Part shown: piece after piece, positions 1-64,000 of the stretch
How the letters are laid out: the number at the start of each line of letters is the position of its first letter
How positions within the stretch are numbered: the first letter of the stretch is position 1
From: an uncultured Methanobrevibacter sp.
GTDB taxonomy: Archaea > Methanobacteriota > Methanobacteria > Methanobacteriales > Methanobacteriaceae
Direction: 5' to 3'
NCBI GenBank assembly: GCA_902774685.1
Contig: CACYJH010000001.1
Span: 1-64,000 of the forward strand
Length of the DNA stretch: 64,000 nt
The notes under the pieces: generated by a model
Seen by the model: the letters and a program-made list of their open reading frames with translations, nothing else
Told to the model about the DNA's origin: nothing
Database searches by the model: none
Translations under genes and position numbers: made by a program

Positions 1-1
1 A

Positions 2-1327
2 AGGCCAGTTGCTGAAGTGTCACTTGACAAATACCATTTATCTGATAAGCTAATTGAAAGATTGACAAACAGTGCAAGAGGAATCCTCATTTCAGGTTCC
101 CCTGGAGCAGGTAAAAGTACATTTGCACAAGCAATAGCTAAATTTTATGATGAAGAGTTGAACAAAGTCGTAAAGACCATGGAATCTCCAAGAGATTTGC
201 AGGTTGGAGACACAATTACCCAATATGCACCTCTTGAAGGAGACATGGAGAATACTGCAGACATATTGTTATTAGTCAGACCTGACTTTACCATATATGA
301 CGAGCTTAGAAAGAACCATGACTTCAAGATATTTGCAGACATGAGGCTTGCAGGTGTGGGAATGATTGGTGTTGTTCATGCAACAAGACCTATAGATGCA
401 ATTCAAAGGATTGCAAGCAGAGTTGACCTAGGTACAATCCCATCAATCGTAGACACTACAATCTATATTGAAGATGGTGAAATGGAAGAAAGAGACCTTG
501 CAAGACCTGTAATTGAAGTGAGAGACTTTGAAACAGGCACCTTAGTCAATGAGATTTACACTTACGGTGAACAGACCATTGTAATGGATATTGGAATGGT
601 TGAAAAGTCCAAAAAGGCAAAAATGGAAAAGGAGAAGACTCCTGTTCAATTGATTGCTGAACGTGAAATCCTAAGAACCATGAAAAGAATAGCTCCAAAG
701 GCAGCTATTGAAGTGAGCATGGAAAACGACAGAAGAGTGAACATTTACATCACTGAAAAGTACATTCCAAAGATCATTGGAAAAGGAGGCAAAAGAATTG
801 CTGAACTTGAAGAGGATATTGGAATTAGCATGAATGTTGAACCTCTTGAAAAGGCACCTGACAGCTTTGCAGAAAGACTTTCAAAAAGATCCAAGAAATC
901 CAAATCAAAAAAGGACAAGAAAGACAAGCATAAAAAGTCTAAAAAGTCTCAATTGAAAGAGTATAATGATAATTTAGATAATTATGTAATCGATGAAGGC
1001 AAAAAGGATTACAGCAAGGACAATTATTTTGACTTAAGCGAAGAGAGTGAATATGATGAAGAGGATTTTGATGAAGGTGAAACATCAGAATTTTACTACG
1101 AAGTCTTCGAATTGCATCCTGAAATAAGAAAGGACCATCTTGTATTGCCTATCGGCAAAAAATTTGTAGGAAATTCCTTTGACATTCTACTGGAAGACAA
1201 ATATATATTCACTGCAACTGTTGGCAAAAGAGGTTATGTGAAACTTCATAAGAACCTTGACTTGACTGATGAAATCATAGATGGTTTGGATAAGGGATTA
1301 AGGGTCGTTGCGAGAGTCAGAGATTAA
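2..1327 (+). CDS. PIN/KH-domain P-loop ATPase, 5'-truncated by the window edge
   Basis: The reading frame is open from the first bases, so the real start and an expected N-terminal PIN nuclease-like domain lie outside the window. The visible 441 residues begin within a PilT/VirB11-like ATPase: the P-loop GSPGAGKST is at about residues 31-39. A KH RNA-binding module follows, with the GKGG loop in the segment after KYIPKIIG. A lysine-rich linker (KKSKSKKDKKDKHKKSKK) and an acidic stretch precede a small C-terminal beta domain. This order is that of the archaeal PINc/VapC-family ATPases, which are probably nucleic-acid-linked but have no assigned substrate. The GTG at base 17 is internal and not a real start. 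It is followed on the same strand after 47 bases by the isomerase gene. Confidence 0.85.
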   Translation, partial: RPVAEVSLDKYHLSDKLIERLTNSARGILISGSPGAGKSTFAQAIAKFYDEELNKVVKTMESPRDLQVGDTITQYAPLEGDMENTADILLLVRPDFTIYDELRKNHDFKIFADMRLAGVGMIGVVHATRPIDAIQRIASRVDLGTIPSIVDTTIYIEDGEMEERDLARPVIEVRDFETGTLVNEIYTYGEQTIVMDIGMVEKSKKAKMEKEKTPVQLIAEREILRTMKRIAPKAAIEVSMENDRRVNIYITEKYIPKIIGKGGKRIAELEEDIGISMNVEPLEKAPDSFAERLSKRSKKSKSKKDKKDKHKKSKKSQLKEYNDNLDNYVIDEGKKDYSKDNYFDLSEESEYDEEDFDEGETSEFYYEVFELHPEIRKDHLVLPIGKKFVGNSFDILLEDKYIFTATVGKRGYVKLHKNLDLTDEIIDGLDKGLRVVARVRD

Positions 1328-1374
1328 GCATATTACTAACTTTTCCTGATTAGTTTAGAAATAGAGGAGATAAA

Positions 1375-2145
1375 ATGAAAATAGGAGCTTCAATGTTAGC
1401 AACAGAAGACAGAACAATGGAAGAAGCTTTAGAATACTTTGACAACAATAAATACATTGATTATGTTGAAATAGTGCATGATTATCCTTATAGAGAAATC
1501 AATGATGATGCTGAGCTAATAGATCTCATTAACTCATATGACTTGAAATATACAGTTCATGCTCCATTCATTGACATCAATATCGCTTCATTGAATCCGG
1601 CTGCTGCCGATTTTTCAGTGCGGGAAATAGAAAGATCAATCGACCTTGCAAACATGATTGACAGCAATCTTGTTGTTGTTCATCCAGGAATTCTTGGATT
1701 CCATGGAAGAGGAAGGGAAGACTTGGTCTATCAAATATCAGAAGAACATCTTAAAGTCATTGGCGACTATGCTAAAGATCACGGAGTTGATGCCTGCATT
1801 GAAAACTTGCCAAACATTACTGACTTCATGTTCATGGATGTGAATCAACTTAATGATACATTAGTCAAACTTGACCTTCCTATGACTATGGATATAGGTC
1901 ATGCCCATACAAATGGCTTCACTCCAGAGGAAATTTACTTCGACTCAATTAAACACATACATGTGCATGATAATCCTGGCAATGATGACTCACACCTTGC
2001 ATTAGGTGATGGGACTTTTGATGTAAATGGATTCTTTGATGTTTTTACTAAGAAAAAGTATGATGGAATCTACATGTTAGAGTTAATATCTACAGATTTC
2101 GTAGAAAAAAGTTTAGAATATATGAAAAATTTAGGATTGATTTAA
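1375..2145 (+). CDS. sugar phosphate isomerase/epimerase-like TIM barrel protein
   Basis: A 256-residue protein of the xylose isomerase-like/AP endonuclease 2 superfamily. It starts at ATG after GAGGAGATAAA. The metal-site pattern of this family is visible: VHAPF near residue 62, VVHPG near 101, a conserved IENLP near 142, MDIGHAH near 172 and HVHDN near 198 with a late LE (MLELIS). These fit a divalent-metal TIM barrel acting on a sugar or sugar phosphate, or as an endonuclease IV relative. The substrate cannot be read from the sequence. It lies 47 bases after the PIN/KH ATPase and may be co-transcribed with it. The 170 bases after it are almost pure A/T with short duplicated TTATAATAATTACAAAAA runs. 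Confidence 0.75.
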   Translation: MKIGASMLATEDRTMEEALEYFDNNKYIDYVEIVHDYPYREINDDAELIDLINSYDLKYTVHAPFIDINIASLNPAAADFSVREIERSIDLANMIDSNLVVVHPGILGFHGRGREDLVYQISEEHLKVIGDYAKDHGVDACIENLPNITDFMFMDVNQLNDTLVKLDLPMTMDIGHAHTNGFTPEEIYFDSIKHIHVHDNPGNDDSHLALGDGTFDVNGFFDVFTKKKYDGIYMLELISTDFVEKSLEYMKNLGLI

Positions 2146-2316
2146 AAATACTTAAAAAAATTAATTATACAAATTAGCATATATGAAAAATAAGAAAATA
2201 AATTATATTAGAATTTTATTAGAATTATTTAGAAATATATTAGAATTATAATAATTACAAAAAATTATAATAATTACAAAAATTACAAAAATAGATAAAA
2301 CAAAAAAGGTTAGAAT

Positions 2317-3618
2317 ATGTGGAATGAAGAAATAGAATGCATGTCAAGAGAAGACATTTTTGAACTTCAATTGAAGAAGTTGCAGGCTACTGTAAAAAGG
2401 GCTTTTGACAAGATTCCATTTTACAATGAAAAGTATACCAATGCAAATGTTTTCCCTGAAGACATAGAAACCTTAAAGGATATTGAAAAGCTACCATTCC
2501 TTACTAAAGATGATTTAAGAGCATGTTATCCATTTGGAATGTTTGCAGTTGATAAAAAGGAAATCATAGAGGTTCATTCCTCTTCTGGAACTACTGGAAA
2601 ACCTGTAGTGAGCGGATACACCCAAAAAGACATTGACAATTGGGGTGAAATCGTAGCAAGAGGACTTACCATGATGGGCCTTGACAGTGATGACATTATC
2701 CAAAACACACATGGTTACGGTCTCTTTACTGGAGGATTCGGTGTTCACTATGGAGCTCACAGATTAGGGGCAACAATCATCCCTATTTCTACTGGACAAA
2801 CAAGAAGACAAGTTGAAATCATGGCCGACTTTGGAAGTACCTGCCTTATCTTTACTCCATCCTATGGTATCTACTTAGGAGAAGTTGCTAAGGAAGAGGG
2901 AATAGATTTCGATGAAATAGGCCTTAAGGCTATAGGTTTCGGAGCTGAAATGTGGACAGCTGAAATGAGAGACAGAATCGAAGAGACATTTAAGACCAAA
3001 GCTTATAACATTTATGGCCTTACAGAATTGATGGGTCCAGGTATTGGTATGGAATGCTGTGCACAGAACGGCTTGCACATTGCTGAAGATTTCTTCTATC
3101 CTGAAATCATTGATCCTAAAACTGGAATCACATTACCTGAAGGCACTCACGGTGAATTGGTATTGACTAACCTTGAAAGAGAAAGCATGCCTGTAATCAG
3201 ATTCAGAACCAAGGACCTCACTGCACTTCACTATGACACTTGCGAATGTGGCAGAACCCTTGCAAGAATGGAAAGGATTACCGGCAGATCAGATGACATG
3301 ATTAAAGTGAAAGGAGTTGCTGTATTCCCATCACAAATCGAAAAGGCACTTCTTAAGGTCAGTGACATCGAGCCTCACTATCAAATCATCGTTACAAGAC
3401 CAGACATAATGGATGAAATTGAAATTAAAGTAGAAGCTTCTGAAGCTCTCTTCTCAGATGACATCAAAGAGATGATGGGTGTGAAACGTAAAATCGGCGA
3501 ATACATTCAAAATGAGATTGGAATTGCAGTAAATGTTAGTTTAGTAGCACCTAAGAGCATTCCAAGAAGCACAAAAGGTAAAATACAAAGAGTAATTGAT
3601 AAACGTAATTTACATTAA
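2317..3618 (+). CDS. phenylacetate-CoA ligase / coenzyme F390 synthetase family protein
   Basis: A 433-residue member of the PaaK branch of adenylate-forming ligases. The phosphate-binding motif SSSGTTGKP lies at about residues 88-96, the YGLTE motif is near residue 233, and the C-terminal lid contains the KGVAVFP motif and the catalytic lysine region STKGKIQR. Two cysteine pairs (ECC; CECG) resemble the metal-binding cysteines of archaeal PaaK proteins. Family members activate aryl acids to aryl-CoA; in Methanothermobacter related proteins are called coenzyme F390 synthetases, which adenylylate F420. The start is ATG after AAGGTTAGAAT. An ACT-domain gene follows 16 bases later, a frequent pairing in methanogens, suggesting control by an aromatic amino acid. 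Aryl-CoA ligase and F390 synthetase cannot be separated from sequence alone. Confidence 0.8.
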   Translation: MWNEEIECMSREDIFELQLKKLQATVKRAFDKIPFYNEKYTNANVFPEDIETLKDIEKLPFLTKDDLRACYPFGMFAVDKKEIIEVHSSSGTTGKPVVSGYTQKDIDNWGEIVARGLTMMGLDSDDIIQNTHGYGLFTGGFGVHYGAHRLGATIIPISTGQTRRQVEIMADFGSTCLIFTPSYGIYLGEVAKEEGIDFDEIGLKAIGFGAEMWTAEMRDRIEETFKTKAYNIYGLTELMGPGIGMECCAQNGLHIAEDFFYPEIIDPKTGITLPEGTHGELVLTNLERESMPVIRFRTKDLTALHYDTCECGRTLARMERITGRSDDMIKVKGVAVFPSQIEKALLKVSDIEPHYQIIVTRPDIMDEIEIKVEASEALFSDDIKEMMGVKRKIGEYIQNEIGIAVNVSLVAPKSIPRSTKGKIQRVIDKRNLH

Positions 3619-3634
3619 ATAGGGGAAGATAATA

Positions 3635-4069
3635 ATGTATAAAATAACACAATTATCCATATTTTTAGAAAATAAAATAGGAAAATTATATCATGTTTTA
3701 GACTTACTTGCTAAAAATGACATTAACATAAGGGCTTTGTTTTTGGCAGACACTACAGAATTCGGAATTTTAAGATTGGTTGTTCAAGATCCTCTAAAAG
3801 CAAAGGAAATCTTAGAAAGCAATGATTATATTGTTAAAAACACACCAATAATTGGAGCTGAACTTGATGACACTCCAGGAGGACTTTCTTCCATTTTAAA
3901 AATCTTGAAAGATGAAGGAATAGACCTTGAATATCTCTATGCATTTACTCATGAAAAATCTGAAAAAGCTATTTTATTATTGCAATCCAAGGATTTAAAT
4001 GAATTGATCTCTATTTTAAATGCATATAAGGTACCTTTAGTACCTGCAGAAGAAGTTTATAATTTATAA
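3635..4069 (+). CDS. tandem ACT-domain amino-acid-binding protein
   Basis: A 144-residue protein made of two ACT domains, about residues 3-70 and 72-140. Both show the beta-alpha-beta opening typical of the family (ITQLSIFLENKIGKL in the first; PGGLSSILKIL in the second). It starts at ATG behind GGGGAAGATAATA, 16 bases after the PaaK-type ligase, so the two are almost certainly co-transcribed. ACT domains bind amino acids and regulate enzymes. The likely role, inferred from the pairing, is to sense an aromatic amino acid or arylacetate status for the ligase. It is convergent with malate dehydrogenase, with an AT-rich 95-base gap that carries a T-run. Confidence 0.85.
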   Translation: MYKITQLSIFLENKIGKLYHVLDLLAKNDINIRALFLADTTEFGILRLVVQDPLKAKEILESNDYIVKNTPIIGAELDDTPGGLSSILKILKDEGIDLEYLYAFTHEKSEKAILLLQSKDLNELISILNAYKVPLVPAEEVYNL

Positions 4070-4164
4070 CAAATTATAAACTCTATTTTCTTTTTTTTTA
4101 TTAAATTAAAAATTATTTTAAAAATAAATACTCTCTTTTTAAAAAATTAAAAAAAATTAAAAAA

Positions 4165-5121
4165 TTAATTTTCTTCTTTAAGGCTTTCTCTTACTTCATC
4201 TGTTAATTTCCTAATTTCTTCAGCAGCATTTTGGAACTTTTTGGTCTCATAATCATTCATATGAATAGGAACAATCATTGCATTACCCTTTTTGGATAAA
4301 ACAGAAGGAACACCTAATGAAACTCCTTTGACACCTGCAATTTCACCATCCAAATATAAGCTTACAGTCAATATCTTATGGGAATTTGTAATGAGTGTAA
4401 TAATCAAGTTGGAAATAGCATATGCAGGACCATACTCAGTAGCTCCCTTCTTTGAAATGATAGTGTTTCCTGCATTTCTAAGGGTCTGAATGATCTCCTT
4501 GATGTCCAATTCCACCTCCCTAATAAAGTATTTCAAAGGAATACCACCAATGGTGGTTGAACTTAAAAGAGGAACCATATTGTCTCCATGCTCACCAATA
4601 ACCCTTGTATGGATTTCACTGCTGTTTATGTTCAATCGTCTTGCAAAGTAATTTTTAAGTCTTAAGGAATCCAAGTGGTTTCCTACACCAATGACCTTAT
4701 CCCTATCGAAACCTGAAGCGTCTAAAGCGATAGTGGTCATTACATCCACAGGATTTGTAGCAATCAAAATAATGGCATCTGGTGCATGAATGGATATCTG
4801 CTTAGCATAATTGGAAACTATTTTAGCATTTTCAAAGGCCAAATCCCTTCTGCTCATACCCTCATGTCTTGGAGCACCTGCAGAAATCAATACAATATGG
4901 GAATCTGCAAGATCTTCATAATTGCATGATGGGGTGAGCAAACAATCAATATCCTCAGCAGCCAATGCATCATACATGTCATAGCTTTGCCCCTTTGCCT
5001 TGTCAATACTTTCAGGTCTTGCAAACAATACAACTTCACTTATTGTATCCGCTCTAGCCAATTTGAAAGTGACGTTTTTACCTATTACACCAGTTGAACC
5101 CATTACACTTACCTTTACCAT
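4165..5121 (-). CDS. mdh: malate dehydrogenase (archaeal LDH/MDH family)
   Basis: A 318-residue NAD(P)-dependent dehydrogenase that interconverts malate and oxaloacetate. The Rossmann motif GSTGVIGKN is at about residues 7-15, the active-site loop shows SRRDLAFENA, the NPVDVMT motif follows, and the catalytic histidine is in IGEHGDNMVPLLS. The sequence closely follows Methanocaldococcus MJ0490-type enzymes, some of which also accept related 2-hydroxy acids. The start was placed at ATG 5121 because AAGGAGG stands six bases upstream; a longer frame to 5142 includes that ribosome binding site and is unlikely. In methanogens the enzyme serves the partial reductive TCA branch. Confidence 0.92.
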   Translation of the reverse strand: MVKVSVMGSTGVIGKNVTFKLARADTISEVVLFARPESIDKAKGQSYDMYDALAAEDIDCLLTPSCNYEDLADSHIVLISAGAPRHEGMSRRDLAFENAKIVSNYAKQISIHAPDAIILIATNPVDVMTTIALDASGFDRDKVIGVGNHLDSLRLKNYFARRLNINSSEIHTRVIGEHGDNMVPLLSSTTIGGIPLKYFIREVELDIKEIIQTLRNAGNTIISKKGATEYGPAYAISNLIITLITNSHKILTVSLYLDGEIAGVKGVSLGVPSVLSKKGNAMIVPIHMNDYETKKFQNAAEEIRKLTDEVRESLKEEN

Positions 5122-5310
5122 TTTTTGCCTCCTTAATATCAATTTTGATTAAAATAATGAATCACTTAATATAGTTATATTATTTTATTACTAATAAAAA
5201 TAGTTTACTAAAAATAAAACAAAATAAAATTTTAAATGAATGTAAAAATAGAGTTTTTAAAACTTAAGGATAAGAATTCTTTAAATAAAAAAAGAAAGAA
5301 TAGATTAAAT

Positions 5311-5808
5311 CTATTCTTCACCGCCACGACCAGCGAACTCTTCATTGAGTTTGTATAATAAAGAGTTGTCGTCGCCAGCTAATTTGAGTTTAGCTAAGTT
5401 TTCCATAGCATTTTCTTCTTCTTCAACTTGTTCTTCTACGAACCATTGCAAGAAGTTGTTGGTTGCATGGTCTTTTTCTTCAATAGCTAAGTCAACTAAA
5501 TCATTGATTAAGCCGGTAACCATTTGTTCGTGGGATAAAACATGTTCGAATGCTGCAAGTGGAGATTCCCATTCAGTTTGTGGAGCTTCAATTGCAGTAA
5601 GGGTTACGCTTGCCCCTCTTCTAATGATGTAATCATAGAATTTCATTCCATGTTCTAATTCTTCTGCAGCTTGTACTCTCATCCAGTTAGCAAATCCTGC
5701 TAAGTCAATGTCTTCAAAGTATGCTGCCATAGATAAGTATAAGTATCCAGAATATACTTCTGCGTTTAATTGAGCATTTAATGCTGCTTCCATTTTTTCA
5801 TTTACCAT
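5311..5808 (-). CDS. ftn: ferritin
   Basis: A 165-residue four-helix ferritin. The ferroxidase residues are visible: Glu in [10 protein letters not shown], the EELEHGMKF pair in helix B, and the later [10 protein letters not shown] segment in helix D. Ferritins assemble as 24-mers, oxidise Fe(II) and store the mineral. The start is ATG behind TTGAGGTTTTTATT. Two rubredoxin genes lie immediately upstream in sequence order on the same strand, so the cluster joins iron storage with small iron electron carriers, a combination typical of oxygen or peroxide defence in anaerobes. Length is usual for prokaryotic non-haem ferritin. Confidence 0.95.
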
Positions 5809-5832
5809 AATAAAAACCTCAAAACGTTAAAT

Positions 5833-5988
5833 TTATTCATCTACAAAATCTTCTTTTGCTGCACCGCATAATGGGCAAGTCCAGTCATCTGGTAAGTCTT
5901 CAAAAGCAGTTCCTGCTTCAATACCATTGTCAGGATCACCAGCTTCAGGGTCATAAGTGTATCCGCAGATGTCACATACCATAGCCAT
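5833..5988 (-). CDS. rubredoxin (first of two)
   Basis: A 51-residue rubredoxin. Translation from ATG 5988 gives two CxxCG-type iron-binding knuckles, CDICGY near residues 5-10 and CPLCGA near 38-43, with the conserved DDWTC and acidic middle ([10 protein letters not shown]). The single iron is bound by the four cysteines, and the protein carries electrons to rubrerythrin-, flavodiiron- or desulfoferrodoxin-type oxygen defence enzymes in anaerobes. The ribosome binding site is GAAGGTGA. It ends 24 bases before the ferritin start and probably shares its transcript. Confidence 0.95.
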
Positions 5989-6078
5989 ATTTTCACCTTC
6001 AATATTTAAAAAGATTTATCTTACATACTATAAAATAATAAATTTTAAAAAAATTTAATAAAATTTAAAAATTTAAAT

Positions 6079-6237
6079 TTATAATGCTTTAAACATATTT
6101 TTTACAGCACCGCATAAAGGGCATCTGAAATCATCTGGTACGTCTTCCCAAGCAGTACCTGCAGCGACGTTTCTTCTGGATTCACCTTTTTCAGTGTCAA
6201 ATATGTATCCACAAACAGTACATTTGTATTCTGCCAT
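6079..6237 (-). CDS. rubredoxin-like protein (second of two)
   Basis: A 52-residue protein with two rubredoxin knuckles, CTVCGY near residues 6-11 and CPLCGA near 39-44, and DDFRC before the second knuckle. It differs from its neighbour in having a more basic middle (KGESRRNVAAG) and a basic C-terminus, so the pair are diverged paralogues and not recent copies. ATG 6237 is preceded by TTGGAGGTTAA, a strong ribosome binding site. It is separated from the first rubredoxin by 90 AT-rich bases, enough for a separate promoter. Confidence 0.93.
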   Translation of the reverse strand: MAEYKCTVCGYIFDTEKGESRRNVAAGTAWEDVPDDFRCPLCGAVKNMFKAL

Positions 6238-6337
6238 GATTTAACCTCCAATAATAATTAATAATATTTATAATTTTAATGATATATAAAATGTTTTATT
6301 TTATTACAACTTCTTCAAAAAATAGCGAAAAGTAATA

Positions 6338-6748
6338 TTATTTAACTAAAATTACAGGAACTTTAGAGACTTTTAAAGCATTTAGAGCTACACTTCCAAT
6401 TTTAGCATAATCAATATTCTCTTGTTTGTCCATAGACTTTCCAAAAGCTCCGAATACAGCAATGTCTGGATTGATTTTTCTAATCATAGTAGCCATATCC
6501 TGGATTGGGTCTGCAGTGATGATATGTTCCACTACAACAACATCATTTTCTTTTCCTTTCGCTGTAATGTCATCCAAGACTGCTCCACCGGCATCATCCA
6601 AATCATCATATGAAAAGTCCAATGCAAAATCCATAACATATAATGCAGAAATCTTTGCACCATATTTGCTTGCTAAATCAATAGCTAAGTCCACAGCCTT
6701 GTCTCCACATTTGGAACCATCACTAGCCACTAAAATATTCTTAAACAT
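6338..6748 (-). CDS. universal stress protein A family
   Basis: A 136-residue UspA-fold protein. It opens with FKNILVASDGSKCGDKAVD, the usual strand plus Asp, and has a Rossmann-like alternation. The classical ATP-binding signature GxxGx9GSVA is partly kept near the C-terminus as GAFGKSMD...AKIGSVALNALK, so nucleotide binding is plausible. The function of individual archaeal Usp proteins is unknown. It stands alone between the rubredoxins and AtwA, all on the minus strand. Confidence 0.88.
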   Translation of the reverse strand: MFKNILVASDGSKCGDKAVDLAIDLASKYGAKISALYVMDFALDFSYDDLDDAGGAVLDDITAKGKENDVVVVEHIITADPIQDMATMIRKINPDIAVFGAFGKSMDKQENIDYAKIGSVALNALKVSKVPVILVK

Positions 6749-6856
6749 GTTATCATCTTGAAATAGAAAAATAATTATTCTAAATTAAATTAAATAAAAG
6801 TCTTAATAAAAAAATAAAAAAATGACGAAATAAATAAATAAAATAAAATAAAGTGA

Positions 6857-8578
6857 TTACATCAAGTAATCAGCTTTACAGAATCCAATAAAGTCATCAA
6901 CTAACCTATCAACATCTTTAGTGTCATCTTTGAGAAGACCTTGGTCAATGAAGATGGCTCTGTTACTTAATTCCCTTATGAAGTCTGTATTGTGTGAAAC
7001 CATTACAATGGTGGTTCCAAACTCCTTGCAGATTCTCTTAAGTGAGTTGGTTACTGTTCTTAAGGTTTTTGGATCCAAGTCTCCAAACGGTTCATCAAGC
7101 AATAGGATATCAGGTTTGGATACAAGCACAAGTGCAAGCATAGCCCTTACCTTTTGACCACCAGACAATTCAAAGGATCTTCTTCCTAAAATGTCTAAAG
7201 GCAAGTCAAGAGCTTCAAACAAGTCTGCAACCTGTTCAGCAATTTCAGTTTCTGGGAATTTAGGGAACAATTCATCTAAAATGCTTGGTTCAAGTCCAAC
7301 TTGCTCAAGACGAGCTTTAGCTTCCCTTTCAGGAAGGTCTGTCAATTGATACAATGCATCAAGCAATATGTCTGGCAATCCTTCTTCCTTAGCCCTTTCT
7401 TTTGCTTCCTGAACCATATCAAATCTCTTATAACCTAATTTCTTAGCCAATTGGCTTTGAACGGTAGCCCAATAGACCAATGCAAATTCCTGATGCATGA
7501 AACCTATGTTTCTTCTAACTTCCATTCTGTCAAGACTTGCTTTTCTTATGTCCACCCATTTGGTTACATTTTCTCCATCCTCTTCTTTTTCAAGCTTGAA
7601 TAATACATCTCCACTGTCAGGTACATCCATACCCCCTAACATACGAAGAAGAATTGTCTTACCTGCCCCACTTGGACCTACTAGTGATAGGATGTCTCCT
7701 CTTTTTACTTCAAAGCTGATGTCCTTCATATGCAAAACATCTTTACCCTTAAGCAAATAGAACCTTTTATCCAAATCACATGCTTTAATCAAGGTTTCAT
7801 CTGTAGATTCAAGCTCAATGTCAACAGGGTCTTCAATGTCAGATAGGAACTCATCGATGATTTCATCAACATCTCCCTCTTTAGCTATTTCACCATCTTC
7901 CAAAAGGATTACCCTTTCAGCTAAGAACTTATGAATCTCAGGCAAGTGTGATACCAAAACAATAGTAATGTTTAATTCTTCATTGATCTTTTTAACAGCA
8001 TTCAATATTTCCTGTTTGGTTTTAGGACATGCCATTGTAGCAGGTTCATCAAGAAGCATCACTTTAGGCTTTTTAGCAAGCTGTCTTGCCATGATAAGTC
8101 TTTGCTTTTCACCACCACTCAATACAGAAGCCAAGTGGCCTGACTTTTCCTTAAGGCCTACAAGTTCCAATAGTTCATAAGCTTCCTTGTCAAATTGGTC
8201 ATGAGCCAATTCAAAGTCAGTTCCTGCTTCATCACCGTATTTTGCACCGTATAGCTTTCTAACAACATTGTCAAGAACAGTTTCAGGCCAAATACCGAAA
8301 GACCTTTGCAAGTGAATTGCAGTTTCCTTTTTGACTTGATTAAAATAAAATTGAGAGGAATCCGGCTTTAAGGTGTATCTTTCTACTCTAACTTCACCTT
8401 CATCAAATTTTTCAACCCCTCTTAATATTCTTAAAAGAGTTGTTTTACCGGAACCGCTTGTACCTAAAATACCTACGATTTCTCCTTCTTTAACTTCAAG
8501 ATTAATGTTATTTAGGGCTTTCACTTCTTCCCCATTATCTAATTTATATGATTTAGAAAGGTTTTTAATACTTATCAT
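6857..8578 (-). CDS. atwA: methyl-coenzyme M reductase activation component A2 (double ABC ATPase)
   Basis: A 573-residue soluble protein with two ABC ATPase domains and no membrane segment. Domain 1 has Walker A GTSGSGKTT near residue 38 and the signature LSGGEKQRL. Domain 2 has Walker A GPSGAGKTI near residue 304, the signature LSGGQKVRA and Walker B DILLLDEPFGD. The second domain carries a helical insertion of roughly 100 residues between its Q-loop and signature, typical of component A2. The family provides the ATP-dependent step in reductive activation of the F430 nickel of methyl-CoM reductase, so it is cytoplasmic and essential for methanogenesis. It is apparently monocistronic, and the AT-rich 290 bases upstream are shared with the divergent DUF447 gene. 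Confidence 0.93.
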   Translation of the reverse strand: MISIKNLSKSYKLDNGEEVKALNNINLEVKEGEIVGILGTSGSGKTTLLRILRGVEKFDEGEVRVERYTLKPDSSQFYFNQVKKETAIHLQRSFGIWPETVLDNVVRKLYGAKYGDEAGTDFELAHDQFDKEAYELLELVGLKEKSGHLASVLSGGEKQRLIMARQLAKKPKVMLLDEPATMACPKTKQEILNAVKKINEELNITIVLVSHLPEIHKFLAERVILLEDGEIAKEGDVDEIIDEFLSDIEDPVDIELESTDETLIKACDLDKRFYLLKGKDVLHMKDISFEVKRGDILSLVGPSGAGKTILLRMLGGMDVPDSGDVLFKLEKEEDGENVTKWVDIRKASLDRMEVRRNIGFMHQEFALVYWATVQSQLAKKLGYKRFDMVQEAKERAKEEGLPDILLDALYQLTDLPEREAKARLEQVGLEPSILDELFPKFPETEIAEQVADLFEALDLPLDILGRRSFELSGGQKVRAMLALVLVSKPDILLLDEPFGDLDPKTLRTVTNSLKRICKEFGTTIVMVSHNTDFIRELSNRAIFIDQGLLKDDTKDVDRLVDDFIGFCKADYLM

Positions 8579-8869
8579 TATACCACAATTTGAATTTTTA
8601 AATGATTATTTTATTAATTAGAATAACTAATTTAATAATTTTAATCTAATAATTTTAATTAATTTTTAAAATTAATTTTATTAATTTAAATATTATTAAA
8701 ATATTTATACATTATATAATATTAAATTACCTATATTTAAAACCTTTTCAAATAATTTTTTATAAAAAATCTAAAATAATTAAATATAAAAATTAATATT
8801 TATAAAATATCCAATAATAGAATAAAAAGAAACAAATTTTGTTTAAATTAATTAAATAGGAGATAAAAT
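8579..8869. promoter_or_regulatory. divergent promoter region of atwA and the DUF447 gene
   Basis: About 290 bases of almost pure A/T between two divergent genes. Several TTATATAA-type runs around 8710-8725 and 8790-8815 could be archaeal TATA boxes, but they cannot be assigned to one start. No hairpin or repeat stands out. Confidence 0.4.
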
Positions 8870-9508
8870 ATGTCATTTAGTTTAGAAAGCATCGGAATAA
8901 AGGCTGGAGGAAAATATGAAACAATCTACACCACCATGAACAAGGCAGGTGAAATGGATGCAGCACCAATTGGACTCAAATGTGTAGATGATTATGCAGT
9001 TCTTGCCCGTATTTTTGAAGGAAGCAAAACATTGGAAAACATTAAGGAAACAGGAATTTTTGTTGTGAACATAACAAGTGATCCAAGTGTATTTGCACGT
9101 TCATTATATGGCAATCTAGATCCTGACGAGTTTGTTAAGGATGATGACATAGCATATATGAAAAATGCTGACGCTTACTTCATTGCACTTGTAAAATCAA
9201 TTGAAGACAAGGAAATAGGAAAGGACCATGTGAATGATGGAGCTAAATTCAGCATAGTCAATGCAGAATCCATAAAGATCATAATCAATAAGCCTGGCAC
9301 AAAAGCTCTAAATAGGGGAATATTCGCATTTTTGGAATCTCTTGTCGACTATTCAAGAATTGATATAATCGATGATGAGAAAAAGGACGAATACATCAAG
9401 AAATTCAAGGAAAATGAGAGACTAATTGATGTAGTTGCAGAGGATGATGTGAAAGAGGCAATGAAAGACTTAAAGGAAAGGCTGATTGAAAAAGGAGTTG
9501 AGTTATAA
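8870..9508 (+). CDS. DUF447 family protein (flavin-reductase-like split barrel)
   Basis: A 212-residue protein of the archaeal DUF447 family. The N-terminal half (GIKAGGKYETIYTTMN, DAAPIGLKC, then the NITSDPSVFARSLYGNL segment) matches the FMN-binding split-barrel fold, and the C-terminal half is helical and charged. The family is common in methanogens, with no assigned reaction; flavin binding is a family-level expectation. ATG 8870 is preceded by AGGAGATAAAAT. The gene is divergent from atwA. Confidence 0.8.
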   Translation: MSFSLESIGIKAGGKYETIYTTMNKAGEMDAAPIGLKCVDDYAVLARIFEGSKTLENIKETGIFVVNITSDPSVFARSLYGNLDPDEFVKDDDIAYMKNADAYFIALVKSIEDKEIGKDHVNDGAKFSIVNAESIKIIINKPGTKALNRGIFAFLESLVDYSRIDIIDDEKKDEYIKKFKENERLIDVVAEDDVKEAMKDLKERLIEKGVEL

Positions 9509-9590
9509 TTTAATTTCTATAATTGAAAAATTACGAAATTAAAGCAATTTTGAACTTTAAATAAACTTAATTCTTTCATAATGGATAAGA

Positions 9591-9600
9591 TTTATATAAT
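9591..9600 (+). promoter_or_regulatory. TATA box for the candidate antitoxin RNA
   Basis: TTTATATAAT is a near-ideal archaeal TATA box. About 25 bases from its centre lies 9620, where the structured block with two hairpins begins. No open reading frame begins there, which fits a promoter for an RNA gene. Confidence 0.55.
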
Positions 9601-9619
9601 ATAAATCTTAAAATAAGTT

Positions 9620-9725
9620 TAAGGGTTTACACCTTTATGTAAACTCCGTTTAGTTGAAAGATAGGGATGTTAATGAATCCATTATTTGGATTCAATTAAC
9701 ATTTAATACTATTTTTAATATTTTT
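9620..9725 (+). ncRNA. candidate antitoxin small RNA with antisense to a toxin leader
   Basis: About 100 bases that read as an independent RNA gene. Hairpin 1 pairs GTTTAC (9625-9630) with GTAAAC (9639-9644). Hairpin 2 pairs GTTAATGAATCC (9669-9680) with GGATTCAATTAAC (9688-9700), with one bulge, and is followed by T-rich sequence (9711-9730), which suits an archaeal terminator. Between them, bases 9644-9661 read CTCCG then TTTAGTTGAAAGA. These are complementary to CGGAG (9966-9970, the Shine-Dalgarno of the downstream 24-residue peptide gene) and TCTTTCAACTAAA (9951-9963, its leader), with only two unpaired bases between the blocks. The hairpin 1 loop also holds CACCT, complementary to AGGTG of the same site. 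Both elements are on the same strand, so action would be in trans. RNA existence and role are inferred. Confidence 0.55.
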
Positions 9726-9892
9726 TATTTGGAAACTATTTTCAAAAAAGTTTTTATCCTATTTTTATTATAAAAGAATTTTTTTAATCTATTTTTTGCA
9801 TTTTCAGATAAATTTCCTAAAAAGACTATTTTTTACAAAATAAAAGCAATATAATAATTAAAATGAAATTAAAGACCATAAAATTAGTTAAA

Positions 9893-9901
9893 CATATAAA
9901 T
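9893..9901 (+). promoter_or_regulatory. TATA box for the 24-residue peptide gene
   Basis: CATATAAAT-type box about 28 bases before 9922, where a structured leader (AAGGTTTCGATATC) begins. This gives an expected 5' untranslated region of about 55 bases. Confidence 0.5.
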
Positions 9902-9978
9902 AATTAATTTAAACTAATTATTAAGGTTTCGATATCTTAAAACAATCACTTCTTTCAACTAAAACCGGAGGTGAAATT

Positions 9979-10053
9979 ATGGTCGTGACTTTGAGACAAG
10001 TTTTGCTTGTTATCCTTTTCATAATTCAAATGATCTTAATCTTCATTGAATAA
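9979..10053 (+). CDS. 24-residue hydrophobic peptide, candidate type I toxin
   Basis: ATG is preceded by CGGAGGTGAAATT, the strongest Shine-Dalgarno in this stretch. The 24-residue product opens MVVTLRQVLL, continues with almost only Ile, Leu, Val, Phe and Met, and ends IFIE, so it is a single membrane helix with a short charged segment near the N-terminus and a terminal Glu. This is the shape of bacterial type I toxins and small membrane peptides such as Ibs, TisB and the Fst group; no homology is claimed. The predicted mRNA (about 9922-10080) folds so that GTGAAATTA (9971-9979) is paired with TAGTTTCAC (10058-10066), and TTCGATATC (9928-9936) with GATAGTCGAA (10067-10076). The upstream RNA at 9620-9725 could pair with its leader. 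Alternatives are a small regulatory membrane peptide or a leader peptide, but cofH downstream is on the opposite strand. Confidence 0.6.
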   Translation: MVVTLRQVLLVILFIIQMILIFIE

Positions 10054-10180
10054 ACTGTAGTTTCACGATAGTCGAATTTTACAAAAAGTTTATAGGTTTG
10101 ATTTGACCTTAGATATCCTTTCATCCTTATTAAAAATAGATAAAATTAGTTAAAAAATAGAAAAAATAAAAAAAGTAAAC

Positions 10181-11302
10181 TTAGGATTCAATTGGATAGA
10201 ATTCAGTATAAGTAGAGTTTCTCTCTATTGGAACTCTTCCCAAGTCATTGACTAATTTAGTTAGGTCTCTGATGCTTGCATTTACACCATCTGGAGCTCC
10301 AGAAGCTGCAGACAATTCATCTCCCCCTAATGTGCCACCTAAGTCATTTGCACCAGCTAAAAGTGAAACTTGAGCAAATCTGAAACCCATCTTTACCCAA
10401 GAGACTTGAATGTTAGGAATGATGTCCCTAAACATCAATCTAGCAACTGCATATAGCTTTAAATCTTGAGTACCTGTAGCTCCCAAATCCCTCTGACCTT
10501 CAAGGAATATAGGTGAGTGCTCATGCATGAATGTCATTGGAATGAATTCGTTGAATCCACCAGTATCGAGTTGAATTTGTCTAAGAATATCCAAGTGTTC
10601 AACTCTCTCTTCAAGAGTCTCTACATGACCATACATCATTGTTGCAGAACCTGTAATTCCTGCTTCCTGAGCTATCTTTACTACATCAATCCATTCTTGA
10701 GTTGATACCTTTTTAGGACAGATTATCTCTCTGGATCGGTCAGTCAATATTTCAGCAGCAGTTCCAGGCAAAGTGTCTAAACCTGCTTTTTTCAATATTT
10801 TAAATGCCTCATCTACAGGTATTTCACTATTTAATGCAGCATCTCTAATCATGGTAGGTGAAAATCCATGGATTTCAACTTTAGGGTAATGAGACTTGAG
10901 CAATTTCAAAAGATGCTCATAATATTCTATTGTTGCATCTTCAAGCACTCCACCCATCAAGGTGAATTCACGAGCACCGTCACGATAACCACCTTCAGCC
11001 TTATTCAAAATGCCTTCATCATCCAATAGGTACGCTTCAGGATCATCTGGATCCTTACCGAAAGCACAGAATCCACAGCGTACATGGCAGATGTTTGTGA
11101 AGTTGATGTTACAGTTATTGATGAAAGTGACCTTATCACCAACAATCTCTTCACGTACCGCATCTGCTGTTGCCAAAAGCGGATAGATTTCTGAACCCTT
11201 TAGGTTCATCAAGTAATTCCCATCTTCAACTGAGATAGGCTCATCAAAAGAGCTATCTAATATTTTCTTAGTTTTGGATGCCACATTAATTCTATTATAC
11301 AT
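10181..11302 (-). CDS. cofH: FO synthase subunit 2 (5-amino-6-uracil transferase), radical SAM
   Basis: A 373-residue radical SAM enzyme. The CxxxCxxC cluster motif is CHVRCGFC at about residues 72-79, followed by FTLMGG (the GGE-like SAM motif) and a TIM-barrel body (LPGTAAEIL, MYGHVET). With CofG it makes 7,8-didemethyl-8-hydroxy-5-deazariboflavin, the chromophore of coenzyme F420, from tyrosine and the ribityl-aminouracil. CofG is not in the window. The length is normal. The gene is convergent with the 24-residue peptide gene, and the two share a short AT-rich gap. Confidence 0.92.
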   Translation of the reverse strand: MYNRINVASKTKKILDSSFDEPISVEDGNYLMNLKGSEIYPLLATADAVREEIVGDKVTFINNCNINFTNICHVRCGFCAFGKDPDDPEAYLLDDEGILNKAEGGYRDGAREFTLMGGVLEDATIEYYEHLLKLLKSHYPKVEIHGFSPTMIRDAALNSEIPVDEAFKILKKAGLDTLPGTAAEILTDRSREIICPKKVSTQEWIDVVKIAQEAGITGSATMMYGHVETLEERVEHLDILRQIQLDTGGFNEFIPMTFMHEHSPIFLEGQRDLGATGTQDLKLYAVARLMFRDIIPNIQVSWVKMGFRFAQVSLLAGANDLGGTLGGDELSAASGAPDGVNASIRDLTKLVNDLGRVPIERNSTYTEFYPIES

Positions 11303-11534
11303 AATTTTAAATCAGTTTTATATTACATATAAAGTTTTCTATGAATAATAAAAAATAATTAGTTTAAATTAGTTAAATGATTTAATTTTAATTAAAAATT
11401 GATTAAATAATTAATAAAGATATTTTAATTATTATTAATTAAATTAAGCCAAAAAATAATTTTTATTAATCAAAATGTTTAATTTTATACATTATTGAAA
11501 ATCTATGTATAATGGGATTTGATAAACAAATACT

Positions 11535-12099
<565 letters not shown>

Positions 12100-12245
12100 T
12101 TCTTATTTTATTTCTATTTTTTTAGAAAAATTTTATAACAATCGTTATATTTATTAGTAAAAAAATTAAATATATTAATCAAATAAGACAAATTAACTTT
12201 AAGCATCAAACATGATTTTAATTTATTATTTATTAGGATGATAAA

Positions 12246-12683
12246 ATGGTAATAAAAATTGTAGAAAAAGACGAAGAATACTTTACTATCGGAGACTTAA
12301 TTGAAGAGATTAAAAAATCACAAAGAGTTGATGAAGCTGGAGCCATTTACAGTTTTGAAGGAATTGTAAGAGGAACAGAAGAAAACAAGACTGTAGATAA
12401 ACTTACCTTAACTCTTCCAGACAAGGAAAAAGGATTAGCTGAAATAGAATCCATTGTAGAAACAGCTAAAGTCAAACATGGAGTATTTGAAATAAGTGTA
12501 ATCCATTACATTGGCGAGTTCTACACTGGTGATCAATTATTCTTGGTAGTTGTTCTTGGTCCTCACAGAGGAGAAACTTTAGATGCTCTTACCGAAGTTG
12601 TTGAAAGGGTAAAACATGAAATCGACTTTAAAAAAGAAGAGCTTTCCAATCAGGGAACTAAAGTGATAATGGCAGGAGGATAA
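12246..12683 (+). CDS. moaE: molybdopterin synthase catalytic subunit
   Basis: A 145-residue MoaE protein. The core shows EGIVRGTEENK, then HYIGEF...GDQLFLVVVLGPHRGETLDAL and the catalytic lysine region VKHEIDFKKEE. MoaE adds dithiolene sulfur from MoaD thiocarboxylate to precursor Z. ATG 12246 follows TAGGATGATAAA. The next genes on the opposite strand are two molbindins, and mobA lies 4 kb away, so this is part of a dispersed molybdenum or tungsten cofactor neighbourhood. No MoaD is seen here. Confidence 0.88.
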   Translation: MVIKIVEKDEEYFTIGDLIEEIKKSQRVDEAGAIYSFEGIVRGTEENKTVDKLTLTLPDKEKGLAEIESIVETAKVKHGVFEISVIHYIGEFYTGDQLFLVVVLGPHRGETLDALTEVVERVKHEIDFKKEELSNQGTKVIMAGG

Positions 12684-12723
12684 TCCTCGTCCATTATTAT
12701 CTTTTTTATAAAAATCCTACTTT

Positions 12724-12868
12724 TTTTTAAAATATAAAAAAGATTAAAAAAAACTGAATAAAAAATCTATAAAAAAACTATTTTTAAAATATAAAAAAGA
12801 TTAAAAAAAACTGAATAAAAAACCTATAAAAAAACTATTTTTAAAATATAAAAAAGATTAAAAAAAGA
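12724..12868. repeat. 57-bp tandem repeat, about 2.5 units
   Basis: The unit starts TTTTTAAAATATAAAAAAGA at 12724, 12781 and 12838. The first two units (12724-12780 and 12781-12837) are identical apart from about one base (TCTAT versus CCTAT), and the third is cut at about half length. It is AT-only, lies just after moaE and holds no gene. The 330-base gap it sits in (12684-13013) shows nothing else. Confidence 0.9.
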
Positions 12869-13013
12869 TAGATTTTACAAATCTATAAAATTACCTTAAA
12901 ACTAACTTTAACAGTACAAAACCATTAAAATTCTAAATACTATTTTCTAGCAACAAATATAAAGTTCTAAATTTATTTAAAATTAAAGTTAAAAGTAAAT
13001 AAATAGAATAAAT

Positions 13014-13220
13014 CTATTTAGCTACCATTACTTCGGTAGATTTGATAATAGCTTTTACTTCATCACCAATAGCTAATTCTAAATCTTCAGCAGATTCTCT
13101 GGTAATTGCAGCGGTGATTAAAGCTGGATCTTCCACTTTAATTTTAATACTAGCCATTACAGCACCTAATTTTACACTTTCAACAGTACCTTTAATTCCG
13201 TTTCTTGCACTAATTTCCAT
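13014..13220 (-). CDS. molbindin-like (TOBE/Mop) molybdate-binding protein, copy 1
   Basis: A 68-residue single-domain Mop protein. It begins MEISARNGIKGTVESVKLG and ends EGDEVKAIIKSTEVMVAK-like (IGDEVKAIIKSTEVMVAK), the standard TOBE sequence in which ARN and the late KSTEVM form the oxyanion site at subunit interfaces. Molbindins store or buffer molybdate or tungstate in the cytoplasm. It lies 51 bases after a paralogue on the same strand; the two share the start and end almost exactly and differ in the middle. Confidence 0.92.
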   Translation of the reverse strand: MEISARNGIKGTVESVKLGAVMASIKIKVEDPALITAAITRESAEDLELAIGDEVKAIIKSTEVMVAK

Positions 13221-13271
13221 TATATCACCAATAAATAAAATATAATTTTCTAATTTAAAAAACTATCAAAC

Positions 13272-13478
13272 TTATTTAGCTACCATTACTTCGGTAGATT
13301 TGATAATAGCTTTTACTTCGTCTCCTTCTTTTAAGTCTAATTCTTCTGCAGATTCTCTGGTAATGACTGCAGTGATTACACCAGGTTCGGTAATTTCAAT
13401 TTTGATACTTGCCATCACTTCGCCTAATTTAACATCTGCTACATTTCCTTTTAATCCGTTTCTTGCACTAATTTCCAT
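13272..13478 (-). CDS. molbindin-like (TOBE/Mop) molybdate-binding protein, copy 2
   Basis: A 68-residue Mop protein, paralogous to its downstream neighbour. The start was set at ATG 13478, since ATCGAGGTAATTATT gives a ribosome binding site there and the family begins MEISARNG. A longer frame to 13550 would translate the operator palindrome and is rejected. The predicted promoter (TATA at 13553-13558, start near 13530) is overlapped by an inverted repeat, so this pair is probably repressed as an operon. Confidence 0.92.
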   Translation of the reverse strand: MEISARNGLKGNVADVKLGEVMASIKIEITEPGVITAVITRESAEELDLKEGDEVKAIIKSTEVMVAK

Positions 13479-13509
13479 AATAATTACCTCGATATGAATT
13501 TTTATTTTG

Positions 13510-13532
13510 ATATGCAATTCGAAGTTGCATAT
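13510..13532 (-). promoter_or_regulatory. palindromic operator at the molbindin promoter start
   Basis: ATATGCAA (13510-13517) and TTGCATAT (13525-13532) are perfect inverted arms around the spacer TTCGAAG. The site covers the expected transcription start, 23-25 bases from the TATA on the minus strand. Repressors usually bind there. TCGATATG (13489-13496) and its inverted copy CATATCGA (13616-13623) flank it and may be accessory half-sites. A metal or oxyanion repressor is a guess from context. Confidence 0.55.
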
Positions 13533-13560
13533 ATTATGATTAATCACCATAGTATATAAA

Positions 13561-14093
13561 TGTTTTCTTTTTTAGAGTTAATATCGGCTTAATTTTCGAT
13601 TAACCTATTTTATACATATCGAAAAAATACACTTATTTTTTTACTAGCGATAGTAACTAGTGCAACCAAAATAAAATTCTTTATATCCTAATTGCTTTTA
13701 AAGTGAATTATTTTAATCGAAATGAATTAATTTATATATAAATATAAGAATAAATTTTTTCCAAAATGAATCCTTGATCAATTATCCCATATCAAAATTT
13801 AGATTTTAAAAAATTATTTAATGAAAAAAATATTTAAATGAGATTAAAAATTTAAAATAAACTAAAATATTGATTGAAATTATAAAATTATAATTTATCT
13901 ACTAAAAAAATAGAAAATAAAAGCTGAAATTAATTTAAATTTTAGAAAACTTTATTAAATAAGTCTTTTATAAATATGATTAGATAATTATTGAATAATT
14001 TACAATTAAAAAATTTGAATATAGCAAAAGAAAGAATAGGGATTAAAACAATATTTAAAAAATATTTTCTAATAATATTATGGAGTGTTTATC
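13561..14093. other. intergenic region between the molbindins and the HD-domain gene
   Basis: About 530 AT-rich bases. The left part has short inverted elements near 13577-13600 (GGCTTAAT with ATTAACC) and 13646-13664 (ACTAG and CTAGT). The right part is plain A/T containing the HD-gene promoter. No reading frame with a ribosome binding site was seen. Confidence 0.5.
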
Positions 14094-15311
14094 ATGTCAC
14101 GTCAAAAATTTATCAGAGACAGCATTCATGGAAACTTACCGCTAAGTGAATTTGAAGTGGAAGTGTTGGACTACCCTCAAGTTCAAAGATTAAGAAGGGT
14201 CAAACAATTAGGATTCATATCATTAATTTATCCAGGAGCGAATCACTCCCGTTTTGAACATTCCATAGGAACTATGCATCTTGCATCCCAACTAGCTGAA
14301 CAATTGGAATTGGAAGAGTATGAAAAAGAATTGGTTAGAATGGCTGGTTTATTGCATGATGCAGGACATGGGCCATTTTCACATGTTTCAGAAGCTGTAT
14401 TTGATGTTCCCCATGAACAATTAACTGCATATGTCGTTAAGGAAACCAGTTTGGCGGATAAGCTTTCTGAAAAATTTGATACAAAGGACATCATTGACAT
14501 CATTAATGGTGAAGGTAAATTAGGTCCAATAATATCTGGAGAATTGGATATGGACCGTATGGATTACCTCATTAGAGATTCCCATTATACAGGTGTGGCT
14601 TATGGTGTTATTGATACTGAAAGGATCATAAGCAATTTAAAATTAAAAAGGGAACTTATTTTAGATATTAAGGGAGTTCAAGCTGCAGAAGCTGCTTTAA
14701 CAGCACGTTATTTAATGTATCCAAGTGTTTATCAACACCACACTACAAGAATCATCAATGCAATGTTTAGAAGATGCTTAAGACATATGATCAGCCAAGA
14801 CATCTTAAATCCTAATGAAATGTACAAATACGATGATTCCGATATGATTAGCATGTGCAGAAGCTCTGAAGGATTTTCAAGAGACATCATGGAACGTATA
14901 GATAATAGGAATCTATTGAAAGTTGCTAAATCAGAGCCAGTGAATGGATTTGAAAATCCTGAAAAAATATTCAAAATCGAAAAGGACAAATTGACCAAAG
15001 CTGAAGAGGAAATCAGTGAAGATTTCGGATTGGATAGGAATTACGTTATCTTAAGTCTTCCGGAATACCCAAGATTTGATGAAATGAAAACATGGGTTTC
15101 ATTTGGAGAAAACTTATACCATCTCAACGAGATTTCAAGCATTGTAGGGGCATTAAGCAGTGCAAGATTCAATTCAGCAGACATATGCCTTTATGTTCCT
15201 AAAGAAGACAAGGACAAACTCAATAGATTTAAATTGGATAATTACATAGATTTGCCAGAAAGGGTAAATAAATTTGATACTATACACTTTGAACAATCTA
15301 AATTATTATAA
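14094..15311 (+). CDS. HD-domain phosphohydrolase (dNTPase/SAMHD1-like superfamily)
   Basis: A 405-residue HD-superfamily protein. It opens with RDSIHGNLPLSEFE and shows the metal ligands in order: H in NHSRFEHSIGT, the HD pair in LLHDAGHGPFSH, and D in LDMDRMDYLIRDSHYTG. This spacing is typical of the archaeal and bacterial HD phosphohydrolases related to dNTP triphosphohydrolases. The substrate in methanogens is not known. The start was moved to ATG 14094, since GGAGTG stands eight bases upstream. It is followed by ubiX and the methyltransferase gene on the same strand. Confidence 0.85.
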   Translation: MSRQKFIRDSIHGNLPLSEFEVEVLDYPQVQRLRRVKQLGFISLIYPGANHSRFEHSIGTMHLASQLAEQLELEEYEKELVRMAGLLHDAGHGPFSHVSEAVFDVPHEQLTAYVVKETSLADKLSEKFDTKDIIDIINGEGKLGPIISGELDMDRMDYLIRDSHYTGVAYGVIDTERIISNLKLKRELILDIKGVQAAEAALTARYLMYPSVYQHHTTRIINAMFRRCLRHMISQDILNPNEMYKYDDSDMISMCRSSEGFSRDIMERIDNRNLLKVAKSEPVNGFENPEKIFKIEKDKLTKAEEEISEDFGLDRNYVILSLPEYPRFDEMKTWVSFGENLYHLNEISSIVGALSSARFNSADICLYVPKEDKDKLNRFKLDNYIDLPERVNKFDTIHFEQSKLL

Positions 15312-15369
15312 ATCACAGCTATTATAAATTAGAGATATTTAAACAGGTATTATAAATTGGAGATAAAAA

Positions 15370-15924
15370 ATGATTCTTATAGCTATTACAGGTGCAAGCG
15401 GAGTAATCTATGGAGTGGAATTGCTCAAGGCACTTAAAGAACTTAATATAGAAACAGGATTATTAATCAGTGACCCTGCCAAAATAGTAATCGATTATGA
15501 ATTGAATGATGATTTTGAAGAAATAAAATCATTGGCAGACCATTATTTTGAAGCTAGCGAAATAGATTCCTCTGTAAACAGCGGATCTTTTAAGTTTGAT
15601 TCATTGGTCATTATTCCATGTTCAATGAAAACATTGTCAGCAATAGCTAATGGATATGCATCCAATTCCATCACCCGTGTAGCGGATGTAGCATTAAAGG
15701 AAAGAAGGGAACTTGTTTTAGTGCCAAGGGAAACTCCACTAAGAGATGTTCATCTTGAAAATATGCTTAGAGTATCCAAGGAAGGAGGCATAATCCTACC
15801 TGCAATGCCTGCATTTTATCATAACCCTGAAAACATAGAGGATATTACTAATTTCATTGTAGGAAAAGTATTGGATGTTTTGAAAATAGAAAATGAAATG
15901 TTTAAAAGATGGGAAAAACCCTAA
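15370..15924 (+). CDS. ubiX: UbiX-family flavin prenyltransferase
   Basis: A 184-residue flavoprotein of the UbiX/Pad1 family. It opens with the FMN-binding AITGASGVIYG motif, has the central PCSMKTLSAIANGY segment, and near the C-terminus RETPLRDVHLENM and PAMPAFYHNPE. It attaches a dimethylallyl group to FMN to produce prenylated FMN for UbiD-type decarboxylases. It starts at ATG after GGAGATAAAAA. A UbiD partner is not in the window; in methanogens the pair has been connected with unusual decarboxylations, for example in prenyl or menaquinone-like pathways. Confidence 0.93.
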   Translation: MILIAITGASGVIYGVELLKALKELNIETGLLISDPAKIVIDYELNDDFEEIKSLADHYFEASEIDSSVNSGSFKFDSLVIIPCSMKTLSAIANGYASNSITRVADVALKERRELVLVPRETPLRDVHLENMLRVSKEGGIILPAMPAFYHNPENIEDITNFIVGKVLDVLKIENEMFKRWEKP

Positions 15925-15959
15925 TAAGACTAATTATAATAAACTTTTGAGTGAAGAAA

Positions 15960-16523
15960 ATGATTAATGACTTTGATTTGTTAACAACATGTGATATTTC
16001 CGGATTTCTAAAAGAGGAAATCAGATCAATCATAATCTATAAATCTGATGTTAAGGACTCTGACATAGTTTTAGACATTAATTGTGGTGTTGGAGAAATA
16101 TCAGCAGAATTTTCCAAACTCGCTCAAAAGGTATTTTCAATCGATGAAAGCTCACAAGCCACTGCCATTAGCCAACAGAATATCAAAAAGCATGGAAATA
16201 TTGATAAAGTTGAAATAATCAATGAGGATGAATTATCTGCAATAGAGAAAATAGAAAATTTTGATATTGCAATCCTAAATGCAAAAAAGGATAACTATAA
16301 TGAAATCATTGAAAAAATCCATGAAAAAATCAATTCAAAAGGTAGGATGCTTATTTTAACCAATATATTGGACTTTGAGGTTGATATAGTAAATAAATTA
16401 TCACAACTAAATTATAATCCAAAAATCACTCAAATCAACATATCAAATGGAATATTATTGAATAAGGGCATAAAAATGGAAAGTCAAAATCCGATGAACC
16501 TCATTTATGTTAAAAAAAGATAG
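15960..16523 (+). CDS. CbiT-like SAM methyltransferase
   Basis: A 187-residue class I methyltransferase related to the CbiT subunit of cobalt-precorrin-6B C15 methylation and decarboxylation. The SAM motif is degenerate but readable (LDINCGVGEIS; normally DxGxGxG), followed by FSIDES at the acidic ribose position and the long IAILNAKKD segment. The start was set to ATG 15960 because GAGTGA precedes it; a GTG three codons earlier is possible. It lies 36 bases after ubiX. Because the glycine motif is changed (CGVG for GxG) and no cbi genes are adjacent, the corrinoid assignment is tentative; a generic RNA or protein methyltransferase is possible. Confidence 0.6.
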   Translation: MINDFDLLTTCDISGFLKEEIRSIIIYKSDVKDSDIVLDINCGVGEISAEFSKLAQKVFSIDESSQATAISQQNIKKHGNIDKVEIINEDELSAIEKIENFDIAILNAKKDNYNEIIEKIHEKINSKGRMLILTNILDFEVDIVNKLSQLNYNPKITQINISNGILLNKGIKMESQNPMNLIYVKKR

Positions 16524-16590
16524 TTTTTTAAAAGATAGTTTTATAAAAATAGTTTAAAAATTAAAAAAAGATTAAAATATTCTCAATAAA

Positions 16591-17346
16591 TCATATTCCA
16601 AAATCTTCAAAATCTACAAGATCTTCTTTTCTGTTGAAGTTTCTAAAGTCCTCATCAAAGAGTACTTTATTGTCCACTTCAATAAAACAAGGATTTTTTA
16701 AGCTTCTGATGAATGACTTTACATACAGATTATCAAGATCCAATAGTGCATTAATATTGTTCAGATTCTCTTTTTTATATATTGAATGCAATGGCTCGCT
16801 ATTCTGTATTTTCATATCAACACTCATTTCACGAGCATCATCAAAGTTAAACTCTTCATTATCCTTGAATTTATCCTTGTTTGACTTGATGTGGAATGGT
16901 ATGATTGCATCAACATCATTATTTGACTTTAAATTATTTTCAAGCAAATCAAACATAGCACCTATATTATCCTCACTTATAAAAGGAGAATCACAAGGCA
17001 AAACAAGGGCATAATCTGTTTTTATATTCTTCAGCCCAGTCATGATTCCTGATATTGGGCCTTTTCCTTTAATCTCATCTTCAACAAATTCCAATGAATA
17101 ATCAAAATTGTCTTCAATTTCTCCATCACAATATTGATTAAGCAATGAGTGATAATCGGCTATCCTTTTGCTATCATTTAAAACAATTGTAGCATCATTT
17201 ATTTTATAGTTTAGTCTTTCAAGTATGTGTAAAATCATAGGTTTCTCTTGAATAATCATAGATCCCTTATCTTGACCCATTCTTTTACTCTTTCCTCCTG
17301 ATAAAACTATGCAAGAATACAATTTTTGACCATTCATAACTATCAT
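16591..17346 (-). CDS. mobA: molybdenum cofactor guanylyltransferase-like protein
   Basis: A 251-residue nucleotidyltransferase. The N-terminal motif is LSGGKSKRMGQDKG (expected LAGGxSxRMGxDK), with the later GPISGIMTGL and LPCDSPF motifs giving the metal-binding Asp. MobA couples GMP to molybdopterin. It is about 40 residues longer than typical bacterial MobA owing to an acidic, asparagine-rich middle (KSNNDVDAII, KDNEEFNFDDA). Two ATGs are close together (17346 and 17337), and no Shine-Dalgarno decides between them. With moaE and the molbindins it completes the molybdenum theme. Confidence 0.85.
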   Translation of the reverse strand: MIVMNGQKLYSCIVLSGGKSKRMGQDKGSMIIQEKPMILHILERLNYKINDATIVLNDSKRIADYHSLLNQYCDGEIEDNFDYSLEFVEDEIKGKGPISGIMTGLKNIKTDYALVLPCDSPFISEDNIGAMFDLLENNLKSNNDVDAIIPFHIKSNKDKFKDNEEFNFDDAREMSVDMKIQNSEPLHSIYKKENLNNINALLDLDNLYVKSFIRSLKNPCFIEVDNKVLFDEDFRNFNRKEDLVDFEDFGI

Positions 17347-17436
17347 CTGTTAAAATAAAACTAAAAAAAATTAAAAAAAAGAAAAAATTTGATTAATTGA
17401 TGACAATCAAATCAATTAACCATAAATTAAAACTAA

Positions 17437-18204
17437 CTATTCTTTTACATGAACATCTGCTTCGGTATCAAACGGATTGGTACGGATAGCAAGTGAAATC
17501 ATGTAAGGATAGTATTTGTTAAGGTATTTTAAGTAATAAACCCATTCATATACCAATTTAGAGTAAACTCTCTTCATGTCACCATTCAAATGATTGAAGT
17601 CAGCATCCTTTATGTCTGAGAATTCTCCTCTGCGGCTAAGCTCTTCATCCAAATGTAATAATGCAAGCAAAAGTGATGAAAACTCATCTTTTTCCAATAA
17701 GTTAGGGTTATTGATGAGGTTTACTAAAAACTCCCTTTTTTCAACAAGAATAGCATGTATGCTGTTTAAGAATTCTTCCCTATCCTCTTTTGGAATATCT
17801 GCCTTAAAATCAACACCATTTGCCTTTAATTCTTTCATCTTATTATCATAATCCTTGTCATCCCAGTTTCTGATGTCCTTCAAGTTTTCAGTATTGATCT
17901 TATTTGCATTCACTTTACTTAATTCTGCAATGAGATCATTTCCAATTTCTGAGAAGAATGTTCCCATAAGCATGTCAATCTTTTCTAAGATAGCTTCATG
18001 TTCCTTTTTGCCCATAATTCCTTCAAGCAGGAATGCAACAATCAATATGTCAATCGGAATGAAACCTATATGTTTCCAAAGATAAGCAATAATCTCTTCA
18101 CCATCTCCAAATATGAGATATCTGGCTAAAAAGATGACAACTGCTAAGATAAACATGATGATTGCAAATTTAATCTTCCAATTCCTTTCGTTGTTATCTC
18201 TCAT
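17437..18204 (-). CDS. membrane-anchored protein of unknown function
   Basis: A 255-residue protein I do not recognise. Two N-terminal transmembrane helices, at about residues 12-31 and 45-64, are followed by a long soluble charged domain that looks mostly alpha-helical (LEKIDMLMGTFFSEIGNDLIAEL; EEFLNSIHAILVEKREFLVNL). The start ATG follows TTTGGAGTTTATAAA. The topology, a short hairpin of two helices and a large helical cytoplasmic part, is common in toxin-immunity and abortive-infection proteins and in sensors, but nothing in the sequence proves either. Neighbours (mobA, a small membrane protein, guaB) do not suggest a pathway. Confidence 0.6.
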   Translation of the reverse strand: MRDNNERNWKIKFAIIMFILAVVIFLARYLIFGDGEEIIAYLWKHIGFIPIDILIVAFLLEGIMGKKEHEAILEKIDMLMGTFFSEIGNDLIAELSKVNANKINTENLKDIRNWDDKDYDNKMKELKANGVDFKADIPKEDREEFLNSIHAILVEKREFLVNLINNPNLLEKDEFSSLLLALLHLDEELSRRGEFSDIKDADFNHLNGDMKRVYSKLVYEWVYYLKYLNKYYPYMISLAIRTNPFDTEADVHVKE

Positions 18205-18375
18205 TTTATAAACTCCAAAAAAATATTAAATTACCTAAAAATTATATTAATTAAATTAGCATCATAAATTTAATAAATTTATATTGATAGTTTATTTTTT
18301 AAATTTAATAAAGTATTCGTTTTAAGATATAGGAATTAATTTTGTTAAGTATCTAAAAAGGAATTAAAAGATTGA

Positions 18376-18624
18376 TTAATACCCGGGATTGAATTTGAAA
18401 ACTTTTGCAGCTAATTTTAAACCTGTGTCCCTTACAAAAGTATTAATCAATAGATAAGCCACTAACCATCTTATAGGCCATAGAATTAAACAGTTTTCTA
18501 TTGAAATACCATTCCCACTTAAATAATAAGGAATTACACCAAATATAATTGGCATTATAATACTCATCATTAAACTGATCCAAAATGCAACAGGATTCCA
18601 AAGTCTTTTAATAAAATCTAACAT
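18376..18624 (-). CDS. small two-helix membrane protein, DUF2798-like
   Basis: An 82-residue protein with two hydrophobic helices (WISLMMSIIMPIIFGVIPYY and the ILWPIRWLVAYLLI region). The MSxIMPxx pattern and WPIxWxVAY in the second helix resemble DUF2798 small membrane proteins. A strong ribosome binding site (TAGGAGAGA) precedes ATG 18624. No function is assigned to that family. Confidence 0.6.
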   Translation of the reverse strand: MLDFIKRLWNPVAFWISLMMSIIMPIIFGVIPYYLSGNGISIENCLILWPIRWLVAYLLINTFVRDTGLKLAAKVFKFNPGY

Positions 18625-18954
18625 GAAAAATCTCTCCTAATAATAGATATTTAAAAAATTTTATAAAACCTGTTAAAAATAGAATAAATAATTGTTTATT
18701 TCATATCTATCGTTTAAAGACTTTAAAAAGCAATTCTGTATAGAATTGTAAAAAAATAATTAATCAGAAATAATTTTAAATAAATTTATAAAATTATAAA
18801 TGATTTAAAATAATTAAAAATTTAATTATCATATATACTTATATCAATTAAGTATATAAATTATTCGTTTGAAAAAATAGAAATAAATTTATGGACCAGA
18901 AAAAAGGGAAAAATAGAAAAAAGAATAATTATTTAAATTATTCTAAAATTCTAA
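18625..18954. other. intergenic region with two inverted repeats, downstream of guaB
   Basis: CAATTCT (18731-18737) and AGAATTG (18742-18748) form a perfect 7-bp stem with a 4-base loop; on the minus strand it is followed by CTTTTT, so it may end a transcript from guaB. ATATACTT (18833-18840) and AAGTATAT (18850-18857) form an 8-bp inverted repeat containing TATA-like sequence on both strands. No reading frame was found in the 330 bases. Confidence 0.5.
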
Positions 18955-20448
18955 CTAGTCTAATGTTGGATAATTAGGACTTTCATTAGTAATCATTAAT
19001 TCATGTGGATGTGATTCCTTAATTCCACTTGCAGTGATTCTAACGAAACGAGCTACTTCCTTCATTGTTGGAATGTCACGAGCTCCACAGTAACCCATAG
19101 AAGATTTTAATCCTCCAACTAATTGGAAGACGACTTCAGCTACGGTTCCTTTGTATGGAACTACACCTTCAACACCTTCAGCAACTAATTTTGAATGTTT
19201 CATATGAGTGCCTTTTTCCAATTCTTGGAAGTATCTGTCTGCTCCTCCACCGGATCCGCCAGTCATAGCACCAATTGAACCCATTCCACGGTAGGTTTTG
19301 TATTTTCTACCATTCATGGTTACTACATCACCAGGTGATTCCAAGGTTCCTGCAAGCAAGTTACCAAGCATTACCACATCTGCACCAGCACCAATTGCCT
19401 TAGCAATATCACCGGAGAATCTAAGACCACCGTCAGCAATAACAGGAACACCTGCTTCGCTTGCAACGTCAGCAACTTCAGCAATAGCTGTTACTTGCGG
19501 TACACCAATACCTGCTACAATACGGGTAGTACAAATGGAACCAGGACCAATACCTACCTTAAGTCCATCTGCACCGTGAGCAATCAAGTCTTCTGCAGCT
19601 TCACGGGTTGCAATGTTACCCATACATAAATCTGCATCGATATTGTCCTTAATGGTTTCTGCAAATTTAACTACATTCATGTTATGTGCATGGGCACAGT
19701 CAATTGAAATGATGTCTGCACCAGCTTCATCTAAAGCCATAGCTCTGTCCAAATCAAAAGGACCACAAGCTGCAGCAACTAAGTATTTGCCGTTTTTATC
19801 AAGTGCAGCGTTAGGATGTTGATCTTGATTCAAGATATCCTTGATGGTAAGGATACCTACCAAATCACCATCTTCACTAACTACAGGCAATCTTTCAACC
19901 TTGTTCTCATAAGCGATATCCAATGCTTCTTCAGAAGAGATGTTCTCTTTGATGGTTACTACATCTGAAGTCATTATATCCTTAACTAACTTTTTAGAAT
20001 CAGATTTTAAGAATGGTCTTACATCCCTTTTGGAGATGATTCCTACAATCTTCTCATTTTCAATAACAGGAAGACCACTGACAGATTCATTTTCCATAAT
20101 GTCTTGGACAGTTTCAATAGAAGATTCAGGGCTGATGGTTACAACATCACGAACAGTGATGTCTTCAGCACTTTTTACTTTTCTGACTTCTTCCACTTGT
20201 GCCTCTTGAGTAATATTACGGTGAATTACACCGATTCCTCCTTCTTGAGCAAGGGCAATAGCCAAATTAGCTTCAGTTACTGTGTCCATTGCAGCACTCA
20301 TAATAGGTATGTTTAATTGGATGTCTTTAGTTAAGTTAACTTTAGTCTCTACATCTTTCGCTTCAATCCAAGAAGCATTAGGAACTAATAAAAAATCATC
20401 ATAAGTATAACCAGGTTTAGCATTATAAATCTTATCTGAAAATTGCAT
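18955..20448 (-). CDS. guaB: inosine-5'-monophosphate dehydrogenase
   Basis: A 497-residue enzyme that oxidises IMP to XMP in guanine nucleotide synthesis. The N-terminal [13 protein letters not shown], paired CBS domains at about residues 95-215, the catalytic cysteine loop [11 protein letters not shown], the [15 protein letters not shown] segment, and the [12 protein letters not shown]-terminal region are all present. The length is standard. The start is ATG behind TTAAGGAGGAGAAAC. No purine genes adjoin it. Confidence 0.96.
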
Positions 20449-20573
20449 GTTTCTCCTCCTTAAAACTTCTAAAAAAATATAAAATGATTAAAATGATTAA
20501 AATGATTTAAAAAAAATTATCCTAATTTAAAAAATTAAGATAATTAATAAGCATCAATTTAAAATATTTGAAA

Positions 20574-21293
<720 letters not shown>

Positions 21294-21641
21294 TCATATT
21301 CCTCCATAATTATCTAATGATTAAGTCTCATAATTTTTATTATCTTAAAACTTGATTTTTATACTTTTTTAAATAAAATTTTATAATTCTTTCTTAAATT
21401 TATATTCTTAAGAGAGATAATTATTATAAATATTTTATATTATTTATACTTTTATGTATAATCTTATAAAAAGGTTTATATTTTTTGGATATTTTCATGA
21501 GTTTTCTTTGCAGAAACATAAGGAAAAAATCAAAAATTTAAGAAAAACCATGACAAAAGTGTGTAGTAAATAAATTAAATAAAAATAGAAAAGAGAATGA
21601 AATAAAAAGAAAAGGAGTTAAAATAACTCCCAAATAAAATT
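21294..21641. other. intergenic region between mfnB and adhesin 1
   Basis: About 350 AT-rich bases between the mfnB start and the end of the adhesin gene on the same strand. It contains TATA-like runs (TTATACTTTTATGTATAA near 21446-21463) suitable for the mfnB promoter, and no recognisable RNA or reading frame. Confidence 0.4.
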
Positions 21642-24600
21642 TTAATTTTTCCTATATCCTAATAAAAACAAAGCAAATATTGATAAAACAACAAAAACCA
21701 ATGGATTGCCTGTTTTTTTATTTGAAAGGTCTATAGGCATTATAGAATTATTTTTATTGTTCATTTTAGAATTATCACCATAATTAATTTTAGATTTGTC
21801 TAAGTTTTTACCTGAATTATTGTTCTGATCATCAGGGAAATAGTCATACCATGGGAAACCTTCATCATCATACTCATCAGATTCAGAATCATTATTATCA
21901 TCTGCATTATCAGAACTATCAGGATTATCGTCTTGATTGTTGTCAGAATCATCTGAAGAAATTACATCAAGTTCAGAGGAATCAAAATTATTGGATTGGT
22001 TAATATCTGTTGTAGAAGAATTAACGCTTGCATTGTTTAAAACTGACCCTTCCTCTAATGCATTAGTGGAAATGATTAATAAAGCAGACTCATTAGAATC
22101 CAAATCTCCGACTTTCCAGATAAAATCAATCACATTTCCCTCTTCATCTGTAATTTCTTCCAAATCACCTTTATTTGAGTCATGAACAATAAATTCCAAA
22201 CCTTCAGGCAAACTATTAGTTACATTAACATCACTAGCTTTGTCCGGACCATTGTTAGTGACATTAATTATCCAGTTTACAGTTTCCCCAAGATTTACAG
22301 GATTGTTATCAGGACTGATGGAAATTACCAAATCACAGACGGGTAGCACTTCTAAACTTTCATTATCTTCATTATTATCTTCATTTAATTCAAAAGTGCT
22401 TGTTTTCACATTTCCTACAAGAACTATCTCATCACCAGACCTATGGGCTTTAGTGGTAATGGTTAATGAGACACTTTCATCAGTATCCAAATCACCAATA
22501 AGCCATTCACAAGCATCCTCATCGAAGGAATCATCAGAAGAACCCACAACAACCAAACCTAAAGACTCCAAATCAGACAAAGACAAAGAAACATCAGACG
22601 CAGAATCAGGACCATCATTAGAAACAACAACAATCCAATCAACCACATCTCCATTGTTTATTGTGGAATTTGATACTTCAATGTCAATTCTTACATCACA
22701 TAATGGATTAATAGCTAAAGATTCATTGTCAATATTATTTTCATAATCTGATTCCATTGTACTTGTTTCTGCTTCTCCAACAATGGAAATATTATCATTA
22801 GACTTGTTAATCTGTGTTGTGATAGTTAATGAGACACTTTCACCAGCTCCTAAATCACCAATGAACCACTCACAAGCATCCTCATCAAAGGAATCATCAG
22901 AAGAACCCACAACAACCAAACCTAAAGACTCCAAATCAGACAAAGACAAAGAAACATCAGAAGCAGAATCAGGACCATCATTAGAAACAACAACAATCCA
23001 ATCTACAATATCATCCTTGTTTGCTTCATCATCAGACACACTCACTTTAGTTATCAAATCACATAAAGGCAAAACATTTACAGTATCCAAATCAAAATTA
23101 TTTGATGGAATAGAATCAAATGTGTCTGCAGAGACATTGGCTTTTAGATTTAAACCGTTATTCGAAGTATTCACTTTAGTTGAAATAATCAAATTGATCT
23201 CATCTCCAACCAAGAGATTAGGAATCTCCCATTGATTATTGCTTTGATTAAAAGTGTCATTAGAGCTGCCTGAATAAATCAATCCATCATCCAAATCCAA
23301 TATAACAATGAGATTGCTTGCATTATTAGGACCATTATTTACAACAGTAACTGTCCAATTAACAGTATCTCCATAGTTTAAATTATCATCGGAAGCTTCA
23401 ACATCAATAGCTAAATCTGCCATTAGAACTCTAATAGTCTTATTATCATAATTATTGGTGAAATTAGAATCATCTTCAATAGATGAAACGTTTACAGGAA
23501 AATCGATTAATCCTGTTTTATTTGTCTGAACATTGATTATCAATGTTTGATTATCACCAGAATCCAAATTTCCAATTGTCCAGATTCCATTGGCAGAATC
23601 ATAACTGCCAATTGATGGGCTAGAAGACAAATAAATTAATCCTTCTGGAATAACCGCATTTACATTTACACCAGTAGCATCGTTAGGTCCATTATTTTGG
23701 ACCTTTATTGTATATTTAACTGTCTTATTAAAATCGATATTCACTCTGCTGGATCCTATATCAATAGATAAATCAAGAATCGGAACAATATCGAATTCAT
23801 TGGTTTCACCTATTTCCTTGTAATAATCATCTTCAAAATGCTCAGCATAAAGATGATATTTTCCAGGTTCCAACGGTTCATCGATATAATCACTTAGATT
23901 AAATCCTATATCTCCAAGAATACCTGTGGTGAATGTTTTATTCAGGATAATCTGTCCATTAAAATCATTGCCTTCAGCAAGGACATTTGCCATTGAAGAA
24001 GCTGATAACAATTTGCCATTTTCTTGTAAATCTTTATAAATAATTACATTAACTAATTGATTATCCTCCCTATCATCCTGATACAATAAACTGCCATTAT
24101 TACTATTTTGAGCACCATCTACAGGATGTATTTCCTCATCACCAGTTACTTTTTTACCTTTTGAGGATATATAACTCACATTATAAAAGTAAATTTCATC
24201 CATAGATGCTGTATTATAGATTGCATTTGCAATATTATTGCCACCTATCAAAGTTAATTCAATTAAAATATCGCTTTGATTAAAATAACTTGAACTTGGA
24301 TTGACACTTGAATTTAGAACATATGACCAAGCTTGATTCTTATCAAAATCTGTATTTGATAAAGTCATTTTTAATCCGTCAGTGTAAATAGCGGAACCAT
24401 TTCTGGCAGTATTGAAATTAAATATTGATGAATCGATTAAATTATTATCTCCTTTAATATAAATGGCTCCACCTAATCCATCATCTAACTCAGAAATACT
24501 TGGTATTGCATTATTGTTTAAGAAATTTGATAAAATTAATTTTGCATTAGATCCTTCAATAAAAATTGCTCCACCTTTTTTACTTGCATTATTAGATGAA

Positions 24601-26273
24601 AAATTACTTGAAATCAAGGTAGTGTTTGAACCCTGAATAAATAACCCTGCTCCTGCTTCACCAAAATTATCTAAAAAATTACTGTCATAAACATAAGTGT
24701 TTATACCCTTAATATAAACAGACCCATTTTTAACATCATGATTAGTAAAATTTGAACTGAATAAATTAGCATCTGGACCAATGACGTAAACTGCTGCACC
24801 AAAATCTGCAACATTACTGTCAAAGCTGGAATTTAAGATAGATGCATCTGATCCATTTATCAATATTCCTGCTCCAACTGTCTTTGCAAAATTATCATTA
24901 AATGTGGAGTTTATTATCAAAGCGCTGTTTCCCACAATGAAAACAGCTCCACCTTCACTTTCATTTGCTTTATTATCTTCAAATTTTGAATTGGTTACTC
25001 TAACATTATGTCCTTTAATTTGAATTGCACCGCCCATAGGTGCAGAGTTATTAATAAAAATACAATTTGTTATATTTACACTGATATCATCAGTTGATAA
25101 TCCAGTACATATAGCACCTCCATATTCACCAGCGCTATTATTGATGAAAGTACAGTTTATTATTTCACCATCACTATGGAGACTTGTAGCACCACCCATA
25201 CGATTGCAATAATTATTAATGAAATTGGAATTCCTAACAACTATCCCTGGACGGAAACAAAGAGCTCCGGCATGTGTTGAATCAGAATTTGTTATAACTG
25301 TATTATTTATAAAATTACAATTATCTATAAATCCTAAACTAAGGGAAGTATATGATGTTCCTATTTGAAGCGCAGCTCCATGACCTTGGACATCTGCATT
25401 GCTTTTGACTGTATTGTTAATGAAATTACAATAACTTATATAGGATTTATTTACTGTAATCACAACAGAACTGCTTTCATTTAAATATCCACCTGTAAAA
25501 TTACAATATTGAAGTGTAAAGTTTTCATTATTTCCCATTACACGCAAATGATGGTAATTGTCTCTGAAATTGCTGTTGGAAATTGAACAATTGCTTGCCT
25601 TAATAAGCACTGAATTATCTAAACCATTAATGAAATTACAATTCAATAAATGAACATTATTAGAGGTTATTAGTAATATGCTGGATAAGTTTTTAGCATC
25701 TAAAGTAGCCATATTATCCTTAGAACCACCATTTATGGTTAATGCCTTATCAATTTTGACAAAGGAACCATTTCCAATGAATGTTTTTCCTTCCAAATTA
25801 ATGATTGAATTGGCATTAGCACCATTTATCAAATTCTGCAAATCATTAAAACCATATGAACTTTCCTTAAGATTGTTTGCTCCTAAGGAATTTTTACTTG
25901 AACTATCTGAATTAATATCTGAATTTGCATAACCAAGACCAGATTTAAGAGATATCTCATCTGAATTAATAGAATCCAAATCATCATTTGATAATAGGGA
26001 ATTACTTTGATCATCCCCCATATTCTTCTGATTTGAATTAGATAATTCATTCATAGAATCTACACAATCCTCATCCTCATTATAAAATTCAGCATTGTCA
26101 CTATTTTCATTTAAATTTGTCAAAGAAGATTCAGACTGTGAAATTATTGCTACACCATCAGAATCATCAAGAGCTAAATCCTGACTTAAATCTGTAGCAT
26201 TAACAGTTGAAAATGTTATAAAAACACAGAGAATCAAACAAATTAAATATATTAATTTTAATTTCACTGTCAT
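21642..26273 (-). CDS. giant adhesin-like surface protein with beta-helix and five DUF11 domains
   Basis: A 1543-residue exported protein. A signal peptide (about residues 1-26, cleaved after VNA) leads into an acidic Ser/Asn-rich stretch of about 120 residues. Residues about 145-690 are right-handed beta-helix repeats rich in NCxFxNN-type turns. A spacer of about 150 residues follows, then five DUF11 immunoglobulin-like repeats beginning near 837, each opening with a CDL- or ADL-like strand and YxIxVxNxGPxxA. A polar linker and one C-terminal helix (TGNPLVFVVLSIFALFLL) with a basic tail anchor it. The architecture is that of Methanobrevibacter adhesin-like proteins. Repeats 3 and 4 are nearly identical at the DNA level. 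ATG 26273 follows GAGGTGTT. Confidence 0.85.
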   Translation of the reverse strand: MTVKLKLIYLICLILCVFITFSTVNATDLSQDLALDDSDGVAIISQSESSLTNLNENSDNAEFYNEDEDCVDSMNELSNSNQKNMGDDQSNSLLSNDDLDSINSDEISLKSGLGYANSDINSDSSSKNSLGANNLKESSYGFNDLQNLINGANANSIINLEGKTFIGNGSFVKIDKALTINGGSKDNMATLDAKNLSSILLITSNNVHLLNCNFINGLDNSVLIKASNCSISNSNFRDNYHHLRVMGNNENFTLQYCNFTGGYLNESSSVVITVNKSYISYCNFINNTVKSNADVQGHGAALQIGTSYTSLSLGFIDNCNFINNTVITNSDSTHAGALCFRPGIVVRNSNFINNYCNRMGGATSLHSDGEIINCTFINNSAGEYGGAICTGLSTDDISVNITNCIFINNSAPMGGAIQIKGHNVRVTNSKFEDNKANESEGGAVFIVGNSALIINSTFNDNFAKTVGAGILINGSDASILNSSFDSNVADFGAAVYVIGPDANLFSSNFTNHDVKNGSVYIKGINTYVYDSNFLDNFGEAGAGLFIQGSNTTLISSNFSSNNASKKGGAIFIEGSNAKLILSNFLNNNAIPSISELDDGLGGAIYIKGDNNLIDSSIFNFNTARNGSAIYTDGLKMTLSNTDFDKNQAWSYVLNSSVNPSSSYFNQSDILIELTLIGGNNIANAIYNTASMDEIYFYNVSYISSKGKKVTGDEEIHPVDGAQNSNNGSLLYQDDREDNQLVNVIIYKDLQENGKLLSASSMANVLAEGNDFNGQIILNKTFTTGILGDIGFNLSDYIDEPLEPGKYHLYAEHFEDDYYKEIGETNEFDIVPILDLSIDIGSSRVNIDFNKTVKYTIKVQNNGPNDATGVNVNAVIPEGLIYLSSSPSIGSYDSANGIWTIGNLDSGDNQTLIINVQTNKTGLIDFPVNVSSIEDDSNFTNNYDNKTIRVLMADLAIDVEASDDNLNYGDTVNWTVTVVNNGPNNASNLIVILDLDDGLIYSGSSNDTFNQSNNQWEIPNLLVGDEINLIISTKVNTSNNGLNLKANVSADTFDSIPSNNFDLDTVNVLPLCDLITKVSVSDDEANKDDIVDWIVVVSNDGPDSASDVSLSLSDLESLGLVVVGSSDDSFDEDACEWFIGDLGAGESVSLTITTQINKSNDNISIVGEAETSTMESDYENNIDNESLAINPLCDVRIDIEVSNSTINNGDVVDWIVVVSNDGPDSASDVSLSLSDLESLGLVVVGSSDDSFDEDACEWLIGDLDTDESVSLTITTKAHRSGDEIVLVGNVKTSTFELNEDNNEDNESLEVLPVCDLVISISPDNNPVNLGETVNWIINVTNNGPDKASDVNVTNSLPEGLEFIVHDSNKGDLEEITDEEGNVIDFIWKVGDLDSNESALLIISTNALEEGSVLNNASVNSSTTDINQSNNFDSSELDVISSDDSDNNQDDNPDSSDNADDNNDSESDEYDDEGFPWYDYFPDDQNNNSGKNLDKSKINYGDNSKMNNKNNSIMPIDLSNKKTGNPLVFVVLSIFALFLLGYRKN
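22503..23003 (-). repeat. near-identical 138-bp repeats inside adhesin 1
   Basis: Bases 22503-22640 and 22866-23003 are almost identical (about three differences) and are offset by exactly 363 bases, that is 121 codons, one DUF11 unit. Protein repeats in this family normally diverge at DNA level, so the identity suggests recent duplication or gene conversion. Confidence 0.85.
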
Positions 26274-26289
26274 AACACCTCATAAAATA

Positions 26290-26391
26290 TTGAAGAAAAA
26301 CTCTAAAAAATCATCAAAAATCCAATAGAATTTTTTTGAATTATTCTATTGAAAAATCAAAATGAGAATTTTAGAGATTATTTTTCTTCAA
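26290..26391 (-). promoter_or_regulatory. long imperfect inverted repeat in the adhesin 1 leader
   Basis: TTGAAGAAAAA (26290-26300) pairs with TTTTTCTTCAA (26381-26391); CTCTAAAA (26301-26308) with TTTTAGAG (26369-26376); CAATAGAAT (26323-26331) with ATTCTATTG (26343-26351). The TATA ATTTATAAAT (26411-26420) places the transcript start at about 26392, so the RNA would begin at this structure, which ends 16 bases before the start codon. A 5' stability element or control of surface-protein translation is plausible. Confidence 0.55.
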
Positions 26392-26700
26392 ACATACTTG
26401 GTAAGTCATCATTTATAAATTAAACAGTTTTTTAAGCTTTAAAATTAATATAAACATTAAATATTCTTTTAATATTAAAATAAAATTGTTATGATAATTT
26501 TATTTATAAAATAAATGTTATTTTTTAATTTAATTAAAATTAAAAAAATTTAAATCAATTTTTAAATCTATCTAAAAATTTTAAAAAAAGTAAAAAGATG
26601 ATGAATTTAAAAAAAAATATCAAAAGCAAAAAAATAGAATAAAAAAAGATAAAAAATAGAAAAAAGAAAGAGAAAAAATCTCTTTTTTTAAAAAAAAAAA
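26392..26700. other. AT-rich gap upstream of adhesin 1
   Basis: About 310 bases with the adhesin promoter at its left edge and long A-runs towards the LUD gene. No gene, repeat or hairpin beyond the promoter is seen. Confidence 0.4.
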
Positions 26701-27927
26701 TTAATAAGGAGATCCGTTATCCTTGATATTGTCCCTTATTTTCTTATGTTGATCCTTTGATAGGCCTTCTTTTTGAGTTGAATTTCTTAGGTCTTCAATA
26801 ATCTCATATGTAGGAGTAAGAACTGGACAATTCTCAGTGCACATACCACATAATGTACACATATATAAACCGGAATCTACACTGGTTTCATTATCCTTAA
26901 GATATTTGCTCATAGCAACTCCACGACCACCTAAATAACTGTGATAACCAAATTCATTACCCATTACATTGTAAACTGGACAGTTTACAACACAATTTCC
27001 ACATCCTATACACCACAAACACTCTTTAATAGCTTCGCTTCTGCCGTTATCAAGCAGGATAACTGCCACTTTTTCAGCCCCATACATATTCTTTAGAAGC
27101 TTTTTCTCAATGTCTGCAGTTTTGGATGGGCCTGCTACAATATTGATATAGGAAGACAATGGCTTTCCAATGGCAAATGCTGTTTCCAATTTAGCAACGG
27201 AAACTGAATCCTCCAAAGAAGGCACTAATTTATCTATTCCGGCAACAACTATATGGAGTTTCTTGTTTTGGACAAGACTGATGTTACCTTCATTATGCAC
27301 TGTTAAAAATGCACCATCTTCAGCAGCGATAGAATTGGAACCGCTGATACCAATAACAGATTTATCTAAAAGGCTTAAGACATCGGCCCTTACAGCCTCC
27401 ATGATTTCCCTTGGAACTTCAGGCAAATCCAGACCCATTGCTTCATTAACTATTTGTGTTATATCATGAACATTCAAATGAGATGCAGGGCCAGTTGGAT
27501 GAACAGGAGCATTATCCACTTTTTTCAATTGCAAAATACGGTCCCCTAAATCTGTTTCAATGATTGTCATGCCATTTTTCTCTAAAAATTGACTTGCATC
27601 TATCTCTCGCAAGGTATTGGATTTGGATTTGGCAATGTAAACTTCATTCTCATTGAGATTGCTTGCAATTATTTCCTCATTAATAAGGTCCAATAGGATT
27701 TGTCTTGCTTCCTCATCATCATGTGCTATAAAGCAATCAATATCATTTTCCTTAAAGCTTTCTTGAGCAATAGCTATCAATTCCGCATTGTTGTCTATTG
27801 CATCCTTTCTAATATCAATAACCCTTTTTTGAAGAGCCTGAATTTTAGGAGATTTGGTAAGAGGTTCGATTCTTTCCTTCAATCCTTTGAAGATCTTTCT
27901 CATTGTTTCCTTTTCCTCTTCCTTCAT
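26701..27927 (-). CDS. LUD-domain iron-sulfur protein (LutB-like)
   Basis: A 408-residue protein. The N-terminal 280 residues are a LUD/LutB fold (VHPTGPASHLNVHDI; GISGSNSIAAEDGAF). Two 4Fe-4S motifs follow: CLWCIGCGNCVVNCP near residue 307 and CTLCGMCTENCP near 360. LutB-type proteins work with a CCG-domain partner in oxidation of lactate or similar hydroxy acids. The next gene upstream, overlapping by four bases, is that CCG partner. No third subunit is present, so this may be a methanogen-specific redox complex linked to heterodisulfide chemistry. ATG 27927 is behind GGAGGAGCTTAA. Confidence 0.85.
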   Translation of the reverse strand: MKEEEKETMRKIFKGLKERIEPLTKSPKIQALQKRVIDIRKDAIDNNAELIAIAQESFKENDIDCFIAHDDEEARQILLDLINEEIIASNLNENEVYIAKSKSNTLREIDASQFLEKNGMTIIETDLGDRILQLKKVDNAPVHPTGPASHLNVHDITQIVNEAMGLDLPEVPREIMEAVRADVLSLLDKSVIGISGSNSIAAEDGAFLTVHNEGNISLVQNKKLHIVVAGIDKLVPSLEDSVSVAKLETAFAIGKPLSSYINIVAGPSKTADIEKKLLKNMYGAEKVAVILLDNGRSEAIKECLWCIGCGNCVVNCPVYNVMGNEFGYHSYLGGRGVAMSKYLKDNETSVDSGLYMCTLCGMCTENCPVLTPTYEIIEDLRNSTQKEGLSKDQHKKIRDNIKDNGSPY

Positions 27928-28628
27928 TTAAGCTCCTCCTCTTCAGAGTCAAGATAGCCTAAAACAAATTCAGACAAGTCCAAAACATCAAAATTCTCTG
28001 AATTTTGACTTAAGTTTAATTTGCAGAATGGACATGCAGTCACCAATAAATCTGCATCAGTTTCTTTAGCTTCATCAATTCTTAATTCAGCAATAGAATT
28101 TGATAAGTCGCCATAAGCTGATTTCACTCCACCTCCAGAGCCGCAGCATCTTGCCATTTCCTTATTGTTTTCCATTTCAACCAAATTAGAAATGGAATTA
28201 ATTACATTACGCGGAGCTTCATATTCTCCTGCATGCCTTCCTAAATGACAGGAATCATGGTATGTGACTTTTAAATTATCCTTATGCTTTAAAGGGATTT
28301 TATTTTCCTTAATCAATTGCTCCAATAGCTGGGAAATATGAATTACTTTTAAGTCAACCCCAAGATATTTTTTATAATCTTCCTTTAATGTCTTATAACA
28401 GCCTGCACATGAAGTGAGAATGGTTTTTCCTTCCAAATCTTTCAAATTACCATTCATCTGCTCCATTGCATCGTCTAAAAAACCAGTTCTAAGAAGTACA
28501 GACCCACAGCATTGTTCATCTTCTAATGTTTCATAATCGATTTTTGCTATTTTTAAAATCCTTTCAGTAGCTTTGCTGATTGAATTCAATTTTTCACGTG
28601 CTGTGCATCCTCTAAAATACAATAACAT
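27924..28628 (-). CDS. CCG-domain iron-sulfur subunit (LutA/HdrB-like)
   Basis: A 234-residue cysteine-rich-domain protein. Two CCG modules are seen: CCGSVLLRTG with SCAGCYKTL in the first half, and CHLGRHAG, CCGSGGG and CPFCKLN in the second. Each module is expected to coordinate a noncubane 4Fe-4S cluster as in HdrB. It overlaps the LUD gene by ATGA, so translation is coupled. Together they form a two-subunit iron-sulfur redox unit; substrate and electron partner are not visible. Confidence 0.87.
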   Translation of the reverse strand: MLLYFRGCTAREKLNSISKATERILKIAKIDYETLEDEQCCGSVLLRTGFLDDAMEQMNGNLKDLEGKTILTSCAGCYKTLKEDYKKYLGVDLKVIHISQLLEQLIKENKIPLKHKDNLKVTYHDSCHLGRHAGEYEAPRNVINSISNLVEMENNKEMARCCGSGGGVKSAYGDLSNSIAELRIDEAKETDADLLVTACPFCKLNLSQNSENFDVLDLSEFVLGYLDSEEEELK

Positions 28629-28691
28629 AGTTTAACCTTAATATAAAAATTCCAAATAATCTTAGTTTAAAAAAAAATAATAATTGAGGAA

Positions 28692-29063
28692 TCATTCCTC
28701 TGTTTCATCAATATCCTTCAATTCAATTTCATCTTTAATTGCTAGAGCTCTTACTAATTCAGTCGTATTCCTATTCAATTCATCTATTTTTACATATAAT
28801 CTATAGACTGCATAAACGAGAAGAGCATATCCTAAAACAAGGAGTAAGTCCAAACCTCTACCAAAACCAAAGAACCCTGCAAGTGGATCACTGAATCTAG
28901 GTGCAAAAGCAAAGAAATTTACGATTAAACAAACTAGAACCCACAATGCAAATGTGGCAGGAGTGATTTTCTTAACTCTTAATCTCCTATAGAAGAATAT
29001 TATGACCATTATAGTTGCTATAATTAATAAAACCTGATATGTACGAAATGGACCTATAATAAT
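28692..29063 (-). CDS. DUF2304 membrane protein, apparent AUU start
   Basis: A 123-residue three-helix DUF2304 protein. Helices lie at about residues 7-26, 35-51 and 70-88, with a short acidic cytoplasmic tail. The first ATG in frame (29009) would cut off half of the first helix, while the frame remains open to a stop at about 29078 and includes the conserved IGPFRTYQVLLII segment. A Shine-Dalgarno-like AAAGGGGAAGTG stands before ATT codons at 29063 and 29060; no ATG, GTG or TTG is available there. The gene follows the GT2 glycosyltransferase by about 16 bases, a common pairing in which DUF2304 accompanies lipid-linked sugar transfer. Confidence 0.72.
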   Translation of the reverse strand: MIIGPFRTYQVLLIIATIMVIIFFYRRLRVKKITPATFALWVLVCLIVNFFAFAPRFSDPLAGFFGFGRGLDLLLVLGYALLVYAVYRLYVKIDELNRNTTELVRALAIKDEIELKDIDETEE

Positions 29064-29079
29064 AACACTTCCCCTTTAA

Positions 29080-29787
29080 TTATATTCTGAATAAATCGAG
29101 CACCATCTTTGTTAAAATTCTGAAACCGACTATGGCATCGGTACCTTTATTTTGAGTTTCAGGAGTATAAATTGTAGTGATTGTAACTTCAGATAATCTC
29201 AAATCCTTATCGCTTATCTCTTTAATGAATTCAGATGAGACACCATATCCTCTTGAAACGATGTTTATCTTATCTGCAGCTTCTGCAGTGAAAGCCCTTA
29301 GACCAGATTGTGAATCCTTAACGTTTCTTCCATAGAAAATGAATGTTAAGGCATTCATAATCAGATTTGCAAAACTTTTGCTGATAGGCATATCCTCAAA
29401 AGGTCTCGCTCCAATAACAACATCCGCTTCTCCATCCTGCAGAGGTTTGCAAACCTTTGGAATATCATCAATTTCATGCTGTCCATCTGCATCGAATGTG
29501 ACGATATATTTAGCATTCTTATTAAGGGCAACAACCATTCCTGTCTTCAATGCTGCACCTAATCCCCTATTGATTACATGAGAAACAACAAAAATCTGAT
29601 CAGGATATTTCTTTTTTGACTCTATAGCTAAATTAAGAGTGTTGTCTTTAGACCCATCATTAACCAGAATGACTCTATATCCATTTTCAGCTATCCCTTC
29701 TATAATCTGGGAAACGGTCTTTTCCTCATTGAATGCTGGAACAACCAAGTAAACATCTTTAGTGATTTCTGAATTTTGATTTGACAT
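29080..29787 (-). CDS. family 2 glycosyltransferase (dolichyl-phosphate sugar synthase-like)
   Basis: A 235-residue GT2 enzyme. The nucleotide-sugar fold opens LVVPAFNEEKTV, followed by ILVNDGSKDNT, the metal-binding TFDADGQHE and the DSQSGLRAF acceptor loop. There is no obvious membrane helix, so it is of the DPM1 type that transfers a sugar from a nucleotide to a polyprenyl phosphate. It is next to a DUF2304 gene on the same strand, a pair commonly found with archaeal glycolipid or glycoprotein assembly. Confidence 0.88.
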   Translation of the reverse strand: MSNQNSEITKDVYLVVPAFNEEKTVSQIIEGIAENGYRVILVNDGSKDNTLNLAIESKKKYPDQIFVVSHVINRGLGAALKTGMVVALNKNAKYIVTFDADGQHEIDDIPKVCKPLQDGEADVVIGARPFEDMPISKSFANLIMNALTFIFYGRNVKDSQSGLRAFTAEAADKINIVSRGYGVSSEFIKEISDKDLRLSEVTITTIYTPETQNKGTDAIVGFRILTKMVLDLFRI

Positions 29788-29832
29788 ACTATCTAATATC
29801 TTGAATAATTAAAATTTTAATTATAATCTAAA

Positions 29833-30327
<495 letters not shown>

Positions 30328-30471
30328 TTAAAGTTTAAATTAATAATTTTGATAATTTGATAATAACTTATCTTTATATTTTAATACATTACTAACTATG
30401 TTTTTAATTATATATAAAGTAAATTAATTATTAGTTATTTTAGAGAATTAATTAGAAAAAATATTAATTAA

Positions 30472-31668
30472 TCAAATTCTATTTTGAATTGAATTAATCT
30501 TAGCTAAAATCAAATTGTCCTTTGTCAAATCATATAATATCCTATAGAAATATAATGCTCCACGATAATATTTTCTATTTTCCAAATCAGCAGAGATGAA
30601 CCTTAAAGTATCTAAAATAAAAGGATTTACACCTATTTGAATATTTTTTGATTCAATTATCCTTTCTGCTTCCTTTCGATTCATTTCAATGTTGATTCCA
30701 CGGGATTTTAAATATTCAAGCTCTCCTAATGCCTGCTTATTGAAGTTGAAGTTTAAACTGAAATCATAGAATGCAGCGGCAATGTCCAACTGATTTTCCT
30801 CAACATAAAAGAACCCGAAATTCCTATAGGCTCTTGCAATATCCTCATTCTTATATGCAAACTTCAATGCATCGACATTGTATAGGAAAAATCTATTGTA
30901 AGTTCTTGTTTTAGATTTATAAATGTCTGCAAGAGATAAAATGGTTTTTGAAGATACTGGATTGATTCTCAAAGCCTTAAGAAGATATTCCTCAGATTTA
31001 GAAAAATCATCATTCTCCAAAAGCAGTGTGCCATAGATATAATACAAATCAAATAATGGCTCATCAAATGGAATAAAGGCCAATTCCTCATCTAATCCTA
31101 TGTAATGATAAAACAATATTTCTTCAAGAGGATTTAAAAAGCTATGATACTCCTTTTTAACTGATGCTTCTTTCTTATTGTTTTCCAATCTATGAATTTT
31201 CACTTCTTTGCGCCAATTGACTCTATTTGATTTCTTTTCTGGATAATTCCTATATGATTTTGGACTTCTTGACAACTTATTTTCATCATATTTCATATAT
31301 TGAATTTCTCTAATTGACCTGTTTGAATTGAAATCGCTTTCCTTATGAATGGATTGATTTTCATATTTGTCATTTAAATGACTCATGAAACTATCTAGCT
31401 TTTCCAAAGCAGCCTTCTTATCACGATTTTCAATTAATGGAATCACTTCATCAAGTATGCGGGACACATTTGTCTTCTTTGAGTAAATTCCATCATCCTC
31501 ATTATAAAAGTCTAAGGATTGCCAAATCAACCTTGAAATCTCTTTAATTATTTCATAAGAGTTTTCATGATCTTTATAAAAGTCCAATTGAGAGACTAGA
31601 TAATCCCTATCTAATTCTGGATTTCCGCTCAGATTTCTCTTGATTTGGCTTATAATTTCATCAGTCAT
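30472..31668 (-). CDS. TPR-like repeat protein of unknown function
   Basis: A 398-residue cytoplasmic protein. Residues about 190-395 contain helix pairs with TPR-like spacing (DLYYIYGTLLLENDDFSKSEEYLLKAL; ARAYRNFGFFYVEENQLDIAAAFY). The first 180 residues are charged, helical at the start and then a basic linker. Such proteins scaffold other proteins; no enzymatic motif is seen. The start was set at ATG 31668, because GTGATG before it acts as the binding site. Confidence 0.65.
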   Translation of the reverse strand: MTDEIISQIKRNLSGNPELDRDYLVSQLDFYKDHENSYEIIKEISRLIWQSLDFYNEDDGIYSKKTNVSRILDEVIPLIENRDKKAALEKLDSFMSHLNDKYENQSIHKESDFNSNRSIREIQYMKYDENKLSRSPKSYRNYPEKKSNRVNWRKEVKIHRLENNKKEASVKKEYHSFLNPLEEILFYHYIGLDEELAFIPFDEPLFDLYYIYGTLLLENDDFSKSEEYLLKALRINPVSSKTILSLADIYKSKTRTYNRFFLYNVDALKFAYKNEDIARAYRNFGFFYVEENQLDIAAAFYDFSLNFNFNKQALGELEYLKSRGINIEMNRKEAERIIESKNIQIGVNPFILDTLRFISADLENRKYYRGALYFYRILYDLTKDNLILAKINSIQNRI

Positions 31669-31908
31669 TTGAATCATCACAAAAGGAAAATAATTAAGTT
31701 TTCTATTAATTTTTTTATTTATAATCCTATTTAAATGATATTATAAGTTAAAAAAAAGAAAAAATGAATCTGCACAATTGCACAAAAATGAAAAAGAAGA
31801 TGAATAATCTAAATAAGTAAAAAATAGTAAAAATAATAGAAAAATAATATAAAATAATAGAAAAATAGTTAAAAATAATAGAAAAATTAGAAAAAATAAG
31901 TGAATTGG

Positions 31909-32745
31909 TTATTGATTATCAATCAAATCAAGTACTTTTGCACGAGCTTGACCAATAGTTAATGGATAATCCCCACCAAAATCAATATTATCCTCTTTTT
32001 CGAGGATTTCAGCAAGATGCGCCATTCTTGGAAGACGTAAATCCGCTTCCCTGATTGTTTCCACTTGAGAGAATACTTCGTTAGGTGTTCCTTCAGCAAT
32101 GATTTCCCCATCGCTTATCAAATGAATCTCACTTGAATAGACAGGAACCAAATCTACATCATGGGTAGAGATTACAATAGTCATTCCTTCCTTATTCAAA
32201 TCATACAATAACTTAAGAATATGAGAAGCTCCTTTAGGATCAAGACCGGAAGTAGGTTCATCAAGAATCATTAGTTCAGGTTCCATAGCCAAAATACCTG
32301 CAATAGCTACTCTTTTCTTTTGTCCTCCACTTAAATGGTGCGGGGATTTCTTTTCAAATCCTCCCATTCCAACCCTTTCAAGGGATAATTTAACTCTTTT
32401 TTCCACTTCTTCAATAGGAAGACCTAAATTCATTGGCCCAAAGGCCACATCTTCTTCTACAGTTGGAGCAAATAATTGATTATCTGGATTTTGGAACACA
32501 ATTCCTATTTTTTGACGAGCCTTAAGAAGGCTTTGCTTATCATATTCAAGCTTCTCCCCATCAATATAAACTTCACCGGATTTTGGAATGTGAATTCCAT
32601 TGAAATGTAAAAATAGAGTGGATTTCCCAGCCCCATTTCTTCCTAAAAGAGCAACCATTTCACCTTTTTTAACTCTAAAATTAATATTATTTAATGCTCT
32701 TGTTCCATCAGGATATTCATAAATAATATTTCTTGCCTCTAAAAT
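31909..32745 (-). CDS. cbiO: cobalt/nickel-type ECF ABC ATPase (CbiO family), apparent AUU start
   Basis: A 278-residue ABC ATPase if read from ATT 32745. Walker A GRNGAGKST, Q-loop VFQNPDNQLF, signature LSGGQKKRV and Walker B LMILDEPTSGLDP match CbiO/EcfA. The first in-frame ATG (32658) would remove the first strands and the aromatic A-loop region (IIYEYPDGTRAL) that the family always has. GGAGGT stands exactly six bases before ATT 32745, and no ATG, GTG or TTG occurs in this frame between the upstream stop and 32658. No CbiM/CbiQ genes adjoin it here. The adjacent gene is cbiZ, so the role in corrinoid or cobalt supply is consistent. Confidence 0.82.
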   Translation of the reverse strand: MLEARNIIYEYPDGTRALNNINFRVKKGEMVALLGRNGAGKSTLFLHFNGIHIPKSGEVYIDGEKLEYDKQSLLKARQKIGIVFQNPDNQLFAPTVEEDVAFGPMNLGLPIEEVEKRVKLSLERVGMGGFEKKSPHHLSGGQKKRVAIAGILAMEPELMILDEPTSGLDPKGASHILKLLYDLNKEGMTIVISTHDVDLVPVYSSEIHLISDGEIIAEGTPNEVFSQVETIREADLRLPRMAHLAEILEKEDNIDFGGDYPLTIGQARAKVLDLIDNQ

Positions 32746-32951
32746 AGTAATACCTCCAACTATAAATTTATTTTATTTATAACAGTATATAAATGTTTAA
32801 AAAGTAATAAAAAACCCTATAAAATCTTAAAAAAAGTAATACTTTTAAATAAAGAGTATTTGATATTATATCAAATTTGTAATATTAATAATGAAAAAAA
32901 GAGAAAATATTTAAAAAATTAAATGATAATTGAATGGATTGAAAAATAGAA

Positions 32952-34076
32952 TTATTCTAATTGAGTCTTAACAACATATTCAACAAGCAATCTCATAGAA
33001 TACCATTCATCCCTATTCAATTGATTTTCCAATATGGATTTAGAAACCTTTAAAACTGTTTTTTTACTTAATAAGCCGTATCTGTATTGATCTAAAAGAT
33101 GAATGATTAAGGATACGTTAGCTACAAGTTCAGGATTTTTAGAAACTTTAATCAATGAGACTATGAATTCCTTTTTGTCATCTTCACTTTTTATATCAAT
33201 GAAATCTGTCAAGAAATTTTCATAAAAATCATCAAGATCATATTGGTATCTGTCTAATCTTACAAGTGCATTCAATTGATAAGTTGGAGTCAGCCATTGC
33301 AATTTAGCCAAACACTCTTTAATTGCAGCTTTTACAGCATTGGCAATTAGTTCACCAATCTTTGCATGAGTACTCATATTTTCTATCCTGTTTTCACTAT
33401 CCAAATTAGAGAATATGGCTATTCCATCTGTTCCTGTACCTGTTGCAATTTCATTGGAATAATTGCTTGCAGTCATCAAATCCCTTAGTGCAACTGTTTT
33501 AGCCTCTGTAGCAATCATTTCAGCTAAAAGAAGTGAACTTTCACTTAATCTGGAATTGATCAAAAGAATTACATTAATGGTCCCAGGCTTTTTTGAAAAT
33601 CCATTGTCATCATACTCATTAATGTCAAAATCGTACTCGTCATTTATTTCATAATAAGAAGCATTATCACCTGCAGAAACTGCATTTACACGAACACCTG
33701 CAGTTGCTATTGCCATAACTTCAATATCCCTATATTCTTCACAAGCAATTGAATAATAATCCATATCGGCAGAAGTGATTAAACCACTGATCTTATCGCT
33801 TCTTAAATTCAAATCAGTATAAAACTTAGAGGACAAGTCATTCAGGAAGCCTAAAATGCCTCCTTCTTCATATTTATCAATATTCTCTTGAGACAATTGA
33901 TGATTGAAAACAGCAGATAAATCCTCATTATATCCTCCATTTAACCAAGAACTAACTATACCATTCCTTTTAGGACCAAATTTTACAAGTACGGTGTCAG
34001 AATTCTTTAATATTTCATCACCTACACTTGTTTTAAGTATCAATTCAAATTCTTGATTTTTATCATCAAATGACAT
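32952..34076 (-). CDS. cbiZ: adenosylcobinamide amidohydrolase (CbiZ)
   Basis: A 374-residue protein with a CbiZ domain at about residues 45-255. The family blocks are clear: ATAGVRVNAVSAGDNASY, GTINVILLINSRLSES, ATEAKTVALRDL, ATGTGTDGIAIFS and THAKIGELIANAV. CbiZ removes the aminopropanol of adenosylcobinamide, salvaging incomplete corrinoids into the archaeal pathway. The C-terminal 120 residues are helical, with no known domain. The start was placed at ATG 34076, since TTTGAGGAATTTT is just upstream. The neighbouring cbiO suggests cobalt and corrinoid acquisition at one locus. Confidence 0.87.
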   Translation of the reverse strand: MSFDDKNQEFELILKTSVGDEILKNSDTVLVKFGPKRNGIVSSWLNGGYNEDLSAVFNHQLSQENIDKYEEGGILGFLNDLSSKFYTDLNLRSDKISGLITSADMDYYSIACEEYRDIEVMAIATAGVRVNAVSAGDNASYYEINDEYDFDINEYDDNGFSKKPGTINVILLINSRLSESSLLLAEMIATEAKTVALRDLMTASNYSNEIATGTGTDGIAIFSNLDSENRIENMSTHAKIGELIANAVKAAIKECLAKLQWLTPTYQLNALVRLDRYQYDLDDFYENFLTDFIDIKSEDDKKEFIVSLIKVSKNPELVANVSLIIHLLDQYRYGLLSKKTVLKVSKSILENQLNRDEWYSMRLLVEYVVKTQLE

Positions 34077-34233
34077 AAAATTCCTCAAACATTGTTTAAT
34101 TAAAAAATTGAAATTAATTTCTATATAGTAATAGTTTATAAAAAATAGTATTTAAATATGTTAAAAAAATTAAATAAAAAAGAAAAAATGAGAGATTGGC
34201 ATATCTGCTCACGACTATAGAAAAGATTTTGGT

Positions 34234-34270
34234 CCAGGTTTTGCGTTGCCGAAGGCAACGGAAAAGCTGG
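34234..34270 (-). terminator. GC-rich 15-bp hairpin at the 3' end of metX
   Basis: On the plus strand CCAG-g-TTTT-g-CGTTGCC, loop GAA, then GGCAACG-g-AAAA-g-CTGG. All three blocks pair perfectly and are separated by two symmetric single-base mismatches. It begins two bases after the metX stop. It is not followed by a long U-run, so it may act as an RNA 3'-end stabiliser or REP-like element and not as a classical terminator. It is the most GC-rich stretch nearby. Confidence 0.55.
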
Positions 34271-34272
34271 GG

Positions 34273-35751
34273 TTAATAGTTAGAAATAAGATGAGAAATC
34301 CTATCAGTTGTAATAAGACCTTCTAAGTTAGATCCATCATCTACAACAGGCAAACAGGAAATATTGTATTTCTTCATCAATCTAGCAATATCCTCAATCT
34401 CATCAGTTGACTTACATGTCTTTACAGTTTTAGTCATGACTTCTCTCAATTCACTGCAGTCTTCAACAATGGATTTGGACAAGTCCCATGCAGTAACGAT
34501 TCCTGCCAATGAATTGTCATCATATACAACAGGCAAATGGGTAATCTCGTTGTCGAACATGATAACTGCAGCTTCTTTGACAGTTGAATCAATGCGGATT
34601 GTAGGAACTTCTGTTTTCATAACGTCTCCTACATGGTGTTCAGATAGGAAATTGGATAAAAGGAAGTTCATCTGACCGTTTTCAAGCAGGAATGCATCAT
34701 GACCGTAATCTGATTTGACTTCATTATATGTTACATCCACATCATTGGACTGAAGTGCAGCCAATAAATCCTTTGATTGGTCTACAGGGTATAGCCAGTC
34801 AGAATCCACTGCTATGATCTGCATCTTAGCCTTGACATCTGTTAAACCTTCAGAAAGGTTACCATCCACTGCCAAGTCAAAGTAATCCACTGCCTTTGTA
34901 ATGTATAAATATGAATTTGCATCAAAACGCTTTACAAAGGTCTCTCCTTGGTGGTGCAAGTAGCTTTCCACCTCAAAATCAACGGTAAAGTCATAACTGA
35001 GCTCTGTTTTGTCTTGCAAATCTCTTCCAAATTTTTGATACATTGATGCATCAGAAAGATATGTGATGTGACCTATCATACGAGCCACTGCAAGCCCAGA
35101 TCTTGGAGCCTTATCCTGACCGTAATAATTTCCCCTATTCCAGTTGTTGTCAAGAATAATGGATTGCCTACCTACCTCATTGAATGCAATTTGCTGAGGT
35201 GAAGACCTTGCGGTTGTAGCAATTATGCTTGCCTTTTTCATCATATCAGGATAGGAAACAGTCCATTGCAATGCCTGCATTCCACCCATGGAACCTCCTA
35301 TGACAGCATACAACTTTTCTATGCCTAAAAATTCTATAAGTTTCTTTTGGGCATGAACCATATCTTCAATGGTTATTATTGGAAAATCAAGAGCATATGG
35401 CTTTCCAGTCTCAGGATTGATTGATGAAGGACCTGTTGAACCTTTACATCCTCCCAATACATTAGAACATATTACAAAGTATTTATCTGTGTCCAATGCT
35501 TTTCCAGGACCTATTACCATCTCCCACCATCCAGGTTTTTCCTTTTTAATGTTTGTATACCTACCTGCAGCATGTGCATCTCCAGTAAGTGCATGACAAA
35601 CCAAAATGGCATTGGATTTAGCTGAATTTAAATCTCCATAAGTTTCATATGCAAGTTCCACATTGCTTAAAGTCTTGCCGGAACTTAACTTTAAATCACT
35701 CTTGATAGAAAAATGTTTGGTTTGAACTTTACCAACAGAATTTTGTTTCAT
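34273..35751 (-). CDS. metX: homoserine O-acetyltransferase fused to a CBS pair
   Basis: A 492-residue protein. Residues 1-370 are an alpha/beta hydrolase of the MetX family with the nucleophile elbow [10 protein letters not shown], the N-terminal [13 protein letters not shown] and the late DSDWLYP and YGHDAFL segments that carry the other catalytic residues. Residues about 375-492 are two CBS domains ([26 protein letters not shown]), ending in a nucleotide-type ISHLISNY. MetX acetylates homoserine for methionine or cysteine synthesis. CBS pairs bind adenosyl compounds, so feedback by SAM or nucleotides is a reasonable inference. The fusion is known in methanogens. Confidence 0.92.
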
Positions 35752-36153
35752 TTTTGATACCTTTATAAGTTTAAGAATACTGAATTTTAAAGTAATTCAA
35801 TTCAGCACACTATTCAACAGCTTAAATAATTATATAAGAATATTTTGATATAGTTTTTTAAATTTAAGTCTAGTTAGTCAGTCAATCTTCATTATATTAA
35901 TGAAGACTAGTCAAATATTATAAAGTTGCGTCAATATTAATATTTTAATAAGATACTATTTATATTTATTTATATAAGTTTTGGGATTTAGTAATAATTT
36001 CTTAAAAGTCAAATTATAAAAAATGACTTAAACAATATTAAAAAAATGCATAATAATCTTAAAAAATATGAAAAAATTTAAAAGTCAGTTAAAAAATAAT
36101 AAAAATTATGCACATATTTATAAAAATTTGACTTATAAAAAAATAGGGATAAA
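35752..36153. promoter_or_regulatory. metX promoter region with a perfect palindrome
   Basis: About 400 AT-rich bases between divergent metX and an orphan gene. TCTTCATTA (35886-35894) and TAATGAAGA (35898-35906) form a perfect 9-bp palindrome with a 3-base centre, flanked by several TAGTC copies (35875-35885 and GACTAGTC 35905-35912). A TTATATAA-like TATA for metX is near 35830-35838. The palindrome may be an operator; no gene occurs here. Confidence 0.45.
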
Positions 36154-36417
36154 ATGTCAAGTGAAAATAAAACTGAATTCAACAATACAGATCTTTTGAT
36201 TGAGCTCTATGAGATGTTGTTTAATGACATCATCACAGTAGAAACAAGCAAAATTATTTCTAAATTCATAATGGACTTAATAGACAATACTGAGATTGAC
36301 GAAGAGAAAGTCATAAACTATTTTAATGAAAAAAATCCGGAAAACATTGAATTCAATCTAAAAGAAGATTTGAGGATCATATATGATATTTGCCTTGAAA
36401 TATATGAAGAAGAATAG
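36154..36417 (+). CDS. small acidic protein of unknown function
   Basis: An 87-residue acidic protein, mostly helical by inspection (LIELYEMLFNDIITVETSKIISKFIMDLID), ending in a run of glutamates. ATG follows TAGGGATAAA. I do not recognise it. It faces metX across a divergent promoter and is convergent with RNase III 60 bases downstream. It may be a small regulator or an adaptor, but no motif supports either. Confidence 0.6.
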   Translation: MSSENKTEFNNTDLLIELYEMLFNDIITVETSKIISKFIMDLIDNTEIDEEKVINYFNEKNPENIEFNLKEDLRIIYDICLEIYEEE

Positions 36418-36478
36418 TTAAAAACTATTTTTCCAAATATGATAAAAAAAAGTATTTTAGGTTTGTAGAATATTTGAT

Positions 36479-37147
36479 TTAAGACAATATATCCAATCTG
36501 TCAATAGCTTTGCATGCTGCAAGCTGTTCAGCCTCTTTTTTGCTTTTTCCAACACCATGCCCATAATCGACACCATCAATTAGAATTCTCATGATAAATG
36601 TCTTGTCATGAGGTGCACCATGCTCTTCAAGCAATTCATAGGAAACTTCAACATCCTTAGCATCCCCATACTCCTTGATTGTAGATTTATAATCATGGAA
36701 GAATATGGTATTCTTTTCAATGTATGGGAAAACTGTTTGTTCTAAAAACTCTTTAGCTTTTTCTATTCCCTGATCCAGATATATAGCGCCTAAGAAGGAT
36801 TCGAAGATATCTGCAGTGATGGAAATGACCTCATTGTCACTAAGTGCATTATCCTCAAGATTCAATCTGATTTGCTTGTCAAGACCATTATCATGTGAAT
36901 AAACAATCAAGGCGTTTTGACAAACATAATTTGCCCGAAGCTTTGTCAATTTACCTTCACTGTATTTAGGGTGCTTATTCTGCAAATATTCGGAAGTCAA
37001 CATATTCAAAACGGAATCTCCAAGAAACTCCAGCCTTTCATAGTCATAATCCAAATCATATTTAGCACTATATGAAGAATGAGTAAAAGCTATGATATAT
37101 AAATCCTCGTTGTTTGGAATAATATTAAACTTTTCTAAAAATTTCAT
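36479..37147 (-). CDS. rnc: ribonuclease III, bacterial type
   Basis: A 222-residue class I RNase III. The signature ERLEFLGDSVLNM is at about residues 37-49, the second acidic site is ADIFESFLGAIYLD, and residues 150-220 form a double-stranded RNA-binding domain (EYGDAKDVEVSYEL; GVGKSKKEAEQLAACKAI). All catalytic residues (E, D, D, E) look intact. It cuts double-stranded RNA. This enzyme is uncommon in archaea, so it was probably acquired from bacteria. Start ATG is preceded by GAGTGAATTAA. The 670 bases upstream hold a structured RNA candidate. Confidence 0.93.
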   Translation of the reverse strand: MKFLEKFNIIPNNEDLYIIAFTHSSYSAKYDLDYDYERLEFLGDSVLNMLTSEYLQNKHPKYSEGKLTKLRANYVCQNALIVYSHDNGLDKQIRLNLEDNALSDNEVISITADIFESFLGAIYLDQGIEKAKEFLEQTVFPYIEKNTIFFHDYKSTIKEYGDAKDVEVSYELLEEHGAPHDKTFIMRILIDGVDYGHGVGKSKKEAEQLAACKAIDRLDILS

Positions 37148-37433
37148 TTAATTCACTCTAAAAATTCATTCGACAGTTAAAAAATAGTTTTTTTAGATTT
37201 TAGATATGAATTATTATAATAATTTAATATTAGCTTAAACTCAGCCAATAAAAAAACAACATCAATAAATTAATATTAAATTATCATAACAGCTCCATCT
37301 TATATAAAACTATACATAATTAACTTTTGTTTAATGTAGTATATATAGTTTAAATAATTTTGGCAAATATCCATACAAAATTTTTGAAATATTAGTTTTC
37401 AAATGCTCTCGAACAATCCATTTATAAATAAAA

Positions 37434-37443
37434 TTATATAAAA
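37434..37443 (+). promoter_or_regulatory. TATA box for a candidate structured RNA
   Basis: TTATATAAAA lies about 28 bases before 37464, where a compact structured stretch begins. No coding frame follows it. Confidence 0.35.
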
Positions 37444-37463
37444 AGTTATATCCAACAAAAAGA

Positions 37464-37565
37464 TGATTTTTTCAAACCAATAAATTGCTGAAAACCAGGT
37501 TTAAACATTGCGTTTAAAGGTTTGAATCAGAATTTATAAGATTTTAAAAATTGTCCTTTTTAATT
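37464..37565 (+). ncRNA. candidate structured RNA between rnc and an orphan gene
   Basis: TTCAAACC (37471-37478) pairs with GGTTTGAA (37519-37526), and TTTAAAC (37500-37506) with GTTTAAA (37512-37518) around a 5-base loop. The 3' arms are contiguous, so the two helices stack into 15 bp with a 21-base bulge on the 5' side. CTGA (37488-37491) and TCAG (37527-37530) can form a competing outer stem. A T-rich run (37554-37567) could end the transcript. No frame of length is present. Orientation could also be the reverse; the function is unknown. Confidence 0.45.
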
Positions 37566-37671
37566 TTGGGTAAAAAATAATATATTTTTAATCTCTTATT
37601 AGAGGAATATGATTTTAAATTTTATTATTTTAATTATCATCGTGTAAAAATGAAAGATGATCATTATTAAG

Positions 37672-37782
37672 TAACGATTATATTATTTAATGAATATTTT
37701 GAATTTTTATAATATTTAAAAACGCAAAATAAGCATTGAATAACAATATCATTATTTTTTAATGAATATCTGGAATTTTTAT
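37672..37782 (+). repeat. imperfect 40-bp direct repeat upstream of an orphan gene
   Basis: Two copies of a stretch around TTAATGAATAT ... GAATTTTTATA, at 37672-37712 and 37741-37782, are about 70 bases apart. The second includes the probable TATA box (TTTTTATAC) for the gene at 37815. Promoter duplication is possible. Confidence 0.5.
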
Positions 37783-37814
37783 ACAAATGATGTTTAAGAA
37801 ATAAGATTGATATT

Positions 37815-38333
37815 GTGTATTCTATTAAAATTAAAAGAAATATTATTGAAATTGATTGCTTGGAGAAAAATATGCTTCTTAATTGGTGTGAGGAAATAAC
37901 AAATATAGATCCTTCAATAAACTTTAGAGCCACCGGAGGATGGGTGAAAACCGTTACTGGTTTGGATAAAAGCGTGTTGAATGGTTTCTCACTTATAGGC
38001 GAATTTGTTAAGGCAGGAGATTACAAAACTGAATTTTCAGACGGTTTATATCTCGACTGCAATAAGGAAGGAAAGAAATCCAATCCTAAACAGGATTTCA
38101 GGTTATTCAGATTGAAAAATGGAAAACTGACACTGATTGATCAAGTCTATAACGGCAAGAAAAACTGGGCTGTAGAACTATGGGACAGCGTAAGTGAAGA
38201 GATTGATCCGAATTATCAAGAAAGAGAAGTGGATAAGATAATGACTTTGATATTGGATAAGACAGGAAAAAATACAAAGTTGTTGAAAGAGCTTCAAAAA
38301 GAGTTAGATCAGGTTATAACTGATTTCCAATAA
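37815..38333 (+). CDS. orphan cytoplasmic protein of unknown function
   Basis: A 172-residue protein that I do not recognise, starting at GTG 37815. It has a beta-rich middle (TGGWVKTVTGLDKSVLNGFSLIGEF; FRLFRLKNGKLTLIDQVYNG) and a C-terminal helix (KNTKLLKELQKELDQVITDFQ), with no signal peptide or membrane helix. A TATA-like box about 30 bases upstream and the absence of a clear ribosome binding site suggest a short leader or none. The gene sits alone. Confidence 0.55.
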   Translation: MYSIKIKRNIIEIDCLEKNMLLNWCEEITNIDPSINFRATGGWVKTVTGLDKSVLNGFSLIGEFVKAGDYKTEFSDGLYLDCNKEGKKSNPKQDFRLFRLKNGKLTLIDQVYNGKKNWAVELWDSVSEEIDPNYQEREVDKIMTLILDKTGKNTKLLKELQKELDQVITDFQ

Positions 38334-38573
38334 TATTTAAAAAACTATTTTTCACTTTATTTTCAAATAATTATTAAAAAAAAAAAAAACTATTTTAAAA
38401 ACTACTTTTAAACTATTCTTTAAACTATTTTAAAAAAAAAACTATTCTTAATTAATCATTATTTTCTTCAAAAATTTTAAAAAAAGCTATTTTTAAATTA
38501 GGAATTAATAAAAATCGAAAAAAATACCTAATATAGGCTAAACAGAATAAAATAATAAAAAATAGTAAGTAAT
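38334..38573. other. AT-rich gap with ACTATTTTT-type runs
   Basis: About 240 bases rich in repeated AAAACTATTTTT-like words, as also seen after other genes in this window (near 12780, 16525, 36420, 46400). No gene. These words probably end transcripts. Confidence 0.4.
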
Positions 38574-38603
38574 TTTGAGATAATTCGCTTTTATTATCTC
38601 AAA
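38574..38603 (-). terminator. terminator hairpin of the lsm-rpl37e unit
   Basis: TTTGAGATAA (38574-38583) and TTATCTCAAA (38594-38603) form a perfect 10-bp stem with a 10-base loop, 47 bases after the L37e stop. On the minus strand it is followed by T-rich sequence (TTACTTACTATTTTTTATT). Confidence 0.6.
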
Positions 38604-38649
38604 TAAATTTGATCAAACTTATAAAAGTCTGCAATGCTAAACTTCAAAC

Positions 38650-38835
38650 CTATACTAATCTTTGACGAGTGGTAGGTTTTTTGTTTTGCCAACTGTATCT
38701 TCTTATTTTACTGGATTTACCGAATCCACAAGAAGCACAAACTTTCTTACGAACGTGGTATGAGTTTTTACCACATCTTCTACATCTAATATGGGTCTTT
38801 TTATTCTTTTTACCCATTGATGGAGTTCCTTTCAC
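38650..38835 (-). CDS. rpl37e: 50S ribosomal protein L37e
   Basis: A 61-residue zinc-finger ribosomal protein. It begins with the family's [14 protein letters not shown] and has the two CxxC pairs (CRRCG; CASCG), then the basic RRYSWQNK. The start is GTG 38835 behind TAGGAGGAGATAGAA. In archaea it follows the LSm gene as here, and both are expected to be co-transcribed in some lineages; the 216-base gap leaves room for a separate promoter. Confidence 0.95.
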
Positions 38836-39051
38836 TTCTATCTCCTCCTAAATTAATAACACAATAATAATAAATTCTTCTTTAAGAATGCATAAAACAG
38901 TCTATAAAATAGTCTTATCAAAAATAAGAACATAAAATAGATAATAAATTAATTAAATTAATTAGAATTAATTTAACTAATAAAACAATAATTCAATAAT
39001 CTTTATTGAGTAGAACAAAGAAAAACTTTAGAAAAACAAGAAACTAAGTTT

Positions 39052-39814
<763 letters not shown>

Positions 39815-40204
39815 TTAAATAATATCCTTTATGTCCAATACAGGAGTGCCATTTAACATGTCCACTCCCTTAAACCTGATAACATTTCCATCAATCTCTT
39901 CTATTTTTATTGTGGAAACACCAATCGGATTTGGCCTATTTGGTGCATGAGTTGAAAATAAACCCTTTATAGGACCATCTCCCCTGAAAGGAACTCTTTG
40001 CTTAAATCCTTTGGACTTATGGAAATAAAACAAGACCATATATTCCTCACCAGCTTCCATGCTGGACATGCTTTCCAAATATTCCTCATCTATGATCATC
40101 TCTGCCACAAGATCTCCAGATTCTCTGGGAGCCTTAGGCATATCATGAACATCTTCATATGGAGACTTAATGTATCCAATCGGCTTAAAAATTATTTCAT
40201 CCAT
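39815..40204 (-). CDS. trmO: tRNA t6A37 N6-methyltransferase, TrmO family
   Basis: A 129-residue UPF0066/TsaA-fold protein. FKPIGYIKSP at the start, the LFYFHKSKGF core, and STHAPNRPNPIGVSTIKIE are the hallmarks of the SAM-dependent enzyme that methylates N6-threonylcarbamoyladenosine in tRNA. It lacks the C-terminal extension of bacterial TrmO, as archaeal ones do. ArfB follows upstream on the same strand with an 84-base gap. Confidence 0.88.
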   Translation of the reverse strand: MDEIIFKPIGYIKSPYEDVHDMPKAPRESGDLVAEMIIDEEYLESMSSMEAGEEYMVLFYFHKSKGFKQRVPFRGDGPIKGLFSTHAPNRPNPIGVSTIKIEEIDGNVIRFKGVDMLNGTPVLDIKDII

Positions 40205-40288
40205 AAAATCAATCCTAAAAAATAATAAAATAAAATTTTAAAATCAAAATATAAAATTAAAATATAAAATTAAAATTATCTAAAAAAA

Positions 40289-40993
40289 TCAATATCCATA
40301 GTGGGAATCCAATTGCTTTTCAACGTCCAACAATACGGAGTTGATTGCTAACTTTAACAGTTCATTTCCATAAACTTCATCAACATAAACACCATTTTCT
40401 TGAACGTCCATTGCACCTTCTTCAATGTTTGGATCATTTAACCTTGCTTGAGTGAACATAGATAGACCAACTTCCCCATATTTACTTAAATCGGTCTGAT
40501 TTTCCACTTCACTCTCATCAATAATTCCCAATACCTTTCCCATGGACAATTCACCGGAACCACCATGAGGTCCTTCAGACTCGATGATTTTGCTGTTGAG
40601 TGTAATGAGCAAATCAGTTTGTTCCTCTATATCATACAGGCATGTTACGATTGGCAAATTGCCTCCATGTCCATTTACAATGACAACACTGCTGATTCCC
40701 AAATATTTCTTTGCTGATTTCAATACCTTGACGATCTCTTTGGTTAAATCTTCCAGTGAGACATGTATTCCATGGTTTATCTCCTTTATCTCATGAGCCG
40801 GATAAATGACTCCAAGATATTTGGCCCCACTTTCCAACGCAGCACGAAAAGCAATGTATGAAGCTATCTTAGCATCAGTATCAATTGGAAGGGCAGGACC
40901 ATGATTTTCAAGATGGGAGCCAAGTGCAATGATTCCTATCTTATGAACATTAGGATTCTTGACATTTCCTGCATTTAATCTTAATTTGACCAT
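40289..40993 (-). CDS. arfB: FAPy deformylase ArfB (riboflavin and F420 precursor)
   Basis: A 234-residue creatininase-family amidohydrolase. ALGSHLENHGPALPIDTDAKIA is the metal-site region, followed by NGHGGN and GELSMGKVLGI. This is the archaeal enzyme that removes the formyl group of the ribosylaminopyrimidine made by ArfA, feeding riboflavin and F420 synthesis. The start was set at ATG 40993 because the family opens MVxLxLNAGN; a TTG-type extension to 41023 was dropped. It follows a PUA gene by about 40 bases, probably in one transcript. Confidence 0.92.
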   Translation of the reverse strand: MVKLRLNAGNVKNPNVHKIGIIALGSHLENHGPALPIDTDAKIASYIAFRAALESGAKYLGVIYPAHEIKEINHGIHVSLEDLTKEIVKVLKSAKKYLGISSVVIVNGHGGNLPIVTCLYDIEEQTDLLITLNSKIIESEGPHGGSGELSMGKVLGIIDESEVENQTDLSKYGEVGLSMFTQARLNDPNIEEGAMDVQENGVYVDEVYGNELLKLAINSVLLDVEKQLDSHYGY

Positions 40994-41035
40994 ATTATCA
41001 CTAAAATATGATTTAATAAACAAAAGAATAAAAAA

Positions 41036-41512
41036 TTATACTTCTAAATTCCAGATTGCATCTCCAACATAGTGGAGGGACTTAATAGCTTTTCCTTCTG
41101 AATTTTCAACCATTTCAGGACCTGAAATCAAACTGATTCCCATAGCCAAAGGCTTATTGTGGGTCTCTTCAACAATTATTACAATATCCCCTTCAACGAT
41201 TGAGTCATCTGCATCTACAATACCTGGACTCATCACATCTGCACCTTTGGTTACGAACCTGACTGCACCCATATCGACAACAACAACCTTACTGTCCAAT
41301 TCAAGATTCAAAGCAGCCTTCAATGTTGGATATGGCTTTTCATTGATCATAATGATATAAGGTTCTCCATTAACTAAAATGAAGTCGTAATCCTCTGCTT
41401 CCAACATTTCAAGAGTGTCCTTGTTGTTAATGAAGGATCCATAGTCTCCAAGTTCCTGTTTGATTTCCTTTACTTTCTTTTTCTTTAAAAAATATCTTTT
41501 CTTAATTTTCAA
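41036..41512 (-). CDS. PUA-domain RNA-binding protein (archaeal MCT-1/Tma20-like)
   Basis: A 158-residue protein: a basic N-terminal domain ([15 protein letters not shown]) of the DUF1947 type and a C-terminal PUA domain (residues about 75-150, [18 protein letters not shown]). Such proteins in archaea and eukaryotes act on tRNA or translation initiation. A GTG at 41521 overlaps its own AGGTG site, so TTG 41512 with AGGTGCTGATT before it is the better start. It is upstream of arfB on the same strand. Confidence 0.82.
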
Positions 41513-41795
41513 AATCAGCACCTGAATTTTTTAATTTTTATATATAATATGTTCTTTATTTTAATAATATTTTACTAAAAATAGTTAATCCAATATTGAA
41601 AAATAAGTTTGAAAAAAAATTTTGATAAATATTAACATAGTATAGTTTTTATATTTTGAAAATAATATTATAATTATTAAATTAATTTTTAATTATTTTT
41701 GAATAATCTAATTTGATATCTAAATTCGATTAAATAATTATTTACTTAATTTTAAAAAACTTTACTTTGATTATAAATATTTTTTGTGATTTTTT

Positions 41796-43283
41796 ATGAG
41801 TGATAAAAACGAATGGGGCAGTAATCTATCATTTGTTTTGGCAATGGTAGGTTCTGCAGTAGGACTTGGAAACATATGGAGATACCCATATGTTCTATAC
41901 AGCAACGGTGGTGGAGCATTCTATATCCCTTATATCGTTGCAATATTATTGATGGGAGTTCCATTTTTAATCCTGGAATATGGAGTTGGATATAACTTCA
42001 AATCATCCTTCCCAAAGGCTATTCGTAAAATACACACCAATTACGAATTTTTAGGATGGTTACTGCCTATTTCCGTATTCATTATAATGATTTATTATTC
42101 CTGTATTCTTGGATGGGATGGAATCTATGTAATTTTAAGTTTCTTTAAAGGATGGGGAGCAGATCCAAACACCTTCTTTACAGCAACCTTATTGCAATCT
42201 CAAGAGTCAGTTAGCGGATTGACTACATTTATTCCAGTTATTGCAATTACAATGCTTGTCAGCTGGGTAATCATATGGTTCATTTCCCACAAGGACTTGG
42301 AGGAAGGGCTTGGAAAGGTAAGTAAGATTCTTGTACCTCTTCTCTTCATCATCATGATTGTGATTGTAGCATTCTCCTTGACATTGCCTGGTGCAATGAT
42401 AGGATTGAAAGAACTTTTCGCACCTGATTGGAGTTTGCTCCTTGACTTTGACATATGGATGGCCGCTTTCGGTCAGATAATCTTCTCATTGAGTTTGGGA
42501 ATGAGTATTGCATTCACTTACGCAAGTTATACTGGAGAGGAAGGGGATTTGATTACAAATACCTTATCCATTGCATTTGCAAACTGTGCATTTGAAAACT
42601 TCTGTGCTTTAGGAGTGTTCTCAATTCTCGGATACATGTCTCTTCAAAGCGGTACAGCTGTAGCAGACCTTGTTACACAAGGTACAGGATTGGTATTCAT
42701 AGCATATCCTACTGTATTGAATGTTTTAGGACAATATGCTATTGTGATTGGACCTTTGTTCTTCTTGACAATTTATCTTGCAGGACTTACAAGTATCCTT
42801 TCTACAATCGAACCTTTGGCATTCAGTATTCAAAACAAGTTCACATGGTCCCGTAAGAAGACAATGACTGTCCTTTGTATAATCGGTGCAGCAATTTCCA
42901 TGATTTATGCAACCGCTTATGGTGGAACACTTCTTGGATATGTAGACACATATATCAATCAGATTGCAATTTTATTCGGTGTGATTGTGGAATGTAACCT
43001 ATTTGCATGGACATTTAATTGTGAAACTCTTATTCCTGCTTTAAATGAACGTAGTAGAAGCCTTAAATTAGGCAAATGGTGGCTATATATTGTAAAATAC
43101 ATATTGCCTTTATTCATTTCAATCGTATGGCTCGGTGGTGTATACGATATAATCATGACCGGTTCAATGGCTGAATTGTGGGCATTTGTAATTCTTACTG
43201 CAATTTTAGTCATTTTAACTGCAATATTTACTAAATTGCCTGCTACAAATCCAAATTGGGATGATACCGAATCTAGATTATAA
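41796..43283 (+). CDS. sodium-dependent neurotransmitter:sodium symporter (SNF/NSS) family
   Basis: A 495-residue membrane transporter. The NSS signature is complete in helix 1 (GSAVGLGNIWRYPY), with about 12 helices. SNF proteins of prokaryotes import amino acids with Na+. The helix-1 residues that bind Na+ and the amino acid carboxylate (VGLGN) are kept. A GTGAT sequence lies shortly before ATG, and a TATA (TTATAAATAT, 41771-41780) lies only about 20 bases upstream, so the leader is very short. The gene is convergent with an MFS transporter gene. Confidence 0.92.
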   Translation: MSDKNEWGSNLSFVLAMVGSAVGLGNIWRYPYVLYSNGGGAFYIPYIVAILLMGVPFLILEYGVGYNFKSSFPKAIRKIHTNYEFLGWLLPISVFIIMIYYSCILGWDGIYVILSFFKGWGADPNTFFTATLLQSQESVSGLTTFIPVIAITMLVSWVIIWFISHKDLEEGLGKVSKILVPLLFIIMIVIVAFSLTLPGAMIGLKELFAPDWSLLLDFDIWMAAFGQIIFSLSLGMSIAFTYASYTGEEGDLITNTLSIAFANCAFENFCALGVFSILGYMSLQSGTAVADLVTQGTGLVFIAYPTVLNVLGQYAIVIGPLFFLTIYLAGLTSILSTIEPLAFSIQNKFTWSRKKTMTVLCIIGAAISMIYATAYGGTLLGYVDTYINQIAILFGVIVECNLFAWTFNCETLIPALNERSRSLKLGKWWLYIVKYILPLFISIVWLGGVYDIIMTGSMAELWAFVILTAILVILTAIFTKLPATNPNWDDTESRL

Positions 43284-43509
43284 TTTTTAAATTATAATCT
43301 ATTCATTTCTTTTTTTCCGTTAAAAACTAAAAGCAATTTATAAAATTATTTTCTCTTTTTTTAAAAATTAAAAATACTGATTTTACTAAAAATAAATACA
43401 GATTTTTGCTAAAAAAAAAATAAAATAAAATAAATAAAAAAAGCAAATAAAATTAAATTCAAAGCTATTTTTCAAAATAAAAAAAAAAAGTAAATCTTAC
43501 CCATACCTC

Positions 43510-44667
43510 TTATGCCATCTTATTTTTATGGAATAAATCAATATGAGCATATTTTGAAAATCTATATATTATGAAAGGTATGGAGAATGTAAATGAAATA
43601 ATGGACATCAACAGTATTGATGTGGTAAACCATGATTCAATTAGCACCCCGCCAAGGACTATTCCAATTGTTCTGTTTAAATTAACAATGAACAAATAGA
43701 ATCCATTTGCAAATTCAGGCGCATCCTTTGCCGCTGTACTGATTGTATATTGAGCTATAGTCTGCATGGATCCATCTAAAAGACCGAATAGGATCAATAT
43801 AACAAACATTGGCCTATCCATCTGAACACATATAATCATAGCCAACATAAGGGCTATAAAGACAATAGGATACAATGTAACAGTCCGTTTAACATTTCTT
43901 TGCATAAGTCTGCCTATTAAGCTTGTACCAAACACTCCTGCAAGTCCATTGAAGAAAATGTATAAGGACAATACATCATAAGGCAATTTTGTGATTGTTT
44001 CTAATATCAATGTGAAGAAATTATAGGTTACGGAAACCCCTATTCCAATGAACACTATTGAAAATATTGAAATGATGAAAAGCTCACATTTCGCTATGTG
44101 GAACTGGTCAAGAATACCTTTTGTTTTCTTTTGGATTTTAGGCAAGAACAATATAGTAAGGACCAAACTTACAAGATTTATTAAAGCAATCCATAAAAGG
44201 GTGTAATTATATCCATAAGCGGTTGTGATATAAATCGAAAATGAAGCACCAAACACACATCCGCTTGTAATGCCCAACACAACCTTATTAACGTTATCTG
44301 GATCAACTTCCCCAATATATGTCAGTGCAAAACTGATTGCAGTTGAATAGAAAAATGCAGGAATGATTCTCAATATGAATGAAATCATAAAATCATTAAC
44401 AAAGGATTGTGTTAATGTGCTTATAACGGTAACTGCCAATGCAATGATGAAAAATCTTTTCCTTTCATATTTTGAAAGGTATGCAGGCAGGAATATTGCT
44501 GTAATCCCAACAATGAATAGGAATGCACCAACATATAGGCTGCTTGCCTCAATATCAACTGCATAAAATGCAGCTATTTCATTAGATAGTCCAGATACGC
44601 TTAATAAAGTCGACATTGAAAATGTTATAAAAAATAATGTTAATAAAATCTTCTTATTATACCTCAT
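43510..44667 (-). CDS. major facilitator superfamily transporter
   Basis: A 385-residue protein with about 12 hydrophobic helices. The pattern of helix pairs (AVDIEASSLYVGAFLFIVG; SKYERKRFFIIAL, the loop 2-3 basic motif) is typical of an MFS drug/sugar exporter of the smaller type. A missing charged motif makes the substrate unclear. It sits next to a long intergenic region with inverted repeats, which may carry its operator. Confidence 0.8.
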   Translation of the reverse strand: MRYNKKILLTLFFITFSMSTLLSVSGLSNEIAAFYAVDIEASSLYVGAFLFIVGITAIFLPAYLSKYERKRFFIIALAVTVISTLTQSFVNDFMISFILRIIPAFFYSTAISFALTYIGEVDPDNVNKVVLGITSGCVFGASFSIYITTAYGYNYTLLWIALINLVSLVLTILFLPKIQKKTKGILDQFHIAKCELFIISIFSIVFIGIGVSVTYNFFTLILETITKLPYDVLSLYIFFNGLAGVFGTSLIGRLMQRNVKRTVTLYPIVFIALMLAMIICVQMDRPMFVILILFGLLDGSMQTIAQYTISTAAKDAPEFANGFYLFIVNLNRTIGIVLGGVLIESWFTTSILLMSIISFTFSIPFIIYRFSKYAHIDLFHKNKMA

Positions 44668-45207
44668 GTATTTTCCTACTTTATAAACTTTTTAAATAAT
44701 TCAGATATTAAATTCATAAATAATTGAATTAATCATGTTCTAAATAATTCGCATAATATGAGTTCAAAATTGAATTAATTAAAATCTCAAAGGTAAAAAA
44801 AGCTTTAAACATCAGATCATTTATAAATGAAAAATAATTTAATCATTAAAATTATCAGAATTGCAATTGATTTAGCCAATTAAATGAATAATTTTAATAA
44901 ATTTAATCATTAAATTATTTACAAAATTGAAAATCACTTATTCTGTAAATTATTATCTTCACCCAACAGAGATTCTAGTAATTCTTTAATAAACATTTTA
45001 TGATATCTTAAAAAGATAGCATAGAACGTTATTAGCAAATATTAACTTGCTAACATATAATAATTTTAAAATAAGCATATAAATAGTTTATTGCAAGCAA
45101 TTGCTTACTTACATTTAGAATAAGATAAAATAGAGCAATTCAAACCATTAAAATTTTGAAGAATTTTATGCAAAAATAAAAAAAAATAGTTTTGAGAATA
45201 AATTTAT
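44668..45207. promoter_or_regulatory. 540-base region upstream of the MFS gene with two palindromes
   Basis: TTAGCAA (45032-45038) and TTGCTAA (45047-45053) are perfect inverted arms with an 8-base spacer; AAGCAATTGCTT (45095-45106) is a perfect 12-bp palindrome. Both share AGCAA/TTGCT half-sites. A TATA-like CATATAAATA lies at 45076-45085 between them, consistent with an autoregulated or substrate-regulated promoter. No full gene is present. The only reading frame is a 20-residue one, rejected elsewhere. Confidence 0.5.
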
Positions 45208-45822
45208 CTAGTCCAATTTTTCAAGAAATCTGCTTCCTAAATGCTCGATTTTAACTGAATTAGACAATTTTTCCTGAATATTGTTTACCATATCCACATT
45301 TTTGGATGCTACAAAATAAATCACTTGAGCTTCATACTGCTTTTCCACAACAGCTAATCTCTTTGACCTCAATTCACTGTCAATAGTCTTGATGTCCTGA
45401 TATTCAAAGGTGAATCTGAAAATTTCATAAAGTTCCATATCCACTATTTCAGCAACAGAAAGAGTCTCAAGAACAGATTTACTGTATGCACGAACCAAAC
45501 CTCCTGCTCCAAGCTTGATTCCACCAAAATACCTTGTTACAATAGCTACAATGTTTTCCATTTCGTTCTTCTTCAATACATTAAGCATAGGTCTTCCTGC
45601 AGTTCCACCAGGTTCCCCATCATCATCGAATCCCTCTCCATCACTGACTACATAAGCAGTGCAGTTATGAGTGGCATCCTTGTATTCTTCAGATATCTCT
45701 TTTATTATCTCCTTTGCTTCCTTTTCATTCTGTGCAGGAAACAGTCTGCAAATGAATTGAGATTTTTTGATATCTATTGATGTCTGAAAGGGTTTTGCTA
45801 TTGTCTTCATGGTATCATTCAT
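45208..45822 (-). CDS. YigZ/IMPACT family protein
   Basis: A 204-residue protein of the UPF0029/IMPACT family. SQFICRLFPAQNEKEAKEII, the DGEGFDDDGEPGGTAGRPML loop and VTRYFGGIKLGAGGLVRAYSKS are diagnostic. It has a C-terminal ferredoxin-like DUF1949 domain (residues about 135-200). The YigZ family is linked to translation or proteolysis control, with no firm reaction. It stands alone between regulatory regions. Confidence 0.9.
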   Translation of the reverse strand: MNDTMKTIAKPFQTSIDIKKSQFICRLFPAQNEKEAKEIIKEISEEYKDATHNCTAYVVSDGEGFDDDGEPGGTAGRPMLNVLKKNEMENIVAIVTRYFGGIKLGAGGLVRAYSKSVLETLSVAEIVDMELYEIFRFTFEYQDIKTIDSELRSKRLAVVEKQYEAQVIYFVASKNVDMVNNIQEKLSNSVKIEHLGSRFLEKLD

Positions 45823-45961
45823 TAAAATCTATTGAGAATTAGAAAAACATTTATATCTCTATTAGAAAATATTTTATATTATCAATATATAAATTTATAT
45901 GTTTAAATGATTTAATATTATTTTTGATAATCATATTTAATAAAATCAATGAGGTGAGATC

Positions 45962-46351
45962 ATGGAAGATAAGAAAGCAAAATTTTTAGTTTATGTTGTA
46001 ATAGCTTTAATTGCTTTTGTTTGCAGCAGTGCAGTTTATTCTATGACTGGTGGTCTATCTGATTGGGTTGTAGCAAGTATTGATGATAATCAGGATAAAA
46101 ACAATAATGGTTATTTAGACAGCTCTGAAGATAATGGCTTCTTCTCATTTTTAGACTCAGATAACAATAAAGAAAATTATAAAAGTTCTAGCGATGATGG
46201 AAATGGATTTGGAGAACTGATAGATAAGGCATACAATAAGGTATTCAATTCAGACTCATCTTCAAGCTCAAGTTATTATTCCAGTTCAAGCTCAGATGAC
46301 AATCCAGATTTCCTTGCAAGAATTTTAAGAATGTTTATTAATGATGGATAA
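45962..46351 (+). CDS. membrane-anchored Ser/Asp-rich protein with an EF-hand-like loop
   Basis: A 129-residue protein. An N-terminal membrane helix (FLVYVVIALIAFVCSSAVYS) is followed by an extracellular Asp/Ser/Asn-rich part. The stretch DKNNNGYLDSSE fits the 12-residue EF-hand loop pattern exactly (ligands at 1, 3, 5, 9 and 12, Gly at 6, hydrophobic at 8), so Ca2+ binding is possible. A second low-complexity serine run (SSSSSSYYSSSSS) follows. I do not recognise the protein. ATG follows AATGAGGTGAGATC. Confidence 0.6.
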   Translation: MEDKKAKFLVYVVIALIAFVCSSAVYSMTGGLSDWVVASIDDNQDKNNNGYLDSSEDNGFFSFLDSDNNKENYKSSSDDGNGFGELIDKAYNKVFNSDSSSSSSYYSSSSSDDNPDFLARILRMFINDG

Positions 46352-46382
46352 TAATTTTAATTATCCACCTCATCTTTTTTTA

Positions 46383-46470
46383 ATCTTTTTAATCTTTTAA
46401 ACTATTATTAACTATTTTTAACTATTTTTAACCATTTTTAACCATTTTTAACTATTTTAACTATTTATTC
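46383..46470. repeat. short tandem repeats of an AACTATTTTT-type unit
   Basis: Five or six degenerate copies of TTTTTAACTAT (or ACCAT) lie between the surface protein and the helicase, which are convergent. It probably serves as a bidirectional T-rich transcription end. Confidence 0.6.
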
Positions 46471-46485
46471 TATTTATTCTGTTTT

Positions 46486-49400
46486 TTACTTTCCAGATTC
46501 AACAATCTTCATCAGTTTTTCGGAACTTTCAACTATGTCCTTTTCTCCAAATGCCCTTGCAATTCTTCTTATTGCATCCAAATTCCTTACATAAGCATCC
46601 AACCATGAGAAAATGTCCCCTGGATATGTTTGAATTTGATATTCCTTAAGCAATGATTTGGAAATGTCAATAGGATCCTTTCCATTCAATCTTTGATTGA
46701 TGATATAATAGGAAATTCCTCTCTGCAGGCATTCACAAAATGGCCTTTCATAGCAGTCACATCTTAAGAAGTCAATTTGAAGCTTCAATAATGCATCCTG
46801 GAATTTCTTGTCAAGCTTTGAAATGGCTTCTCCTGATGATATGATATCCAATGTGGATTCAGAAAATAGCCTTGTAGAGAAATTCATCTTTAAAGCACTT
46901 ATTATCTGCTTATGAACAACAGGAGCTAAATAAGCATTTTCAAATAATTCCAAATCCAGTGCAATTGATTGGACTTTCAGCAAATTATTTGAATTGACTT
47001 CATCCTTAGTCATCTTTTCATGGATATCTGAGAAAATGTTTTCTTTAAATTTAATCTGTTTGACAACTGCAGATCTGTTTTCCTTGTTGGACTTGTTTGA
47101 ATCCTTTGATTTGGACTTATTCTTTTGGTTTTTCTTATTTTTATTATTATCCTTATTACTCTTCTTATTCTGATTATTTTTCTTATTCTTATTCTTATTA
47201 TTTTTATTGTTGGTTCTCTTATTATAAATCACATCAGACTTAACATCTCTTGATTTATACCTTTTGGAAGATTTATAATCAGTTTTCTTATTATCAGATT
47301 TAGAATCCTTAGAGGATTTATAATCCTTAGACTGATTGTTTTGATTGAAGAAATCAGCAATATTATCAATATATTTGCTGGTTTTGGATTCTTTTTTAGT
47401 CTCTTTTTTAATTGGTTTTTCCTCTGAATCCTCTTCAACTATAAACTTGATTCCGGAGTTTTCTGATTCTGCAGGTTTTTCGTTAAATTGGTCTTTAGGT
47501 TTATCTTTAGATTTATCCACTTTAGGTTTATTAGAATTATTAGAATTATTAGAATTATTAGATATAGACTTATTAGAATCATTCTTATTAGAAGATTTTT
47601 TATTATTTTTATTCTTTTTATTATCTTTTTTAGGCTTATTTTTCTTCTTAGAATCCTTATTATCCTCTTTTTTACTCTTTTTAGAACTGTCCTTAACCTG
47701 TTTATTCAAATTATTCTTTATCTTCTTATTCTTCTTTAATATATTCTCATTTTCTTCATCTATCTTTTCAGCCAATAATCTAAGCTCTTTTAAATTGGTC
47801 TTGAAGAATGGCTTTTTATAATACTGACTTAAATAATGGGGATCATTGATTGAATCCTTGATTATTACACCATCATCAACAGATAAGAATGACATTGCAA
47901 CCGCTCTTCCAAACCTTGTTGTGTCAATTGTATCATCTGCATGTATATTGATAGCATCCTTATCCTCAAGTTCATCAAGCGCTGTTGAAATATCCATTGG
48001 AACTGGAATATTTTCATAGAATTCCTCAACTTCCCCTACTTTCCTTAAGGACTTTGATGATATATCAGCAAGTATCTGTTCAAGTGATCCATCCTCTGTA
48101 TAATCCACAAAGATATCCTCAACATCACTTTCGAGAAGGTCCAATGCTACAGCCTCTTCGCTTTGATTGTCAAATTCACTGCCTATTTCTGGAATAAGAT
48201 AAATTACTCCCCTATCATGATAGGTTGGCCTACCTGCCCTTCCTAACATCTGTGAGAATTCATTTGGACTGATCCACTTATTACCCATAAGCAATGATTC
48301 AAAAATTACTTGGGATGCAGGGAAATCCACACCTGCAGCCAATGCTGCTGTAGTGACAACGGCTGCTATCTTACCTTTAGAGAAGTCCTTTTCAATCTTT
48401 TCCTTTTTGAAATATGACAATCCGGCATGGTAAGCAGATGCATTGATTCCTTTTCCAGAGAGGAAATTAGCAATCTTATGAGTTTTTCTTCTTGAATTTG
48501 TAAAAATCAAAGTTTGACCCTTAAATCCTTTTGATGATGTGCTGTAGAACTCCCTTTGCACCAATTTTCTAATTAGGATTCTTCTTTGAACATCTCCTCT
48601 TGCAAAGACTATATGACGTTCAAGGGGAACTGGACGCTCCTTATACTGAACCAATTTCATATTGAAGTCATTAGCCAAATCCTGAGGGTTCTTGATGGTA
48701 GCGGACAATCCTATAATTTGGGTATTTGGGAAGATATGCTCGATTCTTCTAATCAAACCGTTTAGCCTGAGACCCCTATCCTCATCGGATATTGTATGGA
48801 TCTCATCTATCAGGACCAGTCCCAAGTCATTCAATGCAGAGCTTTCTCCAGAACGGATCAAGAAGTCGATTCCCTCATAGGTACCGACAATAATGTCTGC
48901 ATCCTGAATGTTTGAATTAGGTAGTTTAAGTTCTCCCTTTGCCTTGATACGGTTCATACCCACCTTAATTGCCACTTTGAGACCTAAAGGTTCGTATCTC
49001 TTTTTAAAATCTCTATACTTCTGATTTGCAAGTGCAACAAGAGGTGTTAAAAACAGGAACTTTTTGCCGTTCAATGCCTTAGGAACTCCAGCGAGTTCTC
49101 CAACCAAAGTCTTTCCACTTCCTGTAGCAGAAACGACAAGCATATTTTCATCCTTAAGCAATCCTTCACGAATTGCCAGATATTGAACCGGTAGCAAGTA
49201 TTGGTTCTTTTCCCGAATGATTACCTTCTTGAATTCTTCTGGTATCTTAAGCCTTTTCATGGCTATTTTAGGTATTTTGGTATCATGTACCTTCACCCTA
49301 TCGAACAATGTCAAATCAGTATGTGCCAATGGATCGAATCTTGGTGAAAGCATTTCCAAAACATCATCCAAACTGCCTGTCTTGTCCAATATTCTCTTGA

Positions 49401-49857
49401 AGTTCCTGAATACCTTCTTATCATATCCTCTAAGTTGGAGCTCCCTTTTGATAGTGTTTTCTGCACAGGTCTTGCAGATAAGCTGGTCATGATAACGATA
49501 TGAAAAATCAGAGTTTATTATGGTCACTTCCCCTTCAAAACTGCAATGCTGGCAGATATTTGTAAATCTGACCTTTATGTTGTTTTGCTTTAGGAAGGAT
49601 TCCAGTTTATCGTCTTTGTCAGCTAAGAAAACAGCTTGAGAACGCAATAGATTGATTGCCTTTGAAGGAGGATAAAGCTTATCTTCCTTTTCATCCTTAA
49701 TTACAAAACGCTTAATGGAGATGGAAGCCTCTTCCTCATCCTCCTTAAACTTCAATACACCTACAAATTCAGGCTTGCGCTTTGTGTTGAGAGCCCCTTT
49801 AGGACTTCCAATAGGATACATTTCCCAAGACTTTTTCTTTTTGTTTAATACTATCAT
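46486..49857 (-). CDS. archaeal DEAD/DEAH-box helicase with a 230-residue low-complexity insertion
   Basis: A 1123-residue SF2 helicase. An N-terminal domain of about 215 residues has a four-cysteine zinc site (CQHC and CKTC). Helicase motifs follow: motif I SATGSGKT at about residue 243, Walker B LIDEIHT, SATIKN, and in the second half LIFTNSRRK, HAGLS, and QMLGRAGRPTYHDRG. Residues about 700-930 are a Lys/Asn/Ser/Asp-rich stretch without fold; residues 930-1123 return to structured sequence with a cysteine cluster (CDCYERPFCEC). The core resembles the Hel308/Ski2-like archaeal helicases that have a zinc finger. Function is probably in nucleic acid repair or RNA surveillance. The insertion is unusual. 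Confidence 0.85.
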   Translation of the reverse strand: MIVLNKKKKSWEMYPIGSPKGALNTKRKPEFVGVLKFKEDEEEASISIKRFVIKDEKEDKLYPPSKAINLLRSQAVFLADKDDKLESFLKQNNIKVRFTNICQHCSFEGEVTIINSDFSYRYHDQLICKTCAENTIKRELQLRGYDKKVFRNFKRILDKTGSLDDVLEMLSPRFDPLAHTDLTLFDRVKVHDTKIPKIAMKRLKIPEEFKKVIIREKNQYLLPVQYLAIREGLLKDENMLVVSATGSGKTLVGELAGVPKALNGKKFLFLTPLVALANQKYRDFKKRYEPLGLKVAIKVGMNRIKAKGELKLPNSNIQDADIIVGTYEGIDFLIRSGESSALNDLGLVLIDEIHTISDEDRGLRLNGLIRRIEHIFPNTQIIGLSATIKNPQDLANDFNMKLVQYKERPVPLERHIVFARGDVQRRILIRKLVQREFYSTSSKGFKGQTLIFTNSRRKTHKIANFLSGKGINASAYHAGLSYFKKEKIEKDFSKGKIAAVVTTAALAAGVDFPASQVIFESLLMGNKWISPNEFSQMLGRAGRPTYHDRGVIYLIPEIGSEFDNQSEEAVALDLLESDVEDIFVDYTEDGSLEQILADISSKSLRKVGEVEEFYENIPVPMDISTALDELEDKDAINIHADDTIDTTRFGRAVAMSFLSVDDGVIIKDSINDPHYLSQYYKKPFFKTNLKELRLLAEKIDEENENILKKNKKIKNNLNKQVKDSSKKSKKEDNKDSKKKNKPKKDNKKNKNNKKSSNKNDSNKSISNNSNNSNNSNKPKVDKSKDKPKDQFNEKPAESENSGIKFIVEEDSEEKPIKKETKKESKTSKYIDNIADFFNQNNQSKDYKSSKDSKSDNKKTDYKSSKRYKSRDVKSDVIYNKRTNNKNNKNKNKKNNQNKKSNKDNNKNKKNQKNKSKSKDSNKSNKENRSAVVKQIKFKENIFSDIHEKMTKDEVNSNNLLKVQSIALDLELFENAYLAPVVHKQIISALKMNFSTRLFSESTLDIISSGEAISKLDKKFQDALLKLQIDFLRCDCYERPFCECLQRGISYYIINQRLNGKDPIDISKSLLKEYQIQTYPGDIFSWLDAYVRNLDAIRRIARAFGEKDIVESSEKLMKIVESGK
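47067..47757 (-). repeat. low-complexity coding stretch (Lys/Asn/Ser) within the helicase
   Basis: About 230 codons of mostly AAA/AAG/AAT/TCA with tandem TTATTAGAA-type copies near 47526-47563 (read as repeated NNS). It is in frame, with no stop, so it is translated. Confidence 0.8.
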
Positions 49858-50016
49858 TGATAAAATTCCTGATTTTTCTTTAATTTAAGTTCTTATTAGT
49901 TTATAAATATATTTTTAATAGTTTAAAAAGATTAAGACAAAAATAGTGAATGAATTAAAGGAATTGAAAAAATAGTTAAAAATAAGAAATAATTAAAAAT
50001 AAAAAAGAAAAAAGAA

Positions 50017-50817
50017 TTATTTTTGTTTCTTATAATGGAAAATAGACTCTAAAAAGTCATTGGTCTTGAATTTGGAATCATTACTTGAACTTGACATGAT
50101 TATTGCATATCCATCATAATCCCCTTTTTCACAATAGACGATAATAGGATCTCCATCATCCATATCAGTACTATAGACCTGATTTTGAGATGCATTTTCA
50201 AATTCACATTTGAATACGTTAAAAACATACCAATCATCCCCTAAATTCACATAATAGGTTTCATATCCAGTTATAGTGAATCCTTCTGATTCAATGTCAT
50301 ATGAATGATTGGAATCTATCAACTGAGCTTCTCCTTCACCACTAAGATATGTATTCTTATCTATTGATATTTTATAATGGTCATTTGAATCTAGATTTCC
50401 GCTTCCTTCTTGACGATTTCTATCATATAGATAATCATTATTGGAAAGGTTACTTGAGCTTTCCTCTATAATGGAAGTGTCATAATTGTTGGAATTATCG
50501 CCTGTATTTGCATAATATGCAATTACTGAAAACAATAGCAATACAATAAAAAGAACTATGCATATCTTTCCACATGGCAGACTTTCAGAAACAGAACCGC
50601 TTGATGAAGTGTTTGGTGAGTTATCAGCTGTCCTTTTAGAGGAGCTTTCAAATGGATTTGTAGAACTCTTATTGCTGAAATCATCAAAAGGCCCTTTGAA
50701 ATCATCCGTGGAAGTTCCGTCAGCCTTATGCCTAGGTATATATTCATGCCCGCATTCAGGACAATACTTTGCTTCGTCCTTAAGTTCCCTACCACAATTT
50801 GCACAATATTTTGTCAT
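50017..50817 (-). CDS. zinc-ribbon membrane protein of unknown function
   Basis: A 266-residue protein. An N-terminal double CxxC zinc ribbon (CANCGRELK; CPECGHEY, residues about 4-24), a polar linker, one membrane helix (ICIVLFIVLLLFSVIAYYA, about residues 88-106) and an extracellular domain of about 150 residues make up the protein. The start was set at ATG 50817 behind AAAGGGGTTAAA; a frame to 50862 lacks a ribosome binding site. Such zinc-ribbon membrane proteins are frequent in methanogens and carry no assigned role. Confidence 0.7.
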   Translation of the reverse strand: MTKYCANCGRELKDEAKYCPECGHEYIPRHKADGTSTDDFKGPFDDFSNKSSTNPFESSSKRTADNSPNTSSSGSVSESLPCGKICIVLFIVLLLFSVIAYYANTGDNSNNYDTSIIEESSSNLSNNDYLYDRNRQEGSGNLDSNDHYKISIDKNTYLSGEGEAQLIDSNHSYDIESEGFTITGYETYYVNLGDDWYVFNVFKCEFENASQNQVYSTDMDDGDPIIVYCEKGDYDGYAIIMSSSSNDSKFKTNDFLESIFHYKKQK

Positions 50818-50934
50818 TTTAACCCCTTTACAAAAACATTCAACAAAATATAAGACTAACAATAAAAATAGTTTTTAAAAAATATAAGAAATATAAAAAA
50901 ATAAAAGTAAAAAAAAGAGAATAAGTTAAATTAA

Positions 50935-51186
50935 TTATTCTCCTTGTACTTCATCATCTACTTCAATACCCATTTTAGCAGCCATTCTAGCAAGAATGAT
51001 AGTTACAACAACAGCAAGAATGGTTACAATAATTGCGTAAATGAATAATCCGCTAAGAGCGTCTCCAGTACCAACTAAAGTTTCAATTAATTTTTGGATT
51101 GCGTCATTCCATGCTAAACCTGCAACTAAACCGAATGCAGTGGTTACTAAAGTAATAATGGTTTTCATAACAGTTTTTGCTACCAT
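50935..51186 (-). CDS. DUF5654 small membrane protein
   Basis: An 83-residue protein with two hydrophobic helices (TLVTTAFGLVAGLAW; LFIYAIIVTILAVVVTIIL), an acidic tail and an AWNDAIQ motif in the middle that marks the DUF5654 family. ATG follows TAAGGAGATATATT. No function is assigned. Confidence 0.8.
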   Translation of the reverse strand: MVAKTVMKTIITLVTTAFGLVAGLAWNDAIQKLIETLVGTGDALSGLFIYAIIVTILAVVVTIILARMAAKMGIEVDDEVQGE

Positions 51187-51519
51187 AATATATCTCCTTA
51201 AATATTTTTTAAAAATTAACTAAAATTAGTAATTAACTACATTTTATAAAAAATGAATTCACTCATAAAAATTTAGTCAATGATTTACTAATTAATAGTT
51301 ATTATTTACTATGTATTTTATCATATATAAAGTTATTACTCAAATAAACTTTAATTAATACTATAAAATAACTTTCAGTTAATATTAAGTAAAGATTTTG
51401 AAAATAAGTGAAAATTAATAACTCAATATAAAAAATAGAAAGATTAACCTAGATAAATTTTAAAAAAAGATAAAAAAATTAAGTTCTTTCATGAGAACTA
51501 GAAAAAAAGAAATTAAACA
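51187..51519. promoter_or_regulatory. DUF5654 promoter region
   Basis: About 330 AT-rich bases. A CATATATAAAG box on the minus strand (about 51329-51339) precedes the DUF5654 gene. TTTACTA occurs twice (about 51282 and 51308), as possible operator half-sites. No gene is seen. Confidence 0.4.
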
Positions 51520-52224
51520 TTAGTCACTAAGACTAATGCTTTCACTTTCAGACTGATTTCCAGACAAGTATTTCACTTTTGCTCTGGTAAACATCTTCTT
51601 GAACCAATCATACAATACAACTAAAAGCACTGCATTGGTTACACCATGGGTCAAGTCGTAGGAAACACCATTAAGGTATAATGCAATGATTGGAGTGATC
51701 TCCAATGCTGTTCCAGAATAGAAAATAGCTGAAATGTCTGTAATCCAACCATATAAAAATCCCCATAGGAGACCAAAGACTATTCTGAATCCTACATTGT
51801 CGAATCTTGAAGCTAGGAATCCTGCACTGGCTCCCATAAGTCCCCAAGCAAGCATCTGGAACAAGACCCAATATCCCATTCCCATAAAGAGACCTGAGAC
51901 AAATGCAGTTAATGCACCTACGATAAATCCTTCTTCCTTGCCGAATACAACCCCTACCATAATAATTATGAAAGACGCCAAGTTTACAGCAGGAATTGAC
52001 ATTAGAATTATACGCCCAACAGTTGCAAGAGCTGTAAGTACAGCAATCAATACAATTGATTCAACCGGCGGCTTCTTCTGTTCATACATCTTGAATATAG
52101 CATAAAACAATCCCACAAGGAACAATATAAGGAAAATAATCATTGTAATTGAAAATAATTGACTGTTTACAATGCCATTTCCACTTGCGGTCATATTTGA
52201 TAACATTTGATCCATTGCACTCAT
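51520..52224 (-). CDS. ECF transporter substrate-binding (S) component
   Basis: A 234-residue integral membrane protein with about seven helices, including the ALTALATVGR motif found near the start of ECF S components and the GKEEGFIVGALTAFVSGLFMGMG segment. S components bind a vitamin or metal and dock on an EcfT/EcfA module. The ligand cannot be told from sequence. It is the third gene after the ECF T and A genes on the same strand, so it is probably the dedicated partner. Confidence 0.8.
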   Translation of the reverse strand: MSAMDQMLSNMTASGNGIVNSQLFSITMIIFLILFLVGLFYAIFKMYEQKKPPVESIVLIAVLTALATVGRIILMSIPAVNLASFIIIMVGVVFGKEEGFIVGALTAFVSGLFMGMGYWVLFQMLAWGLMGASAGFLASRFDNVGFRIVFGLLWGFLYGWITDISAIFYSGTALEITPIIALYLNGVSYDLTHGVTNAVLLVVLYDWFKKMFTRAKVKYLSGNQSESESISLSD

Positions 52225-52389
52225 TATAACACACTCAATAAATTAAATAAATAATCACCACAAATTCTATTCAAAATTTAAATTTTTAAACCTCATAAAT
52301 TATTATAAATATTATTTTTATAATTTTTTTATTTTTATAATTTTATAAATTTTAAATTTTTATAATGTTTATAATCATTAAAATATTAA

Positions 52390-54228
52390 TTAATCCAAAT
52401 CCCATTTGGACTTCAAATCATCCAATGTAACAATTTCAGGAACATAATCCTTTACCATCCTATTTACAAAGGTGGTGTAGAAATTATTCTCTGCAAATAT
52501 TACCTTAGGATCATCATCTATCTGAATATCCCTATCAAATAGCATCAGACAACGCTTGCAGTTATTTGCAACGAAATCCAAGTCATGGCTTGTCATGAGT
52601 ATTGTAAGCCCATTGTCACGAAGGGAGTTCAAAATCTCAGCAAGCGCCTTGCTTGATATCGGGTCCAATCCCTTTGTAGGCTCATCCAATACCAAAACAT
52701 CAGCGTTTTGAAGCAATGCCTTGACAATTACTATCTTTTGCTGCTCTCCACCACTGCAGTCATAAGGATGCTTGTCAATCAAGTCAGAGATGCCAAAGAA
52801 TTCAATCAATTCCTTGAACTTGAACTTGATGTTGTCAAACTTCAAGCTATTCAATATATCAGATTCAATGAATTCCTCATTTGACAATTTCAATAGCTTT
52901 TCATAGCTTTCCTTGCTAAAATCAACAGCATTTACATTAAGAAGATTTGATTCGATGATTGATTCAAGGAACTCTTCCCTTACATTGTCTTTGGAAAAGT
53001 GAATCATAGGATTCTGATGAACATAAGCTAATCTGACTCCTTTTTTATACTTCACCTTACCTTTGATTGGCTTCAATATTCCTACCAGCAATTGCAGGAA
53101 TGTTGACTTTCCAACACCATTCCCACCAATCAGGCTTACAAAGTCACCATCATTCAAGTCAAAATCTACATTTTTCAATATTAGGTTCTCCTTTTCATAT
53201 GCAAAGTAGATTCCATTCATTCTTATCAATGCATCCTTGTTTCGACTGAATGAAATCTTATCCAAAATACCTGATTTTTCTTCAGAATGGTATTTTTTAC
53301 TGGTGTGATGTAGATTAGTCGAACTTGAATTATCGAAATTATCAGCACCATCACTTATTTTAATTAAATCATCATGGATTGTATTAAGGCAACGTCTTCC
53401 TTCACGAATGCTTAAAGGAGTATTCAATTTAATTAAACTTGGATGCTTGACGGAAAGTGAGTTGTATATTTTGGTTACAACTGGAAGGTAATTTTCAAAT
53501 ATCTCATCATCAATAACTTCACTGCAGATATTATGTGCATTGTCAACAAACTCGATTTTACCCTCCTTAAGGAACACTGCCTTGTCAATGAATGGGAATA
53601 TGCTGTCTGCCTTATGCTCACTCATTATGACAGTTATTGAAAATTCCTCATTCAACCTTCTGACAATTGATAGAAATTCATATGATGCGATAGGGTCAAG
53701 CTGTGACATAGGCTCATCAAGCAGAAGCACTTCCGGCCTTAGAACAAGAAGGGAACAGAGGTTCACCAATTGCTTCTGTCCACCTGAGAGCTCATTCACA
53801 TTCTTATGAAGTATGTCATTGATGCCGAAGAAGGCAACAATCTCACTTATTCTGTTTCTGATTTCCTCTGTAGGAAGTCCTATGTTTTCAAGAGGGAATG
53901 CTATCTCCTGAATTACAGTGTCTGTCACTATCTGGCTGTCTGGATTCTGGAAGAGATATCCTATATCGCATGCAGATGAAAGGTCATCGAGGTCTTGGAT
54001 TCTTGTACCGTTGAACTTGATTTCACCGCTTCTTCTACCTGCAGGCATCAATTCCTTCTTAAGATTTGTGAGCAAAGTTGTCTTACCGCAACCTGATGGT
54101 CCGCACAACAATACAAAATCACCATAATCGATTTCAAGATTGATGCTATCTAATGATTTTGTTTGTGATTCGCTTCCATCTGAATTGAGGTATGAAAAGC
54201 TGAAATCCTTAAATTCGATCAATGCCAT
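52390..54228 (-). CDS. fused ECF ATPase with two ABC domains
   Basis: A 612-residue protein with two EcfA-type ATPase halves. Half 1: Walker A GPSGCGKTTLL near residue 40, signature LSGGQKQLV, Walker B VLLLDEPMSQLDP. Half 2: Walker A GGNGVGKST near residue 363, Q-loop VHQNPMI, signature CSGGEQQKI, and Walker B VLVLDEPTKGLDP. The first and second halves correspond to EcfA and EcfA'. It powers substrate uptake by the adjacent T and S components. A linker of about 60 polar residues joins the halves. Confidence 0.92.
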   Translation of the reverse strand: MALIEFKDFSFSYLNSDGSESQTKSLDSINLEIDYGDFVLLCGPSGCGKTTLLTNLKKELMPAGRRSGEIKFNGTRIQDLDDLSSACDIGYLFQNPDSQIVTDTVIQEIAFPLENIGLPTEEIRNRISEIVAFFGINDILHKNVNELSGGQKQLVNLCSLLVLRPEVLLLDEPMSQLDPIASYEFLSIVRRLNEEFSITVIMSEHKADSIFPFIDKAVFLKEGKIEFVDNAHNICSEVIDDEIFENYLPVVTKIYNSLSVKHPSLIKLNTPLSIREGRRCLNTIHDDLIKISDGADNFDNSSSTNLHHTSKKYHSEEKSGILDKISFSRNKDALIRMNGIYFAYEKENLILKNVDFDLNDGDFVSLIGGNGVGKSTFLQLLVGILKPIKGKVKYKKGVRLAYVHQNPMIHFSKDNVREEFLESIIESNLLNVNAVDFSKESYEKLLKLSNEEFIESDILNSLKFDNIKFKFKELIEFFGISDLIDKHPYDCSGGEQQKIVIVKALLQNADVLVLDEPTKGLDPISSKALAEILNSLRDNGLTILMTSHDLDFVANNCKRCLMLFDRDIQIDDDPKVIFAENNFYTTFVNRMVKDYVPEIVTLDDLKSKWDLD

Positions 54229-54258
54229 GATAATCTCTCCTGATGATAAGCATCATTT

Positions 54259-55257
54259 CTAATTTCTCCATAAGACACGCTCCTTAATTTCCAAGTAGAT
54301 TAAAGGTAATAGGAACACTATAAACGCCAAATAATAAATGTTGAATGGCAAATTGCTGAATGAAAAGTCAATGGATGGGTAAATGTTAATCATTCCAACC
54401 CCTTTCAGCAATCCGACTATTATAATACCTACAGTTATTGCTATAAGCATTATTAATGCATAATCAGCATTTCCAAATTTGTATGAAAGATAACTGGTTC
54501 TTTCTGTTGCATTATATCCTCTTGCCTTCATGGATTTGGCAGTGAACATGGATTCCTCTAAAGACCATGAGACGGTTATTCCCATGATTTTACCAAGTGT
54601 CTTTGCCTCTTTGATGATTGCAGCTATTCTTTTGTTTGATTTGAGCTTGTCTACAAATTTGGAATTGTAGTCAGTGTTTATGTTAGAATTGAATTCATCC
54701 ACATCCAATTTCTTTGAATCAACACTGCCATCTGTTTCGTCACTTTCTTCATCATCAAAGTCTATTCCATTGACCTTAAGGTTGTTTAACTTTTGAACCT
54801 CAATAGCTCTTGAATTGATGAGTGGAATGAATCTTAATGCCATTACAATTATCATGGAAATGATAGGCAACTTCTTAGAAAATATGTAAAGCATTTCCTG
54901 ATAGTTCACAGACCTGTTGTAGGATGAAAACACCAAAATGACAATGAGCAATGCCAAAGACATCAATATTCCATATGCTATGGCCTCATAAGTTATGAAA
55001 AAGTTTGACCAAAGGTATATCTTATGAGCCCCTGTCCTATTAAGCAAAGGATTCAGAATCATAATGAGAATGCTTAATGGGATGAAAAGCTTCATGATGT
55101 TCTTCAGCTCAGAGCTGATTCCTTGAAGGGATATCAAAACCAGTATGAGAACTAAAAATGTAACTACAAAATAAGGATCGCTGAAAATGAATGCAAAGAG
55201 AACCATTATAAAATAATAAAGCAAATAAACTGCTGGATGAATTGATGTAAGTTCCAT
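54259..55257 (-). CDS. ECF transporter transmembrane (T) component
   Basis: A 332-residue EcfT/CbiQ-like protein. Several helices precede a polar insertion (ESDETDGSVDSKKLDVDEFN) between residues about 165 and 205. The coupling helices show SMKARGYNA, the Ala-Arg-Gly motif that contacts the ATPases. It heads the ECF operon on the minus strand. ATG 55257 has AAGGAGAGCTATT before it, and TTTATATAG at about 55353 is the likely TATA box. Confidence 0.9.
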   Translation of the reverse strand: MELTSIHPAVYLLYYFIMVLFAFIFSDPYFVVTFLVLILVLISLQGISSELKNIMKLFIPLSILIMILNPLLNRTGAHKIYLWSNFFITYEAIAYGILMSLALLIVILVFSSYNRSVNYQEMLYIFSKKLPIISMIIVMALRFIPLINSRAIEVQKLNNLKVNGIDFDDEESDETDGSVDSKKLDVDEFNSNINTDYNSKFVDKLKSNKRIAAIIKEAKTLGKIMGITVSWSLEESMFTAKSMKARGYNATERTSYLSYKFGNADYALIMLIAITVGIIIVGLLKGVGMINIYPSIDFSFSNLPFNIYYLAFIVFLLPLIYLEIKERVLWRN

Positions 55258-55820
55258 AATAGCTCTCCTTATCTCTTTTCAATTAAATATTATAAATCTC
55301 AATTTTAATTTTATTTTTTAGTTTATAATTAATTAATTATTTAATTTGTAATCTATATAAAGTTTTCTTTATAAATAATAAAATAAATTTGATTTATAGA
55401 TTGTAAAATAAGTTAAACAATAAAAAAACGAATAAAAATAGAGAAAAGAAAAAATAAGAAAATAAGATATACTTTAGGAATAAATAAAAAGAAAATAATC
55501 CTATTCTATAATCTAGCAAATTTGAATAGGAAATAAATCCTTTTAGACATTAGTCCTAAAGCATCTCCTCAACACAATTTATACTTATAAAATATATTTT
55601 ATAAAATATAAATTATAATTGATTATATTTAATTTGTAAAAGGTTATTAATAAAACTTATTATTTATAAAAAAAGCAATATTGCTAAGAAATCATAATAA
55701 TTTAAAAAAAGTTTAAATAATTAAAAATTAGCAAAAATAAGTAAAAAATAGTAAAAGTAAAAGTAAAATAAGTAAAAAAAGAAGATATTCCAGTTTAAAA
55801 ATAAAACTGGAAAAGATAAA
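55258..55820. other. intergenic region with a candidate small RNA and the ecfT promoter
   Basis: About 560 AT-rich bases between adhesin 2 and the ECF operon, both on the minus strand. The middle holds the hairpin-rich candidate described separately (about 55480-55575). The right-hand part is A/T. Confidence 0.4.
55485..55575 (-). ncRNA. candidate small RNA upstream of the ECF operon
   Basis: On the minus strand, a TATA-like TTTATAAGTATAAAT (about 55583-55597) precedes a stretch with two hairpins: TTTAGgAC/GTCTAAA (55560-55542, one bulge) and CCTATTC (55530-55524) with GAATAGG (55506-55500), the latter followed by a T-rich run. The ecfT TATA is about 140 bases further on, so this looks like a separate short transcript of about 85 bases. 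GAGGAG occurs near its start, and a 14-codon frame lies inside it. A leader or attenuator for the ECF operon is the alternative. Confidence 0.35.
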
Positions 55821-58800
55821 TTATTTTAAATTCCTCTTGGAACGTTTTATAAGCTCTGATGCACATGCAAATATTAAGAGCAATATTATGCAAAGAACGG
55901 TTGCATCCATTCCACCTAAAGCCAATGAACGAGCTGCCGCTGCAGGATCTTCATCTACATTCAAATTATATGCAGTGGCTGATTGAGTCACTGGAGCAGA
56001 TGAAGAAGTACCGACAGTATTGCCGTCAACAACAGTTGAATTTGAATTGACACTTGTTCCATTCACATTGGAATATTCACCAGAATTGGTGTTTCCATCG
56101 CCATTTCCATCAGATGTGCTGTTTGAGTTTGCATCACCATTTGCAGTGCCTCCATTGTGGGAACCGTTACCAGAGTTTGATCCTCCAGAACCGTCTCCTT
56201 TTCCACCACTGGAACCTCCATTACTAGGATCAACAACCCTATTATTCACAAATGTGTTGTTTTCACCTCCAATGTCATCAAACAATTGATTTTCAGGAGA
56301 TATAACATCTGCGTGACTTGTAGGTTCATAATTCAATAAATCCAATAGATTATAATCCTTCCCATCTTTAGAGACAATCATAGGGGAATAAGGGTCACCA
56401 TATTTTATGTCATCTTTTGTGAATACAATTTTGGAATTAGGATTTTTCAGTTTCCATATTCTATTGATTTCCTTGACGATTCTATTAATCAATGGCTTCA
56501 ATGAAGGAACCTCATTATTTTCCATATGGTTGTTATTGGAATGGTATAATGAAACAGCTCTGACAACCAAAGCCTTATCACCATAAGTGATGTGGTTATC
56601 ATATATCTTGCTGTAGTCTGCATCATATCCTTCAATAAGGTAATTCACTCTGGAATTGCAGCTAACATTGTTCTTGTAGAACTTGGTATAATCAGCACCT
56701 TCCAATATTGCACCATATGATACATTGGTTGATTCGCAAATGATCTTGTTTCTTGCCATTGTAGTGTTTATGGAATTGTAACCTGCAATAATTCCCGCTG
56801 CATAGTAGGTTCCGTTTACACGAACCTTATTGTCAGTGAAGCTATTGTTTGCAGATACTTGGTCCCTATGACCTGTTTCTGCACCTAAGACACCTAAACC
56901 ATAAAGGTAAGGGTCCTTTGCAGTTACATTGACATTATTGTGATGAACCTTATTGTTGTTGCTTTCATAATAAAGGTCAATACCTACAATGGAATTGGTA
57001 GATTCCTCAATTGCAGTGTAGTACTTGGTTACACCAGATGTAGCATTGATCTTGTTGTATCCAATATCGTTTGAAGATGAATAGAATAAAATTATGCCAT
57101 AAGTCTTGTATACTTCAGGAATATCCATACCTGCCGCTTCAAAGTCATCCACACTTATTGAACTGTCCACTTTAATTGAAGAGTCGTATAGATGAGGCTT
57201 GCTTGTACCGTTAACCAATATGTTGTTGTTTCTTATAGTGTTGTTTCTGGAATCGTAAAGCATAACCGCAAATGCCAAACCTTCCGCCTTAACCTTAACA
57301 CTATTATTCAATATCTTGTTGTTGCTTGATTCTGAAACATATATTCCGTATCCATTGTCAAAACTGTTCAATTGAATATTGTTATTGGTTATGCTGCACT
57401 TCTTGACATTATCAAGCAATATTGCAAACCTATGGTTATCTTTCTTGTTTCCTGGATTTCTGTTGATTATTGTGAGTCCATCAATGAATACCCTATCGGA
57501 TTCAACCTTGATGACTGTATCATATAATCTTGCATTATCTGACTTAAGACTTACAGGAGCATTCAAGATAATCCTTTTATTCTTGAAATCTCCTTTGAAT
57601 ATCAAATCATAATCAGCATAATCCGCCTTTAGATAACCATCACTATCAAAGCAGTCATAGAAATTATCCTCTGTTACAATGAACTGATGTCTTATTACGC
57701 TAACATTAGCTGAAACCTTGCATGGATTGAATGTGTCATTTCCTGCATAGCTTATATTCATTGCATAATTGCCGACATTTGCATTAAAACGCAAGCTTGC
57801 TTTACCGTTTTCATCAGTGACCTTGACATAATCCTTGTCGAAGATATGGAAAATTACTTTTCCGCCACTGATTGGATTTCCATCCTTATCCTTTAGGTAA
57901 ACATCATAGAAAGTTCCTTTGTATACTGAAACATCTCCAACAACAATGATTGTGTCAATCTTATCATCACTGTATGTTCCATTGTCATCAGTACCGTTAT
58001 CATCGGTGCCGTTTGCATCAGGGTCTGTACCATTAGTTCCATTGTCTGTGTCATTTCTTTCAATTTCAGAAGGGTCAGTCATGTTTACAATCAATCCGTT
58101 GATTGTATTGTTATAGATTGCACAATGACTTGGAGTGATCGGATTTCTATTGGTGTATTTCAATACTGCAATAGCATCTTCATCACCTGAAATGTCGATA
58201 TTATTGTCACAAACCAATGCGTAACTGACGTTACCTCTTAGCACAATGGCACTCTTATCGTTAGTAAAGTTATTGTATCTTATGGTTATGTTTTCTGCAA
58301 GCTTGGAAGTGAAGATCATCACTCCAGATGAATTGACGCCAACAAGGGTGTTGTTTTCAACAATCAGATTGGATTTTGTTGAATTTATGCAGTTTGCAGA
58401 TTCAGTGTAGATTGTATTGTTTGCAATCACAAGATTTGTTCCTGTATTCTTTATTGAATCTGAACCGACAGACCTTAATGTATTGTTGGCAATTATGTTG
58501 TTTTTACCGCTATTTTCAATAGCTACAACATTTCCATCCTTATTCCAGTCATGGACATCAGTATATGCTGTTGATACATTGTTATTTGCAATTGTTACAT
58601 TGCCCCCTCCAACGCTTATTGCTGAAGGGCCTCCGATATTTGATATTGTGTTGTTGTATATCAAAGCGTTTGAAGCGTCAACCATTATTGCATGATAGAC
58701 ATCTTCCAATGTATTGTTTGCAATTACCGCACCAGGACCGCTTGCTGTTTGCATAAGATAAATTGCATAGCAATAGGAGTTGTAGGTACCGTTTCTACTT

Positions 58801-59738
58801 TTAAGGTAATTGTTTGCTATAATGTTTCCAGTACATACCTCATCATCAATAGGCATGAAATCCCCATTTCCATAAGCGGACTGATAAACCATATTGGCCA
58901 TTTCAGACTCAATATAGTTGCCTCTTATTTCATTGTAAGATGAAGCTGTCATTGGAATTGTAGAGCTTAAACCAGATATGAGTGTATTGTTGATAATCCT
59001 GTTATGGCTTGCATTGCTCATCATGATTGCAAAACACTTATGAACGCTCACATTGATCAGTGAGTTTTCAATTGTGTTGTTATCTGAATTTATAATGCTT
59101 ATTCCAGATAGATAATAATTTGAACGGCTTGCCTTTTCCTTTGTATTGACTATGCGGACATTAGTTATTACAGTGCCTGAACTGCCTTCAATGAGGCGTA
59201 TCAAACAGTTAGACAATTGGTCTCCATCATCAGAGAATATGTTCAAACGCACATTAATGGAAAATACCTTATCAGACATGCTTTTGAGCCTTATGGTATC
59301 TCCATCCTTGAGAGCACCTGGCTTAATCAATCCGCCATTTGTTGCATCAAAGTATTTTGAATAGTTTGAACTGTCTATTGTGATAGGTTCAGTTGAGACA
59401 ATAATCTCCTCTGAATCTGACACTGAAGAACTGCTAAGCTTATTAGAGTCCTTTAAGTCATCTGAAGTAATTTCATCATCCAAATCCTGATTTTCATCAA
59501 TCAATTCAATACTCTCTTCATCTGAAGTCAAATTTGAATTTAAGAAATCTGAAGAATCATCAGATATGGAATCATCAAAATTGCTAGCCAAATTATTATA
59601 AGAATCCGAAATGCCAATGGAATCATCAATTACACTATCTGATGTGTTAGTGACATCCTGAACTATTTCATCTGCACTAACTACACTCAAAGATAAGAAT
59701 AATATCACTATTAAAGCAAGAATAGAGGGCAATTTCAT
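55821..59738 (-). CDS. giant adhesin-like surface protein with beta-helix domains
   Basis: A 1305-residue exported protein. The signal peptide is about residues 1-22 (LALIVILFLSLSVVSA). An acidic Ser/Asp stretch follows. NosD-type right-handed beta-helix repeats (NNxIxNNTL patterns) run to about 560 and again from about 700 to 1100. Between them is an Ig-like Big domain (VVGDVSVYKGTFYDVYLKD ... SYAGND) after a NGTDDNGTDD repeat. A Gly/Asn/Ser linker and a final hydrophobic helix (TVLCIILLLIFACASELI) with a basic tail anchor it. It is the last gene after the DUF2149-DUF2162-ExbB set, which suggests that its function is linked to that motor. Confidence 0.85.
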   Translation of the reverse strand: MKLPSILALIVILFLSLSVVSADEIVQDVTNTSDSVIDDSIGISDSYNNLASNFDDSISDDSSDFLNSNLTSDEESIELIDENQDLDDEITSDDLKDSNKLSSSSVSDSEEIIVSTEPITIDSSNYSKYFDATNGGLIKPGALKDGDTIRLKSMSDKVFSINVRLNIFSDDGDQLSNCLIRLIEGSSGTVITNVRIVNTKEKASRSNYYLSGISIINSDNNTIENSLINVSVHKCFAIMMSNASHNRIINNTLISGLSSTIPMTASSYNEIRGNYIESEMANMVYQSAYGNGDFMPIDDEVCTGNIIANNYLKSRNGTYNSYCYAIYLMQTASGPGAVIANNTLEDVYHAIMVDASNALIYNNTISNIGGPSAISVGGGNVTIANNNVSTAYTDVHDWNKDGNVVAIENSGKNNIIANNTLRSVGSDSIKNTGTNLVIANNTIYTESANCINSTKSNLIVENNTLVGVNSSGVMIFTSKLAENITIRYNNFTNDKSAIVLRGNVSYALVCDNNIDISGDEDAIAVLKYTNRNPITPSHCAIYNNTINGLIVNMTDPSEIERNDTDNGTNGTDPDANGTDDNGTDDNGTYSDDKIDTIIVVGDVSVYKGTFYDVYLKDKDGNPISGGKVIFHIFDKDYVKVTDENGKASLRFNANVGNYAMNISYAGNDTFNPCKVSANVSVIRHQFIVTEDNFYDCFDSDGYLKADYADYDLIFKGDFKNKRIILNAPVSLKSDNARLYDTVIKVESDRVFIDGLTIINRNPGNKKDNHRFAILLDNVKKCSITNNNIQLNSFDNGYGIYVSESSNNKILNNSVKVKAEGLAFAVMLYDSRNNTIRNNNILVNGTSKPHLYDSSIKVDSSISVDDFEAAGMDIPEVYKTYGIILFYSSSNDIGYNKINATSGVTKYYTAIEESTNSIVGIDLYYESNNNKVHHNNVNVTAKDPYLYGLGVLGAETGHRDQVSANNSFTDNKVRVNGTYYAAGIIAGYNSINTTMARNKIICESTNVSYGAILEGADYTKFYKNNVSCNSRVNYLIEGYDADYSKIYDNHITYGDKALVVRAVSLYHSNNNHMENNEVPSLKPLINRIVKEINRIWKLKNPNSKIVFTKDDIKYGDPYSPMIVSKDGKDYNLLDLLNYEPTSHADVISPENQLFDDIGGENNTFVNNRVVDPSNGGSSGGKGDGSGGSNSGNGSHNGGTANGDANSNSTSDGNGDGNTNSGEYSNVNGTSVNSNSTVVDGNTVGTSSSAPVTQSATAYNLNVDEDPAAAARSLALGGMDATVLCIILLLIFACASELIKRSKRNLK

Positions 59739-59957
59739 TTTATTCGTTTATATCACCTCCATCCAAATTCTTATATTCATAACTTATATTATACTTTATA
59801 TATAAATGTATCCAAATAAATTGATAAATATTAAAATAGGGTTAATTTTATTTGAAAAAATATTAAAATGGATTTGAAAATGATATTTAAAAAAAGAATT
59901 ATTTAATGATAAAAAAAGAAAAATGAATTAAAAAAATAAAAAAAGAAAGAGAGTTGT

Positions 59958-60608
59958 CTAATAATGCTTAGACATGAAGTCTAAAACAGCATCAGACAAT
60001 ACATCCAAATTGGATAAGTACTCTTCATACCATCTGTTTCTAAGCTTGGATATTACATAAGCTACAGCACCTGATCCAATACCTACAACAGTTGTATCGA
60101 ATGCTACAATCAAGGATTGGGATAATGTATTTACATCTCCTGAACCGAGTGCGGCAAGCCCTGTTCCTAAAGGAATCAAAGTACCCATAAGACCAAGGGT
60201 AGGGCCGATACGGGTAATGATGTCAGTGACTTCGAGAGACTTGTCGGTTAGTCCTTCCTCATTTTCAATCAATTTACGAGCAAATGCCTCTCTTGAACTA
60301 GGGGTCAAGTTTTCTGTACTTGCTATCTTGTTTAAAAGTGTCTTTTGTGTTTGTGGGAGAGGGGAAGCATTTATTTTAGATTTCAATGAATCTACTGAAT
60401 CAGCATTTGACATGTCCAAGATCAAATTGGAAACGTCATCAACTGAAACCTTTGTCCTTGAAGTGTATTCATAAATGAGTCCTCCTAAGGAAACCACTAC
60501 AACCACTACAAAAATTAATAATATGATCACTACTGGAATCAAAAGACTTTGTGCGATTAAATTAAGTCCAGTGGTTAAAAAATCTCCACCGGGAATTGCC
60601 ATTGCCAT
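59958..60608 (-). CDS. ExbB/TolQ/MotA-family proton channel subunit
   Basis: A 216-residue membrane protein with three helices (about residues 15-40, 130-155 and 165-190). The signature TRIGPTLGLMGTLIPLGTGLAALG is that of ExbB/TolQ/MotA. The second half includes VAFDTTVVGIGSGAVAYVI. Such subunits form pentameric proton channels around ExbD/TolR-like partners. The DUF2149 gene 0.9 kb upstream encodes a plausible partner. The start ATG follows ATAGGTGATTTA. ExbB/ExbD motors in archaea have no outer membrane to energise, so the load is unknown. Confidence 0.88.
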   Translation of the reverse strand: MAMAIPGGDFLTTGLNLIAQSLLIPVVIILLIFVVVVVVSLGGLIYEYTSRTKVSVDDVSNLILDMSNADSVDSLKSKINASPLPQTQKTLLNKIASTENLTPSSREAFARKLIENEEGLTDKSLEVTDIITRIGPTLGLMGTLIPLGTGLAALGSGDVNTLSQSLIVAFDTTVVGIGSGAVAYVISKLRNRWYEEYLSNLDVLSDAVLDFMSKHY

Positions 60609-60723
60609 TAAATCACCTATAAATAAATTTTAATAAATTTTTAATTTTGAATAATTTTGATAAATTTTAATAATTATTAATATGATAATACTGATTAAAA
60701 TAATCAAATAAATTTAATTTAAA

Positions 60724-61452
60724 CTATTCTAACCTATTATTTCTTTTTCTAAACAATACGCCTAAACCTAATAATAGTGCTAAAATAACTATTAGAACTA
60801 TTCCAGATTCTAAAGGCATTAAAGTGAGTTCAGTAGATGGATTTTCAAGCACTTTTCCAATTGTTGGAATCAAAAATCCAAATACTATGAATATGAAAGC
60901 AAAGATCACCATCATGCTTCCATAAATAATCGGATAATGAGTCATACGATAATCTTCAATGAAATCTGAGAATCTATAAGCTGCAATGCTTATGATCATC
61001 AATAAGATTGCTATGATTATAGCCAAATGAATTGTTGTGACATTCAATGAAATATTGGCAGTATTGAATACAAAGCTTGGAGATAAAGCTGCTGAAGACA
61101 ATATGAACAATCCATAGGAAACCGGCACAAAATCAAGGAACAGAATTACCTTCAATGCATCAGTATACTCTTCTTGTTTCCATAAATAAAATGTCATGAT
61201 TCCAAGAAGCAATGAAATCAATGCCATTGCAATATAGAAATAAAAGTTATTCACTGTCAAGCTGATGACAGTTTCATAAAATGGACTTAAAGCAATTATA
61301 ATCAAAGCTATGACGATTGAAAAGAGAGCTGTGATTATAAGATGTTTCCTTAAATCATATTTAAAGAATCTTGACAATAATCCAGTTCCGATTCCAAGCA
61401 GCAATACTGCAATTAGAATAATTGCACCAAATAAGCTAACCAACAAATTCAT
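60724..61452 (-). CDS. DUF2162 polytopic membrane protein
   Basis: A 242-residue protein with six or seven helices (LVSLFGAIILIAVLLLGIG at the start; SGIVLIVILALLLGLGVLF at the end, then RKRNN). The family DUF2162 occurs in methanogens next to ExbB- and DUF2149-like genes. It may be a channel or transporter module of the complex. ATG 61452 follows TTTTGTGATAGA. It sits between the DUF2149 and ExbB genes. Confidence 0.75.
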   Translation of the reverse strand: MNLLVSLFGAIILIAVLLLGIGTGLLSRFFKYDLRKHLIITALFSIVIALIIIALSPFYETVISLTVNNFYFYIAMALISLLLGIMTFYLWKQEEYTDALKVILFLDFVPVSYGLFILSSAALSPSFVFNTANISLNVTTIHLAIIIAILLMIISIAAYRFSDFIEDYRMTHYPIIYGSMMVIFAFIFIVFGFLIPTIGKVLENPSTELTLMPLESGIVLIVILALLLGLGVLFRKRNNRLE

Positions 61453-61500
61453 TCTATCACAAAATTTTCAAATCTATAAATAATGAATATAAGGAAGAAA

Positions 61501-61833
61501 CTACTCTTCCACCATAATCAGATTACCCGTTTTCGAATCTTTATAAACTTTTCCTTGTTCTACATAACCTTCTCCAGACATTTCTGAAGTGTCAGGAGTT
61601 TCATTTAATTGTTCACCTTGTGTTACATTAGTGATTTCACTGATTGACTCCATAGCCTGTTGCCTTTGGTCAGGAGACATATCACTGAATATAACACTTT
61701 GTAAGTTCCAGCCGATTACCGCAAAAATCAAAAAACCAAGTGCAAGAACCAACATTGCATCTACAAGGTTTGTTGTACCTGCCATAGGGTCTTCCTCTTG
61801 ACGACTTCGGCGTCTAGATTTCTTTCTAACCAT
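61501..61833 (-). CDS. DUF2149 protein with an ExbD/TolR-like transmembrane motif
   Basis: A 110-residue protein. A basic N-terminus (RKKSRRRSRQEED) precedes one helix that reads TTNLVDAMLVLALGFLIF. This matches the ExbD/TolR pattern PLVDVMLVLLIIF, including the aspartate that carries protons. An extracellular tail of about 60 acidic residues follows. The protein heads the operon. DUF2149 is named as a family of unknown function; a role as the ExbD partner of the ExbB-like subunit is my inference from motif and neighbourhood. The ribosome binding site is AGAAGGTTTTAT. Confidence 0.8.
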   Translation of the reverse strand: MVRKKSRRRSRQEEDPMAGTTNLVDAMLVLALGFLIFAVIGWNLQSVIFSDMSPDQRQQAMESISEITNVTQGEQLNETPDTSEMSGEGYVEQGKVYKDSKTGNLIMVEE

Positions 61834-62013
61834 ATAAAACCTTCTATAATACTGAAAATTAAATAAATTATTTTAAAATTTTTTAAGAAAAATATTTCTC
61901 ATAATATAATATATAAAAATAGATTAATAAGTTTATCTAATATGATTGAAAAAATATAAAGTTTAATTTATAAAAAAAAGCATGAAAGTAAATGGAATAA
62001 TGAGAAGATTAGA

Positions 62014-63138
62014 TTAATCCTCCAAAATATAATCCAAAATAGATTTAGAAGCATTTGCTTTAAAATCGCCGAATTGGAATTGAGAAAACTCTTCCAATTT
62101 TTCCATATGGAAATCTTCATCTTTAATGGATTCTATCAACTCATCAATATCATAAACTATCTTTCCAGGAACCTTCTGCCTATAATCGAAGTAGAATCCA
62201 CGTTCATTTTTTAAGTAATCATCAAGATCATAGGCAAACAATAAAATAGGTTTCTTTAAGATTGTATAATCCACCATAATTGAAGAATAATCTGTTATGA
62301 AAATATCAGATAGCAGCAATAGCTTTTGTTCATCCTTAAATCCTGTAAAGTCGATGATATCATACTTTTCTCTTAAATCCTTCAAATCAATTGGATGCTC
62401 TTCATCGCAATAACTTGCATAATTAGGATGTAGCCTAATGGCTAAAGCATAGTCATCTCCAAGTTCTTCTATGAATTTTTCAATGTCAAAATAATCAAAA
62501 ACAGCATTGTTTGTAGGATTCTCCCTAAAGCTAGGTGCATAAAGAACAAGCTTTTTACCAACAAGCTGAGGATATTCCTTTTCAAAAGTCTCTCTTAAAC
62601 CACTGATAAAAGCCTCATTCATGTGTTCTTCACTATAGAAATCATTACGTGGAATACCGAAAGGAAGAACCTTGGATTTGTCTACATGGAAGTTGTGGGC
62701 ATAGATGTCCCTAACGTTTTCACCACTGCAGGATACCAAGTCAATTTTTTCAGAAAAGAGTTCCATGACTTTCTTTTCCTCTGGATTTAAAAGGTCATAG
62801 CCGAACTTCTTGAATATTCCTGTACCATGCCATAATTGAATCCATTTCATGCCATTTGTGTTCATAAAGGCAAGTGGGAAGAAATTATCCACTAAAAAAA
62901 CGTATTTTGATGTTGCAAAATCACGGATATCACTTAAGGACAGTGAATCCTTGGGAATGAACTTGTATTCATAGTTCTTTCCGTCATTGTTTCTATTGTC
63001 CAATTCCTTTGCAATATATTCCAAATTACTATCAAATGAGTGGTTCTTGTTTGTTAAAAGAGTGATCTTATTGTCCTTTTGTGGGAATTTCCTAAAGATA
63101 TTGAATATTCTTGCATAAATCTTATGTTTGGCATACAC
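62014..63138 (-). CDS. CDP-glycerol glycerophosphotransferase-like enzyme (TagB/TagF family)
   Basis: A 374-residue glycosyltransferase-B protein. The family core WIQLWHGTGIFKKFG, the FGIPRNDFY segment, and the C-terminal LSDIFITDYSSIMVDY with active-site residues are all present. These enzymes make poly(glycerol phosphate) or ribitol phosphate chains of wall teichoic acid in Gram-positive bacteria, and resemble genes found in gut archaea. Substrate and acceptor are unknown; a pseudomurein-attached polymer or capsule is possible. The start is GTG 63138 with AAGGAG nine bases before it. It probably reached the archaeon from Firmicutes. Confidence 0.87.
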   Translation of the reverse strand: MYAKHKIYARIFNIFRKFPQKDNKITLLTNKNHSFDSNLEYIAKELDNRNNDGKNYEYKFIPKDSLSLSDIRDFATSKYVFLVDNFFPLAFMNTNGMKWIQLWHGTGIFKKFGYDLLNPEEKKVMELFSEKIDLVSCSGENVRDIYAHNFHVDKSKVLPFGIPRNDFYSEEHMNEAFISGLRETFEKEYPQLVGKKLVLYAPSFRENPTNNAVFDYFDIEKFIEELGDDYALAIRLHPNYASYCDEEHPIDLKDLREKYDIIDFTGFKDEQKLLLLSDIFITDYSSIMVDYTILKKPILLFAYDLDDYLKNERGFYFDYRQKVPGKIVYDIDELIESIKDEDFHMEKLEEFSQFQFGDFKANASKSILDYILED

Positions 63139-63393
63139 TCTTACAAGCTCCTTGAAAGTAATTGATAATTAAAATTGATAATTGAAAATTGTGATTTTTG
63201 ATAGCAATTGATTGAATAAACTAAAAAAATAATTATATTCTTATGATTAATTCTATTTATCTAATTTAATATACTTTTAGTAAAAACCTATGATTAAACC
63301 CCTTAAAACAAATACAATTATAACAAATTAATTACAAATAAATAATAAGTTAAAATTTAGTTAAAATTTAATAAAAATTTAATTTCAATTTAA

Positions 63394-64000
<607 letters not shown>

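Follow-up and report, generated by a model that had tools for sequence, protein, structure and literature searches.

Type I toxin-antitoxin systems had previously been described only in Proteobacteria, Firmicutes and Tenericutes, to which a 2025 study adds a candidate from Cyanobacteria (PMC12390103). In zor-orz of Escherichia coli O157:H7, the peptide is 29 aa long and a separate sRNA carries 18 nt complementary to the 5' UTR, with pairing that is locus-specific among the paralogues (PMC3919570) and a pairing site that does not overlap the translation start (PMC4147584). In tisB-istR-1 and shoB-ohsC of E. coli, a separate sRNA gene likewise stands beside the toxin gene and its product pairs with the 5' UTR, over 19 nt in the case of ohsC (PMC4147584, PMC3919570). 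Zor-orz shares with the archaeal family described here the small peptide, the locus-specific pairing between paralogues, the existence of antitoxin-only loci (PMC11264685) and, as predicted for the archaeal side, a separate sRNA. These three systems offer the nearest plan to the archaeal family. However, zor-orz is bacterial, requires RNase III and has divergent genes, as do tisB-istR-1 and shoB-ohsC, whereas the archaeal genes follow one another on a single strand, with either gene first; further, IstR-1 blocks a ribosome standby site and tisB is under SOS control, whereas the predicted archaeal pairing covers the Shine-Dalgarno (SD) sequence. No recognisable homology was found between the archaeal family and the bacterial type I families Hok, Ldr/Fst, TisB, ShoB, Ibs and ZorO.

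The toxin mRNAs of hok-sok and aapA-isoA are closed by pairing between their 5' and 3' ends; the full-length form is inert, and it stays closed until refolded or processed. Joined ends are also predicted for the archaeal mRNA, but in these two bacterial systems, to which no homology was found either, the antitoxin gene overlaps the toxin gene on the other strand and the peptides are longer. An RNA-based toxin-antitoxin module is already present in archaea, namely CreTA (type VIII), first described in haloarchaea; its toxin, however, is itself an RNA and there is no peptide toxin. The antitoxin of CreTA acts through the CRISPR effector, as documented in a bacterial case (PMC10097628).

The locus compared here lies in a stretch of 64,000 nucleotides (the window) from an uncultured Methanobrevibacter sp., a methane-producing gut archaeon, in the gap between a gene ending at 9508 and a minus-strand gene at 10181-11302; all features of the locus are on the plus strand. 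A preliminary description of this DNA had proposed a 24-residue hydrophobic ORF with a strong SD and, upstream of it, a short RNA with a TATA-like box, two hairpins and a T-rich end, and both are present as described and conserved in relatives. The putative toxin ORF with its stop codon (9979-10053) encodes MVVTLRQVLLVILFIIQMILIFIE and follows the SD GGAGGTG (9967-9973), for which all copies have GGAGG or GGGGG. The predicted mRNA, with approximate ends at 9923-10128, is preceded by a TATA-like box, TATAAATA (9895-9902), that is conserved in class 1 (the sequence classes are given below).

The upstream TATA-like box, TTTATATAA (9591-9599), has similar counterparts in class 1-2 relatives, and the predicted start of the candidate antitoxin RNA falls near 9621, about 25 nt past its centre and some 303 nt before the mRNA start on the same strand. 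This candidate (9621-9725, ends approximate) has a predicted fold far more stable than that of shuffled sequence (z -4.75), consisting of hairpin 1 (9623-9646), whose stem shows covariation, and hairpin 2 (approximately 9664-9703), followed by the T-rich end; compensatory changes occur at four pairs of hairpin 2 in classes 1-2. Between the hairpins lies the antisense stretch, CTCCG plus TTTAGTTGAAAGA (9644-9661), which is predicted to be unpaired there in classes 1-2. A 12-nt perfect palindrome, TAAGATTTATAT-A-ATATAAATCTTA (9586-9610), is centred on the TATA-like box of this RNA; relatives keep an imperfect version, and the palindrome may be an operator.

Elsewhere around the locus, the gene at 8870-9508, which we take to be DUF447-like, has no ORF seen beside the same site in three other genomes (G009, G010 and G015). 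Two adjacent, similar small genes on the minus strand (13014-13220 and 13272-13550) resemble, in our own reading, molbindins with a Mop domain.

The locus is one member of a family. Searching at the DNA level turned up the element in four related genomes and, on contig C30, a second copy in the genome of the window itself. The mRNA profile R1 recovered 20 true copies in eight genomes of one genus, Methanobrevibacter, a count that may miss divergent classes in other genomes; the mRNA is supported by profile R3 as well as R1. A class-wide search of 152 genomes with R1 returned the same 20 copies and no credible one elsewhere. The genome of the window has four mRNA copies, and the covariance model R2 places the sRNA in 16 loci. 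R1 matches in another genus (g16; L039 and L040) were discarded as lying inside a larger coding sequence, and weak R3 matches in G011, G012, G013 and the genome of the window look like chance; G012 lacks the family. A short ORF with a strong SD in G012 (L085, C1:77716-77814), outside the family, is preceded by a CTCC that could pair with the SD in the same RNA. No match to known protein or RNA families in Pfam, NCBIfam or Rfam was found for the putative toxin, peptides this short being hard to match, or for the RNA; nor was there any match pointing to a phage, plasmid or viral origin.

The peptides fall into five sequence classes, represented by MVVTLRQVLLVILFIIQMILIFIE (class 1, the window), MEFNFKQFLLLLILFIQMILLFVE (class 2), MEISLRTILLLLEVLIKLFLIFIQ (class 3), MEWSLKFFLLLLSAIISFILIFIE and MELTLKFLLLLISAIISFVLIFLE (class 4) and MELDYKLVFDFFIEVIKIILLFLA (class 5). 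The 24-codon hydrophobic frame behind a strong SD is kept in 19 of the 20 copies; the exception is a class 2 copy (L036:1501-1701) whose frame is broken by one extra A, reflecting either toxin inactivation or an assembly error. In two class 3 copies (L051 and L038, mRNA at 1501-1697), the frame begins with TTG, not ATG, behind a strong SD. Within classes 1 and 2, change is greater at synonymous than at replacement sites (for example, pS 0.25 and pN 0.00 between the window and G016), and between classes pS is about 1.6 to 2.3 times pN; pS is above pN in most comparisons, the class 4 pair and one of the class 3 pairs showing no clear excess. The copies are spread over about eight chromosomal sites. 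By our own reading of the neighbouring genes, the window copy adjoins a cofH/cofG-like gene, class 2 copies sit between Nudix and lysA-like genes, and classes 5, 4 and 3 stand beside xseA-like, CBS-domain and M24 peptidase-like genes, respectively.

The preliminary description had also noted complementarity between the short RNA and the mRNA leader including the SD, and this was found as described. The target, including the start of the SD, spans 9951-9970 and comprises a perfect 13-nt complement (9649-9661 with 9951-9963; TTTAGTTGAAAGA/TCTTTCAACTAAA, sRNA/mRNA) plus CTCCG with CGGAG. The duplex has an energy of -32.6 kcal/mol; however, 0.2% of dinucleotide shuffles reach as low a value, and therefore the pairing in the window alone exceeds chance only moderately and is suggestive. 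The decisive evidence comes from the relatives. In all complete copies, the antisense stretch is complementary to the mRNA encoded at the same locus, and changes in one are mirrored in the other, for example as TTATCTGAAATGGTA/TACCATTTCAGATAA in class 2 and ATTGGGAAATTG/CAATTTCCCAAT in G009, so that compensating changes in the homologues preserve the pairing.

Ranked by duplex energy, the cognate mRNA came first for all 12 distinct sRNAs (12/12). The cognate energies sum to -349.7 kcal/mol, whereas permuted assignments average -183.3; in 100,000 permutations no sum was as low, although the loci are related and relatedness lies outside the permutation model. When the SD was cut away the result held, but one sRNA then preferred a sister copy by 0.1 kcal/mol. 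Since complementarity served to locate the sRNAs in classes 3-5, their energies are partly selected. A second run of the test was therefore confined to six loci in which homology had identified the sRNA, and the true assignment was the best of 720. In class 4, complementarity alone is barely above background in a 3-kb search, and the assignment of the sRNA rests on position and a shared hairpin. Among the four copies in the genome of the window, cognate duplexes range from -27 to -35 kcal/mol and non-cognate ones from -8 to -19 kcal/mol.

The mRNA is also predicted to fold on itself. A helix joins its ends (9931-9937 with 10111-10117), with compensatory changes in three of seven pairs across 19 sequences, a signal that is destroyed when one arm is slid, and of 13 copies whose predicted folds were examined, 12 have most of the SD in base pairs. 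Such a closed mRNA would resemble inert bacterial toxin mRNAs such as hok and aapA.

Gene order differs among the classes. In classes 1-2, the sRNA lies upstream and its start precedes that of the mRNA by 234-307 nt; in classes 3-5 a complementarity search places it downstream, with the antisense stretch 265-292 nt past the start of the mRNA. In both arrangements sRNA and mRNA share a strand. The sRNA of classes 3-5 is preceded by a TATA-like box and followed by a conserved hairpin, GTTATTTGAATTC..GAATTCA..TAACA, and a T-rich end. Three loci have the antitoxin only, and two of them keep remnants of the toxin transcript without the ORF: in G010, the class 1 sRNA stays at the cofH site with the toxin ORF lost and the mRNA tail left, and in G006, the 3' tail comes directly after the mRNA TATA region. 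The third, on contig C88 of G016, is an sRNA without a toxin. Conversely, no toxin-only locus occurs among the 19 mRNA copies with flank available, the 20th being at a contig end. Such a bias is expected of a type I system, which can shed its toxin alone but not its antitoxin; it has also been reported for orz in E. coli and explained by the toxicity of an unprotected toxin (PMC11264685). The multiple copies, both gene orders, the antitoxin-only relics and the helix closing the mRNA make the observation larger than was first noted.

These results bear on how the pair is read. Chance complementarity, or an inverted repeat at the DNA level beside a meaningless short ORF, might be entertained from the window, where the region is AT-rich and 0.2% of shuffles pair equally well, but it is refuted by the homologues, in which 12 distinct pairs co-vary, the frame is conserved and homologous elements occur at other chromosomal sites, leaving this explanation with practically no probability. 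Slightly more, yet still very little, weight can be given to a cis-acting leader, in which the hairpin element would form the 5' portion of a single long mRNA and fold onto the SD as an attenuator or sensor. The two elements of the window are indeed complementary and close together on one strand; however, the element lies downstream of the ORF in classes 3-5, which argues against a cis leader and led us to reject an attenuator. Further, each element has its own TATA-like box, the sRNA is followed by a terminator-like hairpin and T-rich stretch, and solitary elements persist without an ORF. The boxes, the hairpin and the existence of two gene orders favour a candidate antitoxin with a transcript of its own.

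A more serious alternative, which we nevertheless consider unlikely, is that the sRNA controls, by the same pairing, a useful or signalling membrane peptide that is not a toxin, since pairing, frame and folds would look alike for any sRNA-regulated peptide. Against this stand the presence of antitoxin-only but not toxin-only loci, the occurrence, within one genome, of several copies that are mutually specific and lie at different sites, the patchy distribution, and the double locking of the message by antisense RNA and by its own closed fold. We hold it quite likely that this archaeal locus is a type I toxin-antitoxin pair, as the preliminary description had proposed; the compensating changes and the conserved frame support that reading of the pair, while toxicity is what we infer for the peptide.

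We propose that two separate transcripts are made from the same strand. The longer would encode the 24-residue hydrophobic, probably membrane-spanning peptide, and would fold on itself, a short helix bringing its two ends together and most of the ribosome-binding region being paired. The shorter, of about 100 nt, would expose the stretch between its two hairpins and pair with the mRNA leader, covering the SD so that the ribosome could not bind; judging from the position of the pairing, the antitoxin may repress translation or trigger decay of the toxin mRNA. When the antitoxin RNA is low, the peptide would be made and act at the membrane, presumably as a toxin.

Taken together, it is likely that this is the first type I family in Archaea, unrelated, as far as detected, to the bacterial ones, with tandem genes of which either may come first, multiple, mutually specific copies on a chromosome and antitoxin-only relics. 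No archaeal type I system was found in the literature searched, which took in few of the subscription journals. If the reading is true, a multi-copy family of methanogens carries the type I principle into a second domain of life, in which membrane lipids, RNA chaperones and RNases differ from the bacterial ones. The natural compensatory variants would then lend themselves directly to testing how sRNA and mRNA recognise each other in Archaea, and solitary antitoxins would show how such modules get lost.
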